From: a virus
DNA: 64,000 nucleotides
Virus record (IMG/VR): IMGVR_UViG_3300019776_000324
Span: 126,001 to 190,000 of that record
Reading direction: 5' to 3' (one strand)
Below the pieces are notes generated by a model that searched no databases, was not told where the DNA came from, and worked only from the letters and a program-made list of their open reading frames with translations. Position 1 is the stretch's first letter; every line of letters begins with the position of its first letter. Positions 1-64,000 of this stretch are shown one piece after another. The position numbers were made by a program, and so were the translations under genes.

Positions 1-1
1 C

Positions 2-1405
2 AGCGACCTTGAAGAAGGCTATGCTGAAATGGATGCATGGTTAAAGAGCCGCGAAAAAGAAAAAGGCACTGGCAAGTTCGATGTTAAAGACACAGGCTAT
101 TCTAAGCGTTATACTCGTAAAGAAGAGCCAGAAGCATCTGATGACGAAGTTAGCACAGAACCTAAGCGTCGTGGTCGTCCAAAGGGTGCACCAAAAGGTC
201 CAGAGCGTGTAACAGCCAAGAGCTACAAATATAAAGCAGGTCGTCCTGCTAAGACCAACGAAGGCGATGTTACTATTACTGATCGTGGTGAGTACGATGA
301 CGAAGCGGGGATGGCAAAGGACTCTTTACATACTATCATGCGCCATGCTAAAGAACTTGAAAATGCTTTACACAGCAACGAGAACTTGCCTGAGTGGGTA
401 CAAGAAAAAATTGGACAGATCAAAGGTATGATGTCCAGCGTTACTGATTACATTATCAGCACACACGAGCGTGGCATTGAACAAGCCACAGGTAAAGAAA
501 GTATCACTATGCCTGTAGCTGAAAAAGCTGTAAGCAAAGCTCAACAAAAATTTATGGGCATGGTTCATGCCGCACAAAAAGGTGAAAAGCCAGCTAGTAA
601 AGAAGTTGCTAAGGTAGCTAAAGAAATGCCTAAGAAGGCAGCTAAAGACTTTGCTAGTACTAAGCACAAAGGTTTGCCAGCTCATGTAGAAGAAGAATCT
701 ACTGAGAAGGAAGATACTAAAGCTGAAAAAGCTGGTAAAAAAGTAGCCAAAGATATTGAACACGACGAAGGTCACAAAGCCAAAGGCGATAACAAAGCTG
801 AAAAAGCTGGTAAGAAAGTTACCAAAGACATTGAGTACGATGACAAAAAAGACAAAGAAGAAAAAGTTGACGAAACAACAGTTGCTGGATCAGTAGCAAC
901 AGCAACTACCAGTGGTAAGTCTAACAAGGGTGGCATGCAGTTTGGCAAAGGTGTTTACGAAAGTTTAGACCGTCAGTTTAAACAAGCATTAACAGAAAGT
1001 ATTTCCGTTGAATCGACAATGGGCGAATGCGGTGAAGGCGAAATGTCTCCAAGCATCACTATTACTGCTGATGGCGAAGAAGCTGCTAAGTTAATGATGT
1101 TGTTAAAGTTAGCCGGACTTGAAGGTCAATCTCCTGCAACATGCCCAACATGCGGCAGCGCACCTTGTGCTTGTGCTGAAGTAGTCGATGAGAACAGTCC
1201 AAATTGGCCAACCAACACTGAAGTTGGCGGCAAGAATGATCCGACTCTATCAACTTATGCAGGTGGCCTGAACAAACCTAAGTCAACAGGACAAACAACA
1301 ACTCCAACATTAGGAAGCGCAGATGTTCGTCGCCAAGTAAGTATGGAAGAGTCAGTTAAACTTGAGCGTAGCTTGTTCAATACTTGGAAAAATTATAAAG
1401 GTTAA
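2..1405 (+). CDS. Lys/Glu-rich virion-associated protein with DUF3008-like segment, 5' partial
   Basis: The frame is open to the left edge, so the true start may lie upstream; the first in-frame ATG is at 29. At least 458 residues follow. The N-terminal third is very basic (RRGRPKGAPKG, AGRPAK). Around residues 165-215 there is a DUF3008-like segment (SKAQQKFMGMVHAAQKGE followed by KDFASTKHKGLP). Next comes a tandem repeat of KAEKAGKKVxKDIExD, and then a short Cys-rich CPTCGSAPCAC patch. The protein sits just upstream of small late structural genes. I infer a virion or prohead-core protein; no enzymatic motif is visible. Confidence 0.6.
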   Translation, partial: SDLEEGYAEMDAWLKSREKEKGTGKFDVKDTGYSKRYTRKEEPEASDDEVSTEPKRRGRPKGAPKGPERVTAKSYKYKAGRPAKTNEGDVTITDRGEYDDEAGMAKDSLHTIMRHAKELENALHSNENLPEWVQEKIGQIKGMMSSVTDYIISTHERGIEQATGKESITMPVAEKAVSKAQQKFMGMVHAAQKGEKPASKEVAKVAKEMPKKAAKDFASTKHKGLPAHVEEESTEKEDTKAEKAGKKVAKDIEHDEGHKAKGDNKAEKAGKKVTKDIEYDDKKDKEEKVDETTVAGSVATATTSGKSNKGGMQFGKGVYESLDRQFKQALTESISVESTMGECGEGEMSPSITITADGEEAAKLMMLLKLAGLEGQSPATCPTCGSAPCACAEVVDENSPNWPTNTEVGGKNDPTLSTYAGGLNKPKSTGQTTTPTLGSADVRRQVSMEESVKLERSLFNTWKNYKG

Positions 1406-1410
1406 TTAAA

Positions 1411-1893
1411 ATGAGTCAAGCCAATGTCTACACCTCAGTTGCAAATGCAGTATGGTATACTGATAAGTGCGAAATTGTTACAGGTAGTACTGCTGTAACC
1501 TACAACATCTATGTTATGCAAGCCGGTAATCCTACTGTAGGCATTTTAGGTTCAGTATCTAGTGCTAGTAATGTAATGATTTCAACCAATGCTAGTCAAG
1601 AGTTAATTGGCGCAACATTTGCCACAGGTACTGGTGTTGCCAATACAGTTACAGTGATCAGTGCAGTTAACGGACAAAGTCTTGTTATGAGTGCTAATGC
1701 AACTGCAAATAGTACAGGCCCATATACTTTAACCACAGGCAATCAAGGCAATTTATACAGTGCCGCACCACAAGTGGCAGTAAATAGTCGCCAACAAATT
1801 TATGTTGGTGCTGGTAACAAGCTAACAATTACAGGTAGCAGTTTTACCGCCAGAGAACTCGGAACAGCTAGCTCGGCCACAGCAGGACATTAA
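1411..1893 (+). CDS. Small Ser/Thr/Ala-rich structural protein
   Basis: A 160-residue protein of low-complexity beta-type composition (Ser, Thr, Ala, Asn, Val) with no Trp-rich core or catalytic motif. The style resembles small decoration or tail proteins and the 132-residue protein at 34390. It starts 5 nt after the preceding gene, inside the late structural block. The role is inferred from composition and neighbours only. Confidence 0.55.
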   Translation: MSQANVYTSVANAVWYTDKCEIVTGSTAVTYNIYVMQAGNPTVGILGSVSSASNVMISTNASQELIGATFATGTGVANTVTVISAVNGQSLVMSANATANSTGPYTLTTGNQGNLYSAAPQVAVNSRQQIYVGAGNKLTITGSSFTARELGTASSATAGH

Positions 1894-1895
1894 TT

Positions 1896-2276
1896 GTGCG
1901 AGCTCGTGAGTTTATTGCCGAAGGTACTAGAGGCGGATCCAGATCCTCCGCTTCCCATGAGTTTGAACGAGCACATCCAGGACTACTAACTCCAGGCGGC
2001 CAAGGTGATGTTTACTGGGGCCGTTACTATGATCACTATCGTGTAAGCAGTCTAGCAGGTATGCATCCAGATGATATTGATGCAGTAGACGAAATTAGTT
2101 TCTTTGGTAATCTTCCTTTGTTTAGTGCTTATACCGAGTATGATCGCAAAAAACTAAAAGCGATTATGAAAAAACTCAAAATGAAACCGCAAGAAAAAAT
2201 TTCAAACGGTAGTCAAGAAACCGACAATACTAATGCAGTAAGTCCAGTAAAGTCGTTTAAAGGCTACAAACGCTAA
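1896..2276 (+). CDS. Small protein with capsid-targeting-like N-terminus (paralogue 1)
   Basis: 126 residues from a GTG start just after the previous stop, with AGGA about 10 nt upstream. The N-terminus MRAREFIAE resembles the T4 internal-protein capsid-targeting sequence (MKTYQEFIAE), which is cleaved after Glu by the gp21 prohead protease. The C-terminus SPVKSFKGYKR is shared with the proteins at 3153 and 3548. The middle is divergent from those two. I infer a protein packaged inside the head, or a head-maturation protein. The family similarity is seen; localisation is inference. Confidence 0.6.
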   Translation: MRAREFIAEGTRGGSRSSASHEFERAHPGLLTPGGQGDVYWGRYYDHYRVSSLAGMHPDDIDAVDEISFFGNLPLFSAYTEYDRKKLKAIMKKLKMKPQEKISNGSQETDNTNAVSPVKSFKGYKR

Positions 2277-2277
2277 C

Positions 2278-3153
2278 ATGTGTGTCATTGTTGCCAAATA
2301 CTTTGATGGTATTGGTTGGGCCGGTGCTAAAAACAGAGACCGCAACTATACCCCTGTATTAGATTTTATTGAAGACGAACAAGATGGTGTAGATCGTATG
2401 ATGATGCACGATCGGATCACAGGGTATAAAGAAGGAATTAACAGTCGCGGCGTTAGTATATTAAACACAAGTTTAGATGTGTACGACGACGAAAGTGAAA
2501 TAGAAGCTGGTACAGCTAAAACTAGTCCCGATGGCAGAACCATTGCCGAAGCATTGTTGAAAGACACAGCTCAAGAAGCAGTTCAAGTAATTATTGATAG
2601 AAAAATGGGCGGTTGTACTATTGTATTTGATCGTGATAATCTGTTTTTAATTGAAGCCAGCGACTGGGATAGAAAAAAGCCCTACAGATATGTTGCTAAA
2701 CGAATCCCTAAAACAGAAACTTTAGCCAGAACCAATCACGGCATCTGGATACCTAATGCAGGCTATCAACGCAACCCTGAAAACAAAAGCCAAACACTAA
2801 GCAGAATTAGTAGCGAATCAAGATTAGCGCAAGCTGAAGCAGTGGTTACTGCTGCACAAGATCCAGAGGATTTAGTTGATGGATTATGTCAAGTCTACAT
2901 CAATGATCCACAGCTAAATATAATGCGTACCAGTACAGAACGAAAGAAAATGCGTACAACTAGTCAGCAGTTGTGTGTTCCTAAAGAGAGAACACTATAT
3001 TGCCGTCCAGTTAGTAGTCATTTAGAATTTGATTTTTGGTCACTTAATCGTCCTAATACCAATGTATGGGTTGAGATATTAAGTAACCGTGCTCTATGGC
3101 AGAACACCAAAGGTGATCCGCCATTTGGCCATATGAACATGAAAGATTATTAA
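2278..3153 (+). CDS. Ntn-hydrolase-like protein (C45/NRDE type)
   Basis: 291 residues beginning Met-Cys, so Met removal would expose Cys2 as an N-terminal nucleophile. A KNRDRNY motif (Arg20, Asp21) follows, and later a TNHG motif. Together these resemble the Cys...Arg-Asp...Asn-His pattern of acyltransferase/penicillin-acylase (C45) and NRDE/TANGO2-type Ntn hydrolases. Substrates in those families are amides or acyl conjugates; the substrate here cannot be read. It lies between paralogues that carry capsid-targeting-like tags and overlaps the next gene by 1 nt. It has no such tag itself. Confidence 0.6.
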   Translation: MCVIVAKYFDGIGWAGAKNRDRNYTPVLDFIEDEQDGVDRMMMHDRITGYKEGINSRGVSILNTSLDVYDDESEIEAGTAKTSPDGRTIAEALLKDTAQEAVQVIIDRKMGGCTIVFDRDNLFLIEASDWDRKKPYRYVAKRIPKTETLARTNHGIWIPNAGYQRNPENKSQTLSRISSESRLAQAEAVVTAAQDPEDLVDGLCQVYINDPQLNIMRTSTERKKMRTTSQQLCVPKERTLYCRPVSSHLEFDFWSLNRPNTNVWVEILSNRALWQNTKGDPPFGHMNMKDY

Positions 3154-3551
3154 TGAGAGCAGTGGAATTTATTACCGAAGCAAAATATGGCAGTGCTGCC
3201 GATGTTCCGGCCAATGCTAAAAAATTGCCAAACCACCAAGCCACTGCTATCAAGGGTGCTATCAGCATGCCTGACATTAGTATGACCAAGCAAGGCGGCA
3301 GTCCTTATACACAATGGCGATTTGGTATTGCCATGGCCGGTGCACCTGACTATCCTACACCAGCTGCTGGCGCATTTGCCGGCGATCCACTGTTGGCAAC
3401 TTACAGCGATGCTGACTTAGAAATTATTAATTCAGCCGCTAAGATGGTTGGCGCAGGTGAAGTTAAAAAGCTCACTGATAATCGTAGTACTGAACACGAT
3501 GCAATTTATAAAACAAGTCCGGTTACTGCATTCAAAGGATACAAGCGATGA
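3153..3551 (+). CDS. Small protein with capsid-targeting-like N-terminus (paralogue 2)
   Basis: 132 residues starting MRAVEFITEA and ending SPVTAFKGYKR. The middle contains PYTQWRFGIAMAGA, clearly homologous to PYLQYRFGVAIAGA in the next gene, and a second shared block (DPLLATYSDADLEIINSAAKMVG). The TAATG overlap with the Ntn-hydrolase gene implies coupling. Probably virion-associated, perhaps processed after FITE by the prohead protease. Confidence 0.65.
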   Translation: MRAVEFITEAKYGSAADVPANAKKLPNHQATAIKGAISMPDISMTKQGGSPYTQWRFGIAMAGAPDYPTPAAGAFAGDPLLATYSDADLEIINSAAKMVGAGEVKKLTDNRSTEHDAIYKTSPVTAFKGYKR

Positions 3552-3949
3552 GAGCCAAAGAATTTATTCGAGAAGACATTGACGGCCGAACAGGTTCGAT
3601 AACATTTGATGTAGCTCGTGCGTTGCCTGGTGCATTTAAGATTCCTGCACTTAAAAATCAAGATCCATATTTACAATATCGTTTTGGTGTGGCTATTGCT
3701 GGCGCCAAAGGGGCTGCTCAACGCAAAAAAGATGGCGTTCCGGCATTTGACGGCAAAGAAAGTCCGTTTGGCGAAAACGAAATAGTAGTAAGTTACGATC
3801 CGCATGTAGTGGATTATATACACGATGCTCTTAAGTCCATGGGCATGCCCCCTAGTGATGCTATTCAAGTAGGTTCAATGAAAAGCGAAGAAATGCCGGA
3901 AGTAGTAAAAGTAAGCCCAGTAAAGGCATTTAAAGGTTATTCAAGATAA
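3548..3949 (+). CDS. Small protein with capsid-targeting-like N-terminus (paralogue 3)
   Basis: 133 residues starting MRAKEFIRED and ending SPVKAFKGYSR. It shares its core block with the product at 3153 (LQYRFGVAIAGA; ESPFGENEIVVSYDPHVVDY). It overlaps the previous gene by ATGA. The three-copy family with fixed ends and variable middles suggests that the ends serve a common localisation or assembly job; the middles may carry the specific function. Confidence 0.65.
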   Translation: MRAKEFIREDIDGRTGSITFDVARALPGAFKIPALKNQDPYLQYRFGVAIAGAKGAAQRKKDGVPAFDGKESPFGENEIVVSYDPHVVDYIHDALKSMGMPPSDAIQVGSMKSEEMPEVVKVSPVKAFKGYSR

Positions 3950-3950
3950 A

Positions 3951-4661
3951 ATGAAAAAAATATTTGCAGTATTATTGTTTGCTCCACTTGTAGCACTAGC
4001 ACAAATCAACCAACAGTGTCCACAGTTTACAGCCAATGGCACACCACAATATCAAGCACAGCCAGGCGATCAAGAAATTTGCCATACAAACTATGCAGTA
4101 ATTCACAAGTGTAGTGTTAAGGCTCCGGTGGCAGTATTTGAACATTTAACAGTGGCCGCAATGACGGGCCCAAGCAAGCGTAAAGACAACTTCCGTCCTG
4201 ATCCACTGGTATATCCAGATTGCAGTGCTACCTTAGCTGACTATGCTACTGTAGGCCGCACACACGATCGTGGACATATGGCTCCTGCAGGTAACAACAC
4301 ACAGAATGATGCTATTATGTCAGAGTCATTCTTCCTGAGTAACATGGTAGCGCAAGTGGCCAACAACAATCGTGGCATTTGGAAGCAATTAGAAACTTGG
4401 GAGCGCCAATGGGCAGCTAATACAGGCACTGACTTTTACATTATCTCTGGTGGTATCTACGATCCAGGACATCCTGTAACTGGTAACGGCTTAGGTATCC
4501 CTACACGCTTATACAAGATCATTATTGAAAAGAACAGTAAGAATGTACAAGCATACCTAATGCCAAATGCTCCGCTACCTGTAGCAGATTTACCAAAATA
4601 TCAAACCACAATGACCGCTGTAGAACAAGCCACAGGCATGCGTTTTAATTTAGGGCAGTAA
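3951..4661 (+). CDS. Secreted DNA/RNA non-specific endonuclease (NUC/EndA family)
   Basis: 236 residues with a signal peptide (MKKIFAVLLFAPLVALA, likely cleaved before Gln). The catalytic DRGHMAPAGNN motif of the Serratia-nuclease beta-beta-alpha-metal family is present, with the His as general base and a downstream Asn as Mg ligand, followed by FFLSNMVAQ. These enzymes cut single- and double-stranded DNA and RNA. A signal peptide on a phage nuclease implies a periplasmic or extracellular site, for example degrading competing incoming DNA. It follows the tagged paralogues and precedes terminase. Confidence 0.85.
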   Translation: MKKIFAVLLFAPLVALAQINQQCPQFTANGTPQYQAQPGDQEICHTNYAVIHKCSVKAPVAVFEHLTVAAMTGPSKRKDNFRPDPLVYPDCSATLADYATVGRTHDRGHMAPAGNNTQNDAIMSESFFLSNMVAQVANNNRGIWKQLETWERQWAANTGTDFYIISGGIYDPGHPVTGNGLGIPTRLYKIIIEKNSKNVQAYLMPNAPLPVADLPKYQTTMTAVEQATGMRFNLGQ

Positions 4662-4684
4662 TCAAACTGGCCATAAATTAATAT

Positions 4685-6250
4685 ATGGCTCAAGATGTAT
4701 CAACCTTAATTAAAACACCGTATAAAAATACGGCATTTACTAACGAACAACTTGAAGAATTCTTAAGGTGCGCAGACCCTGATACGGGTCCTGAGTACTT
4801 TATGGATCATTTCTTTCACATACAACATCCTACTAAAGGTAAAATGTTGTATCATCCTTTTGAGTATCAAAAGAGACTGATTGATACCTATCACAAATAT
4901 CGTTTCAGCATATCAATGATGCCTCGACAAACAGGTAAGAGTACCAGTGCCGCAGGTTACTTGTTATGGTACGCGATGTTTGTGCCGGACAGTACTATTC
5001 TTATTGCTGCTCACAAGTACACAGGTTCTCAAGAGATCATGCAACGAATTAGATACGCATACGAACTATGCCCAGATCACATTCGTGCAGGCGTTACCAG
5101 TTACAACAAAGGTAACTTAGACTTTGAAAATGGTAGCCGTATTGTGTCAGCAACAACTACTGAAAACACAGGACGCGGTATGTCCATATCCTTACTCTAC
5201 GCTGACGAGTTTGCATTCGTTCGTCCCGGTATTGCCAAAGAATTCTGGACTTCTATCAGCCCTACACTAGCAACTGGTGGTAAGGCAATTATTACAAGTA
5301 CACCAAACAGTGACGAAGATCAATTTGCGTTGTTGTGGAAGGGTGCTCTCAAGTGCGAAGATGAGTACGGTAATCCTACAGAAGTAGGCGTCAACGGATT
5401 TAAGTCTTATCGTAGTTACTGGAACGAACATCCTGACCGCGACGAAGCATGGGCCACAGCACAACGAGCACAGCTAGGTGAAGATCGTTTCCGTCGTGAG
5501 ATGGGTTGCGAATTTATTATTAACGATGAAACACTTATTGCTCCTGCTAAGTTAATTGATTTGCAAGGACACGAGCCCTTGTATAAAACTGGGCAAGTGC
5601 GTTGGTATCAAAAGCCCAAAGAAGGGCGCACCTATGTAGTATCGTTGGACCCTAGTCTTGGCACAGGAGGTGATGCAGCTGCCATACAGGTATTTGAAGC
5701 CAATACAACAGAACAAGTAGCAGAGTGGCGTCATAATCGTACACCCATTCCAGAACAAATTAGAATTCTAGCAGACATCTGCAACCATATCAACGAAACA
5801 GTAAACGATATCAAAAGCATCTATTTCAGCGTGGAAAATAACACCATTGGTGAAGCAGCCTTGATCAGTATTGCTGAATACGGCGAAGAAAACATCAAGG
5901 GCTATTTCCTAAGCGAACCAAACGGTGGCGGCAGTCGTAGATATCGCAAAGGTTTTAATACCAGCAACAAGCCCAAACTATCAGCTTGTAATAAACTTAA
6001 AACTTTGATAGAATCTGGAAAAATGAAAATTCGTAGCGCAGGGCTTGTTTCAGAGCTTAAAACTTTTGTAGCAAGCGGAGCTGGATTTGCCGCTAAACCT
6101 GGCGAAACTGACGACTTAGTAATGGCCACTGTACTAAACATCCGTATGCTACAACTGCTACAAACTTACGATACTGGCATTGATAATCAAATGCGAGATC
6201 ACGGGGATATTATAATTGCCCCGATGCCGTTCATATCAGTAATGCGCTAA
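4685..6250 (+). CDS. 17: Large terminase subunit (gp17-like)
   Basis: 521 residues. The ATPase domain has Walker A MPRQTGKST (about 79-87) and Walker B SLLYADEF (about 169-176), followed by an ITSTPNS coupling motif. The C-terminal RNase H-like nuclease has Asp322 in VVSLDPSLG and an acidic TDDLVMA near the end. It drives ATP-dependent headful DNA packaging at the portal and cuts the concatemer. The length matches T4 gp17 less some N-terminal sequence. No small-terminase gene is adjacent. Confidence 0.95.
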   Translation: MAQDVSTLIKTPYKNTAFTNEQLEEFLRCADPDTGPEYFMDHFFHIQHPTKGKMLYHPFEYQKRLIDTYHKYRFSISMMPRQTGKSTSAAGYLLWYAMFVPDSTILIAAHKYTGSQEIMQRIRYAYELCPDHIRAGVTSYNKGNLDFENGSRIVSATTTENTGRGMSISLLYADEFAFVRPGIAKEFWTSISPTLATGGKAIITSTPNSDEDQFALLWKGALKCEDEYGNPTEVGVNGFKSYRSYWNEHPDRDEAWATAQRAQLGEDRFRREMGCEFIINDETLIAPAKLIDLQGHEPLYKTGQVRWYQKPKEGRTYVVSLDPSLGTGGDAAAIQVFEANTTEQVAEWRHNRTPIPEQIRILADICNHINETVNDIKSIYFSVENNTIGEAALISIAEYGEENIKGYFLSEPNGGGSRRYRKGFNTSNKPKLSACNKLKTLIESGKMKIRSAGLVSELKTFVASGAGFAAKPGETDDLVMATVLNIRMLQLLQTYDTGIDNQMRDHGDIIIAPMPFISVMR

Positions 6251-6254
6251 ATAC

Positions 6255-8282
6255 ATGACTATGTCAACACAAACGCCTTCTAAACAACTATTTGATCTAC
6301 TAGTTAGTAGAGATTTTGATCCTGAAATGCTGGATGTTCAGGGCAAACCTGCTCCAGATCCTAGCAAGGCTGAACTTTTTAACTTTGATTTCCGTGCAGA
6401 TTCTGGCAAAGATTACGGTACTGTAGTAATCATGTTGGGCGATGACAATAATCTTGAAGTTTACTTTGGCGACAATGTAGGTCGTACAATGGAAGGCCAA
6501 GACAAGAATGACTGGTATCAGTTTTTACAACAACTAAAGCATTTTGCAGTTAAGAACTTCATGAGCTTTAGTCCAAAAAATCTTAATCGCTTGCGTTACA
6601 GTATGCAAGGACAAGCAGCAATCAAAGAAGGCCTGTTTGAATCATGGACAGGCACAAAGACACAAAGCTGGAACGGCAAGCAAACAGAAGCTCGCTTGAT
6701 GATCAAGCATAAAAAGACTCTAGGCGAGAACGATGCTCGCTATCGTTACATTGAAAGTTTGTTTATTGAAACAGCCGAAGGTGAACGCTACAAGTTACCA
6801 TTTACTAAACTATCAGGTGGTCGTGCCATGGTAGAACATGTACGCAATGGTGGCAAGCCATACGACATTCGCGGAAATCATATTGCAGAAATAGTTGAAG
6901 AACTAAATGTACTAAGTCGTTTCAAGCGAGCTAACCAAGGTAAAATCTTTGAAGGCGACACAGCACAGTTAGTAGAGCAGACTAATGCTTATTACGAAAC
7001 AGCACAGAAAACATTAAAGAGTCTGAGCACCAACAAAGGATATACAAATTATTTTGAGTCATGGAATCCAGCAGAGATTACTGAACAAGAAGTAGTTATT
7101 GAAGGGTTAAAACATTTATTTGTGACACAAAGTATTGACACAAGAATTGAGTCAGCGTTACCCTTGCTGGCCAAAATACAACAACAAGGAAACGCTATGA
7201 AAGAAGCTAACATATTTGAAGCATGGGCAGATCGCCTGATGGAAGGTACATGGCAATTGCCAGACACACCAGAGAAACAAAACAAGTTAATTGAACTAAT
7301 GAGTCAAGACTTGCCAGTTGGTGCTGATGCTACTAATGCTACAGAACAATTGTATGATCTAATCGGTGATGACGAATTATTTGATCAATTGGAAGCACTT
7401 GCTGACCGTGACGCTAACGCTGATGCTCGTCAAGTCATCTATGATCGATTACAACAATTAAGTGATCATCCTGAAGTATTAAAAGTGGTTAACAGTTTAA
7501 ATATTGATGCTGATGTAGAAATGAATCCGCCCGAAGCTACTAACCCAGCTGACCTGCAACCAATGAATGAAAGTCGTTTAATGGATGCTACTGGTGAAAC
7601 TATCGAACACATTTTAAATCGTTTCAAGCACGAAGTTAAGACATTTGAACAAGGCGGTGACCTAGACGAAGACCTATATCACGCCCTATTTGACTATTGG
7701 AATGATGCCGGCGAGATTCCTTATGGTGTACAAAAGGCTCGCACAGGTGATCCATACGAGTGGGTAGCAAGCAATTTAGAAAGTCATTTACAAGGTGGCG
7801 GTATTGTTGGCGGCAATCCAGATGAAGATTATATGGATGAAACAGTTAAAGATCCAATGACTCAAACTGAAGATCCAGCTAACACACAACAACCAGAGTA
7901 TCCAGAATATCAGGATGACCTAGCTGGTATTCTTAAAACAGCTGGAGTTCCTGCTGTAGTGCAACCAGCACCAAACTATGAAACCGGTGACCTAGAAGAA
8001 GCAATCCCAACTACACTTGAGAATGAAGAAGAAACAGATGAAGGCGTAATTGGTTCTATAGCTGGTGCCGCATTAGGTGCAATGACACCAGTTCCAGGCG
8101 GCGCACTAATTGGTAGTCTGGCAGGCGATGCTATTCAAGACGAATTGTCAGATGAAGAAGAAACAGACGAAGACACAAGTCCATTGGCTGGTAAGTATGG
8201 ACACAGTGGCAAAATGAAAGCAGTATCCAAAGACTTGTCGTTCTTGGATCGTTTGAAAGAACTTTCAGGATTGAAGAAGTAA
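6255..8282 (+). CDS. Large virion-associated protein with C-terminal glycine-zipper
   Basis: 675 residues; I do not recognise a named T4 counterpart. Repeated amphipathic motifs of the type IKEGLFESW / NYFESW / NIFEAW are seen in the first half. The C-terminus carries a glycine-zipper hydrophobic stretch (IAGAALGAMTPVPGGALIG) between acidic DEEETDE repeats. A CTAAATAC late element lies directly before ATG 6255 and overlaps the terminase stop. If transcription starts about 6 nt downstream, the second ATG at 6261 would be the leaderless start. A late, probably structural, protein. Confidence 0.6.
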   Translation: MTMSTQTPSKQLFDLLVSRDFDPEMLDVQGKPAPDPSKAELFNFDFRADSGKDYGTVVIMLGDDNNLEVYFGDNVGRTMEGQDKNDWYQFLQQLKHFAVKNFMSFSPKNLNRLRYSMQGQAAIKEGLFESWTGTKTQSWNGKQTEARLMIKHKKTLGENDARYRYIESLFIETAEGERYKLPFTKLSGGRAMVEHVRNGGKPYDIRGNHIAEIVEELNVLSRFKRANQGKIFEGDTAQLVEQTNAYYETAQKTLKSLSTNKGYTNYFESWNPAEITEQEVVIEGLKHLFVTQSIDTRIESALPLLAKIQQQGNAMKEANIFEAWADRLMEGTWQLPDTPEKQNKLIELMSQDLPVGADATNATEQLYDLIGDDELFDQLEALADRDANADARQVIYDRLQQLSDHPEVLKVVNSLNIDADVEMNPPEATNPADLQPMNESRLMDATGETIEHILNRFKHEVKTFEQGGDLDEDLYHALFDYWNDAGEIPYGVQKARTGDPYEWVASNLESHLQGGGIVGGNPDEDYMDETVKDPMTQTEDPANTQQPEYPEYQDDLAGILKTAGVPAVVQPAPNYETGDLEEAIPTTLENEEETDEGVIGSIAGAALGAMTPVPGGALIGSLAGDAIQDELSDEEETDEDTSPLAGKYGHSGKMKAVSKDLSFLDRLKELSGLKK

Positions 8283-8305
8283 TTTAACAGTTAGAACAAC
8301 CGCGT

Positions 8306-8313
8306 CATAAATA
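8306..8313 (+). promoter_or_regulatory. Late-type promoter element CATAAATA
   Basis: Matches the T4-type late consensus TATAAATA at 7 of 8 positions and lies upstream of gene 32, directly before an early-type promoter. It would give late expression of gp32. Confidence 0.5.
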
Positions 8314-8317
8314 TTCG

Positions 8318-8346
8318 TTGACGCTAAGGAAATAAGCGTGTACACT
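8318..8346 (+). promoter_or_regulatory. Early sigma70-like promoter for gene 32
   Basis: TTGACG, 17-nt spacer, TACACT. The -10 lies inside the following hairpin. Its position fits early transcription of gp32 with a leader of roughly 90 nt. Confidence 0.5.
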
Positions 8347-8370
8347 ACAACAGTGAATACGCTTTTTTCT
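8334..8370 (+). terminator. Hairpin with T-run, probable terminator of the late block
   Basis: AAGCGT pairs with ACGCTT, and inner CAC pairs with GTG across a 3x3 internal loop; the hairpin is followed by a run of Ts. It overlaps the -10 of the gene 32 promoter, so it would stop read-through from upstream while new transcripts start inside it. Confidence 0.55.
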
Positions 8371-8380
8371 TTTGTATCAC

Positions 8381-8443
8381 AGGCAACTTAAATCTATACA
8401 TTAGATAGGCAACACATTTTAGACAACTTAGAAAGGCAACTAA
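8381..8443 (+). promoter_or_regulatory. Repeated AGGCAAC motif in the gene 32 leader (candidate autogenous operator)
   Basis: Four copies of AGRCAACWYA-like sequence begin at 8381, 8407, 8421 and 8434. The last copy contains the AAAGG Shine-Dalgarno of gene 32. T4 gp32 represses its own translation by cooperative binding to an unstructured leader, so these repeats are a natural candidate operator. The repeats are seen; the function is inference. Confidence 0.5.
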
Positions 8444-8445
8444 AA

Positions 8446-9441
8446 ATGGCATCATTAGCAGAAATTCGCGCTCGTCTAGCCGCTAGCGAATCAAAACAAG
8501 GCGGTAGTAATCAATCCACAGGTGGTGATAACGCAATTTACCCACATTGGAATATGGAAGAAGGTCAAGCAGCAACACTTCGATTCCTCCCAGATGGTAA
8601 TACAAAAAATACATTCTTTTGGCAAGAACGCCAAATGATTCGCTTACCATTCAATGGTATCAAAGGCGAAATGGATTCAAAACAAGTTTATGTACAAGTA
8701 CCTTGTGTGGAAATGTGGCAAGAGACTTGCCCAGTCCTTACAGAAGTGCGTGGCTGGTTTAAAGACAAGAGCTTGGAAGAAATGGGTCGTAAGTACTGGA
8801 AAAAGCGTAGTTACATTTTCCAAGGGTTTGTTCGTGAGAACCCACTTGGCGACGACAGAACTCCGGCTAATCCAATTCGTCGTTTCATCATTGGTCCTCA
8901 AATCTTTACTACTATCAAATCAGCATTAATGGATCCAGAGTTGGAAGAATTGCCAACAGACTTAATGCGTGGTTTAGATTTCCGTATCACCAAAGGTGCC
9001 AAAGGTGGCTTTGCTGACTACAGCGGATCTAAGTGGGCCCGTAAAGAAACAGCACTTACAGAAGCTGAACAAGCAGCTATCGCTGAACATGGTTTGTTTG
9101 ATCTTTCAACATTCTTACCTAAGAAACCAACCGAAGCAGAAGTTCGAGTAATTAAAGAAATGTTCGAAGCTTCAGTTGACGGTCAGAGTTATGATACAGA
9201 TCGTTGGGGTCAATACTTCCGTCCAGCTGGTGTTAGTGCTCCTGCTGGCTCTAGTGCTCCGGCAACAGAAAGTGCTCCAGCACCACAAGTATCTGCTCCA
9301 GCACCGGTAGCAACATCAAGTGATTTTGATGATGAAGAACCAGCTGTAGCAACTGCTCCTGTAGCAACTCCAGCAAGTGGCGAACCTAAACAAAATGCTC
9401 AAGACATTTTGGCTATGATTCGTAGTCGTCAAAAGCAGTAA
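8446..9441 (+). CDS. 32: Single-stranded DNA-binding protein (gp32-like)
   Basis: 331 residues. The N-terminus is a basic/helical cooperativity region (IRARLAASESKQ, comparable to the LAST motif). The central OB-fold region includes Trp/Phe/Lys-rich stretches and a Cys pair (PCVEMWQETCPV) near where T4 gp32 binds zinc. A Pro/Ala-rich linker and an acidic segment (SSDFDDEEP) follow. It coats ssDNA at the fork and loads UvsX via UvsY. Tandem stops (TAATAA) end the gene. It has early- and late-type promoters and a repeat-bearing leader. Confidence 0.9.
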   Translation: MASLAEIRARLAASESKQGGSNQSTGGDNAIYPHWNMEEGQAATLRFLPDGNTKNTFFWQERQMIRLPFNGIKGEMDSKQVYVQVPCVEMWQETCPVLTEVRGWFKDKSLEEMGRKYWKKRSYIFQGFVRENPLGDDRTPANPIRRFIIGPQIFTTIKSALMDPELEELPTDLMRGLDFRITKGAKGGFADYSGSKWARKETALTEAEQAAIAEHGLFDLSTFLPKKPTEAEVRVIKEMFEASVDGQSYDTDRWGQYFRPAGVSAPAGSSAPATESAPAPQVSAPAPVATSSDFDDEEPAVATAPVATPASGEPKQNAQDILAMIRSRQKQ

Positions 9442-9447
9442 TAAAAA

Positions 9448-9471
9448 TAGTCTAGGGGAAACCCTAGACTA
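9448..9471 (+). terminator. Perfect 10-bp hairpin with GAAA tetraloop after gene 32
   Basis: TAGTCTAGGG and CCCTAGACTA pair perfectly around a GAAA tetraloop. There is no T-run, so it may be a 3' mRNA-stability or processing element rather than an intrinsic terminator. Confidence 0.55.
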
Positions 9472-9489
9472 CTAACTTACTATATAATA

Positions 9490-10398
9490 ATGAAATTTTC
9501 TTTGGTGTTTGATAATTCAGGTGATACCTTGCCCTTCGAGGTTGTGTATAACCACGAGTTATTTGAGTTCTTTGTAAATCAGTCTAACGCAGATTCACAA
9601 AACTCTTTTTCAAATCGTCAAGCATTGTTCAATGACATTGATAAAAAGATCACACACTTACATTGGGCAATATCAAAAACCAACGAAGTGTTATATTCTT
9701 TGATAGGCAAATCATTTGATCAACAAACAAACTTAGAAAAATATTTAAACCAAGATTTTTTAAATAAAACACATTGTGATTGGGTCTTTTCACAACTCAA
9801 TACTGTTGATATTGATAAACTCAGGTTTAACAGCAATTCTAAAATTGCTTCTCTCGGTTGGCAGTTACATGAGATGTATCCAGACGAAATTCGCATTGTT
9901 AAGACTAGCGAAATTTTAGAAAAGTTAGGATATATCTATCCATACGAAGAGGTAAATTTAGGAGTACATAGATTAGAATCAGCATTTAATAAATCAAATT
10001 TAGAATTTAGTGCCGACAATAAGTGGAAAGTTTTTCCAAATCCGTTTAAGGACACAATGGTTAGTAACAACAGCATTGTTAATTTTTCATTCGGTTACAC
10101 TTATGTTGGTAGACAGTACTACAACAAGTTTGAATACTTCGATGACAAGTTAACCTATGGCGATCACTACAATTATGAAAATTTAGAATTTTCATTCCAA
10201 CTAAATTTGCAAAAGGCTCAAACAATTGATTTCAGCCCAGAAGCAAAAAAGTGGGCGCAGGAAAAAAACATTCCATTGATTGCTACTCAAGTACCTATTG
10301 CTAATATACCAAATCTAACAGAAAATTTATTTGAATATAGAAAAGTTTTATATAGAAATTCTCGAGATAATAATCGAGCTCGCATTGTTTTAAACTAA
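9490..10398 (+). CDS. Conserved hypothetical protein
   Basis: 302 residues, rich in aromatic residues and Asn, with no recognised catalytic motif. A YTYVGRQYYNKFEYFDD segment recalls the YVAWAELGKTPYSYWEN segment of the product at 20075, so the two may be distant relatives. TATAAT lies just before the ATG, but no clear -35 is seen. It sits between gp32 and UvsX. Confidence 0.55.
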   Translation: MKFSLVFDNSGDTLPFEVVYNHELFEFFVNQSNADSQNSFSNRQALFNDIDKKITHLHWAISKTNEVLYSLIGKSFDQQTNLEKYLNQDFLNKTHCDWVFSQLNTVDIDKLRFNSNSKIASLGWQLHEMYPDEIRIVKTSEILEKLGYIYPYEEVNLGVHRLESAFNKSNLEFSADNKWKVFPNPFKDTMVSNNSIVNFSFGYTYVGRQYYNKFEYFDDKLTYGDHYNYENLEFSFQLNLQKAQTIDFSPEAKKWAQEKNIPLIATQVPIANIPNLTENLFEYRKVLYRNSRDNNRARIVLN

Positions 10399-10409
10399 AG
10401 AGGACTAAC

Positions 10410-11477
10410 ATGGGTAAACCATTTGATATATCAAAATTCCGCAAGGACATCACTAAGAGCATTGATGGTCTTAGTATTGGATTTAACGATCCAACAGACT
10501 GGATCAGCACAGGCAACTTTGCCTTGAACTATCTTATCTCAGGCGACTTTAACAAAGGCATACCACTTGGTAAGGTAACAGTATTTGCTGGCGAATCAGG
10601 CGCAGGTAAATCATACATCTGTTCTGGCAACATTGTCAAACATGCACAAGAGCAAGGCATCTTTGTTATCTTAGTTGACTCAGAAAACGCACTTGACGAA
10701 AAGTGGTTACACGCATTAGGTGTTGATACAAGCGATAGCAAGTTGCTTAAACTTAACATGGCCATGATTGACGATGTAGCTAAAACTATTAGTACATTTA
10801 TGACAGACTACAAAGCACTACCAGATGGCGAGCGCATGAAAGTCCTGTTTGTTATTGACTCATTGGGTATGTTGTTGACTCCGACTGACATGAATCAGTT
10901 TGAAGCAGGTGATTTGAAAGGTGACATGGGTCGTAAACCTAAGGCACTTACAGCACTTGTTCGTAACTGTGTAAACATGTTTGGTAGTTACAATGTAGGC
11001 ATGGTATGTACAAACCACACATACGCTTCACAAGATATGTTCGATCCAGATGACAAGATCTCAGGTGGACAAGGCTTTATCTACGCATCAAGTATCGTAG
11101 TAGCTATGAAGAAAATGAAGCTGAAAGAAGATGAAGATGGCAACAAAGTATCCGAAGTAAACGGTATCCGTGCTGGTTGTAAGATTATGAAAACACGCTA
11201 TGCTAAACCGTTTGAAGGCGTACAAGTTAAGATTCCTTATGCAACAGGTATGAGTCCATACTCAGGCATGGTAGACTTGTCCGAGAAAAAGGGCTTGCTT
11301 AAGAAAGAAGGCAACAGTTTAGTTTACACAACACTTGATGGCGAAATCATTAAACAGTTCCGTAAAAAGTGGGAAGCCAACGAAGATGGTTGCTTAGATA
11401 CAATTATTTCTGAGTTCGGTAAACACCCAATTGAGTCAGTAGAACTAAGTACTGAAGACACAGACTCGGAGGAATAA
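10410..11477 (+). CDS. uvsX: UvsX RecA-like recombinase
   Basis: 355 residues. Walker A GESGAGKS (61-68), Walker B-type VLFVIDSLG, and the RecA-fold region with SGGQGFIYASS are visible; the acidic C-terminus is typical. It forms the presynaptic filament for strand exchange and recombination-dependent replication with gp32 and UvsY. A good AGAGGA ribosome site lies upstream. It is followed by an acidic small protein and UvsY in one unit. Confidence 0.93.
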   Translation: MGKPFDISKFRKDITKSIDGLSIGFNDPTDWISTGNFALNYLISGDFNKGIPLGKVTVFAGESGAGKSYICSGNIVKHAQEQGIFVILVDSENALDEKWLHALGVDTSDSKLLKLNMAMIDDVAKTISTFMTDYKALPDGERMKVLFVIDSLGMLLTPTDMNQFEAGDLKGDMGRKPKALTALVRNCVNMFGSYNVGMVCTNHTYASQDMFDPDDKISGGQGFIYASSIVVAMKKMKLKEDEDGNKVSEVNGIRAGCKIMKTRYAKPFEGVQVKIPYATGMSPYSGMVDLSEKKGLLKKEGNSLVYTTLDGEIIKQFRKKWEANEDGCLDTIISEFGKHPIESVELSTEDTDSEE

Positions 11478-11479
11478 GA

Positions 11480-11731
11480 ATGTCAGTAGAATTAAGCAAA
11501 GAAATTTGGGACGAACTCAAGCGTTATGTTAATACAGTAGATCGTGATGAAGCAGCAGAAACATTGGTTTCTGTATTGATCGATAATGATGCAGATGCAG
11601 ATGATATTAAATCTGTGTTTAAAAGTGATAGCGAAGTTAAGCGAGCTCTTGCAAGTTATCTCAAAGATCACGAGGATGAAGAAGACGAAGAGGACGAAGA
11701 TGATGATTATGAAGAGGACGACGACTATTAA
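11480..11731 (+). CDS. Small protein with acidic tail
   Basis: 83 residues: a helical N-terminal domain (DELKRYVNTVDRDEAAETLV) and a C-terminal tail made almost wholly of Asp/Glu. A GGAGGAA ribosome site overlaps the uvsX stop. The placement between uvsX and uvsY suggests a recombination or DNA-mimic accessory role, which is inference. Confidence 0.7.
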   Translation: MSVELSKEIWDELKRYVNTVDRDEAAETLVSVLIDNDADADDIKSVFKSDSEVKRALASYLKDHEDEEDEEDEDDDYEEDDDY

Positions 11732-12183
11732 TGTGGTATAGTCGTGTCACTTCTGATCTTAGTGCAATTCCAGATTTTATTGCACATTATGAACACGAAC
11801 TCGAATCTGCTAAAGCTGAATGTCGTGTGGGCGGCCGTATTGAAAAAAATATAGCCGCCTTGCCCGGCATCACTGAACACAGATTTAATCAACTTCAAGA
11901 AATCGAAGCAATTCTAAACTATCTTAATATTCAATTAAGAAAAATCCGACGAAAATATTTTCAAAAGTATTTAGAAGGATATGCTCGTGCATTAACTAGT
12001 CGTGATGCAGAGAAGTATGTTGATGGAGAAGACGAAGTCATTGACTTTGAAACACTAGTTAACGAAGTAGCGTTGTTGCGTAACAAATATCTTGGTATCA
12101 TGAAAGGTCTAGATGCTAAGAGTTGGCAAATGGGCCATATTGTTCGATTGCGCACAGCTGGTATGGAAGATATACAAATTTAA
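11731..12183 (+). CDS. uvsY: UvsY-like recombination mediator
   Basis: 150 residues, mostly helical and basic in the middle (RKIRRKYFQKYLEG). It contains the SRDAEKYVDGEDEV and ALLRNKYLGIMKGL segments characteristic of UvsY proteins of aquatic T4-like phages, and ends WQMGHIVRLRTAGMED. UvsY loads UvsX onto gp32-coated ssDNA. The TAATG overlaps with both neighbours support coupling. Confidence 0.75.
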   Translation: MWYSRVTSDLSAIPDFIAHYEHELESAKAECRVGGRIEKNIAALPGITEHRFNQLQEIEAILNYLNIQLRKIRRKYFQKYLEGYARALTSRDAEKYVDGEDEVIDFETLVNEVALLRNKYLGIMKGLDAKSWQMGHIVRLRTAGMEDIQI

Positions 12184-12938
12184 TGTTTACAACAGATCAA
12201 TCTCCAGACCGTCCCAGCCTCAGTGTATTAAATTCATTGTACGAATACGATGATTTTATGTCCAGTGTTAGCACTTTAGTTGATCTAGGGTGCGGCGATG
12301 GCCACGACATTGATTGGTGGGCAACAAGAACCACTAGGGATGAAAATCCTTTGCCTCTTAACATTCGATGTGTAGGAGTAGATCTAGAAGATAGGTTAGG
12401 AAGAATTAAAAAAAATCCAAACATAACATATCAGCAAACTAATTTTGAAGAAACTATACATACACCATCAAATAAACCATTTGATATATTATGGTGTTTT
12501 GATGCTTTTCAGTATTGTATCAATCCGTTGGAAACATTAAAGAACTGGAGAAATATTTCTAGTGAAGGTTCGATGTTGGCTATTTCTGTACCGGACACAT
12601 TGACAATTAAACATCGACAAATGTCTTTTTCTCAACCAGACGGATGTTATTATCATCACACTATGGTTAGTCTTATTCATATGTTGGCTGTCACCGGGTG
12701 GAATTGTAACATAGGTTTTTTTCAAAAACAAGTAAATGAACCGTGGACACATGCAATTGTATATAAAAGTGAACACGAACCAATGGATCCTAGAACTACA
12801 TCCTGGCATCAATTGTCTGAAATGAAGTTGCTACCCGACTCTGCTGAACAAAGTGTGTATGCTCATGGATATCTAAGACAGCAAGATTTGATTGTTCCGT
12901 GGATCGACCATAGTTTAACATTAATGTCTCAGATCTAG
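12183..12938 (+). CDS. SAM-dependent class I methyltransferase
   Basis: 251 residues from the ATG that overlaps the uvsY stop (TAATG). Motif I is LVDLGCGDGHD, with an acidic VGVDLEDR motif II and a DILWCFDAFQY post-motif. This is the Rossmann fold of small-molecule or sugar methyltransferases. It opens a block of glycosyltransferases, so a glycan substrate is a reasonable inference. A longer TTG-initiated frame exists but would run 60 nt into uvsY. Confidence 0.8.
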   Translation: MFTTDQSPDRPSLSVLNSLYEYDDFMSSVSTLVDLGCGDGHDIDWWATRTTRDENPLPLNIRCVGVDLEDRLGRIKKNPNITYQQTNFEETIHTPSNKPFDILWCFDAFQYCINPLETLKNWRNISSEGSMLAISVPDTLTIKHRQMSFSQPDGCYYHHTMVSLIHMLAVTGWNCNIGFFQKQVNEPWTHAIVYKSEHEPMDPRTTSWHQLSEMKLLPDSAEQSVYAHGYLRQQDLIVPWIDHSLTLMSQI

Positions 12939-12956
12939 CCCTGCGTATTAACGGCA

Positions 12957-12964
12957 TATAAATA
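12957..12964 (+). promoter_or_regulatory. Late promoter TATAAATA
   Basis: Exact T4-type late consensus ending 5 nt before ATG 12970. There is no Shine-Dalgarno, so a leaderless transcript is predicted. Confidence 0.7.
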
Positions 12965-12969
12965 GAAAC

Positions 12970-13650
12970 ATGATTCCAATTTTTATCGGGTATGATCCTC
13001 GAGAAGCAATCGCTTTTCATGTATGCGCAAACAGTATTATTCGACATGCTAGCCAACCTGTGGCAATTGTGCCGTTGGCTCTTAACCTATTTAAAGATTA
13101 TAACGAAACACACACAGATGGCAGTAATCAATTTATCTACAGTCGTTTCCTAGTTCCTCATTTAATGAGCTATAACGGTTGGGCAATTTTTATCGATGGT
13201 GATATGATTGTTCGCGATGATATTACTAAACTGTGGGACTTACGAGATAGTCATAAAGATGTCATGGTAGTCAAGCACGACTACAAAACCAAAATGAAAC
13301 AAAAGTATCTTGGTAGTAAGAACGAGGACTATCCTAGAAAAAACTGGTCCAGTGTTATTCTTTGGAATTGCAATAATCATCCAAATAGAAAATTAACTCC
13401 CGAATTCATTGAACAATCAACTGGTGCATACTTACACCGTTTCAGTTGGATCGATGATGAGCGCATTGGCGAACTACCAAAAGAATGGAATTGGTTACCA
13501 GACGAATATGGACCAAACCTAGATGCTAAACTACTACACTATACTTTGGGTACTCCGTGTTTTCACGAGTTTGCTACAACACCTCAAGGTGACGAATGGC
13601 ATCAAGAGAGAATGCTAACAGATTACTGCTTACAAAAAACACATGATTAA
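12970..13650 (+). CDS. Glycosyltransferase, GT-A fold (GT8-like)
   Basis: 226 residues beginning PIFIGYDPREAIAFHVC, a GT8-style opening, with a DxD-type metal/nucleotide-sugar motif in FIDGDMIV and a C-terminal YTLGTPCFHEF segment. It probably transfers a hexose to a glycan acceptor. It overlaps the next gene by 8 nt. Confidence 0.8.
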   Translation: MIPIFIGYDPREAIAFHVCANSIIRHASQPVAIVPLALNLFKDYNETHTDGSNQFIYSRFLVPHLMSYNGWAIFIDGDMIVRDDITKLWDLRDSHKDVMVVKHDYKTKMKQKYLGSKNEDYPRKNWSSVILWNCNNHPNRKLTPEFIEQSTGAYLHRFSWIDDERIGELPKEWNWLPDEYGPNLDAKLLHYTLGTPCFHEFATTPQGDEWHQERMLTDYCLQKTHD

Positions 13651-14575
13651 TGTAGCAGTATATCACCTTAGTGTACCAAAAAAGTTTAACGAAGAAAAAA
13701 CCAATATGCTGGAATTTTTTTCTGAAGGAGTTAGGGCAGTCGGTGATAACTCAACTGATGTTCGTGCTCATACCTACCTGGCCAGTGATGTGGCAGTTAT
13801 ACAAGGATGGATTGCAAATAAAACATCAAGTCCACATTTAAAATTACGGAATGATGTAATTAATCAACAACGCGATGCCAATCGTTATGTAGTTACTGCT
13901 GATAGTAATTTATTTTTATATGCAAACAAGGACAATCCGTTGCACTATCTAAGATATAGTTTTAACGGAGTATTTCCCAACACAGGTATCTACTGTGATA
14001 CCATAATAGATCCCAAGAGATGGCAACAGATACAACAAGACTTAAATATTTCTCTTAAAGATTATCGAACCAACGGTAACCACATCTTAGTTTGCTTACA
14101 GCGTGATGGTGGATGGAGTATGGGAACGCAAACAGTTAAAGAATGGACTGAAACAACATTAGCACGCCTGCGACAGCATACACAAAGACCCATTGTATTA
14201 CGAGCACATCCAGGCGACAAACAAAAAGACACATATCTTAAACCGTTGTCTGCATTAGCCAGCCGTTATAATTTTACAATATCATCAAATCCAAGATTAC
14301 AAGACGATCTAGAAGGGTGCTGGGCAGTAGTTAATCGTAATTCTAGCCCAGTGGTTGCAGCTGCTATTGAAGGATATCCTGTATTTGTAACTGATCCTGC
14401 GCATAGCCAGTGTCAAGAGATTGCTAACACCAGTTTATCACAAATTGAAACACCTGTAATGCCCGATAGACTAGCATGGGTTCAGCGATTAGCAATGAGT
14501 CATTGGAATTTTAGTGAACTTAGATCTGGACAGGCGTGGGCTCACATGCGCCAGTTTGTTCGCGATACAGTTTAA
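13643..14575 (+). CDS. Glycosyltransferase-like protein (GT-B C-terminal type)
   Basis: 310 residues. LRAHPGDKQ and AVVNRNSSPVVAAAIEGYPVFV resemble the nucleotide-sugar-binding C-terminal half of GT-B enzymes and of CDP-glycerol/capsule transferases. The product at 16780 shows the same layout (IRPHPRSP, AVVNYCSGPGIQAAISG), so the two are probably paralogues. Its 3' end overlaps the convergent minus-strand gene by 56 nt. Confidence 0.65.
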   Translation: MINVAVYHLSVPKKFNEEKTNMLEFFSEGVRAVGDNSTDVRAHTYLASDVAVIQGWIANKTSSPHLKLRNDVINQQRDANRYVVTADSNLFLYANKDNPLHYLRYSFNGVFPNTGIYCDTIIDPKRWQQIQQDLNISLKDYRTNGNHILVCLQRDGGWSMGTQTVKEWTETTLARLRQHTQRPIVLRAHPGDKQKDTYLKPLSALASRYNFTISSNPRLQDDLEGCWAVVNRNSSPVVAAAIEGYPVFVTDPAHSQCQEIANTSLSQIETPVMPDRLAWVQRLAMSHWNFSELRSGQAWAHMRQFVRDTV

Positions 14576-15242
14576 ATCGTTGTGCCCATTCTGATCTAAT
14601 TTTTTTCATATCTTCATGATTGTATAATTTTTTATTATACTGACGATCTTGAAATGTTGCATCTAGATTGTTGCCCGTTACATCAAAACGATCGTGAAAT
14701 ACACTTACTGGGATTTCCTTAACAGCACCTGCTTCGTGACAGATATCTTGTATCCAAGAATCGTTCAATTGATGCAAACTAATCTCACCAAACAACTCAA
14801 TCCAAACTTTAGGGATTAACGGAAATAAGGTTAGGGTCTTTTTAAAATTTTCAGTAGTCATGTGTAGTAAACCAACATAGTCCTGTTCTGCGGCCAAATG
14901 TTGATCCCAGTCTGGAGTGAGCATTACAGCATCATCATTCCAAACCATAAGCCACTGTCCTTGTGATTGTTTTGCCATGGCAGTATAGTAGAAGTTAAGT
15001 CCACTGTACCCCCAACAAGGACAACAACACACTTGGGTATGAGAACCAAAACGATCAATCAAGTCACTCCACTGCGCACTGTTAAAGTACTCGTGACTGT
15101 TGGCATCATCCTCGTCGTAAGCAATCATGATTTCAATTTGGCCAGGATTGTCGCTGTTACTTAATAGGCTTTCAACTGTGCGCTTGACTAACGGAATTCG
15201 GTTTCTTGTGGGTAAAAGTACGCTGACTAAAATATCGCTCAT
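14520..15242 (-). CDS. Family 2-like glycosyltransferase
   Basis: 240 residues from the ATG at 15242. It begins ILVSVLLPTRNR and has LMVWNDDAVML as the DxD equivalent, with MIAYDEDDAN before it. GT2 enzymes build polysaccharides from UDP or GDP sugars. A TAAATA late element lies 5 nt upstream on the minus strand. An upstream TTG would add 5 residues but is less likely. Confidence 0.8.
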   Translation of the reverse strand: MSDILVSVLLPTRNRIPLVKRTVESLLSNSDNPGQIEIMIAYDEDDANSHEYFNSAQWSDLIDRFGSHTQVCCCPCWGYSGLNFYYTAMAKQSQGQWLMVWNDDAVMLTPDWDQHLAAEQDYVGLLHMTTENFKKTLTLFPLIPKVWIELFGEISLHQLNDSWIQDICHEAGAVKEIPVSVFHDRFDVTGNNLDATFQDRQYNKKLYNHEDMKKIRSEWAQRFKLYREQTGACEPTPVQI

Positions 15243-15246
15243 ATTA

Positions 15247-15275
15247 TATTTACTCAAAAACTACGCATATAAATA
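15247..15275. promoter_or_regulatory. Divergent pair of late promoters
   Basis: The plus strand has TATAAATA at 15268-15275, 5 nt before ATG 15281. The minus strand has TAAATA running 15252 to 15247, 4 nt before the ATG at 15242. Both predict leaderless mRNAs for the two glycosyltransferases. Confidence 0.65.
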
Positions 15276-15280
15276 TTCCT

Positions 15281-15988
15281 ATGCTAGCTTATGTTATCGG
15301 TCTTGGTCAAATTCCTAGTTCTTTCGAAAGTGCAGTACAAGTCTACAACCAACTAAAAGAGTATGGATTAGACGCACGGTTCCACGAAGGTACCTACGGC
15401 AACCACGCACAAAAAATATTTGATTCAGAAGGCCGAACTCTTTATCATACTAGTTTCAAAGGTAATCCTGTTGACGACGAATATCGTGCCAGTGCTACAC
15501 GCCCTGGAGTAATGGGTTGTTTTCATAGCCATTTTAGATTATGGCAACGATGTGTAGAAATCAACGAACCCATACTAATTTTTGAAGATGATGTTATATT
15601 TGAAAGAGGCTGGACGCCAATTGAATGGGAAGATGTATTGCTAGTAGCCACAGGCAAATCTGTTTATAAAGACGAATGGTATGCGGAAAAATTGTATAAC
15701 CCTACAGGTACACCACATGCAGTTCCTCTTAATCGCAAAGTCATGCCTGGAGCAGTTGGATATGGACTTACTCCACAGGGTGCAAAGAAACTTACAGACT
15801 TTTATAAAAATTATTTTGCTCCAGCTGACAATTCAATGAATGCCACTGTGGTTAGCTTACAGTGTCACACTTATCTTATGGGCCGTGCAGCCATTGATGA
15901 AGATGGAAAGAAAAGTTTAACTAAAACTAAAATGTGGGACAAGCAACCTAAGTCTAAGACAGCGATTGCCAATATGCCTCGGGTCTAG
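15281..15988 (+). CDS. Glycosyltransferase family 25 (LPS-type)
   Basis: 235 residues. MGCFHSHFRLWQRC followed by PILIFEDDVIF is the diagnostic GT25 segment, with Glu-Asp-Asp at the metal site; a later PGAVGYGLTPQGAKKL also fits. GT25 members add galactose or glucose to lipooligosaccharide. The 3' end overlaps the minus-strand gene by 35 nt. Confidence 0.85.
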   Translation: MLAYVIGLGQIPSSFESAVQVYNQLKEYGLDARFHEGTYGNHAQKIFDSEGRTLYHTSFKGNPVDDEYRASATRPGVMGCFHSHFRLWQRCVEINEPILIFEDDVIFERGWTPIEWEDVLLVATGKSVYKDEWYAEKLYNPTGTPHAVPLNRKVMPGAVGYGLTPQGAKKLTDFYKNYFAPADNSMNATVVSLQCHTYLMGRAAIDEDGKKSLTKTKMWDKQPKSKTAIANMPRV

Positions 15989-16763
15989 CCATTGTAAGAT
16001 CTGTTTTATTACTTTTGCCTGACACTTTTCTAGCACCTTTAAGATGGTCCATAAATTGTCCTAGGTCAGAATTTATAAACGGATGCCCGGCTCGTCCTGG
16101 CTTTTGTATCACAGTACTCAGATTGTGAAATTGATTAGTATCGTGAAATTTACGACGAATTTCATCCCACACATAACTGTCGTGCCATTCAGGAAGTTCA
16201 AAGATTCTATCCTGGTCATACATGCCCTTGAGTTGTGCTATAAAGTTTCTAGTTTCTGGATGATCTAAATTATATGCAACCCATCCACATTCTGAATGAT
16301 ATTTCTCGCCTCGTCCTAAGTAGCTAATCATTGCTGTTGAAGGACATAGTTTTTCCAAGTCAGCTATGGTAATGTCGCTGTGAGTACAAGTATCTGCATC
16401 TAACCAAATTAACCAACCTCCGCTAGTGTAGTTTGCTAACAGGGCAATAGAATAAATTTTATAAGAAAATCTTACTGCGTCCCATCTAAACGACTTCTTT
16501 GCATTGAACACTTCGGGTGGGCCGTCTTGTCCGTGTGCCTTGGGATTATTACGATGCCGTTCAATAAAAGTGTTCAACGGTGTGCTTAGTTTTAATAAAT
16601 CGTAAACCTTGACATTTGGTTTAGTAATAACAGGCTGGCAATTTTCAGCACAGGCAACTAGTTCTACTTGGTCTGGCCAATGCTTTTCAAATGTATCTAT
16701 CATGCGCTGACCGTATTGTTTTAGTCCATCAGCATTAAATGTGGTAACTACAGTATATTTCAT
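15954..16763 (-). CDS. Glycosyltransferase-like protein, GT-A fold
   Basis: 269 residues. YTVVTTFNADGLKQYG at the N-terminus and a WLIWLDADTCTH DxD motif indicate a GT-A enzyme. The acceptor is unknown. It has a TAAATA element on the minus strand 6 nt before the start. It is convergent with the GT25 gene. Confidence 0.7.
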   Translation of the reverse strand: MKYTVVTTFNADGLKQYGQRMIDTFEKHWPDQVELVACAENCQPVITKPNVKVYDLLKLSTPLNTFIERHRNNPKAHGQDGPPEVFNAKKSFRWDAVRFSYKIYSIALLANYTSGGWLIWLDADTCTHSDITIADLEKLCPSTAMISYLGRGEKYHSECGWVAYNLDHPETRNFIAQLKGMYDQDRIFELPEWHDSYVWDEIRRKFHDTNQFHNLSTVIQKPGRAGHPFINSDLGQFMDHLKGARKVSGKSNKTDLTMARPEAYWQSLS

Positions 16764-16768
16764 ATAAG

Positions 16769-16774
16769 TATTTA
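16769..16774 (-). promoter_or_regulatory. Late promoter core TAAATA (minus strand)
   Basis: Reads GTTAAATAC on the minus strand and ends 5 nt before ATG 16763, so a start near the ATG itself is predicted. Confidence 0.55.
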
Positions 16775-16779
16775 ACCTT

Positions 16780-17610
16780 ATGCGAGTAGCCTACTTCCCA
16801 AATCAATGTGCGTTAAACAGTATTCCTGTTATGCAGGCCATATTAGATAGTCTACGGACTGCCGGTCACACTCCTGTGGAAAATGGTGAAGACTGTGATG
16901 CCGCAGTAATATGGTCAGCACTATGGTATGGCCGAATGGCACCTAACAAAAGAATTTACGAACTTTATCGTAACAGTGGCAAGCCGGTTATTATTGTAGA
17001 TGTTGGCGCACTGTATAGAGGTGAAACTTGGAAGATTGCATTGAATCATATCAACCGATTAGGTTACTACGGACATACTGAAAACTTAGACATGGACCGC
17101 CCAAAGAAGTTAGGCATAAGTCTAGCAATTAATCTCAGTAAGAATCCTGCTATTCTAATCGCCGCACAACACAGATTTAGTTTACAGTTGGCCAATCAAA
17201 ATCATGAAGAATGGATCATGGACATTGTAGATGAGATTCGGCGTGTATCAGACCGGCCTATTGTTATTCGTCCGCACCCAAGAAGCCCACTGCAAATTGG
17301 AACATTGAATCAAACAATCACAATTGAAAAGCCACAAAAGTTAGAAGACACCTATGATAGTTTTGATATGCATTTTGATTATCATGCTGTAGTGAACTAC
17401 TGTTCTGGCCCAGGAATACAAGCAGCCATATCTGGAACGAGACCTATAGTTGGAACTTATAGTTTAGCTGCACCGGTATCTGTAGCAATTGAGGATCTGG
17501 ACAAGCCATATGATATAGATAGAGATCAGTGGTTGGTAGAAATATGCCATACAGAATATACTGTTAAAGAAATCAAGGAAGGTCTATGGATCCAACGATT
17601 GCACCTATAG
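16780..17610 (+). CDS. Glycosyltransferase-like protein (GT-B C-terminal type)
   Basis: 276 residues, related in layout to the product at 13643: VIRPHPRSP then AVVNYCSGPGIQAAISGTRPIV, the nucleotide-sugar pocket style of GT-B transferases. The start lies 16 nt from the divergent minus-strand gene. It overlaps the next gene by 25 nt. Confidence 0.6.
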   Translation: MRVAYFPNQCALNSIPVMQAILDSLRTAGHTPVENGEDCDAAVIWSALWYGRMAPNKRIYELYRNSGKPVIIVDVGALYRGETWKIALNHINRLGYYGHTENLDMDRPKKLGISLAINLSKNPAILIAAQHRFSLQLANQNHEEWIMDIVDEIRRVSDRPIVIRPHPRSPLQIGTLNQTITIEKPQKLEDTYDSFDMHFDYHAVVNYCSGPGIQAAISGTRPIVGTYSLAAPVSVAIEDLDKPYDIDRDQWLVEICHTEYTVKEIKEGLWIQRLHL

Positions 17611-18308
17611 ACTGTGCTTGTGTAATACATAGTGATGGATACTCGTGGGACTATGTTGAACGATTGTACAATATGTTAGATCGTAACATTACTCCAGACA
17701 TACGATTACATGTCTATACCGAAGCAGATAGGCCAGTACCAGACAAATTTATTAAACACCAATTAGTTGACTGGCAAATTGCAGGGCGTAAGCAATCCTG
17801 GTGGTATAAAATACAATTGTTTAATCCTGAACATCATAGAGGTTCGTTATTGTACTTTGATTTAGATACTGTGATAACTGGAAACATTGATTGGATCTGG
17901 CAAACGCCGCCAGAGTATCTGTGGGCCGTGAGAGACTTTAAACACTTATGGCGGTCTGGTTTCAGCGGATTCAATTCTAGTGTCATGTGGTGGAACACTG
18001 AAAAATATTCTTACATTTGGGAAAAGTTTAAACAACAATCCTTAGATCAAATGATGAGCAAATATCACGGTGATCAGGATTATATTACAGACATGATCCC
18101 AATTCACGACAGGCGCTTTTTTGACCTATCCCGTGTGCAAAGTTATCGTTGGCAGTGCTTAGACGGTGGCTACGACTTTACTAAACGGCGCCATCAGCAC
18201 CCAGACACAGGTGTTGCACTGTTACCAGAGACTAGCATCGTGGTATTTCACGGAAATCCCAAGCCAGCAGAAGTATTTGACCCTATAATACAGCAACACT
18301 GGCAGTAA
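17586..18308 (+). CDS. Glycosyltransferase, GT-A fold
   Basis: 240 residues. DCACVIHSDGYSWDYVERLYNML opens the fold, LLYFDLDTVI is a DxD site, and VVFHGNPKP near the C-terminus supplies the usual third metal-site His. Last gene of the glycan block; an early promoter follows it. Confidence 0.75.
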   Translation: MDPTIAPIDCACVIHSDGYSWDYVERLYNMLDRNITPDIRLHVYTEADRPVPDKFIKHQLVDWQIAGRKQSWWYKIQLFNPEHHRGSLLYFDLDTVITGNIDWIWQTPPEYLWAVRDFKHLWRSGFSGFNSSVMWWNTEKYSYIWEKFKQQSLDQMMSKYHGDQDYITDMIPIHDRRFFDLSRVQSYRWQCLDGGYDFTKRRHQHPDTGVALLPETSIVVFHGNPKPAEVFDPIIQQHWQ

Positions 18309-18337
18309 CCTCTTGTTTTTAAAGGGATTTTTTACGG

Positions 18338-18366
18338 TTGACCGTTAATTGCCTTTATTGTATAAT
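18338..18366 (+). promoter_or_regulatory. Early sigma70-like promoter TTGACC-N17-TATAAT
   Basis: Near-consensus -35 and -10 at 17-nt spacing, followed by the recurring TATAATAGT extension. It drives the membrane protein at 18413. Confidence 0.8.
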
Positions 18367-18412
18367 AGTTGTATAGTAAGAAATTAAGATAACTTCGGAA
18401 AAGGAAACAAAG

Positions 18413-18658
18413 ATGAACATTAAATTAAAAGCAGGATTAGAAGTAGCAGGATTTATCGCAGGACTGGTAGTAGTGGTAGCAGGTGTAAGATCAATTTTAA
18501 CATATCTAGCCGAAACATACGGCGCAGAGGCCATGCTAAACGGTGCGGCATTTTGTTTTATGAGTGTTGCGGCTTATGTAGCGGCATCGTTATTATACGA
18601 TATGCGAGTTGCCCAACTTGCATACAAACAAAAACTCAACGAAATGGTCAAGAAGTAA
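18413..18658 (+). CDS. Small two-helix membrane protein
   Basis: 81 residues with two hydrophobic segments (about 10-28 and 42-62) and a charged C-terminus (YKQKLNEMVKK). An AAAGGAAA ribosome site precedes the ATG. Expressed from a strong early promoter; possibly a host-membrane takeover factor. Function unknown. Confidence 0.65.
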   Translation: MNIKLKAGLEVAGFIAGLVVVVAGVRSILTYLAETYGAEAMLNGAAFCFMSVAAYVAASLLYDMRVAQLAYKQKLNEMVKK

Positions 18659-18662
18659 CAGG

Positions 18663-18691
18663 TTGACCAGAAATTACCGATTTGCTATAAT
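18663..18691 (+). promoter_or_regulatory. Early sigma70-like promoter TTGACC-N17-TATAAT
   Basis: Second copy of the same promoter type, 31 nt upstream of the 43-residue gene. Confidence 0.8.
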
Positions 18692-18721
18692 AGTATATAC
18701 AATAATAAAACGGAGTTATAA

Positions 18722-18853
18722 ATGAGCGCAGAAACAAGAAAACAATATGCAATTTTGCTCATCAAAGCCGAAGCCGCTAGAGCAGTAAGCGATTTTGAGG
18801 ACTACCGTGTATATAAAGACCTAGCAAATCGGTTGACCAATAAATCCAAATAA
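18722..18853 (+). CDS. Small early protein, 43 residues
   Basis: A short frame with a strong CGGAG ribosome site and its own near-consensus promoter. The product is charged and helical (MSAETRKQYAILLIKAEAAR...). Its last codons contain the -35 of the next gene's promoter. No function can be assigned. Confidence 0.6.
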   Translation: MSAETRKQYAILLIKAEAARAVSDFEDYRVYKDLANRLTNKSK

Positions 18854-18861
18854 CTTATAAT
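18833..18861 (+). promoter_or_regulatory. Early sigma70-like promoter inside the preceding gene's 3' end
   Basis: TTGACC, 17 nt, TATAAT. The -35 and most of the spacer are coding sequence of the 43-residue gene. Confidence 0.8.
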
Positions 18862-18894
18862 AGTATTATCAACAATTAATTAAGGGAGCTAACC

Positions 18895-19944
18895 TTGAGT
18901 ACAGTGAATATTAAAAATGGTGTGTATCGCAATATACCAGTGCAAAATGTTGCGTTTACATTAGTTAAAGGATTTCAGACAGGCGCTAAAGGAGGCTATG
19001 TGACTGTAAATGCAGATGGCTATTTTGGCCCAGACTTACCTGAAGTAGTTCGCATCAATGTGAACACAATTGAAGATATCGAATTTGTGGCAGATGGTGT
19101 GTATTCACCTTATGTACCTGCTCCGATTGTTCAAGAAGTAGCATCAGCTAAAGTTGAAGCACCAGTTGAAACTGATGAAGAAGTTATGGCTCGTATTGGC
19201 GAACGCTTTGACATTTTAGATCAGATGACTAAAGCTACAATTGCAGGTGATGTTCGTGCAATGATTGTAGTTGGCCCTCCTGGTGTAGGCAAGAGTTATG
19301 GTGTAGAAAAACAGTTAGAGCATAGTGGTTTGTTTGACAAGTTGAGTGGTCGCAAGATCAAGTACGAAGTTATCAAAGGTGCAATGACTCCGATTGGTTT
19401 GTACTGCACTCTATACAAACATTCAGACAAGAACAATGTGCTAGTGTTTGATGACTGTGATAGCGTATTCCAAGATGACCTTAGCTTGAACATTCTTAAG
19501 GCGGCATTGGACTCAGGTAAGAAGCGTCGTATCTACTGGAATAGTGATAGTGCTATGTTGCGTCGTGAAGGCGTTCCAGATATGTTTGACTTTAAGGGTG
19601 CATGTATCTTTATCACAAACTTACAGTTCAGCAACCTTAAGAGTAAGAAATTGCAAGATCACTTGGAAGCACTACAAAGTCGTTGTCACTTTTTAGACTT
19701 GACTCTTAACACTATGCGTGATCGTTTCTTGCGTATCAAGCAGATTTATCGTAAGGGCGAGTTGTTTGCAGATTACAACTTTACTGAAGAACAAGGTGAC
19801 ATGGTCATTGAGTTTATGGAGCAAAATCAACACCGCTTGCGTGAGATGAGCTTGCGTATGGCACTAAAGATTGCAGACTTAACCAAAGTTTCAGATACAA
19901 ATTGGAGAGCATTAGCGGCTACAACTTGTATGAAAAATTCTTAA
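18895..19944 (+). CDS. AAA-type ATPase
   Basis: 349 residues from a TTG start 8 nt after AAGGGAG; no nearby ATG fits. Walker A VGPPGVGKS lies near residue 127, Walker B LVFDDCDSVF follows, and FITNLQF with downstream Arg residues fits sensor regions. The first 90 residues are a separate domain (YRNIPVQNVAFTLVKGF). Common in aquatic T4-like phages; the partner is unknown. Early promoter upstream, terminator downstream. Confidence 0.8.
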   Translation: MSTVNIKNGVYRNIPVQNVAFTLVKGFQTGAKGGYVTVNADGYFGPDLPEVVRINVNTIEDIEFVADGVYSPYVPAPIVQEVASAKVEAPVETDEEVMARIGERFDILDQMTKATIAGDVRAMIVVGPPGVGKSYGVEKQLEHSGLFDKLSGRKIKYEVIKGAMTPIGLYCTLYKHSDKNNVLVFDDCDSVFQDDLSLNILKAALDSGKKRRIYWNSDSAMLRREGVPDMFDFKGACIFITNLQFSNLKSKKLQDHLEALQSRCHFLDLTLNTMRDRFLRIKQIYRKGELFADYNFTEEQGDMVIEFMEQNQHRLREMSLRMALKIADLTKVSDTNWRALAATTCMKNS

Positions 19945-19982
19945 GGGGATTGTAAAACGGTTAAGTAGTAACAGTAGCTCCT

Positions 19983-20002
19983 GGGTAGTTCAAACACTAC
20001 CC
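19983..20002 (+). other. Short hairpin, GGGTAGT/ACTACCC
   Basis: 7-bp perfect stem with a 6-nt loop in the spacer after the AAA ATPase, 8 nt before a strong terminator. Possibly an mRNA 3'-end element. Confidence 0.45.
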
Positions 20003-20010
20003 ACTTTGAC

Positions 20011-20042
20011 CAGGTACCCCTAAAAAGGTACCTGTTTTTTTA
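20011..20042 (+). terminator. Rho-independent terminator
   Basis: CAGGTACC pairs perfectly with GGTACCTG around CCTAAAAA, followed by a T-run. Confidence 0.9.
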
Positions 20043-20059
20043 TTTGCAATTTTACGGTC

Positions 20060-20067
20060 ACTAAATA
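20060..20067 (+). promoter_or_regulatory. Late-type promoter element ACTAAATA
   Basis: Core TAAATA ends 7 nt before ATG 20075. No Shine-Dalgarno; a near-leaderless transcript is predicted. Confidence 0.45.
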
Positions 20068-20074
20068 TCTTATA

Positions 20075-20875
20075 ATGAAACTAATATTGTCAAATGGTAC
20101 AATTATAGATTTAATACTAAACAATTCCCCACTAAGTTTACAGTACCAAAAAATTTATAAAAATTTATCACATGTCCCTGTTCCTTTTAAACCTTGGGAC
20201 AATCCGTATTACCTCAGTGATATGAGCTACGAGCAATTGGTGGACCAGCTAATTTACTATGCTACCCAAGTATCAGTTGAAATTGATAAAGCCCGTTGTT
20301 TAGAACAAGATCAAGAATACTTTAATACAATACACAAAATTTATGAAACAAACTACAACGGCGAATCAAAGTGGTTAGATTTTCACGAACATATTCATCT
20401 GTGCGAGCTTTACTATAACTTTACAAACTACTCATTGAACATTGACTACAGAGAGAAGTCGGGTCTATTAGAAAAACCATTTGACCAGACCTGGTTAACA
20501 GATGCAAGTACAAAGATCTCTGCCGGTACTGTATATGTGGCCTGGGCCGAATTAGGAAAAACACCATATTCATATTGGGAAAACAATGAACCAGACGATA
20601 TAGATCGTATGTGTGCGCTGGCCAAGCCTTGGTTAAAATTGCGTCCAAAACTTGTGATTGCACTTGAAAATATTGATACTCTAACGGATATACAAGTCGA
20701 GGAATTTGATCATTGGTGGAAAAATTACAGCGATCGTTGGTGTAAGCATTGGGAGTTGACATCGTGGACAGTTCAAGACATGCATGCGGTATCGGTACTT
20801 GGGCATATTCCAGATCTTGATAGATTGTTAGTGGAATTAAAGAATAAAAATTTTCCAGTGCGAGTAACTTTATAA
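20075..20875 (+). CDS. Conserved hypothetical protein
   Basis: 266 residues, Tyr/Trp/His-rich, with NTIHKIYE and HEHIHLCELYYNF helical segments. I recognise no catalytic motif. Possibly a distant relative of the product at 9490. Late-type element upstream; 1-nt overlap with the next gene. It heads a run with the 380-residue protein and the 2OG oxygenase. Confidence 0.6.
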   Translation: MKLILSNGTIIDLILNNSPLSLQYQKIYKNLSHVPVPFKPWDNPYYLSDMSYEQLVDQLIYYATQVSVEIDKARCLEQDQEYFNTIHKIYETNYNGESKWLDFHEHIHLCELYYNFTNYSLNIDYREKSGLLEKPFDQTWLTDASTKISAGTVYVAWAELGKTPYSYWENNEPDDIDRMCALAKPWLKLRPKLVIALENIDTLTDIQVEEFDHWWKNYSDRWCKHWELTSWTVQDMHAVSVLGHIPDLDRLLVELKNKNFPVRVTL

Positions 20876-22017
20876 TGACATGGCCAGTTATAATCAAAGA
20901 TGGACCAGACTTGAATCAAACTCTAGCTGGCATAAAGTTTAACAAATTTGGAGCACCTACCAACCAACCTATCTTTATATGTAATGATTGGGTTTCGGGT
21001 TACCAGTGGGCCCAGGAACAAAACTATAAACAGGCATTGTTTGTCAACAGTGGTACTGTTATTACAGATTGGGAAGCCTGGCAAGAATTAATAAACACTT
21101 ATCCTCATAATGGACTGATTGCGCATTTGATCTGGCATCCAAACCAATTGCTACACTTAGATGAACAATGTTGGTTTATGGACATTGATAAATTCAACGA
21201 CTCTGATTTTAATGCGTCAGCAGTGACTTATCCAAAAGCTGTGCGCAGTAGTAAAAATTTACATGACGATTATACACCGTTGTGGGTACGCCCAGGAACC
21301 ACACTAGTATCTCATAGTGTTACAAACTTTGGTCAAGGGCTGATATCTGCTCAGCTGAATAACGGATCGCCAGTTGTTAATTTTAACAATGCCGCTAGAG
21401 ATTTGAAATTTTTTCTTTATAACACAGACTCATACTTGGACAAATTTAGCGACTACAAGCAACTAGCCGAAAACCAATTATGGGTGTTTAACAATGAACC
21501 CATAGTGCTAGTTAAAAAGGAAAAATTATTAACTCCGGGCTCAGGGCTGTCTTGGATGTTAAATATTGTTGAGCCCTTAACCAGCTCAGTACAAATAGTG
21601 GACATAAGCAGTTGCCAGATTGAGTTCTGCAAGGAATTATGGAAGTCGTGGGACGGTGAAAACTACGGACAGTTTGTATGGGATTTCATTGAGCAAAACA
21701 ATATACCACGCTATCAACTTGATAACCCCAACCTAACTCAGTTAGACTATTTAAAATTAAAAAATAAATCTAGGTTTATTGAATATGTCAATACTACATT
21801 TAACAACCTAGTCGACGATAGTTTTAAGCTGTCATGGCAACAGGCAAAATTAAGTAAGACTGTAACTTTTATACATGGTGACTTGATCAAATGGGTAATA
21901 GATAACGATACAACTACTTTTGATAACATATGGTGCTCGAATATACTAGACTACAAGTGGACATTGTTGCACACAACCAAAGATGACTATTTAAAGTTTC
22001 AAGAAAAAATAAAATGA
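20875..22017 (+). CDS. Hypothetical protein, possible Rossmann-like C-terminus
   Basis: 380 residues. The N-terminal half (FICNDWVSGYQWA, FVNSGTVITDW) looks like a degenerate GT-A-type fold without a clear DxD. The C-terminal half has VQIVDISSCQIEFCKEL and IWCSNILDYKWTLLH, which recalls a divergent methyltransferase fold. Both readings are tentative. It overlaps both neighbours by 1-4 nt. Confidence 0.5.
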   Translation: MTWPVIIKDGPDLNQTLAGIKFNKFGAPTNQPIFICNDWVSGYQWAQEQNYKQALFVNSGTVITDWEAWQELINTYPHNGLIAHLIWHPNQLLHLDEQCWFMDIDKFNDSDFNASAVTYPKAVRSSKNLHDDYTPLWVRPGTTLVSHSVTNFGQGLISAQLNNGSPVVNFNNAARDLKFFLYNTDSYLDKFSDYKQLAENQLWVFNNEPIVLVKKEKLLTPGSGLSWMLNIVEPLTSSVQIVDISSCQIEFCKELWKSWDGENYGQFVWDFIEQNNIPRYQLDNPNLTQLDYLKLKNKSRFIEYVNTTFNNLVDDSFKLSWQQAKLSKTVTFIHGDLIKWVIDNDTTTFDNIWCSNILDYKWTLLHTTKDDYLKFQEKIK

Positions 22018-22730
22018 AGAAAAAAATAAGTGAGCTGATGATTAAAAAATATGCAGGACAACAGTGCGTGTTGCCAGCGTACAATCCTTCTGCTGACTTT
22101 GATTGGATACAAAATGAATCTGGATTACCGTGGTTAAAATTAAACATACAAGTTCCTTACAAACAAATCCTTGAAGAAATTGAAAAGGTTAACGGTTTGT
22201 TAGTTAACCACAGAGGCGAGTACGAAGAACATGCAGGCTGGAAAAGTTTTTGTATATGTGGTAAAAGTTTTGATGCTACCAAAGAAGATGAGTTTTACAA
22301 TGATGATCGTCCGTATATTTGGACTCCGGAAGCCAAAGCATATATGCCAAACACAGTGAAGTATTTTTCAGACTGTTGGCCCGCTAATACATTCTTTCGA
22401 GTAAGAATCATGTTACTCGAACCGCATGGTTACATATCTATTCATAAAGACACAGAGATCTCACAACTATACCCTGTCAATATTGCTATAACACAGCCAA
22501 CCGATTGCCTATTTGTAATGGAAAAACACGGAGTCATTCCGTTTTCACCAGGAGATGCTTATTGGTTAGACATATCAAACAACCACGCATTAGTTAATAA
22601 CAGCGATCAACCAAGATGGCACATAATTGTACATCAAAAAATCGATAACAACGAATTCGAATCGATGGTTGTAAATTCATATCATATGCTGTATAATAAC
22701 TATAATGAAAACAGCTACAATAATAATTAA
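22014..22730 (+). CDS. 2-oxoglutarate/Fe(II)-dependent oxygenase
   Basis: 238 residues. HxD of the iron site is His144/Asp146 in ISIHKDTE. The distal His191 (NNHALVN) and the 2OG-binding Arg201 (QPRWHIIVH) complete the facial triad as in aspartyl/asparaginyl beta-hydroxylases. The substrate could be a protein, sugar or nucleobase. ATGA overlap upstream. Its 3' end contains the uvsW promoter and the first 26 nt of uvsW. Confidence 0.8.
   Translation: MKKKISELMIKKYAGQQCVLPAYNPSADFDWIQNESGLPWLKLNIQVPYKQILEEIEKVNGLLVNHRGEYEEHAGWKSFCICGKSFDATKEDEFYNDDRPYIWTPEAKAYMPNTVKYFSDCWPANTFFRVRIMLLEPHGYISIHKDTEISQLYPVNIAITQPTDCLFVMEKHGVIPFSPGDAYWLDISNNHALVNNSDQPRWHIIVHQKIDNNEFESMVVNSYHMLYNNYNENSYNNN
22669..22697 (+). 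promoter_or_regulatory. Promoter for uvsW (TTGTAA-N17-TATAAT)
   Basis: Located inside the oxygenase gene. The -10 ends 7 nt before the uvsW ATG, so +1 would fall on or next to the start codon. Confidence 0.6.
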
Positions 22731-24165
22731 GGACGAAGTAAACATTAAGATCGAAGGACTCGAACTTGATGCCCGTCGTGCTTTGGTTAATGCGTTTAAA
22801 TATGATGTTCCTGGTGCCCGCTATTTGCCCGCAGTCAGGCTTGGACGCTGGGATGGCAAAGTAAGTTACTTTCAACTGGGTGGTAGTACCTATGTAAACT
22901 TGTTGCCTGAGATTATTCCTATCCTTGAGAAGTTTAACTATGACATTGACTTGGATGATCAGCGTGACTACTCAGTTAATTTTGAATTTGCACCAGTAGC
23001 AGAAAATGCGTTTATTCATATTATGTGGCCCAAGGGGCATCCAATGGAAGGCAAGCCAATGGAGTTGCGTGACTATCAAGTTGAAGTCATTAACAACTTC
23101 CTTAGCAATCCACAATGCATACAAGAGATTGCTACTGGTGCAGGCAAGACAGTTATTACTGCGGCCTTATCAAATGCAGTTTCTCCTTATGGTCGTAGTA
23201 TTGTAATTGTTCCTAACAAGAGCCTAGTAACACAAACAGAAAAAGACTATATCAACATGGAACAGGATGTTGGTGTTTACTTTGGAGATCGCAAAGAGTG
23301 GGGTCGCCAACATACTATTTGCACCTGGCAAAGTTTAAATGTATTACTTAAGAATACCAAAGCAGGAGTTGGTGATTGCACCATTGGTGAGTTCTTAGAA
23401 GATGTTGTATGTGTTATTGTTGACGAAGTACACATGGCCAAAGCTGACGCACTCAAGAGCTTGCTTACAGGCGTAATGGCCAAGATACCTTTGCGTTGGG
23501 GATTAACAGGCACAGTACCCAAAGAACCATTTGAGTTTCAAGCGTTAAAGTGCAGTCTAGGCCCAGTAATCAATCAACTCAGTGCCAGTGAACTGCAAGA
23601 CCGTGGTGTACTTGCACAATGTCATGTGAATGTTGTACAGTTAGTTGATCACGCAGAGTTTGCCAACTATCAAAGTGAATTAAAGTTCTTGTTAGAGGAC
23701 GAAAATAGATTAAAAACAATAGCACATCTAATAGCACAAGTTAACCAGACTGGCAATACCTTGGTACTGGTAGATCGTGTAGCCGCAGGCCACGCACTAG
23801 TAGCATTGTTAGGAGATATGGCTGTATTTGTAAGCGGTGCTACCAAAGCAAAGGACAGACAAGATGAATATGATGAAGTTGCAGAAGCTACTGGAAAAAT
23901 TATTGTTGCTACTTACGGTGTCGCTGCTGTGGGGATTAACATTCCTCGTATTTTTAATCTTGTGCTGGTGGAGCCTGGAAAGAGTTTTGTTAGAGTTATC
24001 CAAAGTATAGGACGAGGCATTCGAAAAGCCGAAGACAAAGATCATGTACAAATATGGGATGTAACTAGTACCTGTAAGTTTGCCAAAAGGCATTTGACCA
24101 AACGCAAACAATTTTACAAAGAAGCAAACTACCCATACACACAAGAGAAACTAGAATGGAAATAA
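22705..24165 (+). CDS. uvsW: UvsW helicase
   Basis: 486 residues, SF2 helicase. The N-terminal domain (about 1-110) contains ARYLPAVRLGRWDG. Walker A ATGAGKT (143-149), a DEVH box (240-243), GLTGT motif III and QSIGRGIRK motif VI follow. UvsW unwinds R-loops and branched DNA and switches T4-type replication from origins to recombination. Full length against T4 UvsW. Confidence 0.92.
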   Translation: MKTATIIIKDEVNIKIEGLELDARRALVNAFKYDVPGARYLPAVRLGRWDGKVSYFQLGGSTYVNLLPEIIPILEKFNYDIDLDDQRDYSVNFEFAPVAENAFIHIMWPKGHPMEGKPMELRDYQVEVINNFLSNPQCIQEIATGAGKTVITAALSNAVSPYGRSIVIVPNKSLVTQTEKDYINMEQDVGVYFGDRKEWGRQHTICTWQSLNVLLKNTKAGVGDCTIGEFLEDVVCVIVDEVHMAKADALKSLLTGVMAKIPLRWGLTGTVPKEPFEFQALKCSLGPVINQLSASELQDRGVLAQCHVNVVQLVDHAEFANYQSELKFLLEDENRLKTIAHLIAQVNQTGNTLVLVDRVAAGHALVALLGDMAVFVSGATKAKDRQDEYDEVAEATGKIIVATYGVAAVGINIPRIFNLVLVEPGKSFVRVIQSIGRGIRKAEDKDHVQIWDVTSTCKFAKRHLTKRKQFYKEANYPYTQEKLEWK

Positions 24166-24168
24166 AGG

Positions 24169-24196
24169 TTGCAACTATACTAAAATATGTTATAAT
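24169..24196 (+). promoter_or_regulatory. Promoter TTGCAA-N16-TATAAT
   Basis: The -10 ends 6 nt before ATG 24203, so a leaderless transcript is predicted. Confidence 0.55.
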
Positions 24197-24202
24197 AAAT
24201 CT

Positions 24203-24703
24203 ATGAGAATATTAACACTTGACGATACACCGTATGATTTGGATCATCTTCCAGACGAAGTAGATGACATGCGTTTTGCTATATTTGATAACAGCGATCC
24301 CAAAGATCCAGACTATCATTATATTCCGCTAATCTTTTTAGAAAGTTTTACTGCGCCTGCGTTGGTCTTGCGCATTGGAACCAATCTTGTACGCATGCCA
24401 GTGGATTGGCAAATCTTAATTGGTGAACCAGACTTGGGTGATCTTGAAGTACTACCTTTAACCAGCATCAATGATCGTGGATTCAAAGCATTTCAATTCA
24501 ATCCATTGAGTAGTTTTAGACCTAGTTTTCTTGATATAGAAATTGTAGATGTCTACCAAGAAGTAACATGGTATGCTCCTAAGTTAAAAAATGGTCAGAT
24601 GTTATGTGTACCAGTTAGTAACGGTGAAAAGCCTGAGTGTGTTTATTTTGTTAAAGATATTAGTCGCAACTGTGAAGTAGTTGATTACAATCGAGCTTGG
24701 TAG
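24203..24703 (+). CDS. Conserved hypothetical protein
   Basis: 166 residues (MRILTLDDTPYDLDHLP start), acidic and beta-rich, with VRMPVDWQILIG and EVTWYAPKLKNGQMLCVP segments. No enzymatic motif recognised. Between uvsW and a candidate clamp-loader subunit, with a promoter directly upstream; a replication or transcription accessory role is inferred from context only. Confidence 0.6.
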   Translation: MRILTLDDTPYDLDHLPDEVDDMRFAIFDNSDPKDPDYHYIPLIFLESFTAPALVLRIGTNLVRMPVDWQILIGEPDLGDLEVLPLTSINDRGFKAFQFNPLSSFRPSFLDIEIVDVYQEVTWYAPKLKNGQMLCVPVSNGEKPECVYFVKDISRNCEVVDYNRAW

Positions 24704-25149
24704 TGGATAAGTTAAACATACAAAACGAAATGTTGCAGTTCGATCGTAAGAACAGAGATTTTTACGACGAGTTAACCCCAGAAGAAAAGAAAAAGTTTAG
24801 TAACTATCTTATGATTCGCTGGGGCAGTAGTGTGCAAGGTGCTCCAGAGTTACAAGGATACTACTTGCAAAGTTGTAATCACTATTTTAACAAACGATTC
24901 TTTGATATTAATCGCCATCCTAAACTACAGTGGCTATGTGCTACAGCAGTTAGTCCAGGGCTAGGAACACAACGGCATCAATGGATTGCTCCTAAGAAGA
25001 AGGAACCTGGTGCTAGTGGCATTCGTAAACAGTTAATAGAATTATATCCTCATATGAAGGATGACGAAATCGAAGTAATGTCCAAGATTAACACTAAAAA
25101 AGAAATAGACGCATACCTTAAAGACCTAGGACGAGAAGTTAAGAAATGA
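24703..25149 (+). CDS. Candidate clamp-loader small subunit (gp62-like)
   Basis: 148 residues from a GTG that overlaps the preceding stop (TAGTG). RKNRDFYDELTPEEKKKF, YYLQSCNHYFN, HPKLQWLCATAVSPGLGT and HQWIAPKKK resemble the segment I associate with gp62 of cyanophage-type T4 relatives. Gp62 works with gp44 to load the gp45 clamp. The assignment rests on memory of the family. Genes 44 and 45 are not in the window. Confidence 0.45.
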   Translation: MDKLNIQNEMLQFDRKNRDFYDELTPEEKKKFSNYLMIRWGSSVQGAPELQGYYLQSCNHYFNKRFFDINRHPKLQWLCATAVSPGLGTQRHQWIAPKKKEPGASGIRKQLIELYPHMKDDEIEVMSKINTKKEIDAYLKDLGREVKK

Positions 25150-25820
25150 AGTATACCTGTCAGTATTGTAAGAAAGATTTTGTTAAAGAATCTAGTCTTG
25201 CGGTGCATTCATGCGAACCGCGTCGTCGTCGCATGGAAAAAGATGAAGCAGGTGTACGATTGGGCTTTCATGCCTACATTAAATTCTATGAGCTTACACA
25301 AGGTAGTGCAAAATTAAAAACATTTGATGACTTTGCAGACAGCCCTTATTATAAAGCCTTTGTTAAGTTTGGTCGCTATTGTGTAGACATCAAAGCTATC
25401 AACCCCGAGCAATTTGTCAAGTGGGTACTCAAACAAAATAAAAAGATTGATCATTGGGCCAAAGATTCAGTGTATACAGAATACTTGCTAGACTATTTGC
25501 GAGTTGAAGCAGTCAATGACGCACTGGCTAGGGCCGTTGAGTTTGGTATTACTTGGGCAGAAGAAACAGGACATCCTGCACATGATTGTTTACGCTTTGG
25601 CAATTCAAATAAAATGACTTATGCAGTCAGTACAGGTCGCATTAGTCCGTGGATTATCTACAACTGCGAAAGCGGACAAAAGTTTCTAAGTGAATTGGAT
25701 TCAAGCCAAGTTGCAATGATATGGCCTTATATTGATGCAGACTTTTGGATGCGCAAGTTCAAAGACTATCCAGCAGATCACGAATATGCCAAAGATATAC
25801 TACAGAAAGCAGGTTGGTAA
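25146..25820 (+). CDS. Zinc-finger-bearing conserved phage protein
   Basis: 224 residues. The N-terminus has a C2H2-like finger (CQYCKKDF then LAVHSC). The rest is helical with WAEETGHPAHDCLRFG and SPWIIYNCESGQ segments. Present, as I recall, in many aquatic T4-like genomes without a known role. ATGA overlap with the previous gene; probably nucleic-acid-associated. Confidence 0.6.
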   Translation: MKYTCQYCKKDFVKESSLAVHSCEPRRRRMEKDEAGVRLGFHAYIKFYELTQGSAKLKTFDDFADSPYYKAFVKFGRYCVDIKAINPEQFVKWVLKQNKKIDHWAKDSVYTEYLLDYLRVEAVNDALARAVEFGITWAEETGHPAHDCLRFGNSNKMTYAVSTGRISPWIIYNCESGQKFLSELDSSQVAMIWPYIDADFWMRKFKDYPADHEYAKDILQKAGW

Positions 25821-26398
25821 TGTCAGCAGATATTGACTTAGACTTAGCTGATAGAGATCAGTTATTACAATTGATACAAGCTACATCTGCACGACAAAGT
25901 CATCAAGGACAAGTGCGCAGACACAACAGTGGCGTGTATGTCACTGACATTCCGTATGATCCAGTTAACAAATGTGCTGCAATAGACTACGAGCAAGCAG
26001 AAGACCGCGGTTACTTTAAAATTGATTTGTTAAACATGAGTGTTTATGAATTGGTTACAAGTCCAGAACACTATCAAGAAATGCTGGCTAAAGAACCACC
26101 GTGGGAAAGATTATGGACAGATACAGCATGGGCCAGCCAACTGGTACACATAGGAAATTATGTTGACTTATTGGCTAAAATGAAGCCGGATAGTATTCCT
26201 AGAATGGCAGCGTTTATTAGTATTATTCGTCCAGGTAAAGCTCACTTGCAAAACAAACCATGGGCAGAAGTGTTTGATTCAGTGTGGGATGGTGATGATA
26301 GTCGAGGTTTTGTGTTTAAGCATGCACATGCTATTGGATATGCGGCACTGGTTGCACTACATATGAACTTGCTTAATCAATCTTCCGTACAAGAGTAA
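25820..26398 (+). CDS. Conserved hypothetical protein
   Basis: 192 residues from the ATG overlapping the previous stop (TAATG). It contains ERLWTDTAWASQLVHIGNYVDLL and IIRPGKAHLQNKPWAEVFDSVW. No motif assignable. The 3' end overlaps the minus-strand gene by 26 nt. Confidence 0.6.
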   Translation: MSADIDLDLADRDQLLQLIQATSARQSHQGQVRRHNSGVYVTDIPYDPVNKCAAIDYEQAEDRGYFKIDLLNMSVYELVTSPEHYQEMLAKEPPWERLWTDTAWASQLVHIGNYVDLLAKMKPDSIPRMAAFISIIRPGKAHLQNKPWAEVFDSVWDGDDSRGFVFKHAHAIGYAALVALHMNLLNQSSVQE

Positions 26399-26750
26399 TT
26401 GATTTTCGCTTGGATTTCTTGCGACCCATTTCGCTTAGACTGCAAACAGGGCCATGTAGTATTTCCAAGTCCTTGTTGGTAAAAGTACGCAAATAGGGCT
26501 TGAAACCATCCCATTCATGTTTAAGGAATATGTTAATAGGAACGCTACGATTGCTTTCCCACCACCAAACATTAGCTAACTCTAAAAACAGTCGTTTTGC
26601 TTCAATGTCTTGAATAGCACCGAAATCGTAGATAGTAGTAATAGCATCGTCTTGATTTTGTACAATTCCTATATATTCGTTAGAGGCGTAAACACACAGC
26701 GTTATAAACGGATATTTTTCAGCTAATTTAGTAAAGATTTCGGCATTCAT
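26373..26750 (-). CDS. Conserved hypothetical protein (minus strand)
   Basis: 125 residues containing LFLELANVWWWESNRSVPI and a basic C-terminus (GRKKSKRKSITLVRKID). Exact TATAAATA lies on the minus strand upstream, and a divergent late promoter serves the structural gene at 26803. Possibly a translational or regulatory protein; not recognised. Confidence 0.6.
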   Translation of the reverse strand: MNAEIFTKLAEKYPFITLCVYASNEYIGIVQNQDDAITTIYDFGAIQDIEAKRLFLELANVWWWESNRSVPINIFLKHEWDGFKPYLRTFTNKDLEILHGPVCSLSEMGRKKSKRKSITLVRKID

Positions 26751-26759
26751 ATTATGGGA

Positions 26760-26798
26760 TATTTATACTTTGGAAATGGCCGTTTAAAACTATAAATA
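26760..26798. promoter_or_regulatory. Divergent pair of exact TATAAATA late promoters
   Basis: The minus-strand copy runs 26767 to 26760, 9 nt before ATG 26750. The plus-strand copy is 26791-26798, 4 nt before ATG 26803. Neither gene has a Shine-Dalgarno. Confidence 0.7.
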
Positions 26799-26802
26799 CA
26801 TC

Positions 26803-27996
26803 ATGTATTCAACTACCGCCTATATATACCAACAGATCACACGAGTATTGCTAATAGACACTGGCGATGGTGAAACTTTTACTTATAGGTATAACCCCGT
26901 GTACGCTAAACGACTAACAATTAATAAAGGTGTTGACAATGTGCTCTTGTTTGAGTTTGTCAACCAAGAGGAAAAACCTGTTAATATCACAGGTAGTTCA
27001 TTCATGTTCCGTGTTGTGGATACAACAGGAACTACTATGATTATTGAACAGCCAATGACTGTGCTAAATGGCCCAACTGGCCGTGCTAAAGTTACACTGA
27101 CTAGAGATCAACTGTACAATGTACTAGCAGAACCAGGCAACTACAGCATCAGTAGAACACAACCCATGGGCGGCCTAACAGAAGCTGTATTCACAGATGC
27201 ACAATCTGGTGCTGCTGCACCCATTGACATTGTAGACAGCGTATATCCACAGTTTGTACCTAGTCGTCCACTTACAATACCTACAACAAAATTATCAGCA
27301 CAGGGCAGTTATGCTGGTGCCAGTTTTGCCAACTATCCAGTAGCAGCCAGCTATTGGTCTGGAAACCCTAACGGCGCTAATTATTGGAACAGTTTCTTGA
27401 ACACAGAATTCTTTAGTAGTTTTGTTATACCTAAACAGGGCGTTACTACTATTCAAATGGACCTAATTGGTTATACAGGAACAATCAAGGCACAAGCCGC
27501 AGAAGATTATGAAGCAGTCCCATTTAATGTGACCGACAGTACAACTTACTACAACCACACTGGAACAGTATATCTAAACATCATTGGTTGGTATCCGTTG
27601 GTTAGATTATGTTTTAACAACAGCATATTTGCTACACCAACTCAACCTGGCACTCCGGCAATTGCGTATGCTGTATGCGAAAACGGAACGGTTGCCAGTA
27701 TCAATGTTGTCAACGGTGGTAGCGGATATCTTGCACCTCCTCAAATTGATATTATTGGCGATGGTGCTGGCGCAACTGCTAGGGCTATCATGAGCGCAAC
27801 CTACCCAATTGGTCATCCAGCAGCTGGTATTGGATACGGTTCGGTAATTGGTATTGAAGTCATTACCGGAGGTAGCGGATATTGGGTAGTTCCAAATGCC
27901 GGTATCAACACTCCTGTTTATCCTGTGGCTCCAAACAATCAAGGTGCAATGGTCTTGATTGGTACAGGATTTGTGGACAATTTATACTACAGATAA
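26803..27996 (+). CDS. Baseplate/tail structural protein with BppU-like N-terminus
   Basis: 397 residues. About residues 40-110 (LLFEFVNQEEKPVNITGSS, FMFRVVDTTG) resemble the BppU-type N-terminal baseplate domain. The C-terminal third has two NGGSGY/TGGSGYW repeats of the kind found in phage virion adhesin-like proteins. An exact late promoter sits at the ATG. I infer a baseplate periphery or fibre-attachment protein. Confidence 0.65.
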   Translation: MYSTTAYIYQQITRVLLIDTGDGETFTYRYNPVYAKRLTINKGVDNVLLFEFVNQEEKPVNITGSSFMFRVVDTTGTTMIIEQPMTVLNGPTGRAKVTLTRDQLYNVLAEPGNYSISRTQPMGGLTEAVFTDAQSGAAAPIDIVDSVYPQFVPSRPLTIPTTKLSAQGSYAGASFANYPVAASYWSGNPNGANYWNSFLNTEFFSSFVIPKQGVTTIQMDLIGYTGTIKAQAAEDYEAVPFNVTDSTTYYNHTGTVYLNIIGWYPLVRLCFNNSIFATPTQPGTPAIAYAVCENGTVASINVVNGGSGYLAPPQIDIIGDGAGATARAIMSATYPIGHPAAGIGYGSVIGIEVITGGSGYWVVPNAGINTPVYPVAPNNQGAMVLIGTGFVDNLYYR

Positions 27997-27997
27997 G

Positions 27998-28026
27998 TTG
28001 ATCTTTACCAAACAATCTGCTATAAT
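27998..28026 (+). promoter_or_regulatory. Early promoter TTGATC-N17-TATAAT for primase
   Basis: The -10 ends 6 nt before the primase ATG; a leaderless primase-helicase mRNA is predicted. Confidence 0.7.
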
Positions 28027-28032
28027 AGTAGC

Positions 28033-28995
28033 ATGATTGATGTGGTTTCTTTTTTACCTGCTAAACGAAAACAAACAAGTTCTGGTTGGATAAGTTTCAA
28101 CGCACCTTGTTGTGTGCATCGTGGCGACTCACAAGACAAGCGACAGCGTGGCGGACTTAAACCCGGCACAGATGGTTCGTGGTCATATCATTGTTTCAAC
28201 TGTGGCTATACTGCCTCGTTTGTGCTAGGCCGCAATCTGACATTCAAAGCTCGTCGATTACTAGAGTGGCTTAATGTGCCCACAGAAGAAATAGAACGAA
28301 TCAATCTTGAAAGTTTAAAGCATAGATCAATCGAAGGCTTATTAGGCGAGCGTCAAGAAGTAATACAAAAATTACAAAGTATTGAATTTGAAGATAGAGA
28401 TTTACCTGCAGATACATACCCACTCAATGACACAGCTACAGAATATTTAAAAAATAGATGCGTTCCACTAGACTATCCATTCCTGTATAAAACAATGCCA
28501 CGCCCCGGAGTTGTAATTCCCTTTACACACGATAATCAAGTAGTAGGACATACAACACGATTCTTAGATGATCGAACTCCTAGATATATTCAAGACATAC
28601 AACACGGTTATGTGTTTGGCACAGACTTGCAAAAAGATTCATGGCAATCAGTGATTGTTGTTGAAGGTGTATTTGATGCATTAAGCATTGATGGGCTTGC
28701 AGTGTTGCATGCCGAGATCAACGATGCACAAGTTAGACTAATACGCAGTCTAGGACGAGAAGTTGTTGTAGTCCCGGATCAAGATGAAGCTGGTATAAAA
28801 CTAGTAGATCGTGCTGTGGAACTAGGGTGGGCAGTAAGCATACCCGAGTGGCCAGAAGGCATCAAAGATGTCAATGACGCTGTAATTCGTTTGGGTAGAC
28901 TTGGAACTTTGCTAATTATAATGCAAGCCAAAGAAACTAGTAAAATTAAAATAGAACTAAGGAAGAAACAACTTGTTAAAAGACTACGGACTTGA
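28033..28995 (+). CDS. 61: DNA primase (gp61-like)
   Basis: 320 residues. N-terminal zinc-binding region: CCVHRGD then YHCFNCGY. The Toprim catalytic core has VVVEGVFDALS and VVPDQDEAG acidic motifs. It makes RNA primers at the fork with the adjacent gp41-type helicase. The 3' end overlaps the helicase gene by 23 nt. Confidence 0.88.
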   Translation: MIDVVSFLPAKRKQTSSGWISFNAPCCVHRGDSQDKRQRGGLKPGTDGSWSYHCFNCGYTASFVLGRNLTFKARRLLEWLNVPTEEIERINLESLKHRSIEGLLGERQEVIQKLQSIEFEDRDLPADTYPLNDTATEYLKNRCVPLDYPFLYKTMPRPGVVIPFTHDNQVVGHTTRFLDDRTPRYIQDIQHGYVFGTDLQKDSWQSVIVVEGVFDALSIDGLAVLHAEINDAQVRLIRSLGREVVVVPDQDEAGIKLVDRAVELGWAVSIPEWPEGIKDVNDAVIRLGRLGTLLIIMQAKETSKIKIELRKKQLVKRLRT

Positions 28996-30385
28996 TGTCC
29001 AAAAACTATTCTTAGAAATGATGTTGCAAGACGCAGAGTCGTATGTGCGTGTGCAGAACATTTATAACCCAGAAAACTTTGATAGAAGTTTGCGCCCAGT
29101 AGCAGAGTTTATTGCCACTCACAGCAATGAATATAAAACATTGCCTGGCACAGAACAGATCAAAGCAGCAACAGGTGTACAACTAAATCATATTCCAGAG
29201 TTGAACGACGGTCACTTTGAGTGGTTTATGAATGAGTTCGAAGGGTTTACTCGCAGACAAGAACTTGAACGAGCAATTTTAAAGAGTGCAGACTTGTTGG
29301 AAAAGGGCGAGTATGATCCGGTAGAGAAACTGATCAAAGATGCAGTACAAATTAGTTTGACCAAGGACATGGGTACAGATTACTTTGCTGATCCAAGACT
29401 TCGTATTGACAAGTACTTTAATTCAGGTGGACAAGTAAGCACAGGTTGGCCACAGATGGACAAGATCTTGTATGGTGGATTTAGTCGTGGAGAACTTAAC
29501 ATTTTTGCAGGTGGTTCTGGTTCAGGTAAATCACTTGTTATGATGAACATAGCATTGAGTTGGTTGCAAGCAGGACTCAGTGGTGTGTATATTAGTTTGG
29601 AACTCTCTGAAGAACTATGTGCCCTGCGTACTGATGCCATGTTGGCAGGTATGAGTACCAAAGAGATTCGCAAAGATATTGATCAGACTGAACTCAAAGT
29701 CAAACTTGTAAGCAAGAAGTCTGGACAGTATCGTATTAAAGCATTGCCAGCACAGAGCAACATTAACGATATCCGTAGTTACATCAAAGAAGTGCAAGTG
29801 CAAACAGGTATCAAAGTAGACTTTATCATGTGTGACTACTTGGACTTGTTGATGCCAGTTAGTGCCAAAGTTAGCCCAAATGACTTGTTTGTCAAAGACA
29901 AATATGTGTCAGAAGAATTGCGTAACTTGGCCAAAGAACTTAATGTGTTGTTTGTAACTGCATCACAGTTGAATCGTAGTGCGGTAGAAGAAGTAGAATT
30001 TGATCATAGTCATATTTCGGGTGGTATCAGTAAGATCAATACTGCAGATAATGTGTTTGGTATCTTTACAAGTAGAGCTATGCGTGAGCGTGGCAAGTAT
30101 CAAATTCAGTGTATGAAATCTCGTAGTAGTACAGGTGTTGGCATGAAGATTGATTTGGACTATAACATTGAAACCATGCGTATTACTGATCCTGGAGAAG
30201 ATGCTGGCCCAGTTAATTCATTTGGTCGAGGCAATTTGTTAGACAGTATCAAAGCTAAAAGTACAATGACTGCCGCTACGCCTCCGGGTCCGTTTGGTAA
30301 TTCCAACGACAATGATGGCAAAATTACAGCAGATGTACAAAGCGCCAAGTTAAAACAATTGCTAGGGCAAATCAAACAGTCATAA
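28973..30385 (+). CDS. 41: Replicative DNA helicase (gp41/DnaB-like)
   Basis: 470 residues from a TTG 9 nt after AAGGAAG; the first ATG is too far in. Walker A AGGSGSGKS (about 179-187), VDFIMCDYLDLL Walker B, and TASQLNRSA H-motif are present. A hexameric 5'-3' helicase that unwinds DNA ahead of the phage polymerase. Overlap with primase suggests stoichiometric coupling. Confidence 0.9.
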   Translation: MLKDYGLDVQKLFLEMMLQDAESYVRVQNIYNPENFDRSLRPVAEFIATHSNEYKTLPGTEQIKAATGVQLNHIPELNDGHFEWFMNEFEGFTRRQELERAILKSADLLEKGEYDPVEKLIKDAVQISLTKDMGTDYFADPRLRIDKYFNSGGQVSTGWPQMDKILYGGFSRGELNIFAGGSGSGKSLVMMNIALSWLQAGLSGVYISLELSEELCALRTDAMLAGMSTKEIRKDIDQTELKVKLVSKKSGQYRIKALPAQSNINDIRSYIKEVQVQTGIKVDFIMCDYLDLLMPVSAKVSPNDLFVKDKYVSEELRNLAKELNVLFVTASQLNRSAVEEVEFDHSHISGGISKINTADNVFGIFTSRAMRERGKYQIQCMKSRSSTGVGMKIDLDYNIETMRITDPGEDAGPVNSFGRGNLLDSIKAKSTMTAATPPGPFGNSNDNDGKITADVQSAKLKQLLGQIKQS

Positions 30386-31374
30386 TGCAAACTTGTATTG
30401 ATGCTTTTAAAAATCTCAATGTTGTAAAATATGGTAATCAATTATCGTTATCGCCTTGTTGCGTGTCTCCTCCAAGACTAGCAGATAAGATTGAATTTTA
30501 CGATAACCAACATTTAAAACAAATCAGAGAACAATGGACGCAGGGTAATTTTCCAGCCGCATGTTCATCTTGTCAAGCAGCAGAAAAATCCACAGGATCC
30601 AGTCGGCGAATACACAGCAATCAGTGGTATCAAGATCATGGGTATTATAACAATACTGTTGAAATGCTACGATTGGATTATTGGACTGGTGACCAATGTA
30701 ACTTGGCTTGTGCTATATGCGGACCACACAGCAGTAGCACTTGGAAGCAAGAACTAAAACTAGAAATTCCATTGGAAAAAACAATAATTAATCATTTTTG
30801 GAAAACATTGGATTTAACACAATTAAAATTTGTACATTTCAATGGTGGTGAGCCATTGCTTAGTAAAGAACATGTTAATTTTTTACAGTCAATACCCGAT
30901 AAAAAACAAGTACAACTTAATTACAATACCAATGCTACAATATTGCCCAGCAAACAATTGTTAGAGTTGTGGGAGCAGTTTGATTTAATTAAACTTGATT
31001 TTAGCATTGATGATATTGCAGCAAGATTTAATTACCAACGGTACCCAGCTGATTGGACCCGAGTGACCAATAACCTACAGTGGTTTGTAGATCAAAGCCC
31101 GCACAATTGTATGTTGGCTGTAAACACCTCTATCAGTGTGTTAAATCACTATACTATTGCAGATTTAGATCTATGGTTAAATCAGAATTTTTACATCAGT
31201 CGTTTTGGTGATCAAATTGAACATCGCCGACAACCTGTAACAGGCATTTTAGCCTTGGATAACATCAAATACCCTTACAAAATACAGGATTATTTAAATT
31301 CCTTAGATAACCGCCGCAATACCAACTGGGAATCAACATTTCCTGAGTTAAAAAGTATCTTATTAAACCCTTAA
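30385..31374 (+). CDS. Radical SAM protein with twitch-type architecture
   Basis: 329 residues. CxxxCxxC for the [4Fe-4S] cluster is Cys105/109/112 (CNLACAIC), followed by FNGGEPLL (GGE motif) near 152. An upstream Cys cluster (Cys25, 26, 60, 63) could bind an auxiliary cluster. The substrate is unknown; twitch-type radical SAM genes recur in marine phages. It overlaps the helicase stop by 1 nt. The phage IscU/IscA pair could supply clusters (inference). Confidence 0.8.
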   Translation: MQTCIDAFKNLNVVKYGNQLSLSPCCVSPPRLADKIEFYDNQHLKQIREQWTQGNFPAACSSCQAAEKSTGSSRRIHSNQWYQDHGYYNNTVEMLRLDYWTGDQCNLACAICGPHSSSTWKQELKLEIPLEKTIINHFWKTLDLTQLKFVHFNGGEPLLSKEHVNFLQSIPDKKQVQLNYNTNATILPSKQLLELWEQFDLIKLDFSIDDIAARFNYQRYPADWTRVTNNLQWFVDQSPHNCMLAVNTSISVLNHYTIADLDLWLNQNFYISRFGDQIEHRRQPVTGILALDNIKYPYKIQDYLNSLDNRRNTNWESTFPELKSILLNP

Positions 31375-31379
31375 AATCT

Positions 31380-31387
31380 AATAAATA
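31380..31387 (+). promoter_or_regulatory. Late promoter AATAAATA
   Basis: 7 of 8 match to TATAAATA, 21 nt before ATG 31409, with an AAGGTCCTGG leader. Confidence 0.5.
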
Positions 31388-31408
31388 ATAAAAAGGTCCT
31401 GGACTAAA

Positions 31409-31657
31409 ATGCAAAAGAAAACTCGCAGTTTATTAGAAGAATTAGACTCAATGTACATTGAGCGTGATCAACGCCATGTTATTGAAAACCGTGCATCTAA
31501 CATTATTGCTAGTGCTATTCGTTTACTTGAACAAATTGAAGAAAGTTATAGTCCTGAAGTAGCACAGAATTTACAGCGTAAATTGCTCAATGCTATTAAT
31601 CAACGCGACCCTGGTAAGTTTACAAGAACCGTGAGAAAAACAGATGCAAATTCATGA
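31409..31657 (+). CDS. Small helical protein of the late block
   Basis: 82 residues, predicted helical (RSLLEELDSMYIERDQR; IASAIRLLEQIEESY). First gene behind a late promoter; overlaps the next by 14 nt. Likely a small virion or core protein. Confidence 0.6.
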   Translation: MQKKTRSLLEELDSMYIERDQRHVIENRASNIIASAIRLLEQIEESYSPEVAQNLQRKLLNAINQRDPGKFTRTVRKTDANS

Positions 31658-32354
31658 AATAACAACAACTAAATTAAATGAAGGCATTGTTGATGCTATT
31701 AAATCCGGCTTTGCTGGAGCTAAACAAGGCTATAAAATAAGCCAAACTAATCGTGCAATACAAATGATAGCTGACAAAGCCTATCCAATTTGGGTAAACT
31801 ACGCCAAACGATTAGAGCAATCAATTACAGATCCTAGAGCCAAACAGGCATTTAATAATCGCACTGACGGTCTTTATCAAAAGGCCCTTACTGCATTTGT
31901 ACAGAAAAACTTATTAAAAAATGTTGGAATCAACGACGCTATTAATAAAGATCAGATTGTTGGTTTAATTAAACAACTAAGCGAGCCTAAAATTGCAGTA
32001 GCAAAACCTGCACCAGCTTCACCTGCGCCAGCACCACAAGCACAATCTACTATAGTTAATCCGGCAACCAATAAACCCTTTACGCCTGCCCCAGTGTCAG
32101 AAGCACTAAATTCAAATACAGAAAAACAATTGTTTACACAGTTGGTACAAGTTGCTAGTTTGGCTCAAGCTGACCCAACTAAACAACAAACTCAAGGTGG
32201 TGCGCAACTTATCAGTCAAGATCCTGCGATTGTTAAATTTGACGGAAGAACATACGGATTAAATGACAACGGAGAATGGGCTGATATTAAAACTTCCAGA
32301 CAGCCAGAACCATCTGTAAACGCATATCTAGATCAAGTAGCAGGTATTGCCTAA
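31644..32354 (+). CDS. Virion-associated protein with Pro/Ala linker
   Basis: 236 residues. The N-terminal helical domain begins MQIHEITTTKLNEG, similar in style to other late proteins here. Residues about 112-135 are a Pro/Ala-rich hinge. The C-terminus has KFDGRTYGLNDNGEWAD. Structural role inferred from the late context. Confidence 0.55.
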   Translation: MQIHEITTTKLNEGIVDAIKSGFAGAKQGYKISQTNRAIQMIADKAYPIWVNYAKRLEQSITDPRAKQAFNNRTDGLYQKALTAFVQKNLLKNVGINDAINKDQIVGLIKQLSEPKIAVAKPAPASPAPAPQAQSTIVNPATNKPFTPAPVSEALNSNTEKQLFTQLVQVASLAQADPTKQQTQGGAQLISQDPAIVKFDGRTYGLNDNGEWADIKTSRQPEPSVNAYLDQVAGIA

Positions 32355-32355
32355 G

Positions 32356-34308
32356 ATGAATATCTTTGAAGGTGGAAATGTCTTTAAGGACGGCGATGGT
32401 CGCGCACTAACACAGCGTATCAATCAGACTGATGTAAAAACTACATTGGCATGGTTAGAGGAAATGCTTCCTAGTTTAGATTTACAAAATAATACTCTTG
32501 GGTCAACTGGTATTAAAGATACATCTGGTGACTTGGATATTGCCATCGATGCAACCAAATACACTAAAGAACAATTAGTAGCCGAGCTAACTCGCTGGGT
32601 ATTGAGCCAAAAACAAAAGCCCGAAGACTGGGTTAAGAAAACCGGTAGTGCAGTGCATTTTAAAACGCCAATTAACGGCAATCCTAACAACGGATATGTG
32701 CAAACTGATTTTATGTTTTTAAACAATGTACCTTGGTCAAAGTTTGTACTGGGTGCCATGCCCGCAGACAGCAAGTACAAAGGCCGTGAGCGCAATGTGT
32801 TAATGAATAGTATTGCCAAGAGCATGGGTTACAAGCTAAATCAAAATGCAGGTATTGCTGACCGTGCAACCAATGAGCTTATTACTGACGATCCTGATAA
32901 GGTTGCTAAAATATTGTTAAACAAAACAGCTACCAGACAAGACTTAGCATCAGTAGAAACTATACTACAAGCATTAAGCACAGATCCTAATCGTGACGCT
33001 AAACTAGCAGACTTTAAAGCTCACATGGAACGCGAAGGGTTACCGTTTCTAGAATCTACAATGGAAAGCACTGACTTATATCAACCAGTTAGTGATGTAA
33101 ACTTCTTAGCTCGTTTGCGTGACCGCATTGTCAATCAAGGCATGCAACCTATATTTGAAGGAGTAATGCCACAGGTCGGCGGTCGTGCTAAAGGTATCGA
33201 ACATATTGAAGATTTAGTATTCCGTAATGGAACAAAAGGTATTCAACAAGCTCTAGATGTTATTGAGCACATGAAAACCGACACAAAGAAATCTACCACA
33301 GTTAAGTGGGACGGTAAACCTGCCTTGGTATTTGGACGCATGCCCGACGGCGGATTTGTATTAACTGATGTGAGTGGATTTACTGCTAAAGGATACGATG
33401 GTTTATTCCGTAGCCCCAAACAAGCAATTAAATTATTAGCTCAGCGTGATGCAGATGCCGAAGCTCAAGGTAAACCTGCAACTCGTGTTGAAACACTAGG
33501 ACCACTTTATCAAAAGTTATTTCCTATGTTAGAAGCTGCTGTTCCAGAAAACTTTAAAGGTTTTATACAAGGCGATTTGTTATACACACAAACTCCTCCT
33601 GAGCAAGCAGGTAATTTAGTATTTCAACCTAACACTATTGCGTATAGTATTCCTGCTGCTAGTAAGTTAGGCCAAGAAATTGCCGATAGTGAAGTAGGTA
33701 TTGCCATCCATACTCGTTATAAAGAACCTGGAGCCGCTAAACAACCCCTGGGCCGTCCTAATTTAAATCCAGTTAACGGACTTTTATTAATGGAGCCAAT
33801 ACATCCTACTGAGAATGTAGAGCCTGTTGACAGCAAGAGTGTTAAGCAGTTAAAACAATTAGTTACTAAACACGGTGCCGCAATTGATGGCTTGTTTAAT
33901 CCCAATGATTTGCGAGCAGCACAAGTAACAGACCTACCCAAGCTATGTATTGATTATATTAATTGGACTATTCATAATTCAGGAAATGATAACCAGTATA
34001 TTAATAATTTTGATCCTGTAAACTTCCTTAGAGAATTTGTTGGGGCATATCTCCGTGGTGCAGTTAGCGAACGTAAGTATCAAAACATTGGGCAGTACAT
34101 TACAAGTCCAAGAAGTAATCAAGTTGGCATAACAGCGGCCTTTACGGCATTTATTCTACTGCACAATATTAAAATGGACATCCTGCAACAACTAGATCGC
34201 CAGGTTCCTGGACAAGAGGGTTGGGTAGTTACAGTGCCAGGCGGAGTGGTTAAGTTTGTTAATCGCTTTGAATTTACCCGTGCAAATCGCCTAGTAAACC
34301 CCAAATAA
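32356..34308 (+). CDS. Two-domain protein: pol beta-like nucleotidyltransferase plus ligase-like KxDG domain
   Basis: 650 residues from ATG 32356 (a TTG 9 nt upstream is less likely). N-terminal domain: GS at 49-50, then SGDLDIAID (Asp59/61/65), then Asp118 in YVQTDFMFL, the G[GS]...DxD...D layout of pol beta-superfamily nucleotidyltransferases. Second domain: KWDG at 317-320 in VKWDGKPALVFG, the adenylation motif of ATP/NAD ligases and capping enzymes, followed by FIQGDLLY as a candidate later motif. Found in the late block, so it may ride in the virion or repair nucleic acid. Substrate unknown. Confidence 0.6.
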   Translation: MNIFEGGNVFKDGDGRALTQRINQTDVKTTLAWLEEMLPSLDLQNNTLGSTGIKDTSGDLDIAIDATKYTKEQLVAELTRWVLSQKQKPEDWVKKTGSAVHFKTPINGNPNNGYVQTDFMFLNNVPWSKFVLGAMPADSKYKGRERNVLMNSIAKSMGYKLNQNAGIADRATNELITDDPDKVAKILLNKTATRQDLASVETILQALSTDPNRDAKLADFKAHMEREGLPFLESTMESTDLYQPVSDVNFLARLRDRIVNQGMQPIFEGVMPQVGGRAKGIEHIEDLVFRNGTKGIQQALDVIEHMKTDTKKSTTVKWDGKPALVFGRMPDGGFVLTDVSGFTAKGYDGLFRSPKQAIKLLAQRDADAEAQGKPATRVETLGPLYQKLFPMLEAAVPENFKGFIQGDLLYTQTPPEQAGNLVFQPNTIAYSIPAASKLGQEIADSEVGIAIHTRYKEPGAAKQPLGRPNLNPVNGLLLMEPIHPTENVEPVDSKSVKQLKQLVTKHGAAIDGLFNPNDLRAAQVTDLPKLCIDYINWTIHNSGNDNQYINNFDPVNFLREFVGAYLRGAVSERKYQNIGQYITSPRSNQVGITAAFTAFILLHNIKMDILQQLDRQVPGQEGWVVTVPGGVVKFVNRFEFTRANRLVNPK

Positions 34309-34340
34309 TTCACACCAAACTCCTGAATTTTACCAAAAGG

Positions 34341-34348
34341 TATAAATA
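34341..34348 (+). promoter_or_regulatory. Late promoter TATAAATA
   Basis: Exact consensus 42 nt before ATG 34390; a small stem-loop starts at the expected +1. Confidence 0.75.
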
Positions 34349-34351
34349 AAA

Positions 34352-34370
34352 GTAGACCCAATGAGGTCAC
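34352..34370 (+). other. 5'-UTR stem-loop of the late transcript
   Basis: GT-a-GACC pairs with GGTC-AC around CAATGA, starting about 4 nt after the late promoter. Followed by AAGGAG. Confidence 0.4.
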
Positions 34371-34389
34371 ATATTAAGGAGATTTAAAA

Positions 34390-34788
34390 ATGGCTTATAT
34401 TACTAAAGTTTCTGGTGGATCACAACCAGTATTCGCATCTGACGTATTGAACGGTCCAGTTGCACAAACAGCAAACATCGCTACTCAAGGTCCTGTACAA
34501 GTTGCTGGTCCTAAGTTAGACTTTTACACATTCACAGCTAACGCTGCGTTGACAACAGCTGGTGGTGTAAATGGTTTCGTTGCTAACGTTATCCAAGCAG
34601 TTCAACAAACAACTACAGTTGCTATGTACCAAGTTACAACAGGTACAACAATCGCAGTTGCTACATACCCAACTGGCGCATTTGCTAACGTTGCTACAGC
34701 TTTAGCTGCTGCACAATCTGCAAACGGCACAATCGGTATCAGTTCTGCTACTGGCACAGCTGCATTCACAAACTTAGCTGATCTATAA
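34390..34788 (+). CDS. Abundant small virion protein candidate
   Basis: 132 residues, Ala/Thr/Val-rich beta composition without enzymatic motifs. It is monocistronic, with an exact late promoter, a consensus AAGGAG site and a strong terminator. Codon choice shifts toward a restricted set (GCT/GCA, AAC, ATC, GTT), unlike its neighbours. Those are marks of a highly expressed gene, such as a decoration or tail-tube-like protein. Identity not established. Confidence 0.65.
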   Translation: MAYITKVSGGSQPVFASDVLNGPVAQTANIATQGPVQVAGPKLDFYTFTANAALTTAGGVNGFVANVIQAVQQTTTVAMYQVTTGTTIAVATYPTGAFANVATALAAAQSANGTIGISSATGTAAFTNLADL

Positions 34789-34812
34789 TTAGTTAGATTT
34801 GTAATCACACTA

Positions 34813-34834
34813 AACCTGCTTCGGCAGGTTTTTT
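34813..34834 (+). terminator. Rho-independent terminator with TTCG tetraloop
   Basis: AACCTGC-TTCG-GCAGGTT followed by Ts; a textbook UUCG-capped terminator. Confidence 0.93.
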
Positions 34835-34852
34835 GTTGGCTTATTTTTACGC

Positions 34853-34860
34853 CTTAAATA
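34853..34860 (+). promoter_or_regulatory. Late-type promoter CTTAAATA
   Basis: TAAATA core ends 7 nt before ATG 34868, with no Shine-Dalgarno in between. Confidence 0.45.
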
Positions 34861-34867
34861 CATCACT

Positions 34868-35122
34868 ATGCAAGTTAGCAAAATAACTGAAGTAACGATA
34901 TTTGAAAGTCCAGATGGTGGTCGTACTGTGTATGCTCGTCGCCCTGGTGAAAACGCTAGGAATCTGCACAGCCAAGATCCTGAACTACAACAACTTTCAA
35001 AGGATTTAGAAAACTCCAAACGCTGGGTAGAAATATTCCAAGCTCGACGAGACAATGCATCATTGGATCAATTGTGCGAACAAGTAGAAATACTTTACGA
35101 ATTATCAAAAGGATCTCAATGA
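34868..35122 (+). CDS. Small late protein
   Basis: 84 residues. The beta N-terminus (VTIFESPDGGRTVYARRPGE) is followed by helices. Unknown family. ATGA overlap with the next gene. Confidence 0.6.
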   Translation: MQVSKITEVTIFESPDGGRTVYARRPGENARNLHSQDPELQQLSKDLENSKRWVEIFQARRDNASLDQLCEQVEILYELSKGSQ

Positions 35123-35535
35123 GATTCGAGTGTTACACTACTTTTGATATTACAGCTACCGGTGTTGTAGGACACTTTAAAAGCAATAAAATGCCTTTTA
35201 AAGACCGTAACGGTAATGATATAAATGATGCTGAAAGCTGGAATCGTGCAAGAAATCAACAGAGAAATTGGGAAACATTAACTCAGTTAATATCTCTTAG
35301 AGCTCAAATTTTTGATTTAACAGATCCAGTTAAAGATAACAACCAGTGGAGTTTTGAGTTTGAAGTAGAAACAGCCGGTATATTTGGCCCAGACAATGAT
35401 CCAGTTGCAGTACTACGGGACGATGCTGACTGTATTCCAATGATTGATATTGCTCAAACACAATTATCACCAATTTTGATTACTAACGGACCAGACCAGA
35501 ATATATGGTTCAGTCAAAAAGTAATAAATAGTTGA
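35119..35535 (+). CDS. Conserved hypothetical late protein
   Basis: 138 residues from the ATG overlapping the previous stop. MRFECYTTFDITATGV, the helix NQQRNWETLTQLISLRAQ, and SFEFEVE are the visible blocks. Role unknown; the context is structural. Confidence 0.6.
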   Translation: MRFECYTTFDITATGVVGHFKSNKMPFKDRNGNDINDAESWNRARNQQRNWETLTQLISLRAQIFDLTDPVKDNNQWSFEFEVETAGIFGPDNDPVAVLRDDADCIPMIDIAQTQLSPILITNGPDQNIWFSQKVINS

Positions 35536-35548
35536 TAAGGAAACTATT

Positions 35549-35812
35549 ATGGTTGAAGCTACAGATATTGAAAAGAAAAGCCTTGAAGCGCATGTGGAAC
35601 TCTGCGCCGAACGCTACAATGCACTTGAAACTAAATTAGCTACATTAGATAGCAAAATAGGCAGTGTTGCTACAATGGTTAAAGAAGTCAAGGACTGTGT
35701 TAGCAAAATAACTGAAAAACAAAACGACCGCCTTATTGGATGGGGTGTTGCAATTATAGCTTCATTATGCGGTCTTTGTGGATGGCTTATTGCCCATTAT
35801 GTTTTTAAATGA
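35549..35812 (+). CDS. Coiled-coil protein with C-terminal membrane anchor (XhlA-like layout)
   Basis: 87 residues: an N-terminal coiled coil (about 8-58) and one hydrophobic C-terminal helix (LIGWGVAIIASLCGLCGWLI). The layout resembles XhlA-type lysis/holin-associated proteins, but the sequence does not prove that role. AAGGAAAC ribosome site. Confidence 0.55.
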   Translation: MVEATDIEKKSLEAHVELCAERYNALETKLATLDSKIGSVATMVKEVKDCVSKITEKQNDRLIGWGVAIIASLCGLCGWLIAHYVFK

Positions 35813-36306
35813 ATTTTAATCACGAAGTCAATCGTCTATTTAGACAGGAATTTCCAGATCTTCTGCCCAATGCTATCTGGCGCAACGAAGATGGAAGTTA
35901 CGAAGTTTTTGGCCGCTATCGCATACTGCCAGAAAAAACAAAATATAGAGTCTACTGTTTAGCCACAGATGTGGGATTGTTTAACAGCACAAAAACAGCA
36001 CTTAGCTGGTGTATAGCTGACAAGCATCAAGCATATAATCTGGCTCGAGAACTGTTAGAAACTGATATTAAATTGGGCACACTAACCAATGATATTAACT
36101 CTAGAGCAAGTGTAGCTGATCGCAGTAAAAACTTTGAATTTCGCGATAATATCGGCACCAAGCTAGAAACTAAAATTATAAGAAAAAAACAATTAGAAAA
36201 TCAATTAGCCAAAAGTGTAAATTGGGCTAAATATATTCAACAACGAGGATTCAATAATGAAACTGCAAGAACTGGCCGCAATCAGCCCAACAAAACAAGC
36301 CGCTAA
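35809..36306 (+). CDS. Hypothetical late protein
   Basis: 165 residues with NAIWRNEDGSYEVFGRYRI at the N-terminus and a basic helical C-terminus (IIRKKQLENQLAKS). It overlaps the preceding gene by 4 nt and the next by 50 nt. No assignable function. Confidence 0.6.
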   Translation: MNFNHEVNRLFRQEFPDLLPNAIWRNEDGSYEVFGRYRILPEKTKYRVYCLATDVGLFNSTKTALSWCIADKHQAYNLARELLETDIKLGTLTNDINSRASVADRSKNFEFRDNIGTKLETKIIRKKQLENQLAKSVNWAKYIQQRGFNNETARTGRNQPNKTSR

Positions 36307-37156
36307 GGTTTTCGAAAGCTACTTTGGAAATAGTGTTAAATTTGACGCTATTACCTCTAGTCAAGCTACAAAACTTTTAAATCGTGTTCGTTCACTAGTG
36401 CGTGAACATCGCCGCACTCCTGCTTTCCATAAGAGCGAACAAGATCCTTCATATCTTAAATTGGTTATGCTAGAGCAAGCATTATCAGCTCGCGTTAGCG
36501 AAGATGCTGGCATTGCTGCTGGTGGAATTCAACCAACTGCTAATGTAGTAGGTACAGCTAATCCGCAACAGCAACAGGCAATGATGGCTGCTCAAGTTCA
36601 GCAAAAGAAGCGTCAAATTCAAGACGCTATCAGAGCTAAACAAAAAGAAATTCAAGACCTACAACAGCAGATGAATAATCCTACAATGACTGCAATGGAA
36701 AATCGTCGCATGCGTCGCAAGTTAAAAGAATCTGAAGTACAACAAGCTCAAGTAGTCTTGGCCTCGCAAGACATGGTTGATCAAGTACAGAAGATGTTAG
36801 AACAAGTTAGTGCTATGCAGTTCAAAGACTTGCCAGCATTAGTTGATCAAGTTAAAAATCAAATTGGTGTTGACCAAGCCATGCAATTTAATACAGACGC
36901 AAGTGCTGCATTAACAGGCATGATTCAAAATCTTCAAGCCAGTAAAGGTCAATTGGAACAAGCACTTGGTGTAGTAACTGGCCAAGCTCCTACAGTTCCA
37001 GGCGAAGATATGGCTACTGCACCTATGCCAGGCGAAGAACAAGTTGATGTTGATGCAGAACTTCCTGCTCCAGACGGCGGCGAAGAAGATATCGATGCAG
37101 AATTTGATTCTAACCTAGAGACCCCTAAAGCAAGTTTAGGCCGCGCTCGTCGTTAA
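36257..37156 (+). CDS. Coiled-coil head-core/scaffold-like protein
   Basis: 299 residues. Basic helical N-terminus, long Gln-rich coiled coil (about 95-165, including KKRQIQDAIRAKQKEIQDLQ), and an acidic Pro-rich C-terminus ending ASLGRARR. The composition fits a prohead core or internal virion protein. The family is not recognised with certainty. Confidence 0.6.
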   Translation: MKLQELAAISPTKQAAKVFESYFGNSVKFDAITSSQATKLLNRVRSLVREHRRTPAFHKSEQDPSYLKLVMLEQALSARVSEDAGIAAGGIQPTANVVGTANPQQQQAMMAAQVQQKKRQIQDAIRAKQKEIQDLQQQMNNPTMTAMENRRMRRKLKESEVQQAQVVLASQDMVDQVQKMLEQVSAMQFKDLPALVDQVKNQIGVDQAMQFNTDASAALTGMIQNLQASKGQLEQALGVVTGQAPTVPGEDMATAPMPGEEQVDVDAELPAPDGGEEDIDAEFDSNLETPKASLGRARR

Positions 37157-37158
37157 TA

Positions 37159-37494
37159 ATGCGTATTTTTGAAGTAGCAGATCCCAATGGACAGAAACTA
37201 ATGGCACTAAGCCAGTTTCTGTCTGGTCGCAGTGAAGACGAATCTGCAGAAAAACAAATTAGTCAGGATGCATTTATTGATTTGGCTAAAAGTTTAGGTG
37301 TTAATGTTACTCCTGATAATTTAGGAGATCTAATTGCCCGGCCTCCACTTAGCAATGTATTAGAACCACTAGATCCAAATTCTGGTGTTGTTCGTTTCAA
37401 AGGCGACACAGAAGCCTCTACCGGAATGAGTGTAGACCAAGCTCGTGCAGTAGTAGACTCAAACGCCAAAGCGGCAATGAAGCGCCGCTCTTAA
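37159..37494 (+). CDS. Small late protein
   Basis: 111 residues starting MRIFEVADPNGQKLMAL, with a FIDLAKSLGVNVTPDNLGDLI segment. Its short N-terminal MxIFE pattern echoes other late proteins here (for example MNIFEGG at 32356). Function unknown. Confidence 0.55.
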   Translation: MRIFEVADPNGQKLMALSQFLSGRSEDESAEKQISQDAFIDLAKSLGVNVTPDNLGDLIARPPLSNVLEPLDPNSGVVRFKGDTEASTGMSVDQARAVVDSNAKAAMKRRS

Positions 37495-37503
37495 TCAAAA
37501 CCG

Positions 37504-37532
37504 TTGTAAATAATCTAGCAGTGTGTTATAAT
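37504..37532 (+). promoter_or_regulatory. Promoter TTGTAA-N17-TATAAT for the isc pair
   Basis: Good -10 and spacing with a moderate -35. A TGTAAATA late-like element (37505-37512) overlaps the -35, so the isc genes could be transcribed both early and late. Confidence 0.6.
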
Positions 37533-37549
37533 ATACAAAGGAGTATAGA

Positions 37550-37933
37550 ATGGCCTATTCAGAAAAAGTAATCGATCACTATGAAAATCCACGAAATGTG
37601 GGCAAGTTGGAAATAGACGACACTATAGGTACAGGTATGGTTGGTGCTCCTGCTTGTGGTGATGTAATGAAGCTACAAATCAAAGTCAAAGATGGAATTA
37701 TTACAGATGCGAAATTTAAAACATATGGCTGTGGGTCAGCGATCGCGAGTAGTTCGCTCGTTACGGAATGGGTCAAGGGTAAAACGCTGGAGCAAGCTGG
37801 ATCTATTAAGAATGTGCAGATTGCAGAGGAGCTCGCATTACCCCCGGTTAAGATCCATTGCAGTATCCTTGCGGAAGACGCTATTAAAGCCGCTATAGCA
37901 GACTATAGAGCCAAGCATGATAACTCTAACTGA
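37550..37933 (+). CDS. iscU: IscU-type Fe-S cluster scaffold
   Basis: 127 residues, full length. All cluster ligands are present: Cys36 with Asp38 (PACGD), Cys61 (YGCGSA), His103-Cys104 (KIHCS). The HscA-recognition motif LPPVK (97-101) is kept, so the host HscA/HscB system could act on it. AAAGGAG site. It overlaps iscA by 17 nt. Confidence 0.95.
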   Translation: MAYSEKVIDHYENPRNVGKLEIDDTIGTGMVGAPACGDVMKLQIKVKDGIITDAKFKTYGCGSAIASSSLVTEWVKGKTLEQAGSIKNVQIAEELALPPVKIHCSILAEDAIKAAIADYRAKHDNSN

Positions 37934-38237
37934 AAAAGCTATCAGTAAAATTGCACAAAACATTTCTAAGCGCGGACACGGCGTGGGCATTCGCGTTGGT
38001 GTTAGAACTACAGGTTGCTCAGGACTTGCTTATGTGTTAGAATATGTAGACAAGAGCGAAGAGTCTGACTTTGCTGCAAAGTTTAACACATTTGAAGTAT
38101 TCATAAGTCCCAAAGACGCTCCGTACCTAGACGGCCTAACTGTTGACTATGTGCGCCAAGGCCTAAATGAAGGCTTTGAATTTATTAATCCTAACGAAAA
38201 AGACCGCTGTGGATGCGGAGAAAGTTTTAGAGTTTGA
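37917..38237 (+). CDS. iscA: IscA/A-type Fe-S carrier
   Basis: 106 residues. The three conserved Cys are present: TTGCSGLAYVLEY and DRCGCGESF. A-type carriers pass clusters or iron to target apoproteins. Adjacent to iscU; no cysteine desulfurase, ferredoxin or HscA/B gene is in the window, so sulfur must come from host IscS. Confidence 0.93.
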   Translation: MITLTEKAISKIAQNISKRGHGVGIRVGVRTTGCSGLAYVLEYVDKSEESDFAAKFNTFEVFISPKDAPYLDGLTVDYVRQGLNEGFEFINPNEKDRCGCGESFRV

Positions 38238-38413
38238 AAGAGATTTATAAACCTACTGGCGAAGTTTATTGTTTTGTAAGTGTAGAACACGGCTTGTTAA
38301 AAATAAAACTAAACGACGGGCCCGGTAAAGGATATTCAGTCCAGTTAGATGAAAAGATAATTCCACAACTTAAACAAGCATTAATCGAAGCAGAATTCTT
38401 TAAAACTTTATGA
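38234..38413 (+). CDS. Small coupled protein, 59 residues
   Basis: Starts at a TTG overlapping the iscA stop (TTGA) and ends in an ATGA overlap with the dCMP deaminase gene. It fills what would otherwise be a 170-nt gap. Product: MKEIYKPTGEVYCFVSVEHG..., a small beta-type domain ending in a helix. Unknown function. Confidence 0.6.
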   Translation: MKEIYKPTGEVYCFVSVEHGLLKIKLNDGPGKGYSVQLDEKIIPQLKQALIEAEFFKTL

Positions 38414-38829
38414 AACAAAAATTAAAACTAGCATACATGCAAACGGCAAAAATATTTGCTGAACTCTCTCATGCTCGCAGACTGCATGTTGGTGCTATTA
38501 TTGTAAAAGAAGATCGTATTATTAGTATTGGCTACAACGGTATGCCTGCAGGTTGGGACAACAACTGCGAAGATACTGTCAACAACGAATTAAAAACAAA
38601 ACCAGAGGTATTACATGCTGAAACGAATGCTATTGCAAAACTGGCGAGAAGTAGTGACAGCGGCTTGGGCGCTGACTTGTTTGTCACTCATAGTCCTTGC
38701 TTGGACTGCGCCAAACTCATCTATCAATCTGGTATTAAGCGTGTTTGGTATGGCGCTGAATATCGTAGTAGCGATGGACCTGATTTCCTTAGAAAATCTG
38801 GAATAGAGGTAGAACAACTTGACATATAA
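38410..38829 (+). CDS. cd: dCMP deaminase
   Basis: 139 residues. Zinc site His69-Ala-Glu71 (HAE) and PCLDC (Cys97, Cys100). Makes dUMP for thymidylate synthesis and complements the phage NrdA/B. Shorter than T4 gpCD, lacking its N-terminal insert. Coupled to the genes on both sides. Confidence 0.9.
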   Translation: MKQKLKLAYMQTAKIFAELSHARRLHVGAIIVKEDRIISIGYNGMPAGWDNNCEDTVNNELKTKPEVLHAETNAIAKLARSSDSGLGADLFVTHSPCLDCAKLIYQSGIKRVWYGAEYRSSDGPDFLRKSGIEVEQLDI

Positions 38830-39535
38830 TCCTAAATTTAACTATCACGAATTAAGTCGTACCAGCGAAGAAGGCAAGCGTTTATACTCTACCCCAGATG
38901 GTAGCAAGGTGCCAAGTGTTACTACTATCTTAGATAAAACTAAACCAGCAGAATCAAAAGCTGCTTTAGAACAATGGCGTAAAAATGTAGGGCATGCCAA
39001 GGCACAACAAATTACCACAGAAGCTGCCAACCGTGGAACCCGCATGCACACTTACTTGGAACACTATGTTAAAACAGGTGAACTAAAAGATCGGGGAACA
39101 AATCCATTTGGTTGGGCAAGTCATGCCATGGCCAATACTGTTATTGAAGCCGGACTATGTAATGTTGATGAGTTCTGGGGAGTAGAGATTCCTTTATATT
39201 TCCCTAAACTATATGCTGGAACAACAGACTGCTGTGGCATACACACAGGCGACGAAAGTATTCTAGACTTTAAACAAACCAACAAGCCCAAGAAGCAGGA
39301 GTGGATTACAGACTACTACTTACAACTAGTAGCTTATGCTCTAGCACACAACGAAGTATACGGAACAAACATACGCAAAGGTGTGGTATTAATGTGTGTT
39401 AAGCCCAATACAGATGACATGGGCAACCTACTTACACAGCCGGTATATCAAGAATTTACCCTAGAATCCAAGGACTTTGACTACTGGGCAGACCAGTGGT
39501 GGCGCCGTTTAGAGCTTTACTACCTTCAAGCCTAA
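38819..39535 (+). CDS. PD-(D/E)XK exonuclease
   Basis: 238 residues from a TTG 6 nt after AGAGGTAG. AGTTDCCG followed by ILDFKQTNK forms the Asp...(D/E)xK site of Cas4/RecB-type nucleases; HTYLEHYV is an N-terminal His/Glu segment. Probably a recombination or DNA-degradation exonuclease, as in aquatic T4-like phages. Confidence 0.8.
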   Translation: MTYNPKFNYHELSRTSEEGKRLYSTPDGSKVPSVTTILDKTKPAESKAALEQWRKNVGHAKAQQITTEAANRGTRMHTYLEHYVKTGELKDRGTNPFGWASHAMANTVIEAGLCNVDEFWGVEIPLYFPKLYAGTTDCCGIHTGDESILDFKQTNKPKKQEWITDYYLQLVAYALAHNEVYGTNIRKGVVLMCVKPNTDDMGNLLTQPVYQEFTLESKDFDYWADQWWRRLELYYLQA

Positions 39536-39539
39536 TCCA

Positions 39540-39547
39540 GCTAAATA
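39540..39547 (+). promoter_or_regulatory. Late-type promoter GCTAAATA
   Basis: Late core 24 nt before the GTG of the tailspike gene; AAGGA follows as ribosome site. Confidence 0.5.
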
Positions 39548-39571
39548 CTGGATAGAATTTAAGGACTAAAA

Positions 39572-41146
39572 GTGGCCATTGTACAGATCTCGCAAATTAC
39601 TAACCGTAAAGGGTTAGCCATTGATTTACCACAGTTAGCTGGTGCAGAATTAGGCTGGTCTACGGACACACGCCAGTTATGGATCGGTAACGGCACACTG
39701 GAAGACGGTGCTCCGGTTATTGGAAACACTGAAATTTTAACAGAATTTAGTGACATTGTTAATATTGCTGCAATATACACCTACAAAGGTCAAGCAGCGG
39801 GTTATACAGTTCAAACAGGTCCAACATCTGGTACTCCTGTAGTACAAAGTTTACAGTCATGGCTGGACCAATACGCTACAGTTAAAGACTTTGGCGCAGT
39901 AGGCGATGGTATCACTGATGATACAGCAGCAATTAATCGCGCACTATATCAATTATTCTGCAGAGAGTCAAATCCACAAATTCGTCGCAGTTTATTTTTC
40001 CCAGCTGGCGTATATCTAGTTAGTGGCACAATTAATATTCCTCCATATGCTACGCTCTACGGCGAAGGTGCAGATAATTCTGTAATTACTTTAGTTGACG
40101 ACAGCGGAAGCATTCGTTATGTTGCACAAACAGCAGATAGTTTACAGCAGGTTGGTCTAAACATTGGTAGTAATGGTGCAACACCTCCTGAGTATATTAC
40201 AATTAGTAATCTTGGATTCAGCAGTTTAGATCCATTATCAAATCCTTTCTATGTTAACGATGCTACTAATTGCCGTTTTCAAAATGTAGGATTCTACGGG
40301 CCGTTAACTGAATCACAGTTAACCACAGAAGCAAACAACACTGTCGGTGTTAACTTTGGAAGCACTGCAAGTTTAGTTACTTCACAAATAGTGTTTGACG
40401 GTTGCGTGTTTAATGGCACAGTTTGGGGTGTTAATACTAGTCAACAAATTCAAGGAGTTACAATTTGTAATTCCAACTTTGATACTTTATACAATGGAGT
40501 ATTGTTAGGAACCAGCACACCAGTACTTGGTGGCCCAACTGGTGTAAGGATTGTTAGCAATACATTCAACAATATCTATGCTGAAGGTATTATTTTTGGT
40601 GATGTCAGTTTGAATGCATCCGGTCATAATATTTTTTATGATGTAGGCAATCACTTTACAGGAAGCACAGGCACACCAGCAACAGCCGTTATTAGTATAC
40701 AGAGTGCAAACAATTTAAGCATTAGCGATCTGTTTCAACGCACCGCTAGTTTTTCAACTGTATTTCCTAGAGTTGACCTAAACGATTTACCAAGTATTGC
40801 TACTACTAACGGTAGCGAACTAGCATTAGGAACTTATGTTCGTGAGTCTGGCTACGCAGTTACTTTAATCAACGACACAACCGATGACTTGTTTACAGTT
40901 AATGCTAATTTAGTAAAAGCATTCAAGGTAGATTACACTATTGTTCGAGATACTGATTATCGAACTGGTACTATTGTTGTAGCTACAGCTACTCCGCTGA
41001 CATTTGGCGATGAGTATACAGAAAATAACAGCACAGGAGTTACTCTTGATGTTGCACAGGTTGGATCAACTGTTACTGTAAGTTACACCACTACTGACAC
41101 TGGTGTTCCAGGAACCATACATTATTCTATTACTCATTTAGCTTAA
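39572..41146 (+). CDS. Tailspike/receptor-binding protein with pectate-lyase-type beta-helix
   Basis: 524 residues from a GTG start (AAGGACTAAAA upstream). Residues 1-60 look like the virion-attachment domain of tropism-determinant proteins (LAGAELGWSTDTRQLWIGNG). VKDFGAVGDGITDDTAAINRAL near 105 is the classic start of a tailspike beta-helix, followed by Asn-rich coils. The C-terminal 110 residues form a separate beta domain. Probably binds or cleaves host surface glycans. Confidence 0.85.
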   Translation: MAIVQISQITNRKGLAIDLPQLAGAELGWSTDTRQLWIGNGTLEDGAPVIGNTEILTEFSDIVNIAAIYTYKGQAAGYTVQTGPTSGTPVVQSLQSWLDQYATVKDFGAVGDGITDDTAAINRALYQLFCRESNPQIRRSLFFPAGVYLVSGTINIPPYATLYGEGADNSVITLVDDSGSIRYVAQTADSLQQVGLNIGSNGATPPEYITISNLGFSSLDPLSNPFYVNDATNCRFQNVGFYGPLTESQLTTEANNTVGVNFGSTASLVTSQIVFDGCVFNGTVWGVNTSQQIQGVTICNSNFDTLYNGVLLGTSTPVLGGPTGVRIVSNTFNNIYAEGIIFGDVSLNASGHNIFYDVGNHFTGSTGTPATAVISIQSANNLSISDLFQRTASFSTVFPRVDLNDLPSIATTNGSELALGTYVRESGYAVTLINDTTDDLFTVNANLVKAFKVDYTIVRDTDYRTGTIVVATATPLTFGDEYTENNSTGVTLDVAQVGSTVTVSYTTTDTGVPGTIHYSITHLA

Positions 41147-41559
41147 TGTGGTTACCTTCATTTGATAGCAGGCTCGCTAGCTGGAATCAGCTACGAGCAG
41201 ATGCCCAAACTCTTCCTTTAGAATCAGCACTACTTAAAATTAATCAATGGTGGTTTGACTCACCTTGGCGCCCGTACTACTTGCACTGGGATGATCAACC
41301 CATTTGGCCAGATCCTTGGCAACTTTTGAGCGATAATGTCTATTGTGATCTTGCAAGAGCACTAGGAATCCTCTATACTATAAGTTTAGTCGACCGTAAG
41401 GATATGGCGCCTGCAACCTTGATTTTAACTGAAGATGGCAGTAATTTAGTCCAGGTCGCAAAAGAAAAATATATACTTAATTGGAACCCAGGTAGCATCG
41501 TAAATACCTTCCAAGAAGTAAAAATCAAGAAGAAGTACCAGTCGCACCCTATCGTATAG
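41146..41559 (+). CDS. Conserved hypothetical protein behind the tailspike
   Basis: 137 residues, Trp-rich (WWFDSPWRPYYLHWDDQPIWPDPW). It overlaps the tailspike stop by 1 nt. Perhaps a tail-fibre partner or chaperone; no proof. Confidence 0.6.
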   Translation: MWLPSFDSRLASWNQLRADAQTLPLESALLKINQWWFDSPWRPYYLHWDDQPIWPDPWQLLSDNVYCDLARALGILYTISLVDRKDMAPATLILTEDGSNLVQVAKEKYILNWNPGSIVNTFQEVKIKKKYQSHPIV

Positions 41560-41595
41560 CAGTACAAAGTAAAATTAAAACAAATAGAGAGTTAA

Positions 41596-43923
41596 ATGAC
41601 GCAAATTACAGTAGTTAAAAGAAGCGGATTAAAAGAGCCACTACATATTGAAAAGTGGCAAGCCCAAGTGGCTAAAGTCTGCCAGGGAATTGCAGATGTC
41701 AGTCAATCAATGATTGAGATAAAAGCACAATTACATTTTTATGATGGAATCACTACACAAGAGATCGATGGAATTACGCTAAGAGCAATCGTTGATCTCA
41801 TTGATATTGAAAGTAATCCAGATGTGGGTCATACCAACTATCAATATGTGGCAGGCAAGCAAAGACTTAGCATGTTGCGTAAAGATGTATATGGAACTTA
41901 TGATCCTCCACACCTGTATGAAATTGTTAAAAAGAATGTAGCCACAGGTTTATATACGCCAGAACTTCTTCAATGGTACACAGAAGAAGATTGGAATCGT
42001 ATGAATGATATGCTCGACCATGAGAAAGACGAAGGTTATTCTTATGCGGCCATTGAACAATTAATTGAAAAATATTTGGTGCGCAATCGTGCCACTAAGG
42101 AAATATATGAAACCCCACAAGTTCGCTACATGGTTGCAGCAGCAACTGTGTTCCATAAAGAAGAGCCTAACTCAGCTCGCATGCGATATATCAAAGAATA
42201 TTACAATGCTGCTAGTGACGGTCTTTTCACTCTCGCTACTCCTGTACTTGCTGGTCTGGGTACCCCTACAAAACAATTTTCGTCCTGTGTACTCATTCGT
42301 AGCGATGATGATCTTGATAGTATATTTGCTAGTGGAGAGATGATGGCCAAGTATGCTAGCAAACGAGCTGGCATTGGTTTAGAGATTGGACGCTTGCGTA
42401 GTCTAGGCAGTCCTATCCGTGGCGGAGAGATTATGCACACAGGTATGATTCCATTCCTTAAAAAATGGTTTGGTGATTTGCGTAGTTGTAGTCAAGGAGG
42501 AATTCGTAATGCTAGTGCTACAGTTTTTTATCCTATCTGGCATCATCAGTTTGATGATCTTATCGTTCTCAAAAATAATCAAGGAACTGAAGAAACTCGA
42601 GTCCGCTTCATGGACTACGGAGTTGTCTTATCCGCTTTTTTCTGGCGTCGCTTTAAGAACAAAGAGAATATTACATTCTTTGATCCTAACGAAGTACCAG
42701 AGTTGTATGAGGCTTTTTACAAAGATACAAAACTATTTGAAGAGCTTTATGTAAAATACGAAAAGCGTAAAGACTTGCGTACAAAAACAATGGCCGCAGA
42801 GGATGTATTCAAAGGTGGCATACTAAAAGAACGCACAGACACTGGCCGTATCTATTTGGTGTTTATTGACAATGTACAAAATCAAGGACCATTTGATCCA
42901 GAGTATCACACAATCTATCAAAGTAATTTGTGCTGTGAAATTTTGTTGCCTACCAAACCATTTAAACGATTAGATGACGAAGAAGGTCGTATTGCCTTAT
43001 GTACACTAGGCAGTATCAACTGGGGTGCTTTCCGTAACCCAGAAGACATGCGTCGTGCTTGCCGTATCCTACAGCGTAGTCTATGTAATATCCTTGACTA
43101 TCAAGACTTTTTAAGTATTCAAAGTCAGTTAAGCAACAATGAAATTCAACCCTTAGGCATTGGCATTACTAACTTGGCCTACTGGCATGCCAAGCGTGGC
43201 CTACAATACGGCGAGAAAGACAGTCTACAAGAAGTTAAGTCATGGATGGAACATCAAGCATACTATCTCACAGAAGCCACAGTAGAGTTGGCCAAAGAGC
43301 GTGGTCCTTGCTTGCACAGTGACAAGACACGCTATGGACAAGGTACATTCCCGTGGGAGCTTCGTGCCAGTGCTGTAAATGAATTAGCCGACTTTACTCC
43401 AGAATTAGATTGGGAAGCATTGAGAACCAATATGAAACAGTACGGCGTTCGTAATGCTACCTTGATGGCTATTGCTCCAGTTGAAAGTAGTAGTGTTGTT
43501 ATTAACAGTACCAACGGCATCGAAATGCCAATGAGTTTGATTACTGTTAAAGAATCAAAAGCAGGTAGCTTGATTCAAGTGGCACCTGAGTACAACAAAC
43601 TAAAGAACAAGTATCAACTCATGTGGGCACAAAAAGATTGCGCCAACTATCTAAAGACAGCAAGCGTATTGGCTGCGTATGTGGATCAAAGTATTAGTAC
43701 AAACACATTCTACAATCCAGCACACTTTGGCGATAGAAAAGTTCCAACTACATTAATTGCTAAAAACTTAATGCAGGCACATCGTTGGGGCTTAAAGACA
43801 TTCTACTACAGTTTGATTAACAAGCAAGGTAGTAAAGGACAAGACGACCCGGTTGCAGAAGCTGGCAAGTTAGAAGTAATAGATTTTGATGATCAAGAAG
43901 ATTGCGAAAGTTGCAAATTATGA
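41596..43923 (+). CDS. nrdA: Ribonucleotide reductase class Ia alpha subunit
   Basis: 775 residues. An N-terminal ATP-cone (VVKRSGLKEPLHIEKWQAQVAKVC) is followed by SSCVLIRSDDD, where the active-site Cys lies, and NLCCEILLPTKP. The C-terminal thiol shuttle is CESCKL. Reduces NDPs to dNDPs together with NrdB. It overlaps nrdB by ATGA. Confidence 0.95.
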   Translation: MTQITVVKRSGLKEPLHIEKWQAQVAKVCQGIADVSQSMIEIKAQLHFYDGITTQEIDGITLRAIVDLIDIESNPDVGHTNYQYVAGKQRLSMLRKDVYGTYDPPHLYEIVKKNVATGLYTPELLQWYTEEDWNRMNDMLDHEKDEGYSYAAIEQLIEKYLVRNRATKEIYETPQVRYMVAAATVFHKEEPNSARMRYIKEYYNAASDGLFTLATPVLAGLGTPTKQFSSCVLIRSDDDLDSIFASGEMMAKYASKRAGIGLEIGRLRSLGSPIRGGEIMHTGMIPFLKKWFGDLRSCSQGGIRNASATVFYPIWHHQFDDLIVLKNNQGTEETRVRFMDYGVVLSAFFWRRFKNKENITFFDPNEVPELYEAFYKDTKLFEELYVKYEKRKDLRTKTMAAEDVFKGGILKERTDTGRIYLVFIDNVQNQGPFDPEYHTIYQSNLCCEILLPTKPFKRLDDEEGRIALCTLGSINWGAFRNPEDMRRACRILQRSLCNILDYQDFLSIQSQLSNNEIQPLGIGITNLAYWHAKRGLQYGEKDSLQEVKSWMEHQAYYLTEATVELAKERGPCLHSDKTRYGQGTFPWELRASAVNELADFTPELDWEALRTNMKQYGVRNATLMAIAPVESSSVVINSTNGIEMPMSLITVKESKAGSLIQVAPEYNKLKNKYQLMWAQKDCANYLKTASVLAAYVDQSISTNTFYNPAHFGDRKVPTTLIAKNLMQAHRWGLKTFYYSLINKQGSKGQDDPVAEAGKLEVIDFDDQEDCESCKL

Positions 43924-45020
43924 GTAAAGAACAATATAACCTAAGTACAAAAACAGACTACCTGCATCGCAAGATGTTCTTGGATCCAGCTGGCCCTGTT
44001 ACCATTCAACGATTCGAAGAAGTAAAGTATAACAAGCTGACCAAGTTTGAAGCAGAAGCTCGTGGATTCTTTTGGGTACCTGAAGAAGTGTCACTGACCA
44101 AGGATGCCAATGACTTTAAAGAAGCCAGCGACACAGTTCGTCATATCTTCACAAGTAACTTGCTACGACAAACAGCCTTAGACAGTTTACAAGGTCGTGG
44201 TCCTACACAAGTGTTCACCCCTGTATGTTCAATCCCTGAACTTGAATCATTGATGTTTAATTGGGGATTCTTTGAAACCAACATTCATAGTCGTAGTTAC
44301 AGTCACATCATTCGTAACATTTACAATGTGCCTAAAGATGCGTTCAACACCATTCATGACACTAAAGAAATTGTTGAAATGGCCTCAAGTGTAGGCAACT
44401 ACTACGAAGCATTACATATTGTAAACTGTAAAAAAGAACTAGGCGAAACTGTTACTGAAAAAGAACACATCCGTGCTATCTGGTTAGCTCTACATGCAAG
44501 TTACGCATTGGAGGCATTCCGCTTCATGGTAAGTTTTGCTACAAGTTTAGCAATGGTAGAGAATCGTATCTTTATTGGCAACGGCAATATCATCAGTCTA
44601 ATCTTACAAGACGAAATCTTACACAAGGATTGGACAGCTTGGTTGATCAATCAAGTATGCAAAGAAGATCCACGCTTTGCTGAAGCCAAAGCAGAATGCG
44701 AAGCAGAAGTGTACGCATTGTACATGGATGTTATCCGTGAAGAGAAAGCCTGGGCTGACTATTTGTTTAACAAAGGTCCTGTGATTGGTCTCAATGCTAA
44801 CATTCTCAAAGACTTTGTTGACTATACAGCAGTAGGCGCACTTAAGGAAATTGGAATCAAATACCAAACTCCAGCACCAAAAACTACACCTATTCCGTGG
44901 TTCAATAAACATGTCAATGTGTCGAACAAACAAACTGCACTCCAGGAGTCAGAATCGACTAACTATGTTATTGGAGTCATGTCTGATTCATTGGACTATG
45001 ACGAATTACCAAATTTATAA
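43920..45020 (+). CDS. nrdB: Ribonucleotide reductase class Ia beta subunit
   Basis: 366 residues from the ATG overlapping the nrdA stop. Asp88 (LDSLQGR), Glu119, His123 and the radical Tyr127 (HSRSY), plus a later Glu and DEILH, give the diiron/Tyr site. Against E. coli, one extra residue (Asn121) lies between the ligand Glu and His (ETNIH rather than ETIH), while Asp-to-Glu spacing is unchanged. Confidence 0.93.
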   Translation: MSKEQYNLSTKTDYLHRKMFLDPAGPVTIQRFEEVKYNKLTKFEAEARGFFWVPEEVSLTKDANDFKEASDTVRHIFTSNLLRQTALDSLQGRGPTQVFTPVCSIPELESLMFNWGFFETNIHSRSYSHIIRNIYNVPKDAFNTIHDTKEIVEMASSVGNYYEALHIVNCKKELGETVTEKEHIRAIWLALHASYALEAFRFMVSFATSLAMVENRIFIGNGNIISLILQDEILHKDWTAWLINQVCKEDPRFAEAKAECEAEVYALYMDVIREEKAWADYLFNKGPVIGLNANILKDFVDYTAVGALKEIGIKYQTPAPKTTPIPWFNKHVNVSNKQTALQESESTNYVIGVMSDSLDYDELPNL

Positions 45021-45022
45021 AA

Positions 45023-45226
45023 ATGTCTATGATTATAAAGTTAATTGATACCATCTGGCCAATTGTTCGAGCACCCAAGAACGGAGATCGTGTAACCGAT
45101 TCGCTTAGATACGGTACTGTAGTAGCCATTAGTGATTACGACTATACTACAGTGCAATGGGACAATGATAATGAAGTAGTACATTTAACCAAAGAGTTAA
45201 AGATAATTAGAAAAGGAAAAATATGA
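45023..45226 (+). CDS. Small SH3-like protein
   Basis: 67 residues with beta-barrel style blocks (GDRVTDSLRYGTVVAISDYDYTT; VQWDNDNEVVHLT). Sits between nrdB and glutaredoxin in the same unit. Function unknown. Confidence 0.6.
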   Translation: MSMIIKLIDTIWPIVRAPKNGDRVTDSLRYGTVVAISDYDYTTVQWDNDNEVVHLTKELKIIRKGKI

Positions 45227-45447
45227 AAGCTGTAGTATGGAGCAAAGACGCCTGCCCTTTTTGTGTACAGGCAAAAGCATTATTAGAATCAAAAGGTATT
45301 GAATTTGAAGAACGCAATATCATGCATGGCTGGACCAAAGAGCAACTATTAGAAGCAGTTCCTAATGCTCGCACTTTACCACAAATCTTTTTAGATGATG
45401 CACATATCGGCGGATTTACAGAATTAAGAAAACATTTACAAGGATAA
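45223..45447 (+). CDS. Glutaredoxin
   Basis: 74 residues with the CPFC dithiol active site, a TLPQIF cis-Pro loop and IGGFTEL GSH-site. It likely re-reduces the phage NrdA C-terminal thiols, the role of T4 NrdC. AAAGGAAA ribosome site. Confidence 0.92.
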   Translation: MKAVVWSKDACPFCVQAKALLESKGIEFEERNIMHGWTKEQLLEAVPNARTLPQIFLDDAHIGGFTELRKHLQG

Positions 45448-45448
45448 C

Positions 45449-45751
45449 ATGAACATAGCATTAGATGAAGTTTACACACTCAAAATTGCCAATGGCGATG
45501 AAATTGTAGCAAAAATTACCGCACAAGACGACACAACTTATACAGTAGCCAAACCATTAACTGTAGTGCCAGGTCCCCAAGGCATTAACATGATGAATAG
45601 CCTGTTTACCGCAGATCCTGACAAAAGTGTGACTATAAATAAACAACAAGTATCTATCATTGCACCTAGCCGCGAAGAAGTGTGCGACAGTTACTTGGAA
45701 GCAACCACTGGTATTAAACCAGTACGCAATAGTAAAATTTTAATGGGATAA
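45449..45751 (+). CDS. Small Sm-like-fold hypothetical protein
   Basis: 100 residues. LKIANGDEIVAKITAQDDTTYTV resembles an Sm/LSm-type beta sheet. This is fold resemblance only. It precedes the PAAR gene. Confidence 0.5.
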   Translation: MNIALDEVYTLKIANGDEIVAKITAQDDTTYTVAKPLTVVPGPQGINMMNSLFTADPDKSVTINKQQVSIIAPSREEVCDSYLEATTGIKPVRNSKILMG

Positions 45752-45752
45752 T

Positions 45753-46046
45753 ATGCCAGGACAAGTACAACGAGTTGGAGATCGAAATGCTGTAGGGGGA
45801 GTAATTCTTACCGGCGATCCTACGGTACTTGTTAATGGAAGACCTGTAGCTACAATAGGCGCATCAATCAGCCCTCATCCATGTTGTGGTGTTAAAGGTT
45901 GCCCTCCGACACATTGTGCTGCAAAAACTACAAGTACTAATGCTAAAGTGTTAGTTGGCGGCAAGCCAATTGTTACCACTGGCGACATTGATACTTGTTT
46001 TCATCCAAGAGTCTCTGGAAGTTTTGATGTAATAGTAGGTTTGTAA
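45753..46046 (+). CDS. PAAR-domain baseplate spike tip
   Basis: 97 residues. PAAR hallmarks: GDPTVLVNGRPVATIGA and KVLVGGKPIVTTGDID, with His/Cys residues (SPHPCCGVKGCPPTHC) for the zinc at the spike point. It sharpens the tail spike for membrane puncture, like T4 gp5.4. Confidence 0.93.
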   Translation: MPGQVQRVGDRNAVGGVILTGDPTVLVNGRPVATIGASISPHPCCGVKGCPPTHCAAKTTSTNAKVLVGGKPIVTTGDIDTCFHPRVSGSFDVIVGL

Positions 46047-46047
46047 C

Positions 46048-47004
46048 TTGGTTAATAGTGTACTTACTCCCTTACAGTTAGATGCCGGCGCTGGATTATT
46101 ACAAAATCAAGGCATCGGTATTAATGGCGGACTAACAACAGCAATCGCCAGCTACGAAAACACAGCACTGCTATCTCCATTTTTAAATGCACTTGCAGTT
46201 GGTACTACTGGAAATATTTTATCAGCAGATGTTGTATTAAGTCTTGAAACTTTAGCAGCAAATACCTGTGCGGCTCTTAGTAATAGTCTAACACCAGCAT
46301 ACAGTAGTCTTGGTGTTCAAATGACAGATGTAATTCTTGCCGAAGCAGCAGTTGATATTTGCGGTAGTAATGTTAGTAAAGTTGCTCAAGCAGTTAACCA
46401 GGCACAAGGATACACTGAACAAACAAGTAATTTTGTTAGTAGCGCAGTAAACAGTCAAACATATCTTGGTAATACATTTACCACAATGAATGATATGATC
46501 ACTGGCAGTATCACTCAAGTAAACTTGGCCACGCAGGCGTTTGGTACAGATTTAAAAAATCTTGGACAACTAATAAATTTATCAACGCTGGGTAATCTTG
46601 GCACTCCACTAGCACTGGTACAACAAATATTTTCTATAACCGGAACTGTACCTGTGGTATCGCTAACATTTATTGCCGCTGGAGTTCCGCAGGACATCGT
46701 TTTAAATCTAGACAGCCCAACAATTAGTGTTACAGATTCAATACAAAAGTTAATGTACAATGGCATGACACAAATTACCGGAGATAGTTTAAATCAAATT
46801 TTAAGTGTAATGGGTGTTACCACTGTAGGTATCACTACCATGGCTGATTTATTAAATCCTTATAAATTATTTCCTAACAGTTTCCAAAGTTTAACAGCGC
46901 CAACAGCGAACGGTCCTATTGCTATCTATCTTAACAGCACTGGTACTGTTAACACTGCATTGGTTACCGAATTACCTTTTTATGTGGTCAAGACTTTAGT
47001 ATGA
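46048..47004 (+). CDS. Baseplate-associated structural protein 1
   Basis: 318 residues from a TTG start 1 nt after the PAAR stop. Low-charge Ala/Thr/Leu/Asn-rich sequence ends in ALVTELPFYVVKTLV. The next protein contains a related SLITSLPFYGQ motif, so the two may be halves of one ancestral baseplate protein. Location behind PAAR argues for a spike/hub-associated role. Confidence 0.6.
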   Translation: MVNSVLTPLQLDAGAGLLQNQGIGINGGLTTAIASYENTALLSPFLNALAVGTTGNILSADVVLSLETLAANTCAALSNSLTPAYSSLGVQMTDVILAEAAVDICGSNVSKVAQAVNQAQGYTEQTSNFVSSAVNSQTYLGNTFTTMNDMITGSITQVNLATQAFGTDLKNLGQLINLSTLGNLGTPLALVQQIFSITGTVPVVSLTFIAAGVPQDIVLNLDSPTISVTDSIQKLMYNGMTQITGDSLNQILSVMGVTTVGITTMADLLNPYKLFPNSFQSLTAPTANGPIAIYLNSTGTVNTALVTELPFYVVKTLV

Positions 47005-48023
47005 TATCATTAGAACGCTTACAACAAATTATACCAGCCGATCAAGCACTGGCCAACAAAGCATTATCTATTAGTCTACAACAAATTGCAGGCATTACTA
47101 ATATAAATCTACCAACTCTAGCCAACGCAGTAGTTGAAATGGAAACAACCAAGGATCTTCCTGAAATTTCTGCATTAACTCAAGCGGTTCCTCCTGAAAT
47201 AGCAGACTATTATATTTCTTTAGGGAACAATGGACAGCCAATAGCAGTATGTGATGTATTAGGAATTGCCGCCGGTTATAAGGTTGCTAATATTTTTATC
47301 AATACAGTTTCAACACTTGCAAATACAAATGTTTCATATCTAACTACAATATATCAAACCATGAACAGTGTAGTTGGAAGTGTATATGGAGATCCAATCA
47401 GTGGTCCTGTAACTATTCCAGGCGGTCAGCCAGCTGCTGGGACATACTATGCCGAAACTGGAAATGTCGGAAATGTAAGCAATGTAGTGATAACAACTGC
47501 AGCTACAAATGCGTTTACCGGTGGTGCCGGTGGCGACGGTGATGGAAATGTTTTCCCAGCAACAGGCCCTGGGCTCTTATCAGTTTCATACCCAGAAATT
47601 TCTAATATCGCTACCAGCAGTCCAGGCCAAGTTTCAACTCTGAATTCTTATTTTACTTCATTGGGTGCTCAAGTAGCATTGGAAAAAGATTTACAGGCAA
47701 AAGCACAAATTGATTTTGCAAATTTAATTCCCAACAGTACTCCTACCGTTTATAGTTTAATTACTAGTTTACCGTTTTATGGTCAGCAGAATGAAGAAGG
47801 CGGTTTATTTCAATTTTGGGAAGGTATTGCTGACCTTGGAACATTTACAGGCCAGGCCCTAGTTGCTACATTACGCGAAGGTCACAACCAACCTTATCTG
47901 GGCAATGCCGGCATACAAACTAATAATCACATACCGTCTGATCCAGTACCTCCTATTCCTACTGCTAATCTAATACCATCCACATACTCAGCACAAGAAG
48001 CCGCTAATTTAGTCATAAAATAG
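47001..48023 (+). CDS. Baseplate-associated structural protein 2
   Basis: 340 residues, same compositional style as the previous product, with a Gly-rich insert (GGAGGDGDGNVFPATGPG). ATGA overlap upstream. The virion location is inferred from context and similarity to the neighbour. Confidence 0.6.
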   Translation: MISLERLQQIIPADQALANKALSISLQQIAGITNINLPTLANAVVEMETTKDLPEISALTQAVPPEIADYYISLGNNGQPIAVCDVLGIAAGYKVANIFINTVSTLANTNVSYLTTIYQTMNSVVGSVYGDPISGPVTIPGGQPAAGTYYAETGNVGNVSNVVITTAATNAFTGGAGGDGDGNVFPATGPGLLSVSYPEISNIATSSPGQVSTLNSYFTSLGAQVALEKDLQAKAQIDFANLIPNSTPTVYSLITSLPFYGQQNEEGGLFQFWEGIADLGTFTGQALVATLREGHNQPYLGNAGIQTNNHIPSDPVPPIPTANLIPSTYSAQEAANLVIK

Positions 48024-48051
48024 TGTTGTAAAAACGCCACAATCCAAAAGG

Positions 48052-48080
48052 TTGACCCAAAATAGCTCTTTTGTTATACT
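48052..48080 (+). promoter_or_regulatory. Early promoter TTGACC-N17-TATACT
   Basis: Near-consensus; drives the 87-residue gene at 48110, which also has AAAGGAG. Confidence 0.8.
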
Positions 48081-48109
48081 AGCATTATAGTGATAATAAA
48101 GGAGCAGAT

Positions 48110-48373
48110 ATGTTTGAAACAGCCGTAGATCAATTAGTTAAACTTACTCTTGCCAACGAACCAGTTAAAACTGAGTTTTACAATGGCACCTTGTTTGTAC
48201 GCACAATCACCGAAGCACAAGCTCGTCGAGTATTCCACGAATTGTCCAAGACCCTAGGCTTGGGCACAGTTCAAATCAGCCCAATTGGTAGCACAGGCGA
48301 ATATGCCTTTGACTTCGTTGCAAAAAAACAACAGAGTGAAGATTTCAGCCCTTTTGCTACTGTAAACAGTTAA
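48110..48373 (+). CDS. Small early protein
   Basis: 87 residues, alpha/beta (VKTEFYNGTLFVRTITEAQARRVFHELSK). No family recognised. Monocistronic between two early promoters. Confidence 0.6.
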   Translation: MFETAVDQLVKLTLANEPVKTEFYNGTLFVRTITEAQARRVFHELSKTLGLGTVQISPIGSTGEYAFDFVAKKQQSEDFSPFATVNS

Positions 48374-48387
48374 GTTCTATCTCCAAA

Positions 48388-48438
48388 CCGGGCAGACGAC
48401 CAGGGTAGAGCTAAAAACTCGTAAATCCTAAGTCCCGG
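48388..48438 (+). other. Structured spacer closed by CCGGG/CCCGG
   Basis: A 51-nt segment bracketed by CCGGG and CCCGG with an inner GAG-CTAAAAA-CTC hairpin, just before the next promoter. It may terminate or process the upstream transcript. Confidence 0.35.
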
Positions 48439-48445
48439 ATAATGG

Positions 48446-48474
48446 TTGACCAATAATTACCAATTTGTTATAAT
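48446..48474 (+). promoter_or_regulatory. Early promoter TTGACC-N17-TATAAT
   Basis: Same GGTTGACC ... TATAATAGT form as the promoters at 18338 and 18663. Drives the small-gene run from 48505. Confidence 0.82.
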
Positions 48475-48504
48475 AGTTGTATAGTTAATAATAAGGAGCA
48501 AGCA

Positions 48505-48816
48505 ATGACACAGAATCATTTAGCAGAGTACAATGTAGAAGAATTGCAAAGTTATTTGAGCGACTTCCACAAGGACTTCTTTGGTTTTCGTCCTCGTTAT
48601 GCTACTCCTGAGCAGTGGCGCGATCGTGAATATTTAGAAGCTTCAATCAATGCTATCCATAACACTATGGACAAGATGAAGGAGACTTTTAGCGGTCGCG
48701 AAGAATTGCGTCGTCAAGGTTGGGTAGTTGACGAAGCAGAATTTGCTGATATCATTGATCCAGAAGAATACGCCAACTGGTCAGCCGATCAAGATGCTGT
48801 CTACTACGGTGCCTAA
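48505..48816 (+). CDS. Small early protein
   Basis: 103 residues, acidic and helical (ELQSYLSDFHKDFFGFRPRY; AFADII-type tail). AAGGAGC ribosome site. First gene of an early run of coupled small genes. Function unknown. Confidence 0.65.
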   Translation: MTQNHLAEYNVEELQSYLSDFHKDFFGFRPRYATPEQWRDREYLEASINAIHNTMDKMKETFSGREELRRQGWVVDEAEFADIIDPEEYANWSADQDAVYYGA

Positions 48817-48817
48817 G

Positions 48818-49084
48818 ATGAACGAGCGAATTACAGAACTTTATGTGCAGGCTAACAAATATGCTTCGGAAGCAGGTTTCAAGAAATATGACAAAGCCGG
48901 CGATGTAAACTGGCAGTGGGAAGACACCGTGTTTGAAAAGTTCGCCGAGTTGATTGTAGATGAATGCCTTGCTATGTGTGCTGTTGATTCCGACGAAGGA
49001 TCACTAGACTATAAACGAGGTGTTATTTTTGCTATGAATAGATGCCAGAAGAATATTCTAGATCATTTCGGAGTAGAAGAATAA
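48818..49084 (+). CDS. Small early protein
   Basis: 88 residues from ATG 48818 (MNERITELYVQANKYASEAGF). Helical, with two Cys in DECLAMCAVDSDEG. Common early-gene style in T4-like phages; no function assigned. Confidence 0.65.
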   Translation: MNERITELYVQANKYASEAGFKKYDKAGDVNWQWEDTVFEKFAELIVDECLAMCAVDSDEGSLDYKRGVIFAMNRCQKNILDHFGVEE

Positions 49085-49422
49085 TGGGAGATGATCTAAC
49101 TTGGTTATTTGACCATCATCAAATTCCACAGCACACTCGCGAAACATTGGTTAACTATTTGACTAAAGGTTGGGAGCCAGGCGGTTTTGTTACTAGTATG
49201 TTGTCCATGGACATGGAACGAGCAGTATATGCCGCAGACTTTGTAAATGGCCCTGCTATGCAACCGATTGCCAAATGGATTATCGAATATCTCCCACGCG
49301 AATCTTGGGGCAGTTACGATCAAGTGGAAGCCTGGTGTAAGGATATCAATGGTCGCAGAAGTGCATTTGCTGACCGTGTTGAAAAAGAAGAAGTGTGGAA
49401 TATTTTAAAGGATAATGCATAA
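49084..49422 (+). CDS. Small early protein
   Basis: 112 residues from the ATG overlapping the previous stop. FDHHQIPQHTRETLVNYLTKGWEPGGF is a striking N-terminal block. Unknown role. Confidence 0.65.
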   Translation: MGDDLTWLFDHHQIPQHTRETLVNYLTKGWEPGGFVTSMLSMDMERAVYAADFVNGPAMQPIAKWIIEYLPRESWGSYDQVEAWCKDINGRRSAFADRVEKEEVWNILKDNA

Positions 49423-49601
49423 TGGAACCGAAGAAACAATACAAAATTAGCTACACAATGAAGAAGGAAGACATTATGACCTTTGTGTCGGGCTTACATG
49501 AAGTACAAGCAGACATGATTGAGTGTGCAGTAATCAGTAAACAGAAGCAAGGCTTTCCGGAAGCAACCGCAGTACTTAAACATATCATGGAGAAAAAATG
49601 A
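49422..49601 (+). CDS. Small early protein, 59 residues
   Basis: The ATG overlaps the preceding TAA (TAATG), and the 3' end overlaps the next ATG (ATGA). Product MEPKKQYKISYTMKKEDIM... is basic then helical. Supported by coupling on both sides. Confidence 0.6.
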   Translation: MEPKKQYKISYTMKKEDIMTFVSGLHEVQADMIECAVISKQKQGFPEATAVLKHIMEKK

Positions 49602-49756
49602 AACAAACATCCTTTAGACTTTGGTTGCAAAGAATGTATATGGATCACAAAGACGAAGCTATAAATCTTGGCTTTCCTACATGCGATGCTGATACTTACT
49701 TTCGCATGTACAAGTATTGGTTAAAACGCGAATATCGTTATCAACAAAATGCTTAA
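49598..49756 (+). CDS. Small early protein, 52 residues
   Basis: Begins in the ATGA overlap with the previous gene and ends inside the next. Basic, Tyr-rich (YFRMYKYWLKREYRYQQNA). Unknown. Confidence 0.55.
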   Translation: MKQTSFRLWLQRMYMDHKDEAINLGFPTCDADTYFRMYKYWLKREYRYQQNA

Positions 49757-50018
49757 ACATTTAGTCATGATTGGTACTGTGGCGCTGGTTGGTTGTGCAA
49801 GTCAACCAGCCCCAACCTTTCAGCAGGCTAACATGACTAATTTTGTAGCAAATTGTAGAGTTGCAAAAACTCAAATTGATTTTTTAAATCAGCGCATTAA
49901 TGAGTACCAGGATTATTTTCGCAACCATACTCCTACCTTAGAAGATCAACGCTACTACGGTAAGTTAAAAAATAATATTTGGTCATTAAGATCTACATGT
50001 CCAGCAAAATACCTTTAA
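49749..50018 (+). CDS. Small lipoprotein
   Basis: 89 residues with a signal peptide and lipobox LVGC (Cys16). The mature part is helical with two further Cys. Predicted to be lipidated and envelope-anchored. Overlaps the next secreted-protein gene. Confidence 0.7.
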   Translation: MLKHLVMIGTVALVGCASQPAPTFQQANMTNFVANCRVAKTQIDFLNQRINEYQDYFRNHTPTLEDQRYYGKLKNNIWSLRSTCPAKYL

Positions 50019-50560
50019 TCCTTGTACTGTTTGCCACGACAGTCAATGCTGATTGTTATGTTAGATCAGCTATAACTAATCAAACATCTATGAGTATCAC
50101 AGCAGTTGCAGATGTGGAACCATTGGTTGTCCCTATTTCCTTTACACAGAACAAGTGTATAGTAACTTTCAGGGCACAAGTAAACGGTGATTGGATTACT
50201 GCCGAAGGTGAAAAGATTGGACCTAAAACTCAAAGCGATCAAGAGTTGTGCAATGGTGCAGTTGATAGTGGACGCATACAAATACTAAGTCGTGCCAATG
50301 GTGGCAAACTAGCAGTAGAGCAAAATATGGTTTGTAATGACCAACCCGAAATCAAAGTAAGAGTAGTCAAGCGTGGTGAAATGGTTAGAGAAAGCGAAGT
50401 TCGACCACATCCACACTTTCCAAAACCTTTTACCTACCGAACTAGTCAGTGTCGGTGGTTTATAGAACCTGAAGTAAGACCTGGTCGTGATCTACTACAA
50501 CGCCAGGGCATTATTTGTCAAGTAAATGGTAACGCATGGCAAGTGGTTGACAAATGGTAA
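49997..50560 (+). CDS. Secreted Cys-containing protein
   Basis: 187 residues from ATG 49997 (a TTG 18 nt upstream is less likely). Signal peptide MSSKIPLILVLFATTVNA with an Ala-Asp cleavage site. The mature protein carries six Cys and VVKRGEMVRESEVR. Periplasmic or secreted; family not recognised. Forms a unit with two lipoprotein genes. Confidence 0.65.
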   Translation: MSSKIPLILVLFATTVNADCYVRSAITNQTSMSITAVADVEPLVVPISFTQNKCIVTFRAQVNGDWITAEGEKIGPKTQSDQELCNGAVDSGRIQILSRANGGKLAVEQNMVCNDQPEIKVRVVKRGEMVRESEVRPHPHFPKPFTYRTSQCRWFIEPEVRPGRDLLQRQGIICQVNGNAWQVVDKW

Positions 50561-50576
50561 GGATTGTAGTAAAATG
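50548..50576 (+). promoter_or_regulatory. Promoter TTGACA-N17-TAAAAT
   Basis: Consensus -35, 17-nt spacer; located across the end of the secreted-protein gene and upstream of the LPP20-like lipoprotein. Confidence 0.65.
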
Positions 50577-50609
50577 TTGTTATCGTAAACAAACCCTAAG
50601 GGGATCGAA

Positions 50610-51341
50610 ATGAAAAAAGTAGCAATTACACTCGCAGTAACAGGTATTTTAACAGCTTGTGGTACAAGTGGCACCAATTATAGTGCTATGTACTCGGGCC
50701 AGAACCAAGTGCAAACAGCACAAATGGCGTCGGCTATTAGTCAAGCACCAGAATGGATGAGCAAGTTGCCCAAATCACCTGGCTATGTGTTTGAAAATGG
50801 CACAGCAACATCCGGTGACTTTGGTATGGCTGATATGAAAGCCAAGGCAATGGCCTATGCTAAGATTTGTACTGCCGCAGGTGGTAAGATTCGTCAGCAA
50901 ACTAAGATTTATCGTGCAGACTCAGGCGACACTAGTATCGATCAAAGTGAGTTGGCAATCCGTAGCATGTGTGCTGACATTGACATTACAGGTGTAGAAA
51001 CTGTAGAAATGAAGCATGTGTCAGAAGGTAATCGCATTAGAACTTATGTATTGGTTACACTACCACTTGGCGACAAGAATGTGTTAAAGACTACTAAAGA
51101 CGCACAAGCTCGAGCTCCAGAGGCATTTAAAGAACTGGATGAAGTTACTACTGGCAAGAAGCCAGCTGAAGTTACTCCAGTTGCTCCACAACGAGGTACT
51201 GAGGTTAGTGTAGTGCAACCTAATGGCACTACAAGTACTCTTAATTTGATGCCTGTGGAAAATGCTGAATACAAGGCTCGTCGTGCAGAAGCAATCCAGA
51301 AACCAGGCGCAGTAGTTGGTCAAGTATCTGTTGCTAACTGA
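50610..51341 (+). CDS. LPP20-like lipoprotein
   Basis: 243 residues; lipobox LTAC (Cys17). PEWMSKLPKSPGYVFENGTA followed by AYAKICTAAGGKI is the layout of the LPP20/FlgT-N-like envelope lipoproteins. The C-terminal tail is Pro/Thr-rich. AAGGGGA ribosome site and own promoter. An outer-membrane lipoprotein on a phage is unusual; a link to the curli genes at 62.4 kb is speculative. Confidence 0.65.
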   Translation: MKKVAITLAVTGILTACGTSGTNYSAMYSGQNQVQTAQMASAISQAPEWMSKLPKSPGYVFENGTATSGDFGMADMKAKAMAYAKICTAAGGKIRQQTKIYRADSGDTSIDQSELAIRSMCADIDITGVETVEMKHVSEGNRIRTYVLVTLPLGDKNVLKTTKDAQARAPEAFKELDEVTTGKKPAEVTPVAPQRGTEVSVVQPNGTTSTLNLMPVENAEYKARRAEAIQKPGAVVGQVSVAN

Positions 51342-51349
51342 TTAAATAA

Positions 51350-52729
51350 ATGAACACCATAGACTTTACCGGTGATCAATTTAACGAGATCAAAGTGGCC
51401 GCAGACTGGATTAGAGACCTAGAAGCAAGCGACAGCCGTTTACACAAAGAATCAGTAATAGAGAAGGCCCTAATGGCAAGTAAGTTAGGGTCCTCTAATG
51501 CTCAATGCTTCTTGTTCAACTGCTACCAAGCCTACAACCCCTACTATGTGTTTGGCGTTAAGAAGGTTCCAGAGACTGTAGGATTAGAAAATAAACCTAA
51601 TCCTTGGCCAAAGTTTTGGGCCATGTTAGAAGGTTTGCGTACTCGTAGTCTTACCGGACATAATGCTAAAACAGCCATTGAGTTTATGAGTGAACAGTTT
51701 GACTCAGTTGAGTGGAATGGTCTTGCTCGTAGAGTTATTATCAAAGACCTACGCTGTGGCATTAGTGAAAAGACCCTAAACAAGGTGCTTGGCAACACAG
51801 AATGGAAGATCCCAGTGTTTACTTGTCAACTAGCTACAGACAGCGAAAAGCACACAGCCAAGATGACTGGCAAAAAACGCATTGAACAAAAGTTAGATGG
51901 TGTGCGTGTGTTGGCAGTAGTAACCAAGACCACAGTTAATCTATACAGTCGCAATGGTAAACCCTTTGATAACTTTCCGCATATTGTAGAGTCGTTAGAA
52001 GATATTAAAAATAAGTTTGCTCGATTACTTCAATCCAATCCTCATGGTTTTGTATTAGATGGCGAGATCATTGGTGAAAGTTTCCAGGCCTTAATGAAAC
52101 AAGCACAACGCAAGAGTGATGTGCAAACAACAGGCATGACATATAGTGTGTTTGATTGGGTTCCATTAGCAGGATTTGAACATGGTTTTTGGAACGCTCA
52201 ACAATATAAACGATTAGAAATTCTTGAAGGATATCGCGCAGTGTTTGACTCAACTGATTGTGTGCGTCTTATGGACGGTATTGAAGTTGACTTGGACACA
52301 GCTGAAGGACATGATGTTATGCGTCGCTATGCTGAAGATGCTGTAGAGGCAGGCTTTGAAGGTATTATGATTAAAGACCTAGGAGCACCATATGAGTGTC
52401 GTCGTAGTACATTTTGGATGAAGTGGAAGCCTACTATTACAGTAGACTTAAATATTATTGGATTTGAAGAAGGCACAGGTCGTAATGCAGGTCGATTGGG
52501 TGCTATAATTTGCGAAGGAGATGATAATGGTCGTCGTATTAATGTTAATGTGGGCAGTGGCCTTTCCGATGCTAATCGTGATGAATATTGGAGTGCCCGA
52601 GATCAGTTACTTGGCGATGTTATTGAAGTCGAAGCAGACGCAGTAACACAAAACCAAGATGGCACTTACAGTTTGCGATTTCCTCGCTTTGTTCGTTTCC
52701 GTGGATTTGAACCTGGAGAAAAATTATGA
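51350..52729 (+). CDS. 30: ATP-dependent DNA ligase (gp30-like)
   Basis: 459 residues. Nucleotidyltransferase motif I KLDGVR with Lys181, FVLDGEIIG motif III, EGIMIKD motif IV and WMKWKP motif V, then an OB-fold domain. Seals nicks in replication and recombination. Full length relative to T4 gp30. Overlaps the next small ORF by ATGA. Confidence 0.93.
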   Translation: MNTIDFTGDQFNEIKVAADWIRDLEASDSRLHKESVIEKALMASKLGSSNAQCFLFNCYQAYNPYYVFGVKKVPETVGLENKPNPWPKFWAMLEGLRTRSLTGHNAKTAIEFMSEQFDSVEWNGLARRVIIKDLRCGISEKTLNKVLGNTEWKIPVFTCQLATDSEKHTAKMTGKKRIEQKLDGVRVLAVVTKTTVNLYSRNGKPFDNFPHIVESLEDIKNKFARLLQSNPHGFVLDGEIIGESFQALMKQAQRKSDVQTTGMTYSVFDWVPLAGFEHGFWNAQQYKRLEILEGYRAVFDSTDCVRLMDGIEVDLDTAEGHDVMRRYAEDAVEAGFEGIMIKDLGAPYECRRSTFWMKWKPTITVDLNIIGFEEGTGRNAGRLGAIICEGDDNGRRINVNVGSGLSDANRDEYWSARDQLLGDVIEVEADAVTQNQDGTYSLRFPRFVRFRGFEPGEKL

Positions 52730-52842
52730 TGGATTGGATGTTAGAGCATTGGTTTGTTGAAGGTATTGTCATTATAGCCGGATCGTTTCTAATCGGTATC
52801 ATTGTAGGCAAAGCTATTGCCTGGGCAAATGGTGACAACTAA
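52726..52842 (+). CDS. Single-helix membrane microprotein, 38 residues
   Basis: Starts in an ATGA overlap with the ligase stop and ends in a TAATG overlap with the next gene. One hydrophobic helix (GIVIIAGSFLIGIIVG). Overlaps on both sides support it as a real gene. Confidence 0.55.
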   Translation: MMDWMLEHWFVEGIVIIAGSFLIGIIVGKAIAWANGDN

Positions 52843-53135
52843 TGTCTACACTAGACCCAAGAGATATTGATATGACCTACCCAGATGGAACAGTAGGCTC
52901 ATTTAAAATTCAAAGTCCAAATACCGTGCTTACTGAAACTACGATTGGTCAAAGCTACTCTGATGAATACCAAAATTCAATCAGTTTTCACGCACTAGGC
53001 GACGAAATGCTACGCTGTAGCCCAGATGGATTTTATGTTCGCGGAAAGAAGATTGAACAGGATGACAACGAAGCACGAATAGTATATAATAGTTTTAAAG
53101 AATGGTTAACTTGGCAACAACTCAACAGAGGCTAG
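52842..53135 (+). CDS. Hypothetical protein
   Basis: 97 residues, beta-rich (DMTYPDGTVGSFKIQSPNT) with a C-terminal helix (NSFKEWLTWQQLN). No motif recognised. Confidence 0.6.
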   Translation: MSTLDPRDIDMTYPDGTVGSFKIQSPNTVLTETTIGQSYSDEYQNSISFHALGDEMLRCSPDGFYVRGKKIEQDDNEARIVYNSFKEWLTWQQLNRG

Positions 53136-53136
53136 T

Positions 53137-54357
53137 ATGGCAACAGAAAACGAACAACAATTACTAATTGACACATTAAAATTTACACCATGCACCTATA
53201 AGATTAGTATCTGGGGCTACGGTGGCGAAAAGGTTATGGGCACAGTCAGTCAAGAAGTTTGGGACTACTGTATGGAACACCAAGTTGATCTAAGTGATAT
53301 TGCTTGGGATAGCGATGCTGCGGAAGAAATGGATCTTGACCCAGACATGTTGCCATTCCCTCCTGGATCATGGTATGAGTGCGATGATATGGGTCATACT
53401 AATGGTGCAAGTCGTGATAGTGGTACCTTACAGATCGAAGACGAAAACGGTAATGTAGTTTTTGAAAAGTCCTTAGGCGACTGTGATGGATTAGACGGTA
53501 GTCCAAGTTTGAATTGCATTGACGAAGTATGGATTGGCTCACGCAAAAAAGGCGAGATTGTATTTGTTGGATCAAGCAACGAAAAAGGTACTTTCTTTGA
53601 AGCAGACTTAGAACTTACAGCACCCTTTGATATTGAAAAATTAGAGCTATGCTATGAAGATTTTGATGGCGAAGACATTGTTAGTGGGTTAACCTACAAC
53701 GGTGAAGACATTGACAACTGGGGTGGTGGTACAGATGGTAAGAGCAGTGACTTTAACATGGTTCGTTTAATCGACGACGAAGGCAACTTTGAACGCTACG
53801 AACCTGAAGATAAAGATTGGGGACATCCTGAGTATGGCACAAGCCCAGAGTCGTGGGAACGGACTGTAGACTTTGCCTTTGCTAAACACCAGCCTGTGCA
53901 TCCGGGATATTATAATGCGGTATGGAGTAACTTTGGCACCACTTATGGATCATTGTATTGGAATGGTGAAAACTTTGGTGAGTGGGAGTATGGCAAGTTT
54001 ACTGCTATTGCAGGTGTTAAGACATGGTCAGGATATAACTGGGACACAAGTTCGTGGGAGAATCGTCCCAAAGAGCCAGTTGATATTAAATGCGATAATA
54101 AAAAATGTGGCTGGGTAGGTATGGGAGAAGATCGTCGCACAGATGATGACTACACCGATCATTGCCCTGATTGCGATGGCACAGAGTTTACTTGGATTGA
54201 CTATGATCCTAATACCAAAGAAGGCCGTGCTAACCGTGAAAAGTATTGCGAGCCAACTGAAGCAGAAAAAGCAAAGTTTATTGCAGGGCTTGATGCGGCA
54301 TTAGCAGAGCTTGCCGCAGAGTCTGGCATTGAATTTGATAAAGAAGGAACATACTAA
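53137..54357 (+). CDS. Acidic protein with C-terminal zinc ribbon
   Basis: 406 residues, strongly acidic. IKCDNKKCGWVG and HCPDCDGTEF make a two-CxxC-type zinc ribbon at about 325-355. Repeated beta blocks around NWGGGTDGKSSDF and SLYWNGENFGEWEYG. Role unknown; possibly a protein-interaction scaffold. 1-nt overlap with the next gene. Confidence 0.6.
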   Translation: MATENEQQLLIDTLKFTPCTYKISIWGYGGEKVMGTVSQEVWDYCMEHQVDLSDIAWDSDAAEEMDLDPDMLPFPPGSWYECDDMGHTNGASRDSGTLQIEDENGNVVFEKSLGDCDGLDGSPSLNCIDEVWIGSRKKGEIVFVGSSNEKGTFFEADLELTAPFDIEKLELCYEDFDGEDIVSGLTYNGEDIDNWGGGTDGKSSDFNMVRLIDDEGNFERYEPEDKDWGHPEYGTSPESWERTVDFAFAKHQPVHPGYYNAVWSNFGTTYGSLYWNGENFGEWEYGKFTAIAGVKTWSGYNWDTSSWENRPKEPVDIKCDNKKCGWVGMGEDRRTDDDYTDHCPDCDGTEFTWIDYDPNTKEGRANREKYCEPTEAEKAKFIAGLDAALAELAAESGIEFDKEGTY

Positions 54358-54551
54358 TGCAAGCAAAACCAGGAACAGTAGGTGGTTGTGGATGTGGCCG
54401 TAGCCCAACAGGTAAATGTTGTGGCTGGCATGCTCTAACTGAAGATCAGTATCGTGTCAAGAAAGACGAGTATGATCTAGCGCAATACCGAGAACAAGCT
54501 GAAGAACTTTGGTTCTCGGGTGGCTCGTGTACAGGCGGCCGACCTGAGTGA
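54357..54551 (+). CDS. Small Cys/His metal-binding protein (CDGSH- or SEC-C-like)
   Basis: 64 residues. The pattern Cys11-x-Cys13-x2-Ser16 ... Cys21-Cys22-Gly-Trp-His25 resembles the CDGSH [2Fe-2S] motif with Asp replaced by Cys and a loop one residue short; it also resembles the SEC-C zinc motif. The metal is not decided by sequence. ATG overlaps the previous stop. Confidence 0.6.
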   Translation: MQAKPGTVGGCGCGRSPTGKCCGWHALTEDQYRVKKDEYDLAQYREQAEELWFSGGSCTGGRPE

Positions 54552-54654
54552 ATTAAATATCAAAATCGCTATTGTGTTAGCGATATATTATGCTTTAAAC
54601 CTACTAATACTTTGGTTGGTGCATATCTTTACTAAAAAATACGACGACAAATGA
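54520..54654 (+). CDS. Single-helix membrane microprotein, 44 residues
   Basis: GTG start inside the previous gene, ending in an ATGA overlap with the next. One hydrophobic segment (IAIVLAIYYALNLLILWLV) and a charged tail (KKYDDK). The start is uncertain; the overlap supports it. Confidence 0.45.
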   Translation: MARVQAADLSELNIKIAIVLAIYYALNLLILWLVHIFTKKYDDK

Positions 54655-54875
54655 ATCCAATCACACTACTTACAAATGGCCTTAATGATTTATGGTTCTG
54701 GACCTATGGCATTATCGCTGGTTGGGGATTGACTTTTACTTTAGTTGTTGTAGCACTGACATTGTTATTGGTAAGAACAATTAACCTACAACGCCGTATA
54801 GATCGATTAGAAAGTCGTTTAGTACACGCCGAAAGAGATTATAACCTGTCTATTTCTCAAAACAAATACAAATAA
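54651..54875 (+). CDS. Membrane-anchored coiled-coil protein
   Basis: 74 residues: one or two hydrophobic helices (WFWTYGIIAGWGLTFTLVVV) then a coiled coil (RRIDRLESRLVHAERDY). Part of a membrane-gene group; could join the following large membrane protein. Confidence 0.6.
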   Translation: MNPITLLTNGLNDLWFWTYGIIAGWGLTFTLVVVALTLLLVRTINLQRRIDRLESRLVHAERDYNLSISQNKYK

Positions 54876-54878
54876 ATA
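54871..54878 (+). promoter_or_regulatory. Late promoter AATAAATA
   Basis: Ends 7 nt before ATG 54886, predicting a near-leaderless transcript. Confidence 0.5.
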
Positions 54879-54885
54879 TTAAGTT

Positions 54886-56415
54886 ATGATATTTGGATAC
54901 TTTACATTATTTGTGGCCTTGTTAATCGAGGTAGTTGGTGCTTACTATAGTATCACTGGACTTGCGGCGATCTTCTCTGGAGCAGTAGTTCCAATTTTGA
55001 TCATGGGCGGTAGCTTAGAGCTAGGCAAAGTCACAGCGGCAGTATGGTTAAAGAACAACTGGCATCGTGCTAGTGCTCAATTTAAACTATATCTATTGCC
55101 AGCAGTAGTAATGTTGATGTTTATTACAAGTATGGGTATCTTTGGATTCCTTTCAAAGGCACACAATGATCAAAACTTGGTAAGTGGTGATGTACAAAGC
55201 AAGATTGCCATTTACGATGAAAAAATTAAGATACAAAAAGACAACATTGAATCTGCTCGTCGTACATTACAACAAATGGATGCCGCAGTTGACCAAACCA
55301 TGGCTCGAAGCACCAACGAACAAGGTGCAGACAAAGCTACAGCAATTCGTCGCAGTCAGTCCAAAGAGCGTGGTAACTTACAAAAAGAAATTGCCACAGC
55401 ACAATCTGAAATTGTCAAGTTAAACGATCTTCGCGCTCCTATTGCCGCAGAAGTGCGCAAGGTAGAAGCAGAAGTTGGTCCTATTAAGTATATTGCTAAA
55501 ATGATCTACGGCGATAATCCTGATGCTAACATACTAGAAAAAGCAGTGGTATGGGTTATTATTATGATTGTTGCTGTATTTGATCCGTTGGCACTTGTAT
55601 TAATTTTAGCTGCACAACAAAGTATTCGTTGGGCCCGAGGTGAAGATGATCCAGACCCTACTCCACGCAAAACTTTGACCCGCGGTGAATATATAAAACA
55701 ACTTCGTGGGAAGTTTATCAAAAAACCTCAACAAGAATATGATCAGTCTGACAATCTTGAACCTGTAGTAAACGAAGTAGAAATTCCTGATGAATATTTC
55801 AATGAATCGGCTACTCAAGAAGATAAGAAATATAAGATACTATCTAGTCTAGACAGTATGTGGTCAAGCGCCAAGCGTTTGGTTAAAAAAGACACCGAAG
55901 CCGAACATGCTCCTATTGAAGAATTAATTATAGATGATCCTCTACCTGCCGACGAGCTTATAAGCATAGAAGAAAAAGAAGCTCGCCGTCGCTGGAAAGA
56001 AGCCAACCCAGAAGATACAATCAAACATCAAAAACGATTGTTAAGCATTGGTGCTATTTCAGACTTACCGTGGAATGATAAAAAATATTGGCCATCGTTG
56101 GGTCTCGAAGCTGACAATGCGCCGGATAGACTTGCTGGCGAAGTTAAAGGCTTTGGCACACAGTTCCCAGCAAAGCCATCTAAGAGTGATATGTTTTTGC
56201 GTGTGGATCAATTGCCAAGTAGATTATACAAATTTAACGGAAATCATTGGATTGAAGTAGACAAGACATTAAGTGATCAATATGCATACGACGAAGCATA
56301 CATCGATCACCTCATTGAAAAAATTAGTACTGGCGAATTTGATCTTGACTTGTTAAGCGAAGCTGAACGAGCTAGTATTGAACAACGCTTAAACGATACT
56401 CAAACAAAGGCATAA
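54886..56415 (+). CDS. Large membrane protein with coiled coil
   Basis: 509 residues. Hydrophobic helices at about 2-20, 25-45, 68-90 and 222-245. Between the third and fourth lies a long coiled coil (about 100-200) which, with an even crossing, sits on one side of the membrane. The C-terminal 260 residues are soluble and acidic. Not a recognised holin or transporter. Possibly a host-envelope remodelling protein; unknown. Confidence 0.6.
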   Translation: MIFGYFTLFVALLIEVVGAYYSITGLAAIFSGAVVPILIMGGSLELGKVTAAVWLKNNWHRASAQFKLYLLPAVVMLMFITSMGIFGFLSKAHNDQNLVSGDVQSKIAIYDEKIKIQKDNIESARRTLQQMDAAVDQTMARSTNEQGADKATAIRRSQSKERGNLQKEIATAQSEIVKLNDLRAPIAAEVRKVEAEVGPIKYIAKMIYGDNPDANILEKAVVWVIIMIVAVFDPLALVLILAAQQSIRWARGEDDPDPTPRKTLTRGEYIKQLRGKFIKKPQQEYDQSDNLEPVVNEVEIPDEYFNESATQEDKKYKILSSLDSMWSSAKRLVKKDTEAEHAPIEELIIDDPLPADELISIEEKEARRRWKEANPEDTIKHQKRLLSIGAISDLPWNDKKYWPSLGLEADNAPDRLAGEVKGFGTQFPAKPSKSDMFLRVDQLPSRLYKFNGNHWIEVDKTLSDQYAYDEAYIDHLIEKISTGEFDLDLLSEAERASIEQRLNDTQTKA

Positions 56416-56416
56416 C

Positions 56417-57613
56417 ATGTCAGAAGCACTAACTCACTGTAGTTTTTGTGACAAGCATAGAAACCAGCTTGGCAAGTTGATTGTTAGCCACAAGGTTGCT
56501 ATCTGTAACGAATGCATTGATCTGTGTAGCAACCTGTTAAAAGACACAGCAAAAACAACAAACACTACTAAAAAATCTGTACCAGATCCTAGAGACATCA
56601 GAGATTATCTCGATGAGCGAGTGATAGGTCAAGACCGTGCTAAGATCATTTTGTCGGTGGCCATTGCTAATCACTATAAACGCATTAACAATTTAAACTC
56701 TGGGCACAACATTGACAAAGGCAATATTTTAATGATAGGGCCAACTGGCACAGGTAAAACATTGTTGGCTCGTAGTGTAGCAGAATACTTAGATGTGCCA
56801 TTTGTAGTAGCAGATGCAACCACATTAACTGAAGCTGGATATGTAGGAGACGATGTTGAAAGTTTAATTGCTAGATTGTACACAGCCGCTGATAACGATA
56901 TTGAACGCTGTCAGCGTGGTATTATATTCCTCGATGAAATAGATAAAATCAGTCGTAAAAGCGAAAGCTCAACAGTAAGCAAGGATGTGTCTGGTGAAGG
57001 AGTTCAACAGGCATTGCTTAAATTAATTGAAGGAACTAAGTGTAAGATTATACCACAAGGATCAAGAAAACAATCAACTAGTGATGGTATAGAAATTGAC
57101 ACCACTAATATACTGTTTGTGGCTGGCGGTGCTTTTGTTGGCCTGGAAAACATTGTTAAAAACAGAGTGCAAGGTACAAGTATAGGATTCAATGCTCAAG
57201 TTGGCGCTGAAAATGTTGATCTAGCAGAAGTAACTCCCGACGACTTGGTACGCTATGGATTGATTCCAGAATTTGTTGGTCGATTCAGCAGTTATGTAAG
57301 TTTACACAGTTTGACCAAGGAGCAACTGGTACAGATCTTAACTGAAGTTAAGAATAACTTTGTTGGTCAATACAAATGGTTGTTTGATCAAGACGGTGTA
57401 GAACTAGCATTTGATCCAGCTAGTTTAGAACTAATAGCAGATCGCACACTGCAAACCAAGACCGGTGCTCGTGGCCTACACACTGAATTAGAGCGTATAT
57501 TGATGCCTCATATGTTTGATTTACCTAGATACAAAAAGAACAACATTTTACAGTTGACAATCAATAAAACCCAGGTAAATACTCCTATGACACTATTGCA
57601 GGAAAATCAATGA
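56417..57613 (+). CDS. clpX: ClpX unfoldase
   Basis: 398 residues. Zinc domain Cys8/11/30/33. Walker A GPTGTGKT (108-115), pore loop GYVG (141-144), Walker B FLDEID. The ClpP-docking IGF tripeptide is kept (256-258), though its loop is shorter than in E. coli. The RKH substrate loop reads RKQ (217-219). No ClpP gene is in the window, so it may dock on host ClpP and redirect proteolysis. ATGA overlap with bS21. Confidence 0.95.
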
Positions 57614-57831
57614 AACATTACGGAAAAGTAGTTATCGTCAAGGACGGTAATGTAGAAAAAGCTCTCCGTAAATTCAAGAAAAAAGTCCAGGAATCTGGAT
57701 TACTTGATGACCTCCGTGCCCGCGAGACTTACGAAAAACCAACCACTGAGCGTAAGCGTAAAAAAGGCGCTGCCAAAGCCCGTTTAAGAAAACAAATCCG
57801 CGGTCAACAACTTCCAAAAAAACTTTACTAA
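57610..57831 (+). CDS. rpsU: Ribosomal protein bS21 homologue
   Basis: 73 residues. [18 protein letters not shown] and the signature [15 protein letters not shown] followed by a basic helix are bS21; the C-terminus ends KLY like bacterial S21 (RLY), the end that sits near the anti-Shine-Dalgarno region. It could replace host bS21 on 30S subunits and bias initiation. Overlaps clpX by ATGA. Confidence 0.93.
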
Positions 57832-58071
57832 GTGTTTATAGAATTTAAAACACCAGCGGAAAATCCGCAGTTTCTTGCAGGCCACATTTTAAAGATGGTT
57901 GAAACAGAAATCAAGTCTTGGGCCGAAACAAACGAGATTCCTTATACCTGTAAATACTACAAGAATACTTTTAGAGTAGCATTCAACGACGACAAACACT
58001 ATATCGTTTTCCGTTTGACCTGGACAGATTTACCCTATACTGAACATAAAATAATTGACAGAACTTGGTAA
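57832..58071 (+). CDS. Hypothetical protein
   Basis: 79 residues from a GTG directly after the bS21 stop. MFIEFKTPAENPQFLAGHIL and YTCKYYKNTFRVAF; small alpha/beta. Probably co-translated with bS21; unknown role. Confidence 0.6.
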   Translation: MFIEFKTPAENPQFLAGHILKMVETEIKSWAETNEIPYTCKYYKNTFRVAFNDDKHYIVFRLTWTDLPYTEHKIIDRTW

Positions 58072-58077
58072 AACTGT

Positions 58078-58085
58078 TATAAATA
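58078..58085 (+). promoter_or_regulatory. Late promoter TATAAATA
   Basis: Exact consensus upstream of groES; a stem-loop begins 5 nt downstream at the predicted +1. Confidence 0.7.
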
Positions 58086-58090
58086 AATTT

Positions 58091-58111
58091 GTAGATGCCA
58101 ATTGGGTCTAC
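58091..58111 (+). other. 5' stem-loop of the late groES transcript
   Basis: GTAGA pairs with TCTAC, inner CC with GG around AATT. Positioned at the predicted transcript start. Confidence 0.5.
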
Positions 58112-58144
58112 TTTATTACTTGCTTATTTTTAAGGAGAAATTAC

Positions 58145-58171
58145 ATGTCAAAGCATACCTATCTGACCTAG
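58145..58171 (+). CDS. 8-codon micro-ORF (possible leader peptide or gene remnant)
   Basis: AAGGAGAAATTAC precedes ATG and eight codons (MSKHTYLT) ending TAG. The ribosome site is as good as those of the chaperonin genes. It may be a leader peptide or the remnant of a deleted gene. No other gene lies between 58072 and 58283. Confidence 0.3.
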   Translation: MSKHTYLT

Positions 58172-58212
58172 CGTCAACTCCCAAAAATTTAATCATCTTT
58201 ACAACATAACTG

Positions 58213-58241
58213 TTGACACGGCTACCTATCTGTGTTACAAT
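58213..58241 (+). promoter_or_regulatory. Early promoter TTGACA-N17-TACAAT for groESL
   Basis: Consensus -35 and good -10. Gives early expression in addition to the late promoter at 58078. Confidence 0.75.
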
Positions 58242-58283
58242 AGTATGTTGTGGTAACATCATTTATATTTTAAAGGAGTTATA

Positions 58284-60210
<1,927 letters not shown>

Positions 60211-60226
60211 TTAGTAGTTAATTTGT

Positions 60227-60234
60227 AATAAATA
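60227..60234 (+). promoter_or_regulatory. Late promoter AATAAATA
   Basis: Upstream of hsp20, directly followed by a strong stem-loop. Confidence 0.6.
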
Positions 60235-60236
60235 TT

Positions 60237-60266
60237 ACTGTGGGTGCCGATGGTCGGGCCCACAGT
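60237..60266 (+). other. Long stem-loop in the groEL-hsp20 spacer
   Basis: ACTGTGGG/CCCACAGT outer stem (8 bp) and CCGA/TCGG inner stem with TGG loop. No T-run follows, so it fits a 5'-end stabiliser of the late hsp20 mRNA or a 3' end for groEL. Confidence 0.6.
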
Positions 60267-60298
60267 ATTATGTCACTTGCTTAATAAAGGAGAAAACA

Positions 60299-60742
60299 AT
60301 GACAAGACTTACAACTCTGGACCTCAGTCCATTCTATCGCAACTCAATCGGTGTAGACAAATTATTTGATCGTTTGCTTGGTCAAATTGATGCTGGCGGA
60401 ACTACACAGAACTATCCACCATACAATATTGTAAAAACTGGCGACAACACCTACGAGATTCAAGTAGCTGTTGCTGGCTTTACGCAGGGTGAAGTTACTG
60501 TAAATGTTAACGAAGGTAATTTGATTATCACTGGTGAGAAATTATCTAAAGAATTGCCAGAAGGTCATGTGTATGAGCATCAGGGCATCAGCGCCCGTCG
60601 TTTTATGCACACATTTACCTTGGCTGACTATGTAGAAGTAACTAGCGCACTAAGCAAGGACGGTATTCTTACTGTCAAGCTAGAACGCCAAGTTCCTGAA
60701 GCAATGAAGCCTAAAACTATTGCGATATCATACGAATCGTAA
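60299..60742 (+). CDS. Small heat-shock protein Hsp20/IbpA
   Basis: 147 residues. Alpha-crystallin domain (YEIQVAVAGFTQGEVTV ... LIITGEK) and GILTVKL; an IxI-like C-terminal KTIAIS. AAAGGAG. An Hsp20 gene is widespread in aquatic T4-like phages. Late promoter upstream; likely protects virion proteins or host factors from aggregation. Confidence 0.93.
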   Translation: MTRLTTLDLSPFYRNSIGVDKLFDRLLGQIDAGGTTQNYPPYNIVKTGDNTYEIQVAVAGFTQGEVTVNVNEGNLIITGEKLSKELPEGHVYEHQGISARRFMHTFTLADYVEVTSALSKDGILTVKLERQVPEAMKPKTIAISYES

Positions 60743-60750
60743 TATAATAT

Positions 60751-60758
60751 AGTAAATA
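60751..60758 (+). promoter_or_regulatory. Late promoter AGTAAATA
   Basis: Late core upstream of clpS, again followed at once by a stem-loop. Confidence 0.5.
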
Positions 60759-60759
60759 C

Positions 60760-60784
60760 AGTGGAGGGCATACTGCTCTCCACT
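60760..60784 (+). other. 5' stem-loop upstream of clpS
   Basis: AGTGGAG/CTCCACT outer stem and GCA/TGC inner stem around TAC, with single-base bulges. Same architecture and placement as the hsp20 stem-loop. Confidence 0.6.
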
Positions 60785-60804
60785 ATAATAACAAAGGAAC
60801 TTGT

Positions 60805-61113
60805 ATGTCACAAGCTGGAACAGTTACAAAAATAGAAGTTAATCAAATTCTTAAAGAACCTCCAATGTTTAAGGTGATCTATCTTAACGATAATCAAACC
60901 AGTATGGAATTTGTAATTGAAACTCTATTAGACTTTTTTAATTATACTCCAGACACCGCAGTAAAAATTACCCAAGATATCCACGAACAAGGATCAGCAG
61001 TGGTAGCAGTATTGCCATATGAAGTTGCTGAACAAAAAGGCATCGAAGTAACAGTAAGTGCCCGCAGTCAAAATTATCCACTACAAGTTAAACTAGAGCC
61101 AGAATCGGCTTAA
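60805..61113 (+). CDS. clpS: ClpS adaptor homologue
   Basis: 102 residues. YLNDNQTSMEFVIETL aligns with the E. coli NDDYTPMEFV site: the second acidic residue is Asn here. His of DIHEQG (E. coli His66) is kept, and AVLPYEVAEQKG matches the core. ClpS normally hands N-degron substrates to ClpA; the phage carries ClpX, not ClpA. It may redirect host ClpAP. Confidence 0.88.
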   Translation: MSQAGTVTKIEVNQILKEPPMFKVIYLNDNQTSMEFVIETLLDFFNYTPDTAVKITQDIHEQGSAVVAVLPYEVAEQKGIEVTVSARSQNYPLQVKLEPESA

Positions 61114-61234
61114 CAGAACAGTCCGGTCAAGCCTATGGGGTAGGAATACCTTATGCTCACTTTGATATAGCTAGAATTTACTAGTGAACTCTCGGGACGC
61201 CGAGTGCTACGGGCATCATGAGGGCGATAAGCCT
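61114..61234 (+). ncRNA. Structured spacer, possible ncRNA or bidirectional terminator
   Basis: A convergent gap between clpS and the metallophosphoesterase gene with several hairpins. TATGGGGTA-GGAA-TACCTTATG (61134-61155, 9 bp including G-U pairs) is followed by CTAG/CTAG, CTCGG-GACG-CCGAG and GGC-GATAA-GCC stems. No T-run is present. Local GC is higher than around it. No known RNA family recognised. Confidence 0.35.
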
Positions 61235-62020
61235 TCACCTAATTTCAATACGCTTGGGATAATACGCCAGTTGAGAATACTCAGTGTCCCCACGACCTCG
61301 GCAGTTGTTTGTAAATCTAACTCCTGCAAAGTCACGGTCAACACTTTTATGATAGTGCCCAAAGCACCAAGTTTTAATTTTGTTTTCAGTATCTTCATCC
61401 AGCACTGACAACAAATGTCGATTGCCCATGCAATTAAATCTCCAGGTATCAACTAGTTCTAAATCATGATCTATAATCCATGATGCTGGCAGAGTATGAG
61501 TTACAATTATTATTGAATGTACATCTGGATGTGTTTGTAATCTAGCAACACTATTAATTAAATATACAGCATCATGATAAGCCACACCATTTATATTATT
61601 TGCTGCGGATAGAGTAATGTCATTCCTTTGTTGATACCATTCGATGGTTTGCGCAACTTCGATATTTGGATCAAAATCATAACACCACCATCCATTTGTG
61701 GCCAAGATAGCAACGCCATTGACAATAACTACATTGTCTTGCATGTAAACAACATTTGGAATATTACTAACTTGCTGAACTAACTCTTGATAGCTTGCTC
61801 CAAGATCTTCTAAAGTATAACGATGCTCATCGTTGCCATCAATATAAAATACAGCGGCATAGCATTGTCCTAAATGAGTTAGTACATCAACAAGAACACT
61901 GCGGTCTCTACACACATCTCCGGCCACGACACAATATGGGCTGGTAGCTTGTCCAGTCCAGTCGAACTCATCCCAGGTTTCGATGTGTAGGTCAGAAATT
62001 AAATCAAAGGCAAAAGTCAT
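61235..62020 (-). CDS. Metallophosphoesterase
   Basis: 261 residues. Motifs in order: SDLHIE (Asp10, His12), GDV (Asp35), GNDEH (63-66, canonical GNHE with an Asp), THTLP, and GHYH. This is the calcineurin-like dimetal site for phosphomonoester or diester hydrolysis. The substrate may be nucleotides, RNA or a glycan phosphate. Late TAAATA element upstream on the minus strand. Confidence 0.85.
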   Translation of the reverse strand: MTFAFDLISDLHIETWDEFDWTGQATSPYCVVAGDVCRDRSVLVDVLTHLGQCYAAVFYIDGNDEHRYTLEDLGASYQELVQQVSNIPNVVYMQDNVVIVNGVAILATNGWWCYDFDPNIEVAQTIEWYQQRNDITLSAANNINGVAYHDAVYLINSVARLQTHPDVHSIIIVTHTLPASWIIDHDLELVDTWRFNCMGNRHLLSVLDEDTENKIKTWCFGHYHKSVDRDFAGVRFTNNCRGRGDTEYSQLAYYPKRIEIR

Positions 62021-62026
62021 GATAAC

Positions 62027-62032
62027 TATTTA
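62027..62032 (-). promoter_or_regulatory. Late promoter core TAAATA (minus strand)
   Basis: TGTAAATA on the minus strand ends 6 nt before ATG 62020. Predicted +1 is at or next to the ATG. Confidence 0.55.
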
Positions 62033-62045
62033 CAGGAGATTGACA

Positions 62046-62399
62046 ATGAACATAATTTTTGGTGACAATATAGCAGCACTTGAAGACAAGTACACAGTAT
62101 TAGAGTTAGATACCTTTCGTATCGGATCAGATGGTCCAGTTAATACTGCTTATTGTGTTTTGGAACTTATTCCCCTTGAAGAAATGGCTCTAGCTGAAAG
62201 TATGGTAGATTTACATCATAATCTTATGCAGGAGTACAAGAAGCGCAATTGGAACTATTGCGAGCAAGCCATGGAACAACTTATGGGCAAATGGAACGGC
62301 GAACTGGATACTTTTTATCAAGAACTAGAAAAACGCATCGGCAAGCTAAAAACCCTGGAGTTAACCAACGAATGGTCTCCTATAATTGAAAAAGTCTAA
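62046..62399 (+). CDS. Conserved hypothetical protein
   Basis: 117 residues from ATG 62046 with a CAGGAGA site. MNIIFGDNIAALEDKYTVLELDTF; a pattern I recall from aquatic T4-like genomes without a function. C-terminal half is helical. Confidence 0.65.
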   Translation: MNIIFGDNIAALEDKYTVLELDTFRIGSDGPVNTAYCVLELIPLEEMALAESMVDLHHNLMQEYKKRNWNYCEQAMEQLMGKWNGELDTFYQELEKRIGKLKTLELTNEWSPIIEKV

Positions 62400-62439
62400 A
62401 AACCCTTAGTAATACCACTTAATTTCTTGCTCTAGATCC

Positions 62440-62447
62440 TATAAATA
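62440..62447 (+). promoter_or_regulatory. Late promoter TATAAATA for the curli operon
   Basis: Exact consensus 17 nt before csgF, with TAGGAGCGAGAG as ribosome site. Confidence 0.75.
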
Positions 62448-62464
62448 TCAATAGGAGCGAGAGT

Positions 62465-62917
62465 ATGATAATAATAATAAGATTTACTCTGCTATGTATA
62501 ATTGCGATCTCCTTACAAGCCGTCGCAGTGTCAGCAGAACTGATTCATCAGTTTAACAGCCCCGCCTTCAGCGGAATTGGCTGGTCCAGTCATGTGCTAA
62601 CCATTGAGCAGATGGAAGCCGCACGGGCTCAAAAAATCAAAGACGAAAACAAGGCTGCGCAAGATAAAGCTGAGCGCGACGCTAAAAACACTAACTTGGC
62701 TAAGTTTTTAGTCAATGTGGAAAGTCGTATCTATGCACAATTATCCAAGCAACTAGCAGATGCCATGTTCAGTGATGGCGGAAATAGTGGTAACATGGAC
62801 TTTCAAGGTACAAATATCAATTGGGTTAAAACCGCAACTGATGTTACATTAACAATTACGGAAGCTGGCGGCGGTGTAACGCAGATAACAGTTCCGTTGG
62901 CGAGCTTTGCATTCTAA
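62465..62917 (+). CDS. csgF: CsgF-like curli assembly factor
   Basis: 150 residues with a signal peptide ending VAVSA. LIHQFNSPAFSGIGW near the mature N-terminus matches the CsgF segment that inserts in the CsgG pore. An Ala/Lys-rich helix and a C-terminal beta region (TDVTLTITEAGGGVTQITVPL) follow. CsgF is surface-exposed and couples secretion to nucleation. 1-nt overlap with csgG. Confidence 0.88.
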   Translation: MIIIIRFTLLCIIAISLQAVAVSAELIHQFNSPAFSGIGWSSHVLTIEQMEAARAQKIKDENKAAQDKAERDAKNTNLAKFLVNVESRIYAQLSKQLADAMFSDGGNSGNMDFQGTNINWVKTATDVTLTITEAGGGVTQITVPLASFAF

Positions 62918-63699
62918 TGAAACGGCTTGCTATACTCTTCTGCACACTAGCCCTCTCAGGTTGCGCTAATCTTCACATGATGGCCGCACAGGAAGAACCT
63001 GTGGTCGTTCAACCCAAAGAAAATTTAATGGCCAAACTACCTACACTAGAAGGCCCACCAATGACTGTAGCAGTGTATGGGTTCAAAGACCTAACTGGAC
63101 AAATGAAACCCAACGACAAACTAGCAGTATTCAGTAAGGCTGTTACGCAAGGTGCAGAAGTATTTTTAATTAAGAGTCTACAAGATTCTAGAGGATGGTT
63201 TAGAGTTGTTGAGCGTGTTGGACTTGACAACCTAATTAAAGAGCGTCAACTTATACGCAATCAGCGTGAAGTGTACGAAGGTAAAGATGCCAAAGCATTA
63301 AAGCCACTAACTGTGGCAGGTGTCTTGATTGAGGGCGGAGTTATTGGCTATGACAGCAATATACGCTCAGGTGGTAACGGTGCCAGATTTTTAGGCATCG
63401 GAGGCAGTCAACAATACAGAGTAGATGAAGTTACAGTTAGTCTTAGACTAATCAGTATTGCATCCGGCGAAGTATTGTTAACCAACGCTGTAAGTAAAAC
63501 CATTTACTCTACAGCACATGATGTAGGTGTACTAAAGTTTGTAGATAATGCAACCAAAGCATTGGAAATTGAAACTGGCACCGCATTAAATGAGCCCACG
63601 ACTTATGCAGTTCGTGTGGCCATTGAGCAGTCAGTTTACGAAATGATAGTAGACGGACAACGAAAGGGTCTTTGGAATTTTGTCCAAAGCAAAAACTAA
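62917..63699 (+). CDS. csgG: CsgG-like curli secretion channel lipoprotein
   Basis: 260 residues; lipobox LSGC (Cys16). VAVYGFKDLTGQMKPND, GWFRVVERVGLDNLIKERQL, VAGVLIEGGVIGYDSN and SKTIYST follow CsgG order through the pore and C-terminal regions. In bacteria nine copies form an outer-membrane secretion channel. Slightly shorter than E. coli CsgG. Between csgF and a curlin-like gene. Confidence 0.93.
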   Translation: MKRLAILFCTLALSGCANLHMMAAQEEPVVVQPKENLMAKLPTLEGPPMTVAVYGFKDLTGQMKPNDKLAVFSKAVTQGAEVFLIKSLQDSRGWFRVVERVGLDNLIKERQLIRNQREVYEGKDAKALKPLTVAGVLIEGGVIGYDSNIRSGGNGARFLGIGGSQQYRVDEVTVSLRLISIASGEVLLTNAVSKTIYSTAHDVGVLKFVDNATKALEIETGTALNEPTTYAVRVAIEQSVYEMIVDGQRKGLWNFVQSKN

Positions 63700-63700
63700 A

Positions 63701-64000
63701 ATGAAATCAAGTATGACAAGCGTTTGTAAGTTGCTGAGTAAATTACTTACTGTAGTAGGAATCGTAGCCATGGGTAGTGCGATGGCCAATGAAGTTTATG
63801 TCGAGCAAGTAGGCAGTGGATCTACAATTAACATATTACAAGAAGGTTCTGATAATAGAATTGGCACAAGTTTATCGCCAGCCTATATTGGGTCTGGATC
63901 TAATACAGTTAATATTGATCAAATTGGTGCCAACAATACCTTAGACATGGTGGTTAATGGATCATCAACAGATGTTACAGTATCAACCACTGGTAGTAAT
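63701..64000 (+). CDS. Curlin-like (CsgA/CsgB-type) amyloid subunit, 3' partial
   Basis: Frame open from ATG 63701 to the right edge (100 codons). A signal peptide ends GSAMAN. The mature part has curlin-type repeats of Asn/Gln/Gly: VYVEQVGSGSTINILQEG and NTVNIDQIGANNTL. Begins 1 nt after the csgG stop. The likely cargo of the CsgG channel. The start could also be the ATG at 63713. Confidence 0.75.
   Translation, partial: MKSSMTSVCKLLSKLLTVVGIVAMGSAMANEVYVEQVGSGSTINILQEGSDNRIGTSLSPAYIGSGSNTVNIDQIGANNTLDMVVNGSSTDVTVSTTGSN

Follow-up and report, generated by a model that had tools for sequence, protein, structure and literature searches.

A curli secretion module with its own curlin cargo in a T4-related jumbo phage, and a FecR-domain protein as candidate fibre anchor

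We analysed a stretch of viral DNA of 64,000 nucleotides, hereafter the window (G000:C1:126001-190000), which is part of a virus record of 344,244 bases. Close to the window end, a late promoter element is followed by genes for CsgF, CsgG and a curlin-repeat protein, behind which the full record holds a gene for a FecR-domain protein, a terminator-like hairpin and a gene for a CHASE2-adenylate/guanylate cyclase (Table 1). Features beyond the window end were read in the full record and are given in window-equivalent coordinates (L002 position + 59999). The csgG start codon overlaps the csgF stop, and the FecR gene starts inside the curlin gene in a different frame. Neither a second curlin-repeat gene nor a second FecR gene was found in the whole virus record. 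A csgE gene, which an earlier sequence-only reading of this DNA had advised looking for beyond position 64000, did not turn up either, as the CsgE profile (PF10627) has no match in the record while matching the E. coli control. The phage is a T4-related jumbo phage with UvsX-, gp32-type and DNA-ligase genes and a large terminase closest to that of Pseudomonas PA5oct-type phages (53%). Directly upstream of the curli genes (window 58284-61113) lies a chaperone cassette of GroES, GroEL (Pfam 2.8e-77), Hsp20-like and ClpS-like genes, which is partly syntenic in the relatives L009, L015 and L026.

Table 1 Features of the curli locus; positions above 64000 are window-equivalent
Feature	Position	Strand	Basis and remarks
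T4-type late promoter -10 element TATAAATA	62440-62447	+	exact 8-mer
AGGAG, Shine-Dalgarno-like	62453-62457	+	sequence; 7 nt ahead of csgF ATG
csgF, 150 aa	62465-62917	+	Pfam PF10614 4.8e-15; phrog_35372 1.3e-49
csgG, 260 aa lipoprotein, predicted outer-membrane secretion pore	62917-63699	+	Pfam PF03783 1.4e-52
Curlin (fibre subunit), 206 aa	63701-64321 (in-window part 63701-64000 = first 100 aa)	+	Pfam Curlin_rpt, PDB profile matches
FecR-domain protein with curlin-like tail, 361 aa, GTG start	64263-65348	+	PF04773 2.2e-12
Terminator-like hairpin TACCCAC-TTTATT-GTGGGTA-TTTTTTT	65442-65467		sequence
CHASE2-adenylate/guanylate cyclase, 682 aa	65485-67533 (L002:5486-7534)	+	CHASE2 1.1e-36, Guanylate_cyc 9.8e-14 (Pfam)

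With the standard geometry of T4 late promoters, transcription is predicted to start at about position 62453. Among non-redundant relatives, a TAAATA core lies at most 60 nt upstream of csgF in 44 of 54 cases, compared with 0/54 for csgG, 0/53 for curlin and 1/51 for FecR; as background, it turns up before 18% of other ORFs and in 2.6% of random 60-mers. Just 3/54 of these relatives have the full 8-mer TATAAATA ahead of csgF. The late promoter followed by csgF, csgG and a curlin-like gene, as claimed in the sequence-only reading, is found at its coordinates, and its conservation suggests that the promoter is real at the level of the TAAATA core. Of a T4-type late promoter system, both the -10 element and a gp55-type late sigma factor are present, the latter recognised by phrog_12791 ('sigma factor for late transcription', 7.1e-72) and by a T4 gp55 query (1.2e-7). 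Since the TAAATA core precedes csgF and a gp55-type sigma factor is encoded, csgF-csgG-curlin-FecR most likely form a single late transcription unit; the cyclase gene is separated from these four genes by the terminator in the present phage.

CsgF carries a signal peptide followed by the mature N-terminus ELIHQFNSPAF, which by similarity is the putative CsgG-binding segment. The CsgF component of type VIII (curli) secretion is represented by a Pfam match covering residues 10-144, and a phmmer search of CsgF against the PDB gave no match. CsgG possesses the lipobox LSGC with an invariant lipobox Cys, and its family profile aligns full-length with the E. coli CsgG structures (8.4e-66), so that Pfam, PDB profile and lipobox Cys together identify the pore lipoprotein of type VIII secretion. 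In 23/57 non-redundant relatives (most of L005-L013, L016, L020-L028, L031, L033, L036 and L045), CsgG is extended at its C-terminus to a protein of at least 335 aa whose end is an SH3b-like domain (in L007, Pfam SH3_4 1.1e-4) that might tether the pore to peptidoglycan.

The curlin carries a signal peptide and scores above the cut-off of Pfam Curlin_rpt (6.1e-5). With the family profile, matches to E. coli CsgA (0.01) and, more strongly, to the solved curlin-repeat protein 8c50 (1.2e-8) were obtained. The sequence-only reading depended on a frame that neither ends at once past position 64000 nor lacks further repeats; the frame does run on to 64321, and seven two-strand rungs are predicted. 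These rungs form a beta-solenoid in the AlphaFold model of the homologue from L003 (79% identical; 33-sequence alignment; mean pLDDT 85.7, pTM 0.77). A Foldseek search of the curlin model against the PDB returned no significant match (CsgA fibril at E 0.46). Taken together, Pfam, 8c50 and the solenoid model identify a curlin-repeat cargo with signal peptide as in type VIII secretion. The repeat residues are kept across very different phages, and two cysteines, C107 and C115, are invariant, a feature in which E. coli CsgA differs. Both the phage curlin and the phage FecR protein lack a glycine-rich segment for CsgG targeting like that of E. coli.

In the FecR protein, a signal peptide stands directly ahead of the FecR domain (PF04773), which was present in 41/41 family members checked. 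Outside this domain the protein has no convincing Pfam match, and a cytoplasmic anti-sigma Pfam domain was found in none of the 41 members. The signal peptide at its start and the lack of a cytoplasmic anti-sigma part lead us not to regard the protein as a FecIR-type regulator; this identity, which would call for an N-terminal cytoplasmic anti-sigma domain with one membrane helix behind it, was dropped. The FecR protein of every complete relative (63/63) closes with a curlin-like tail some 48 residues long. The tail profile aligns with the last 44 curlin residues, which are the last two rungs, at an hhalign score of 25.05 that none of 400 column shuffles reached (median 10.2, maximum 19.6); the reversed control scored 12.8. 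Pfam Curlin_rpt matched the tail in 0/41 members, BLASTP of the tail was not significant (E 1.3), and its single-sequence HMM scores overlap ambiguously with those of shuffles. The curlin likeness of the tail is thus a claim at the profile level, because single-sequence methods miss it.

In a low-confidence model of the FecR protein (pLDDT 65.6), a beta domain of FecR type is connected by an LDxN-rich linker of low confidence to a small beta domain at the C-terminus. Fold matches of the FecR part are the periplasmic domain of PupR (1.2e-4), BDI_1681 and the 'cell surface anchoring domain' 5ix9, the last over 62 columns at 1.0 A (E 4.5e-3; TM 0.74 by target); by E-value, the two regulator-domain matches are the better ones. 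A search of the FecR profile against PDB sequences returned nothing useful. When the profile was run against 399 Pseudomonadota genomes, FecR-domain matches were obtained in 140; the bacterial matches listed reach at most about positions 2-250 of the profile and never cover the curlin-like tail, and many of those listed sit in open frames of 1,000-9,900 aa. In the giant bacterial ORFs that we fetched, the FecR domain lies near the N-terminus, and one of them stands beside a gene for a TolC-like channel. Adhesin retention domains remain in the periplasm, where they keep the protein held within its channel in the outer membrane (PMC13090378), and the phage FecR domain appears to resemble such N-terminal modules of giant adhesins.

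Scanning IMG/VR with CsgG gave 75 loci, of which 11 or more stand on contigs over 200 kb; with the present phage included, this makes 76 loci. The order csgF-csgG-curlin-FecR is found on one strand in 69/76; in the remaining seven, csgF and csgG stand alone and the contig ends early or is cut. Because the same four-gene order recurs in 69/76 loci, the association of these genes is not due to chance. A cyclase gene follows downstream on the same strand in 33 loci, and in another 16 it is encoded on the opposite strand. The cyclase motif reads YDILGDMVSTAAR in the present phage, where Ser replaces the usual Asn, and YTCLGDSVNLASR in other relatives; judged by this motif, two cyclase lineages occupy the same position. 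Some relatives have a secreted protein of about 670-690 aa with an autotransporter-like C-terminus inserted between csgF and csgG or after FecR (L007:9128-11176, L026:8899-10893, L019:3995-6004, L042:3924-5999). This protein is absent from the present phage record, and its L026 copy has no Pfam or PHROG match.

Among deposited phages, good CsgG matches (46-47%) were confined to Melnitz (4 records) and HTVC008M (2), besides OR851715.1. The latter, named 'Salmonella phage S.Kent 1-2-1', has 1,499 bases with a CsgG gene at 40% identity and is possibly a fragment of a host csg locus deposited as phage. A bacterial donor operon was sought in one scan of bacterial genome contigs, which gave eight phage-like contigs and Azospirillum soli; A. 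soli has csgF, csgG and curlins, and in this one bacterium checked no FecR gene lies near csgG. Phage-like contigs with curli modules in bacterial bins (L080-L085, L087, L088) concern Rhodobacteraceae, Pirellulales, Flavobacteriaceae, Crocinitomicaceae and Pelagibacter, and are probably mis-binned phages.

As a kind, the phage curli module is already known, because a complete module of the same order has been published for pelagiphages (PMC9599517). Following the report of csgF and csgG in pelagimyophages (Zaragoza-Solas 2020, PMC7029224), full csgF-csgG-csgA/B-FecR-AC modules were described in mSystems in 2022; they lack csgE, and the FecR protein is named a regulator (PMC9599517). In HTVC008M and Melnitz, too, annotated curlin genes adjoin csgG. 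The Melnitz paper states that csgA and csgB are missing, favours a pinholin role and notes that no clumping of the cultures was seen (PMC9004378), whereas the GenBank record of Melnitz annotates two curlin-repeat genes. Of the sequence-only reading, the secretion-plus-cargo unit made late in infection stands, given the complete curlin, the pore, CsgF, the conserved late-type core and the late sigma factor; the novelty that it implied for this unit falls to the modules published in 2022 (PMC9599517) and to the curlin genes of HTVC008M and Melnitz. As far as the literature that we searched reaches, what is new is that a family of jumbo phages shares the module, that the promoter core is conserved, and that the FecR protein bears a curlin-like tail, together with the reading of that protein as an anchor.

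The pelagiphage modules of SAR11 myo- and podoviruses (PMC9599517; HTVC008M) share with the present phage the order csgF-csgG-curlin-FecR-(second curlin)-cyclase and the absence of csgE, and the FecR tail also occurs in HTVC008M and Melnitz. In contrast to pelagiphages, with which its CsgG is 46-47% identical, the present phage has no second curlin gene and no histidine kinase next to the operon, its cyclase lies behind its own terminator, and its genome is that of a 344-kb jumbo phage compared to about 140 kb in pelagiphage myophages. In the second curlin gene of HTVC008M (L078:7076-8401), curlin repeats are combined with a PA14 domain (2.7e-6), which suggests a sugar-binding adhesin on the fibre. 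The Methylophilales phage Melnitz agrees in gene order and has FecR and curlin genes annotated in GenBank. With the E. coli csgBAC/csgDEFG system, the present phage shares the CsgG and CsgF families and a curlin-repeat cargo, but neither CsgE nor a separate CsgB was found, the curlin is devoid of a glycine-rich N22 segment, the constriction-loop sequence of CsgG differs and a FecR-domain gene is added. Giant T1SS adhesins (5ix9, PMC13090378) are secreted proteins whose N-terminal beta-rich domain the FecR domain of the phage appears to resemble, by the fold match of the low-confidence model and by the nearest bacterial sequence matches; in the phage protein, however, this domain is joined to a curlin-like tail and linked to CsgG instead of a TolC-like channel, and adhesin repeats are absent.

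What would the FecR protein then contribute to a fibre operon? We propose a late type VIII (curli) unit with its own cargo, whose FecR protein would tether the fibre at the CsgG pore and nucleate it, and consider the case for this proposal about evenly balanced. The operon would be switched on late by the T4-type sigma factor of the phage; CsgG would form the pore in the outer membrane, CsgF would sit at the mouth of this pore, and the curlin would be exported through CsgG and stack as a beta-solenoid amyloid fibre on the infected cell. Much as a retention module does in a giant adhesin, the FecR domain may fold and remain periplasmic at the pore; the two-rung curlin-like tail of the protein would reach outward and template the first curlin subunit, the role of CsgB. 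We infer this anchor and nucleator function from the likeness of the tail, the absent anti-sigma part and the apparent adhesin likeness of the FecR domain. Against it count the strong divergence of the tail, the low confidence of the FecR model with its better-scoring regulator matches, the lack of a significant PDB fold match for the curlin, the absence of a FecR gene near csgG in A. soli and of a glycine-rich targeting segment in either phage protein, and the unclumped Melnitz cultures (PMC9004378). More tentatively, and with some doubt, we suggest that the retention-type domain with its tail is a novel type of anchor that plugs the CsgG pore while nucleating the fibre, leading to a cell-tethered amyloid coat late in infection. 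A fibre tied to the cell could clump infected cells with their neighbours or shield them against other phages; aggregation or 'sibling capture' and a superinfection shield have been proposed earlier (PMC7029224, PMC9599517). The CHASE2-cyclase would be transcribed on its own and probably acts as a sensor of the periplasm or the fibre that produces cAMP. If these proposals are true, phages build functional amyloid on the cells they infect, with a single protein evolved as anchor and nucleator in place of CsgB; the jumbo-phage family carries the module far wider than pelagiphages.

The matches of the FecR fold to the anti-sigma periplasmic domains of PupR and BDI_1681 also agree with a regulatory role, in which FecR senses a periplasmic signal and, with the CHASE2-cyclase and cAMP, tunes fibre output, the tail being just a docking site for curlin. 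Such a reading has been published for pelagiphages (PMC9599517); moreover, CHASE2 is a periplasmic sensor domain, and a cyclase lies near the module in most long loci. We nevertheless regard it as unlikely, since the FecR protein begins with a signal peptide and has neither a cytoplasmic anti-sigma part nor a Pfam match for one, its gene lies behind the fibre-gene promoter and overlaps the curlin gene, and the cyclase stands behind a terminator here and on the opposite strand in 16 loci.

Instead of serving a fibre, CsgG-CsgF might act as an ungated outer-membrane hole, either for end-stage lysis or depolarisation in a pinholin-like manner or for solute uptake during infection, as proposed for Melnitz and pelagiphages (PMC9004378, PMC7029224). 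The late promoter, the lack of a detectable CsgE gate in the record and a pair of weakly holin-like small membrane proteins within about 6 kb of csgG, one or both of which occur in 34/59 long loci, agree with such a pore; this reading appears quite unlikely to us, as it leaves unexplained why a curlin and a tailed FecR protein accompany the pore in every sufficiently long locus and why the curlin repeat residues are conserved across very different phages. Fibre-based aggregation or a surface coat would fit the anatomy of the module better than an open lysis pore. The FecR protein could also be a periplasmic chaperone whose tail caps the edge strands of curlin against premature fibres, in place of CsgC and CsgE. 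The tail does mimic the terminal curlin rungs, no CsgE was found and the FecR domain may remain periplasmic; yet we know of no chaperone of this kind and the apparent similarity to adhesin retention points to anchoring, which makes a chaperone improbable in our estimate.

Two related copies of small membrane proteins of phrog_18771 are encoded on the minus strand beyond the cyclase gene (L002:7958-8281 and L002:8884-9165). They show weak similarity to the holin phrog_4898, and 34 of the 59 long loci have members close to the curli module, with at least two copies in 28. Elsewhere in the window, late-promoter motifs often stand 10-15 nt before start codons (positions 12957, 15268, 26791 and others), and for 9 of the 20 TAAATA sites upstream of window ORFs the predicted transcript begins at or next to the ATG and would be leaderless.
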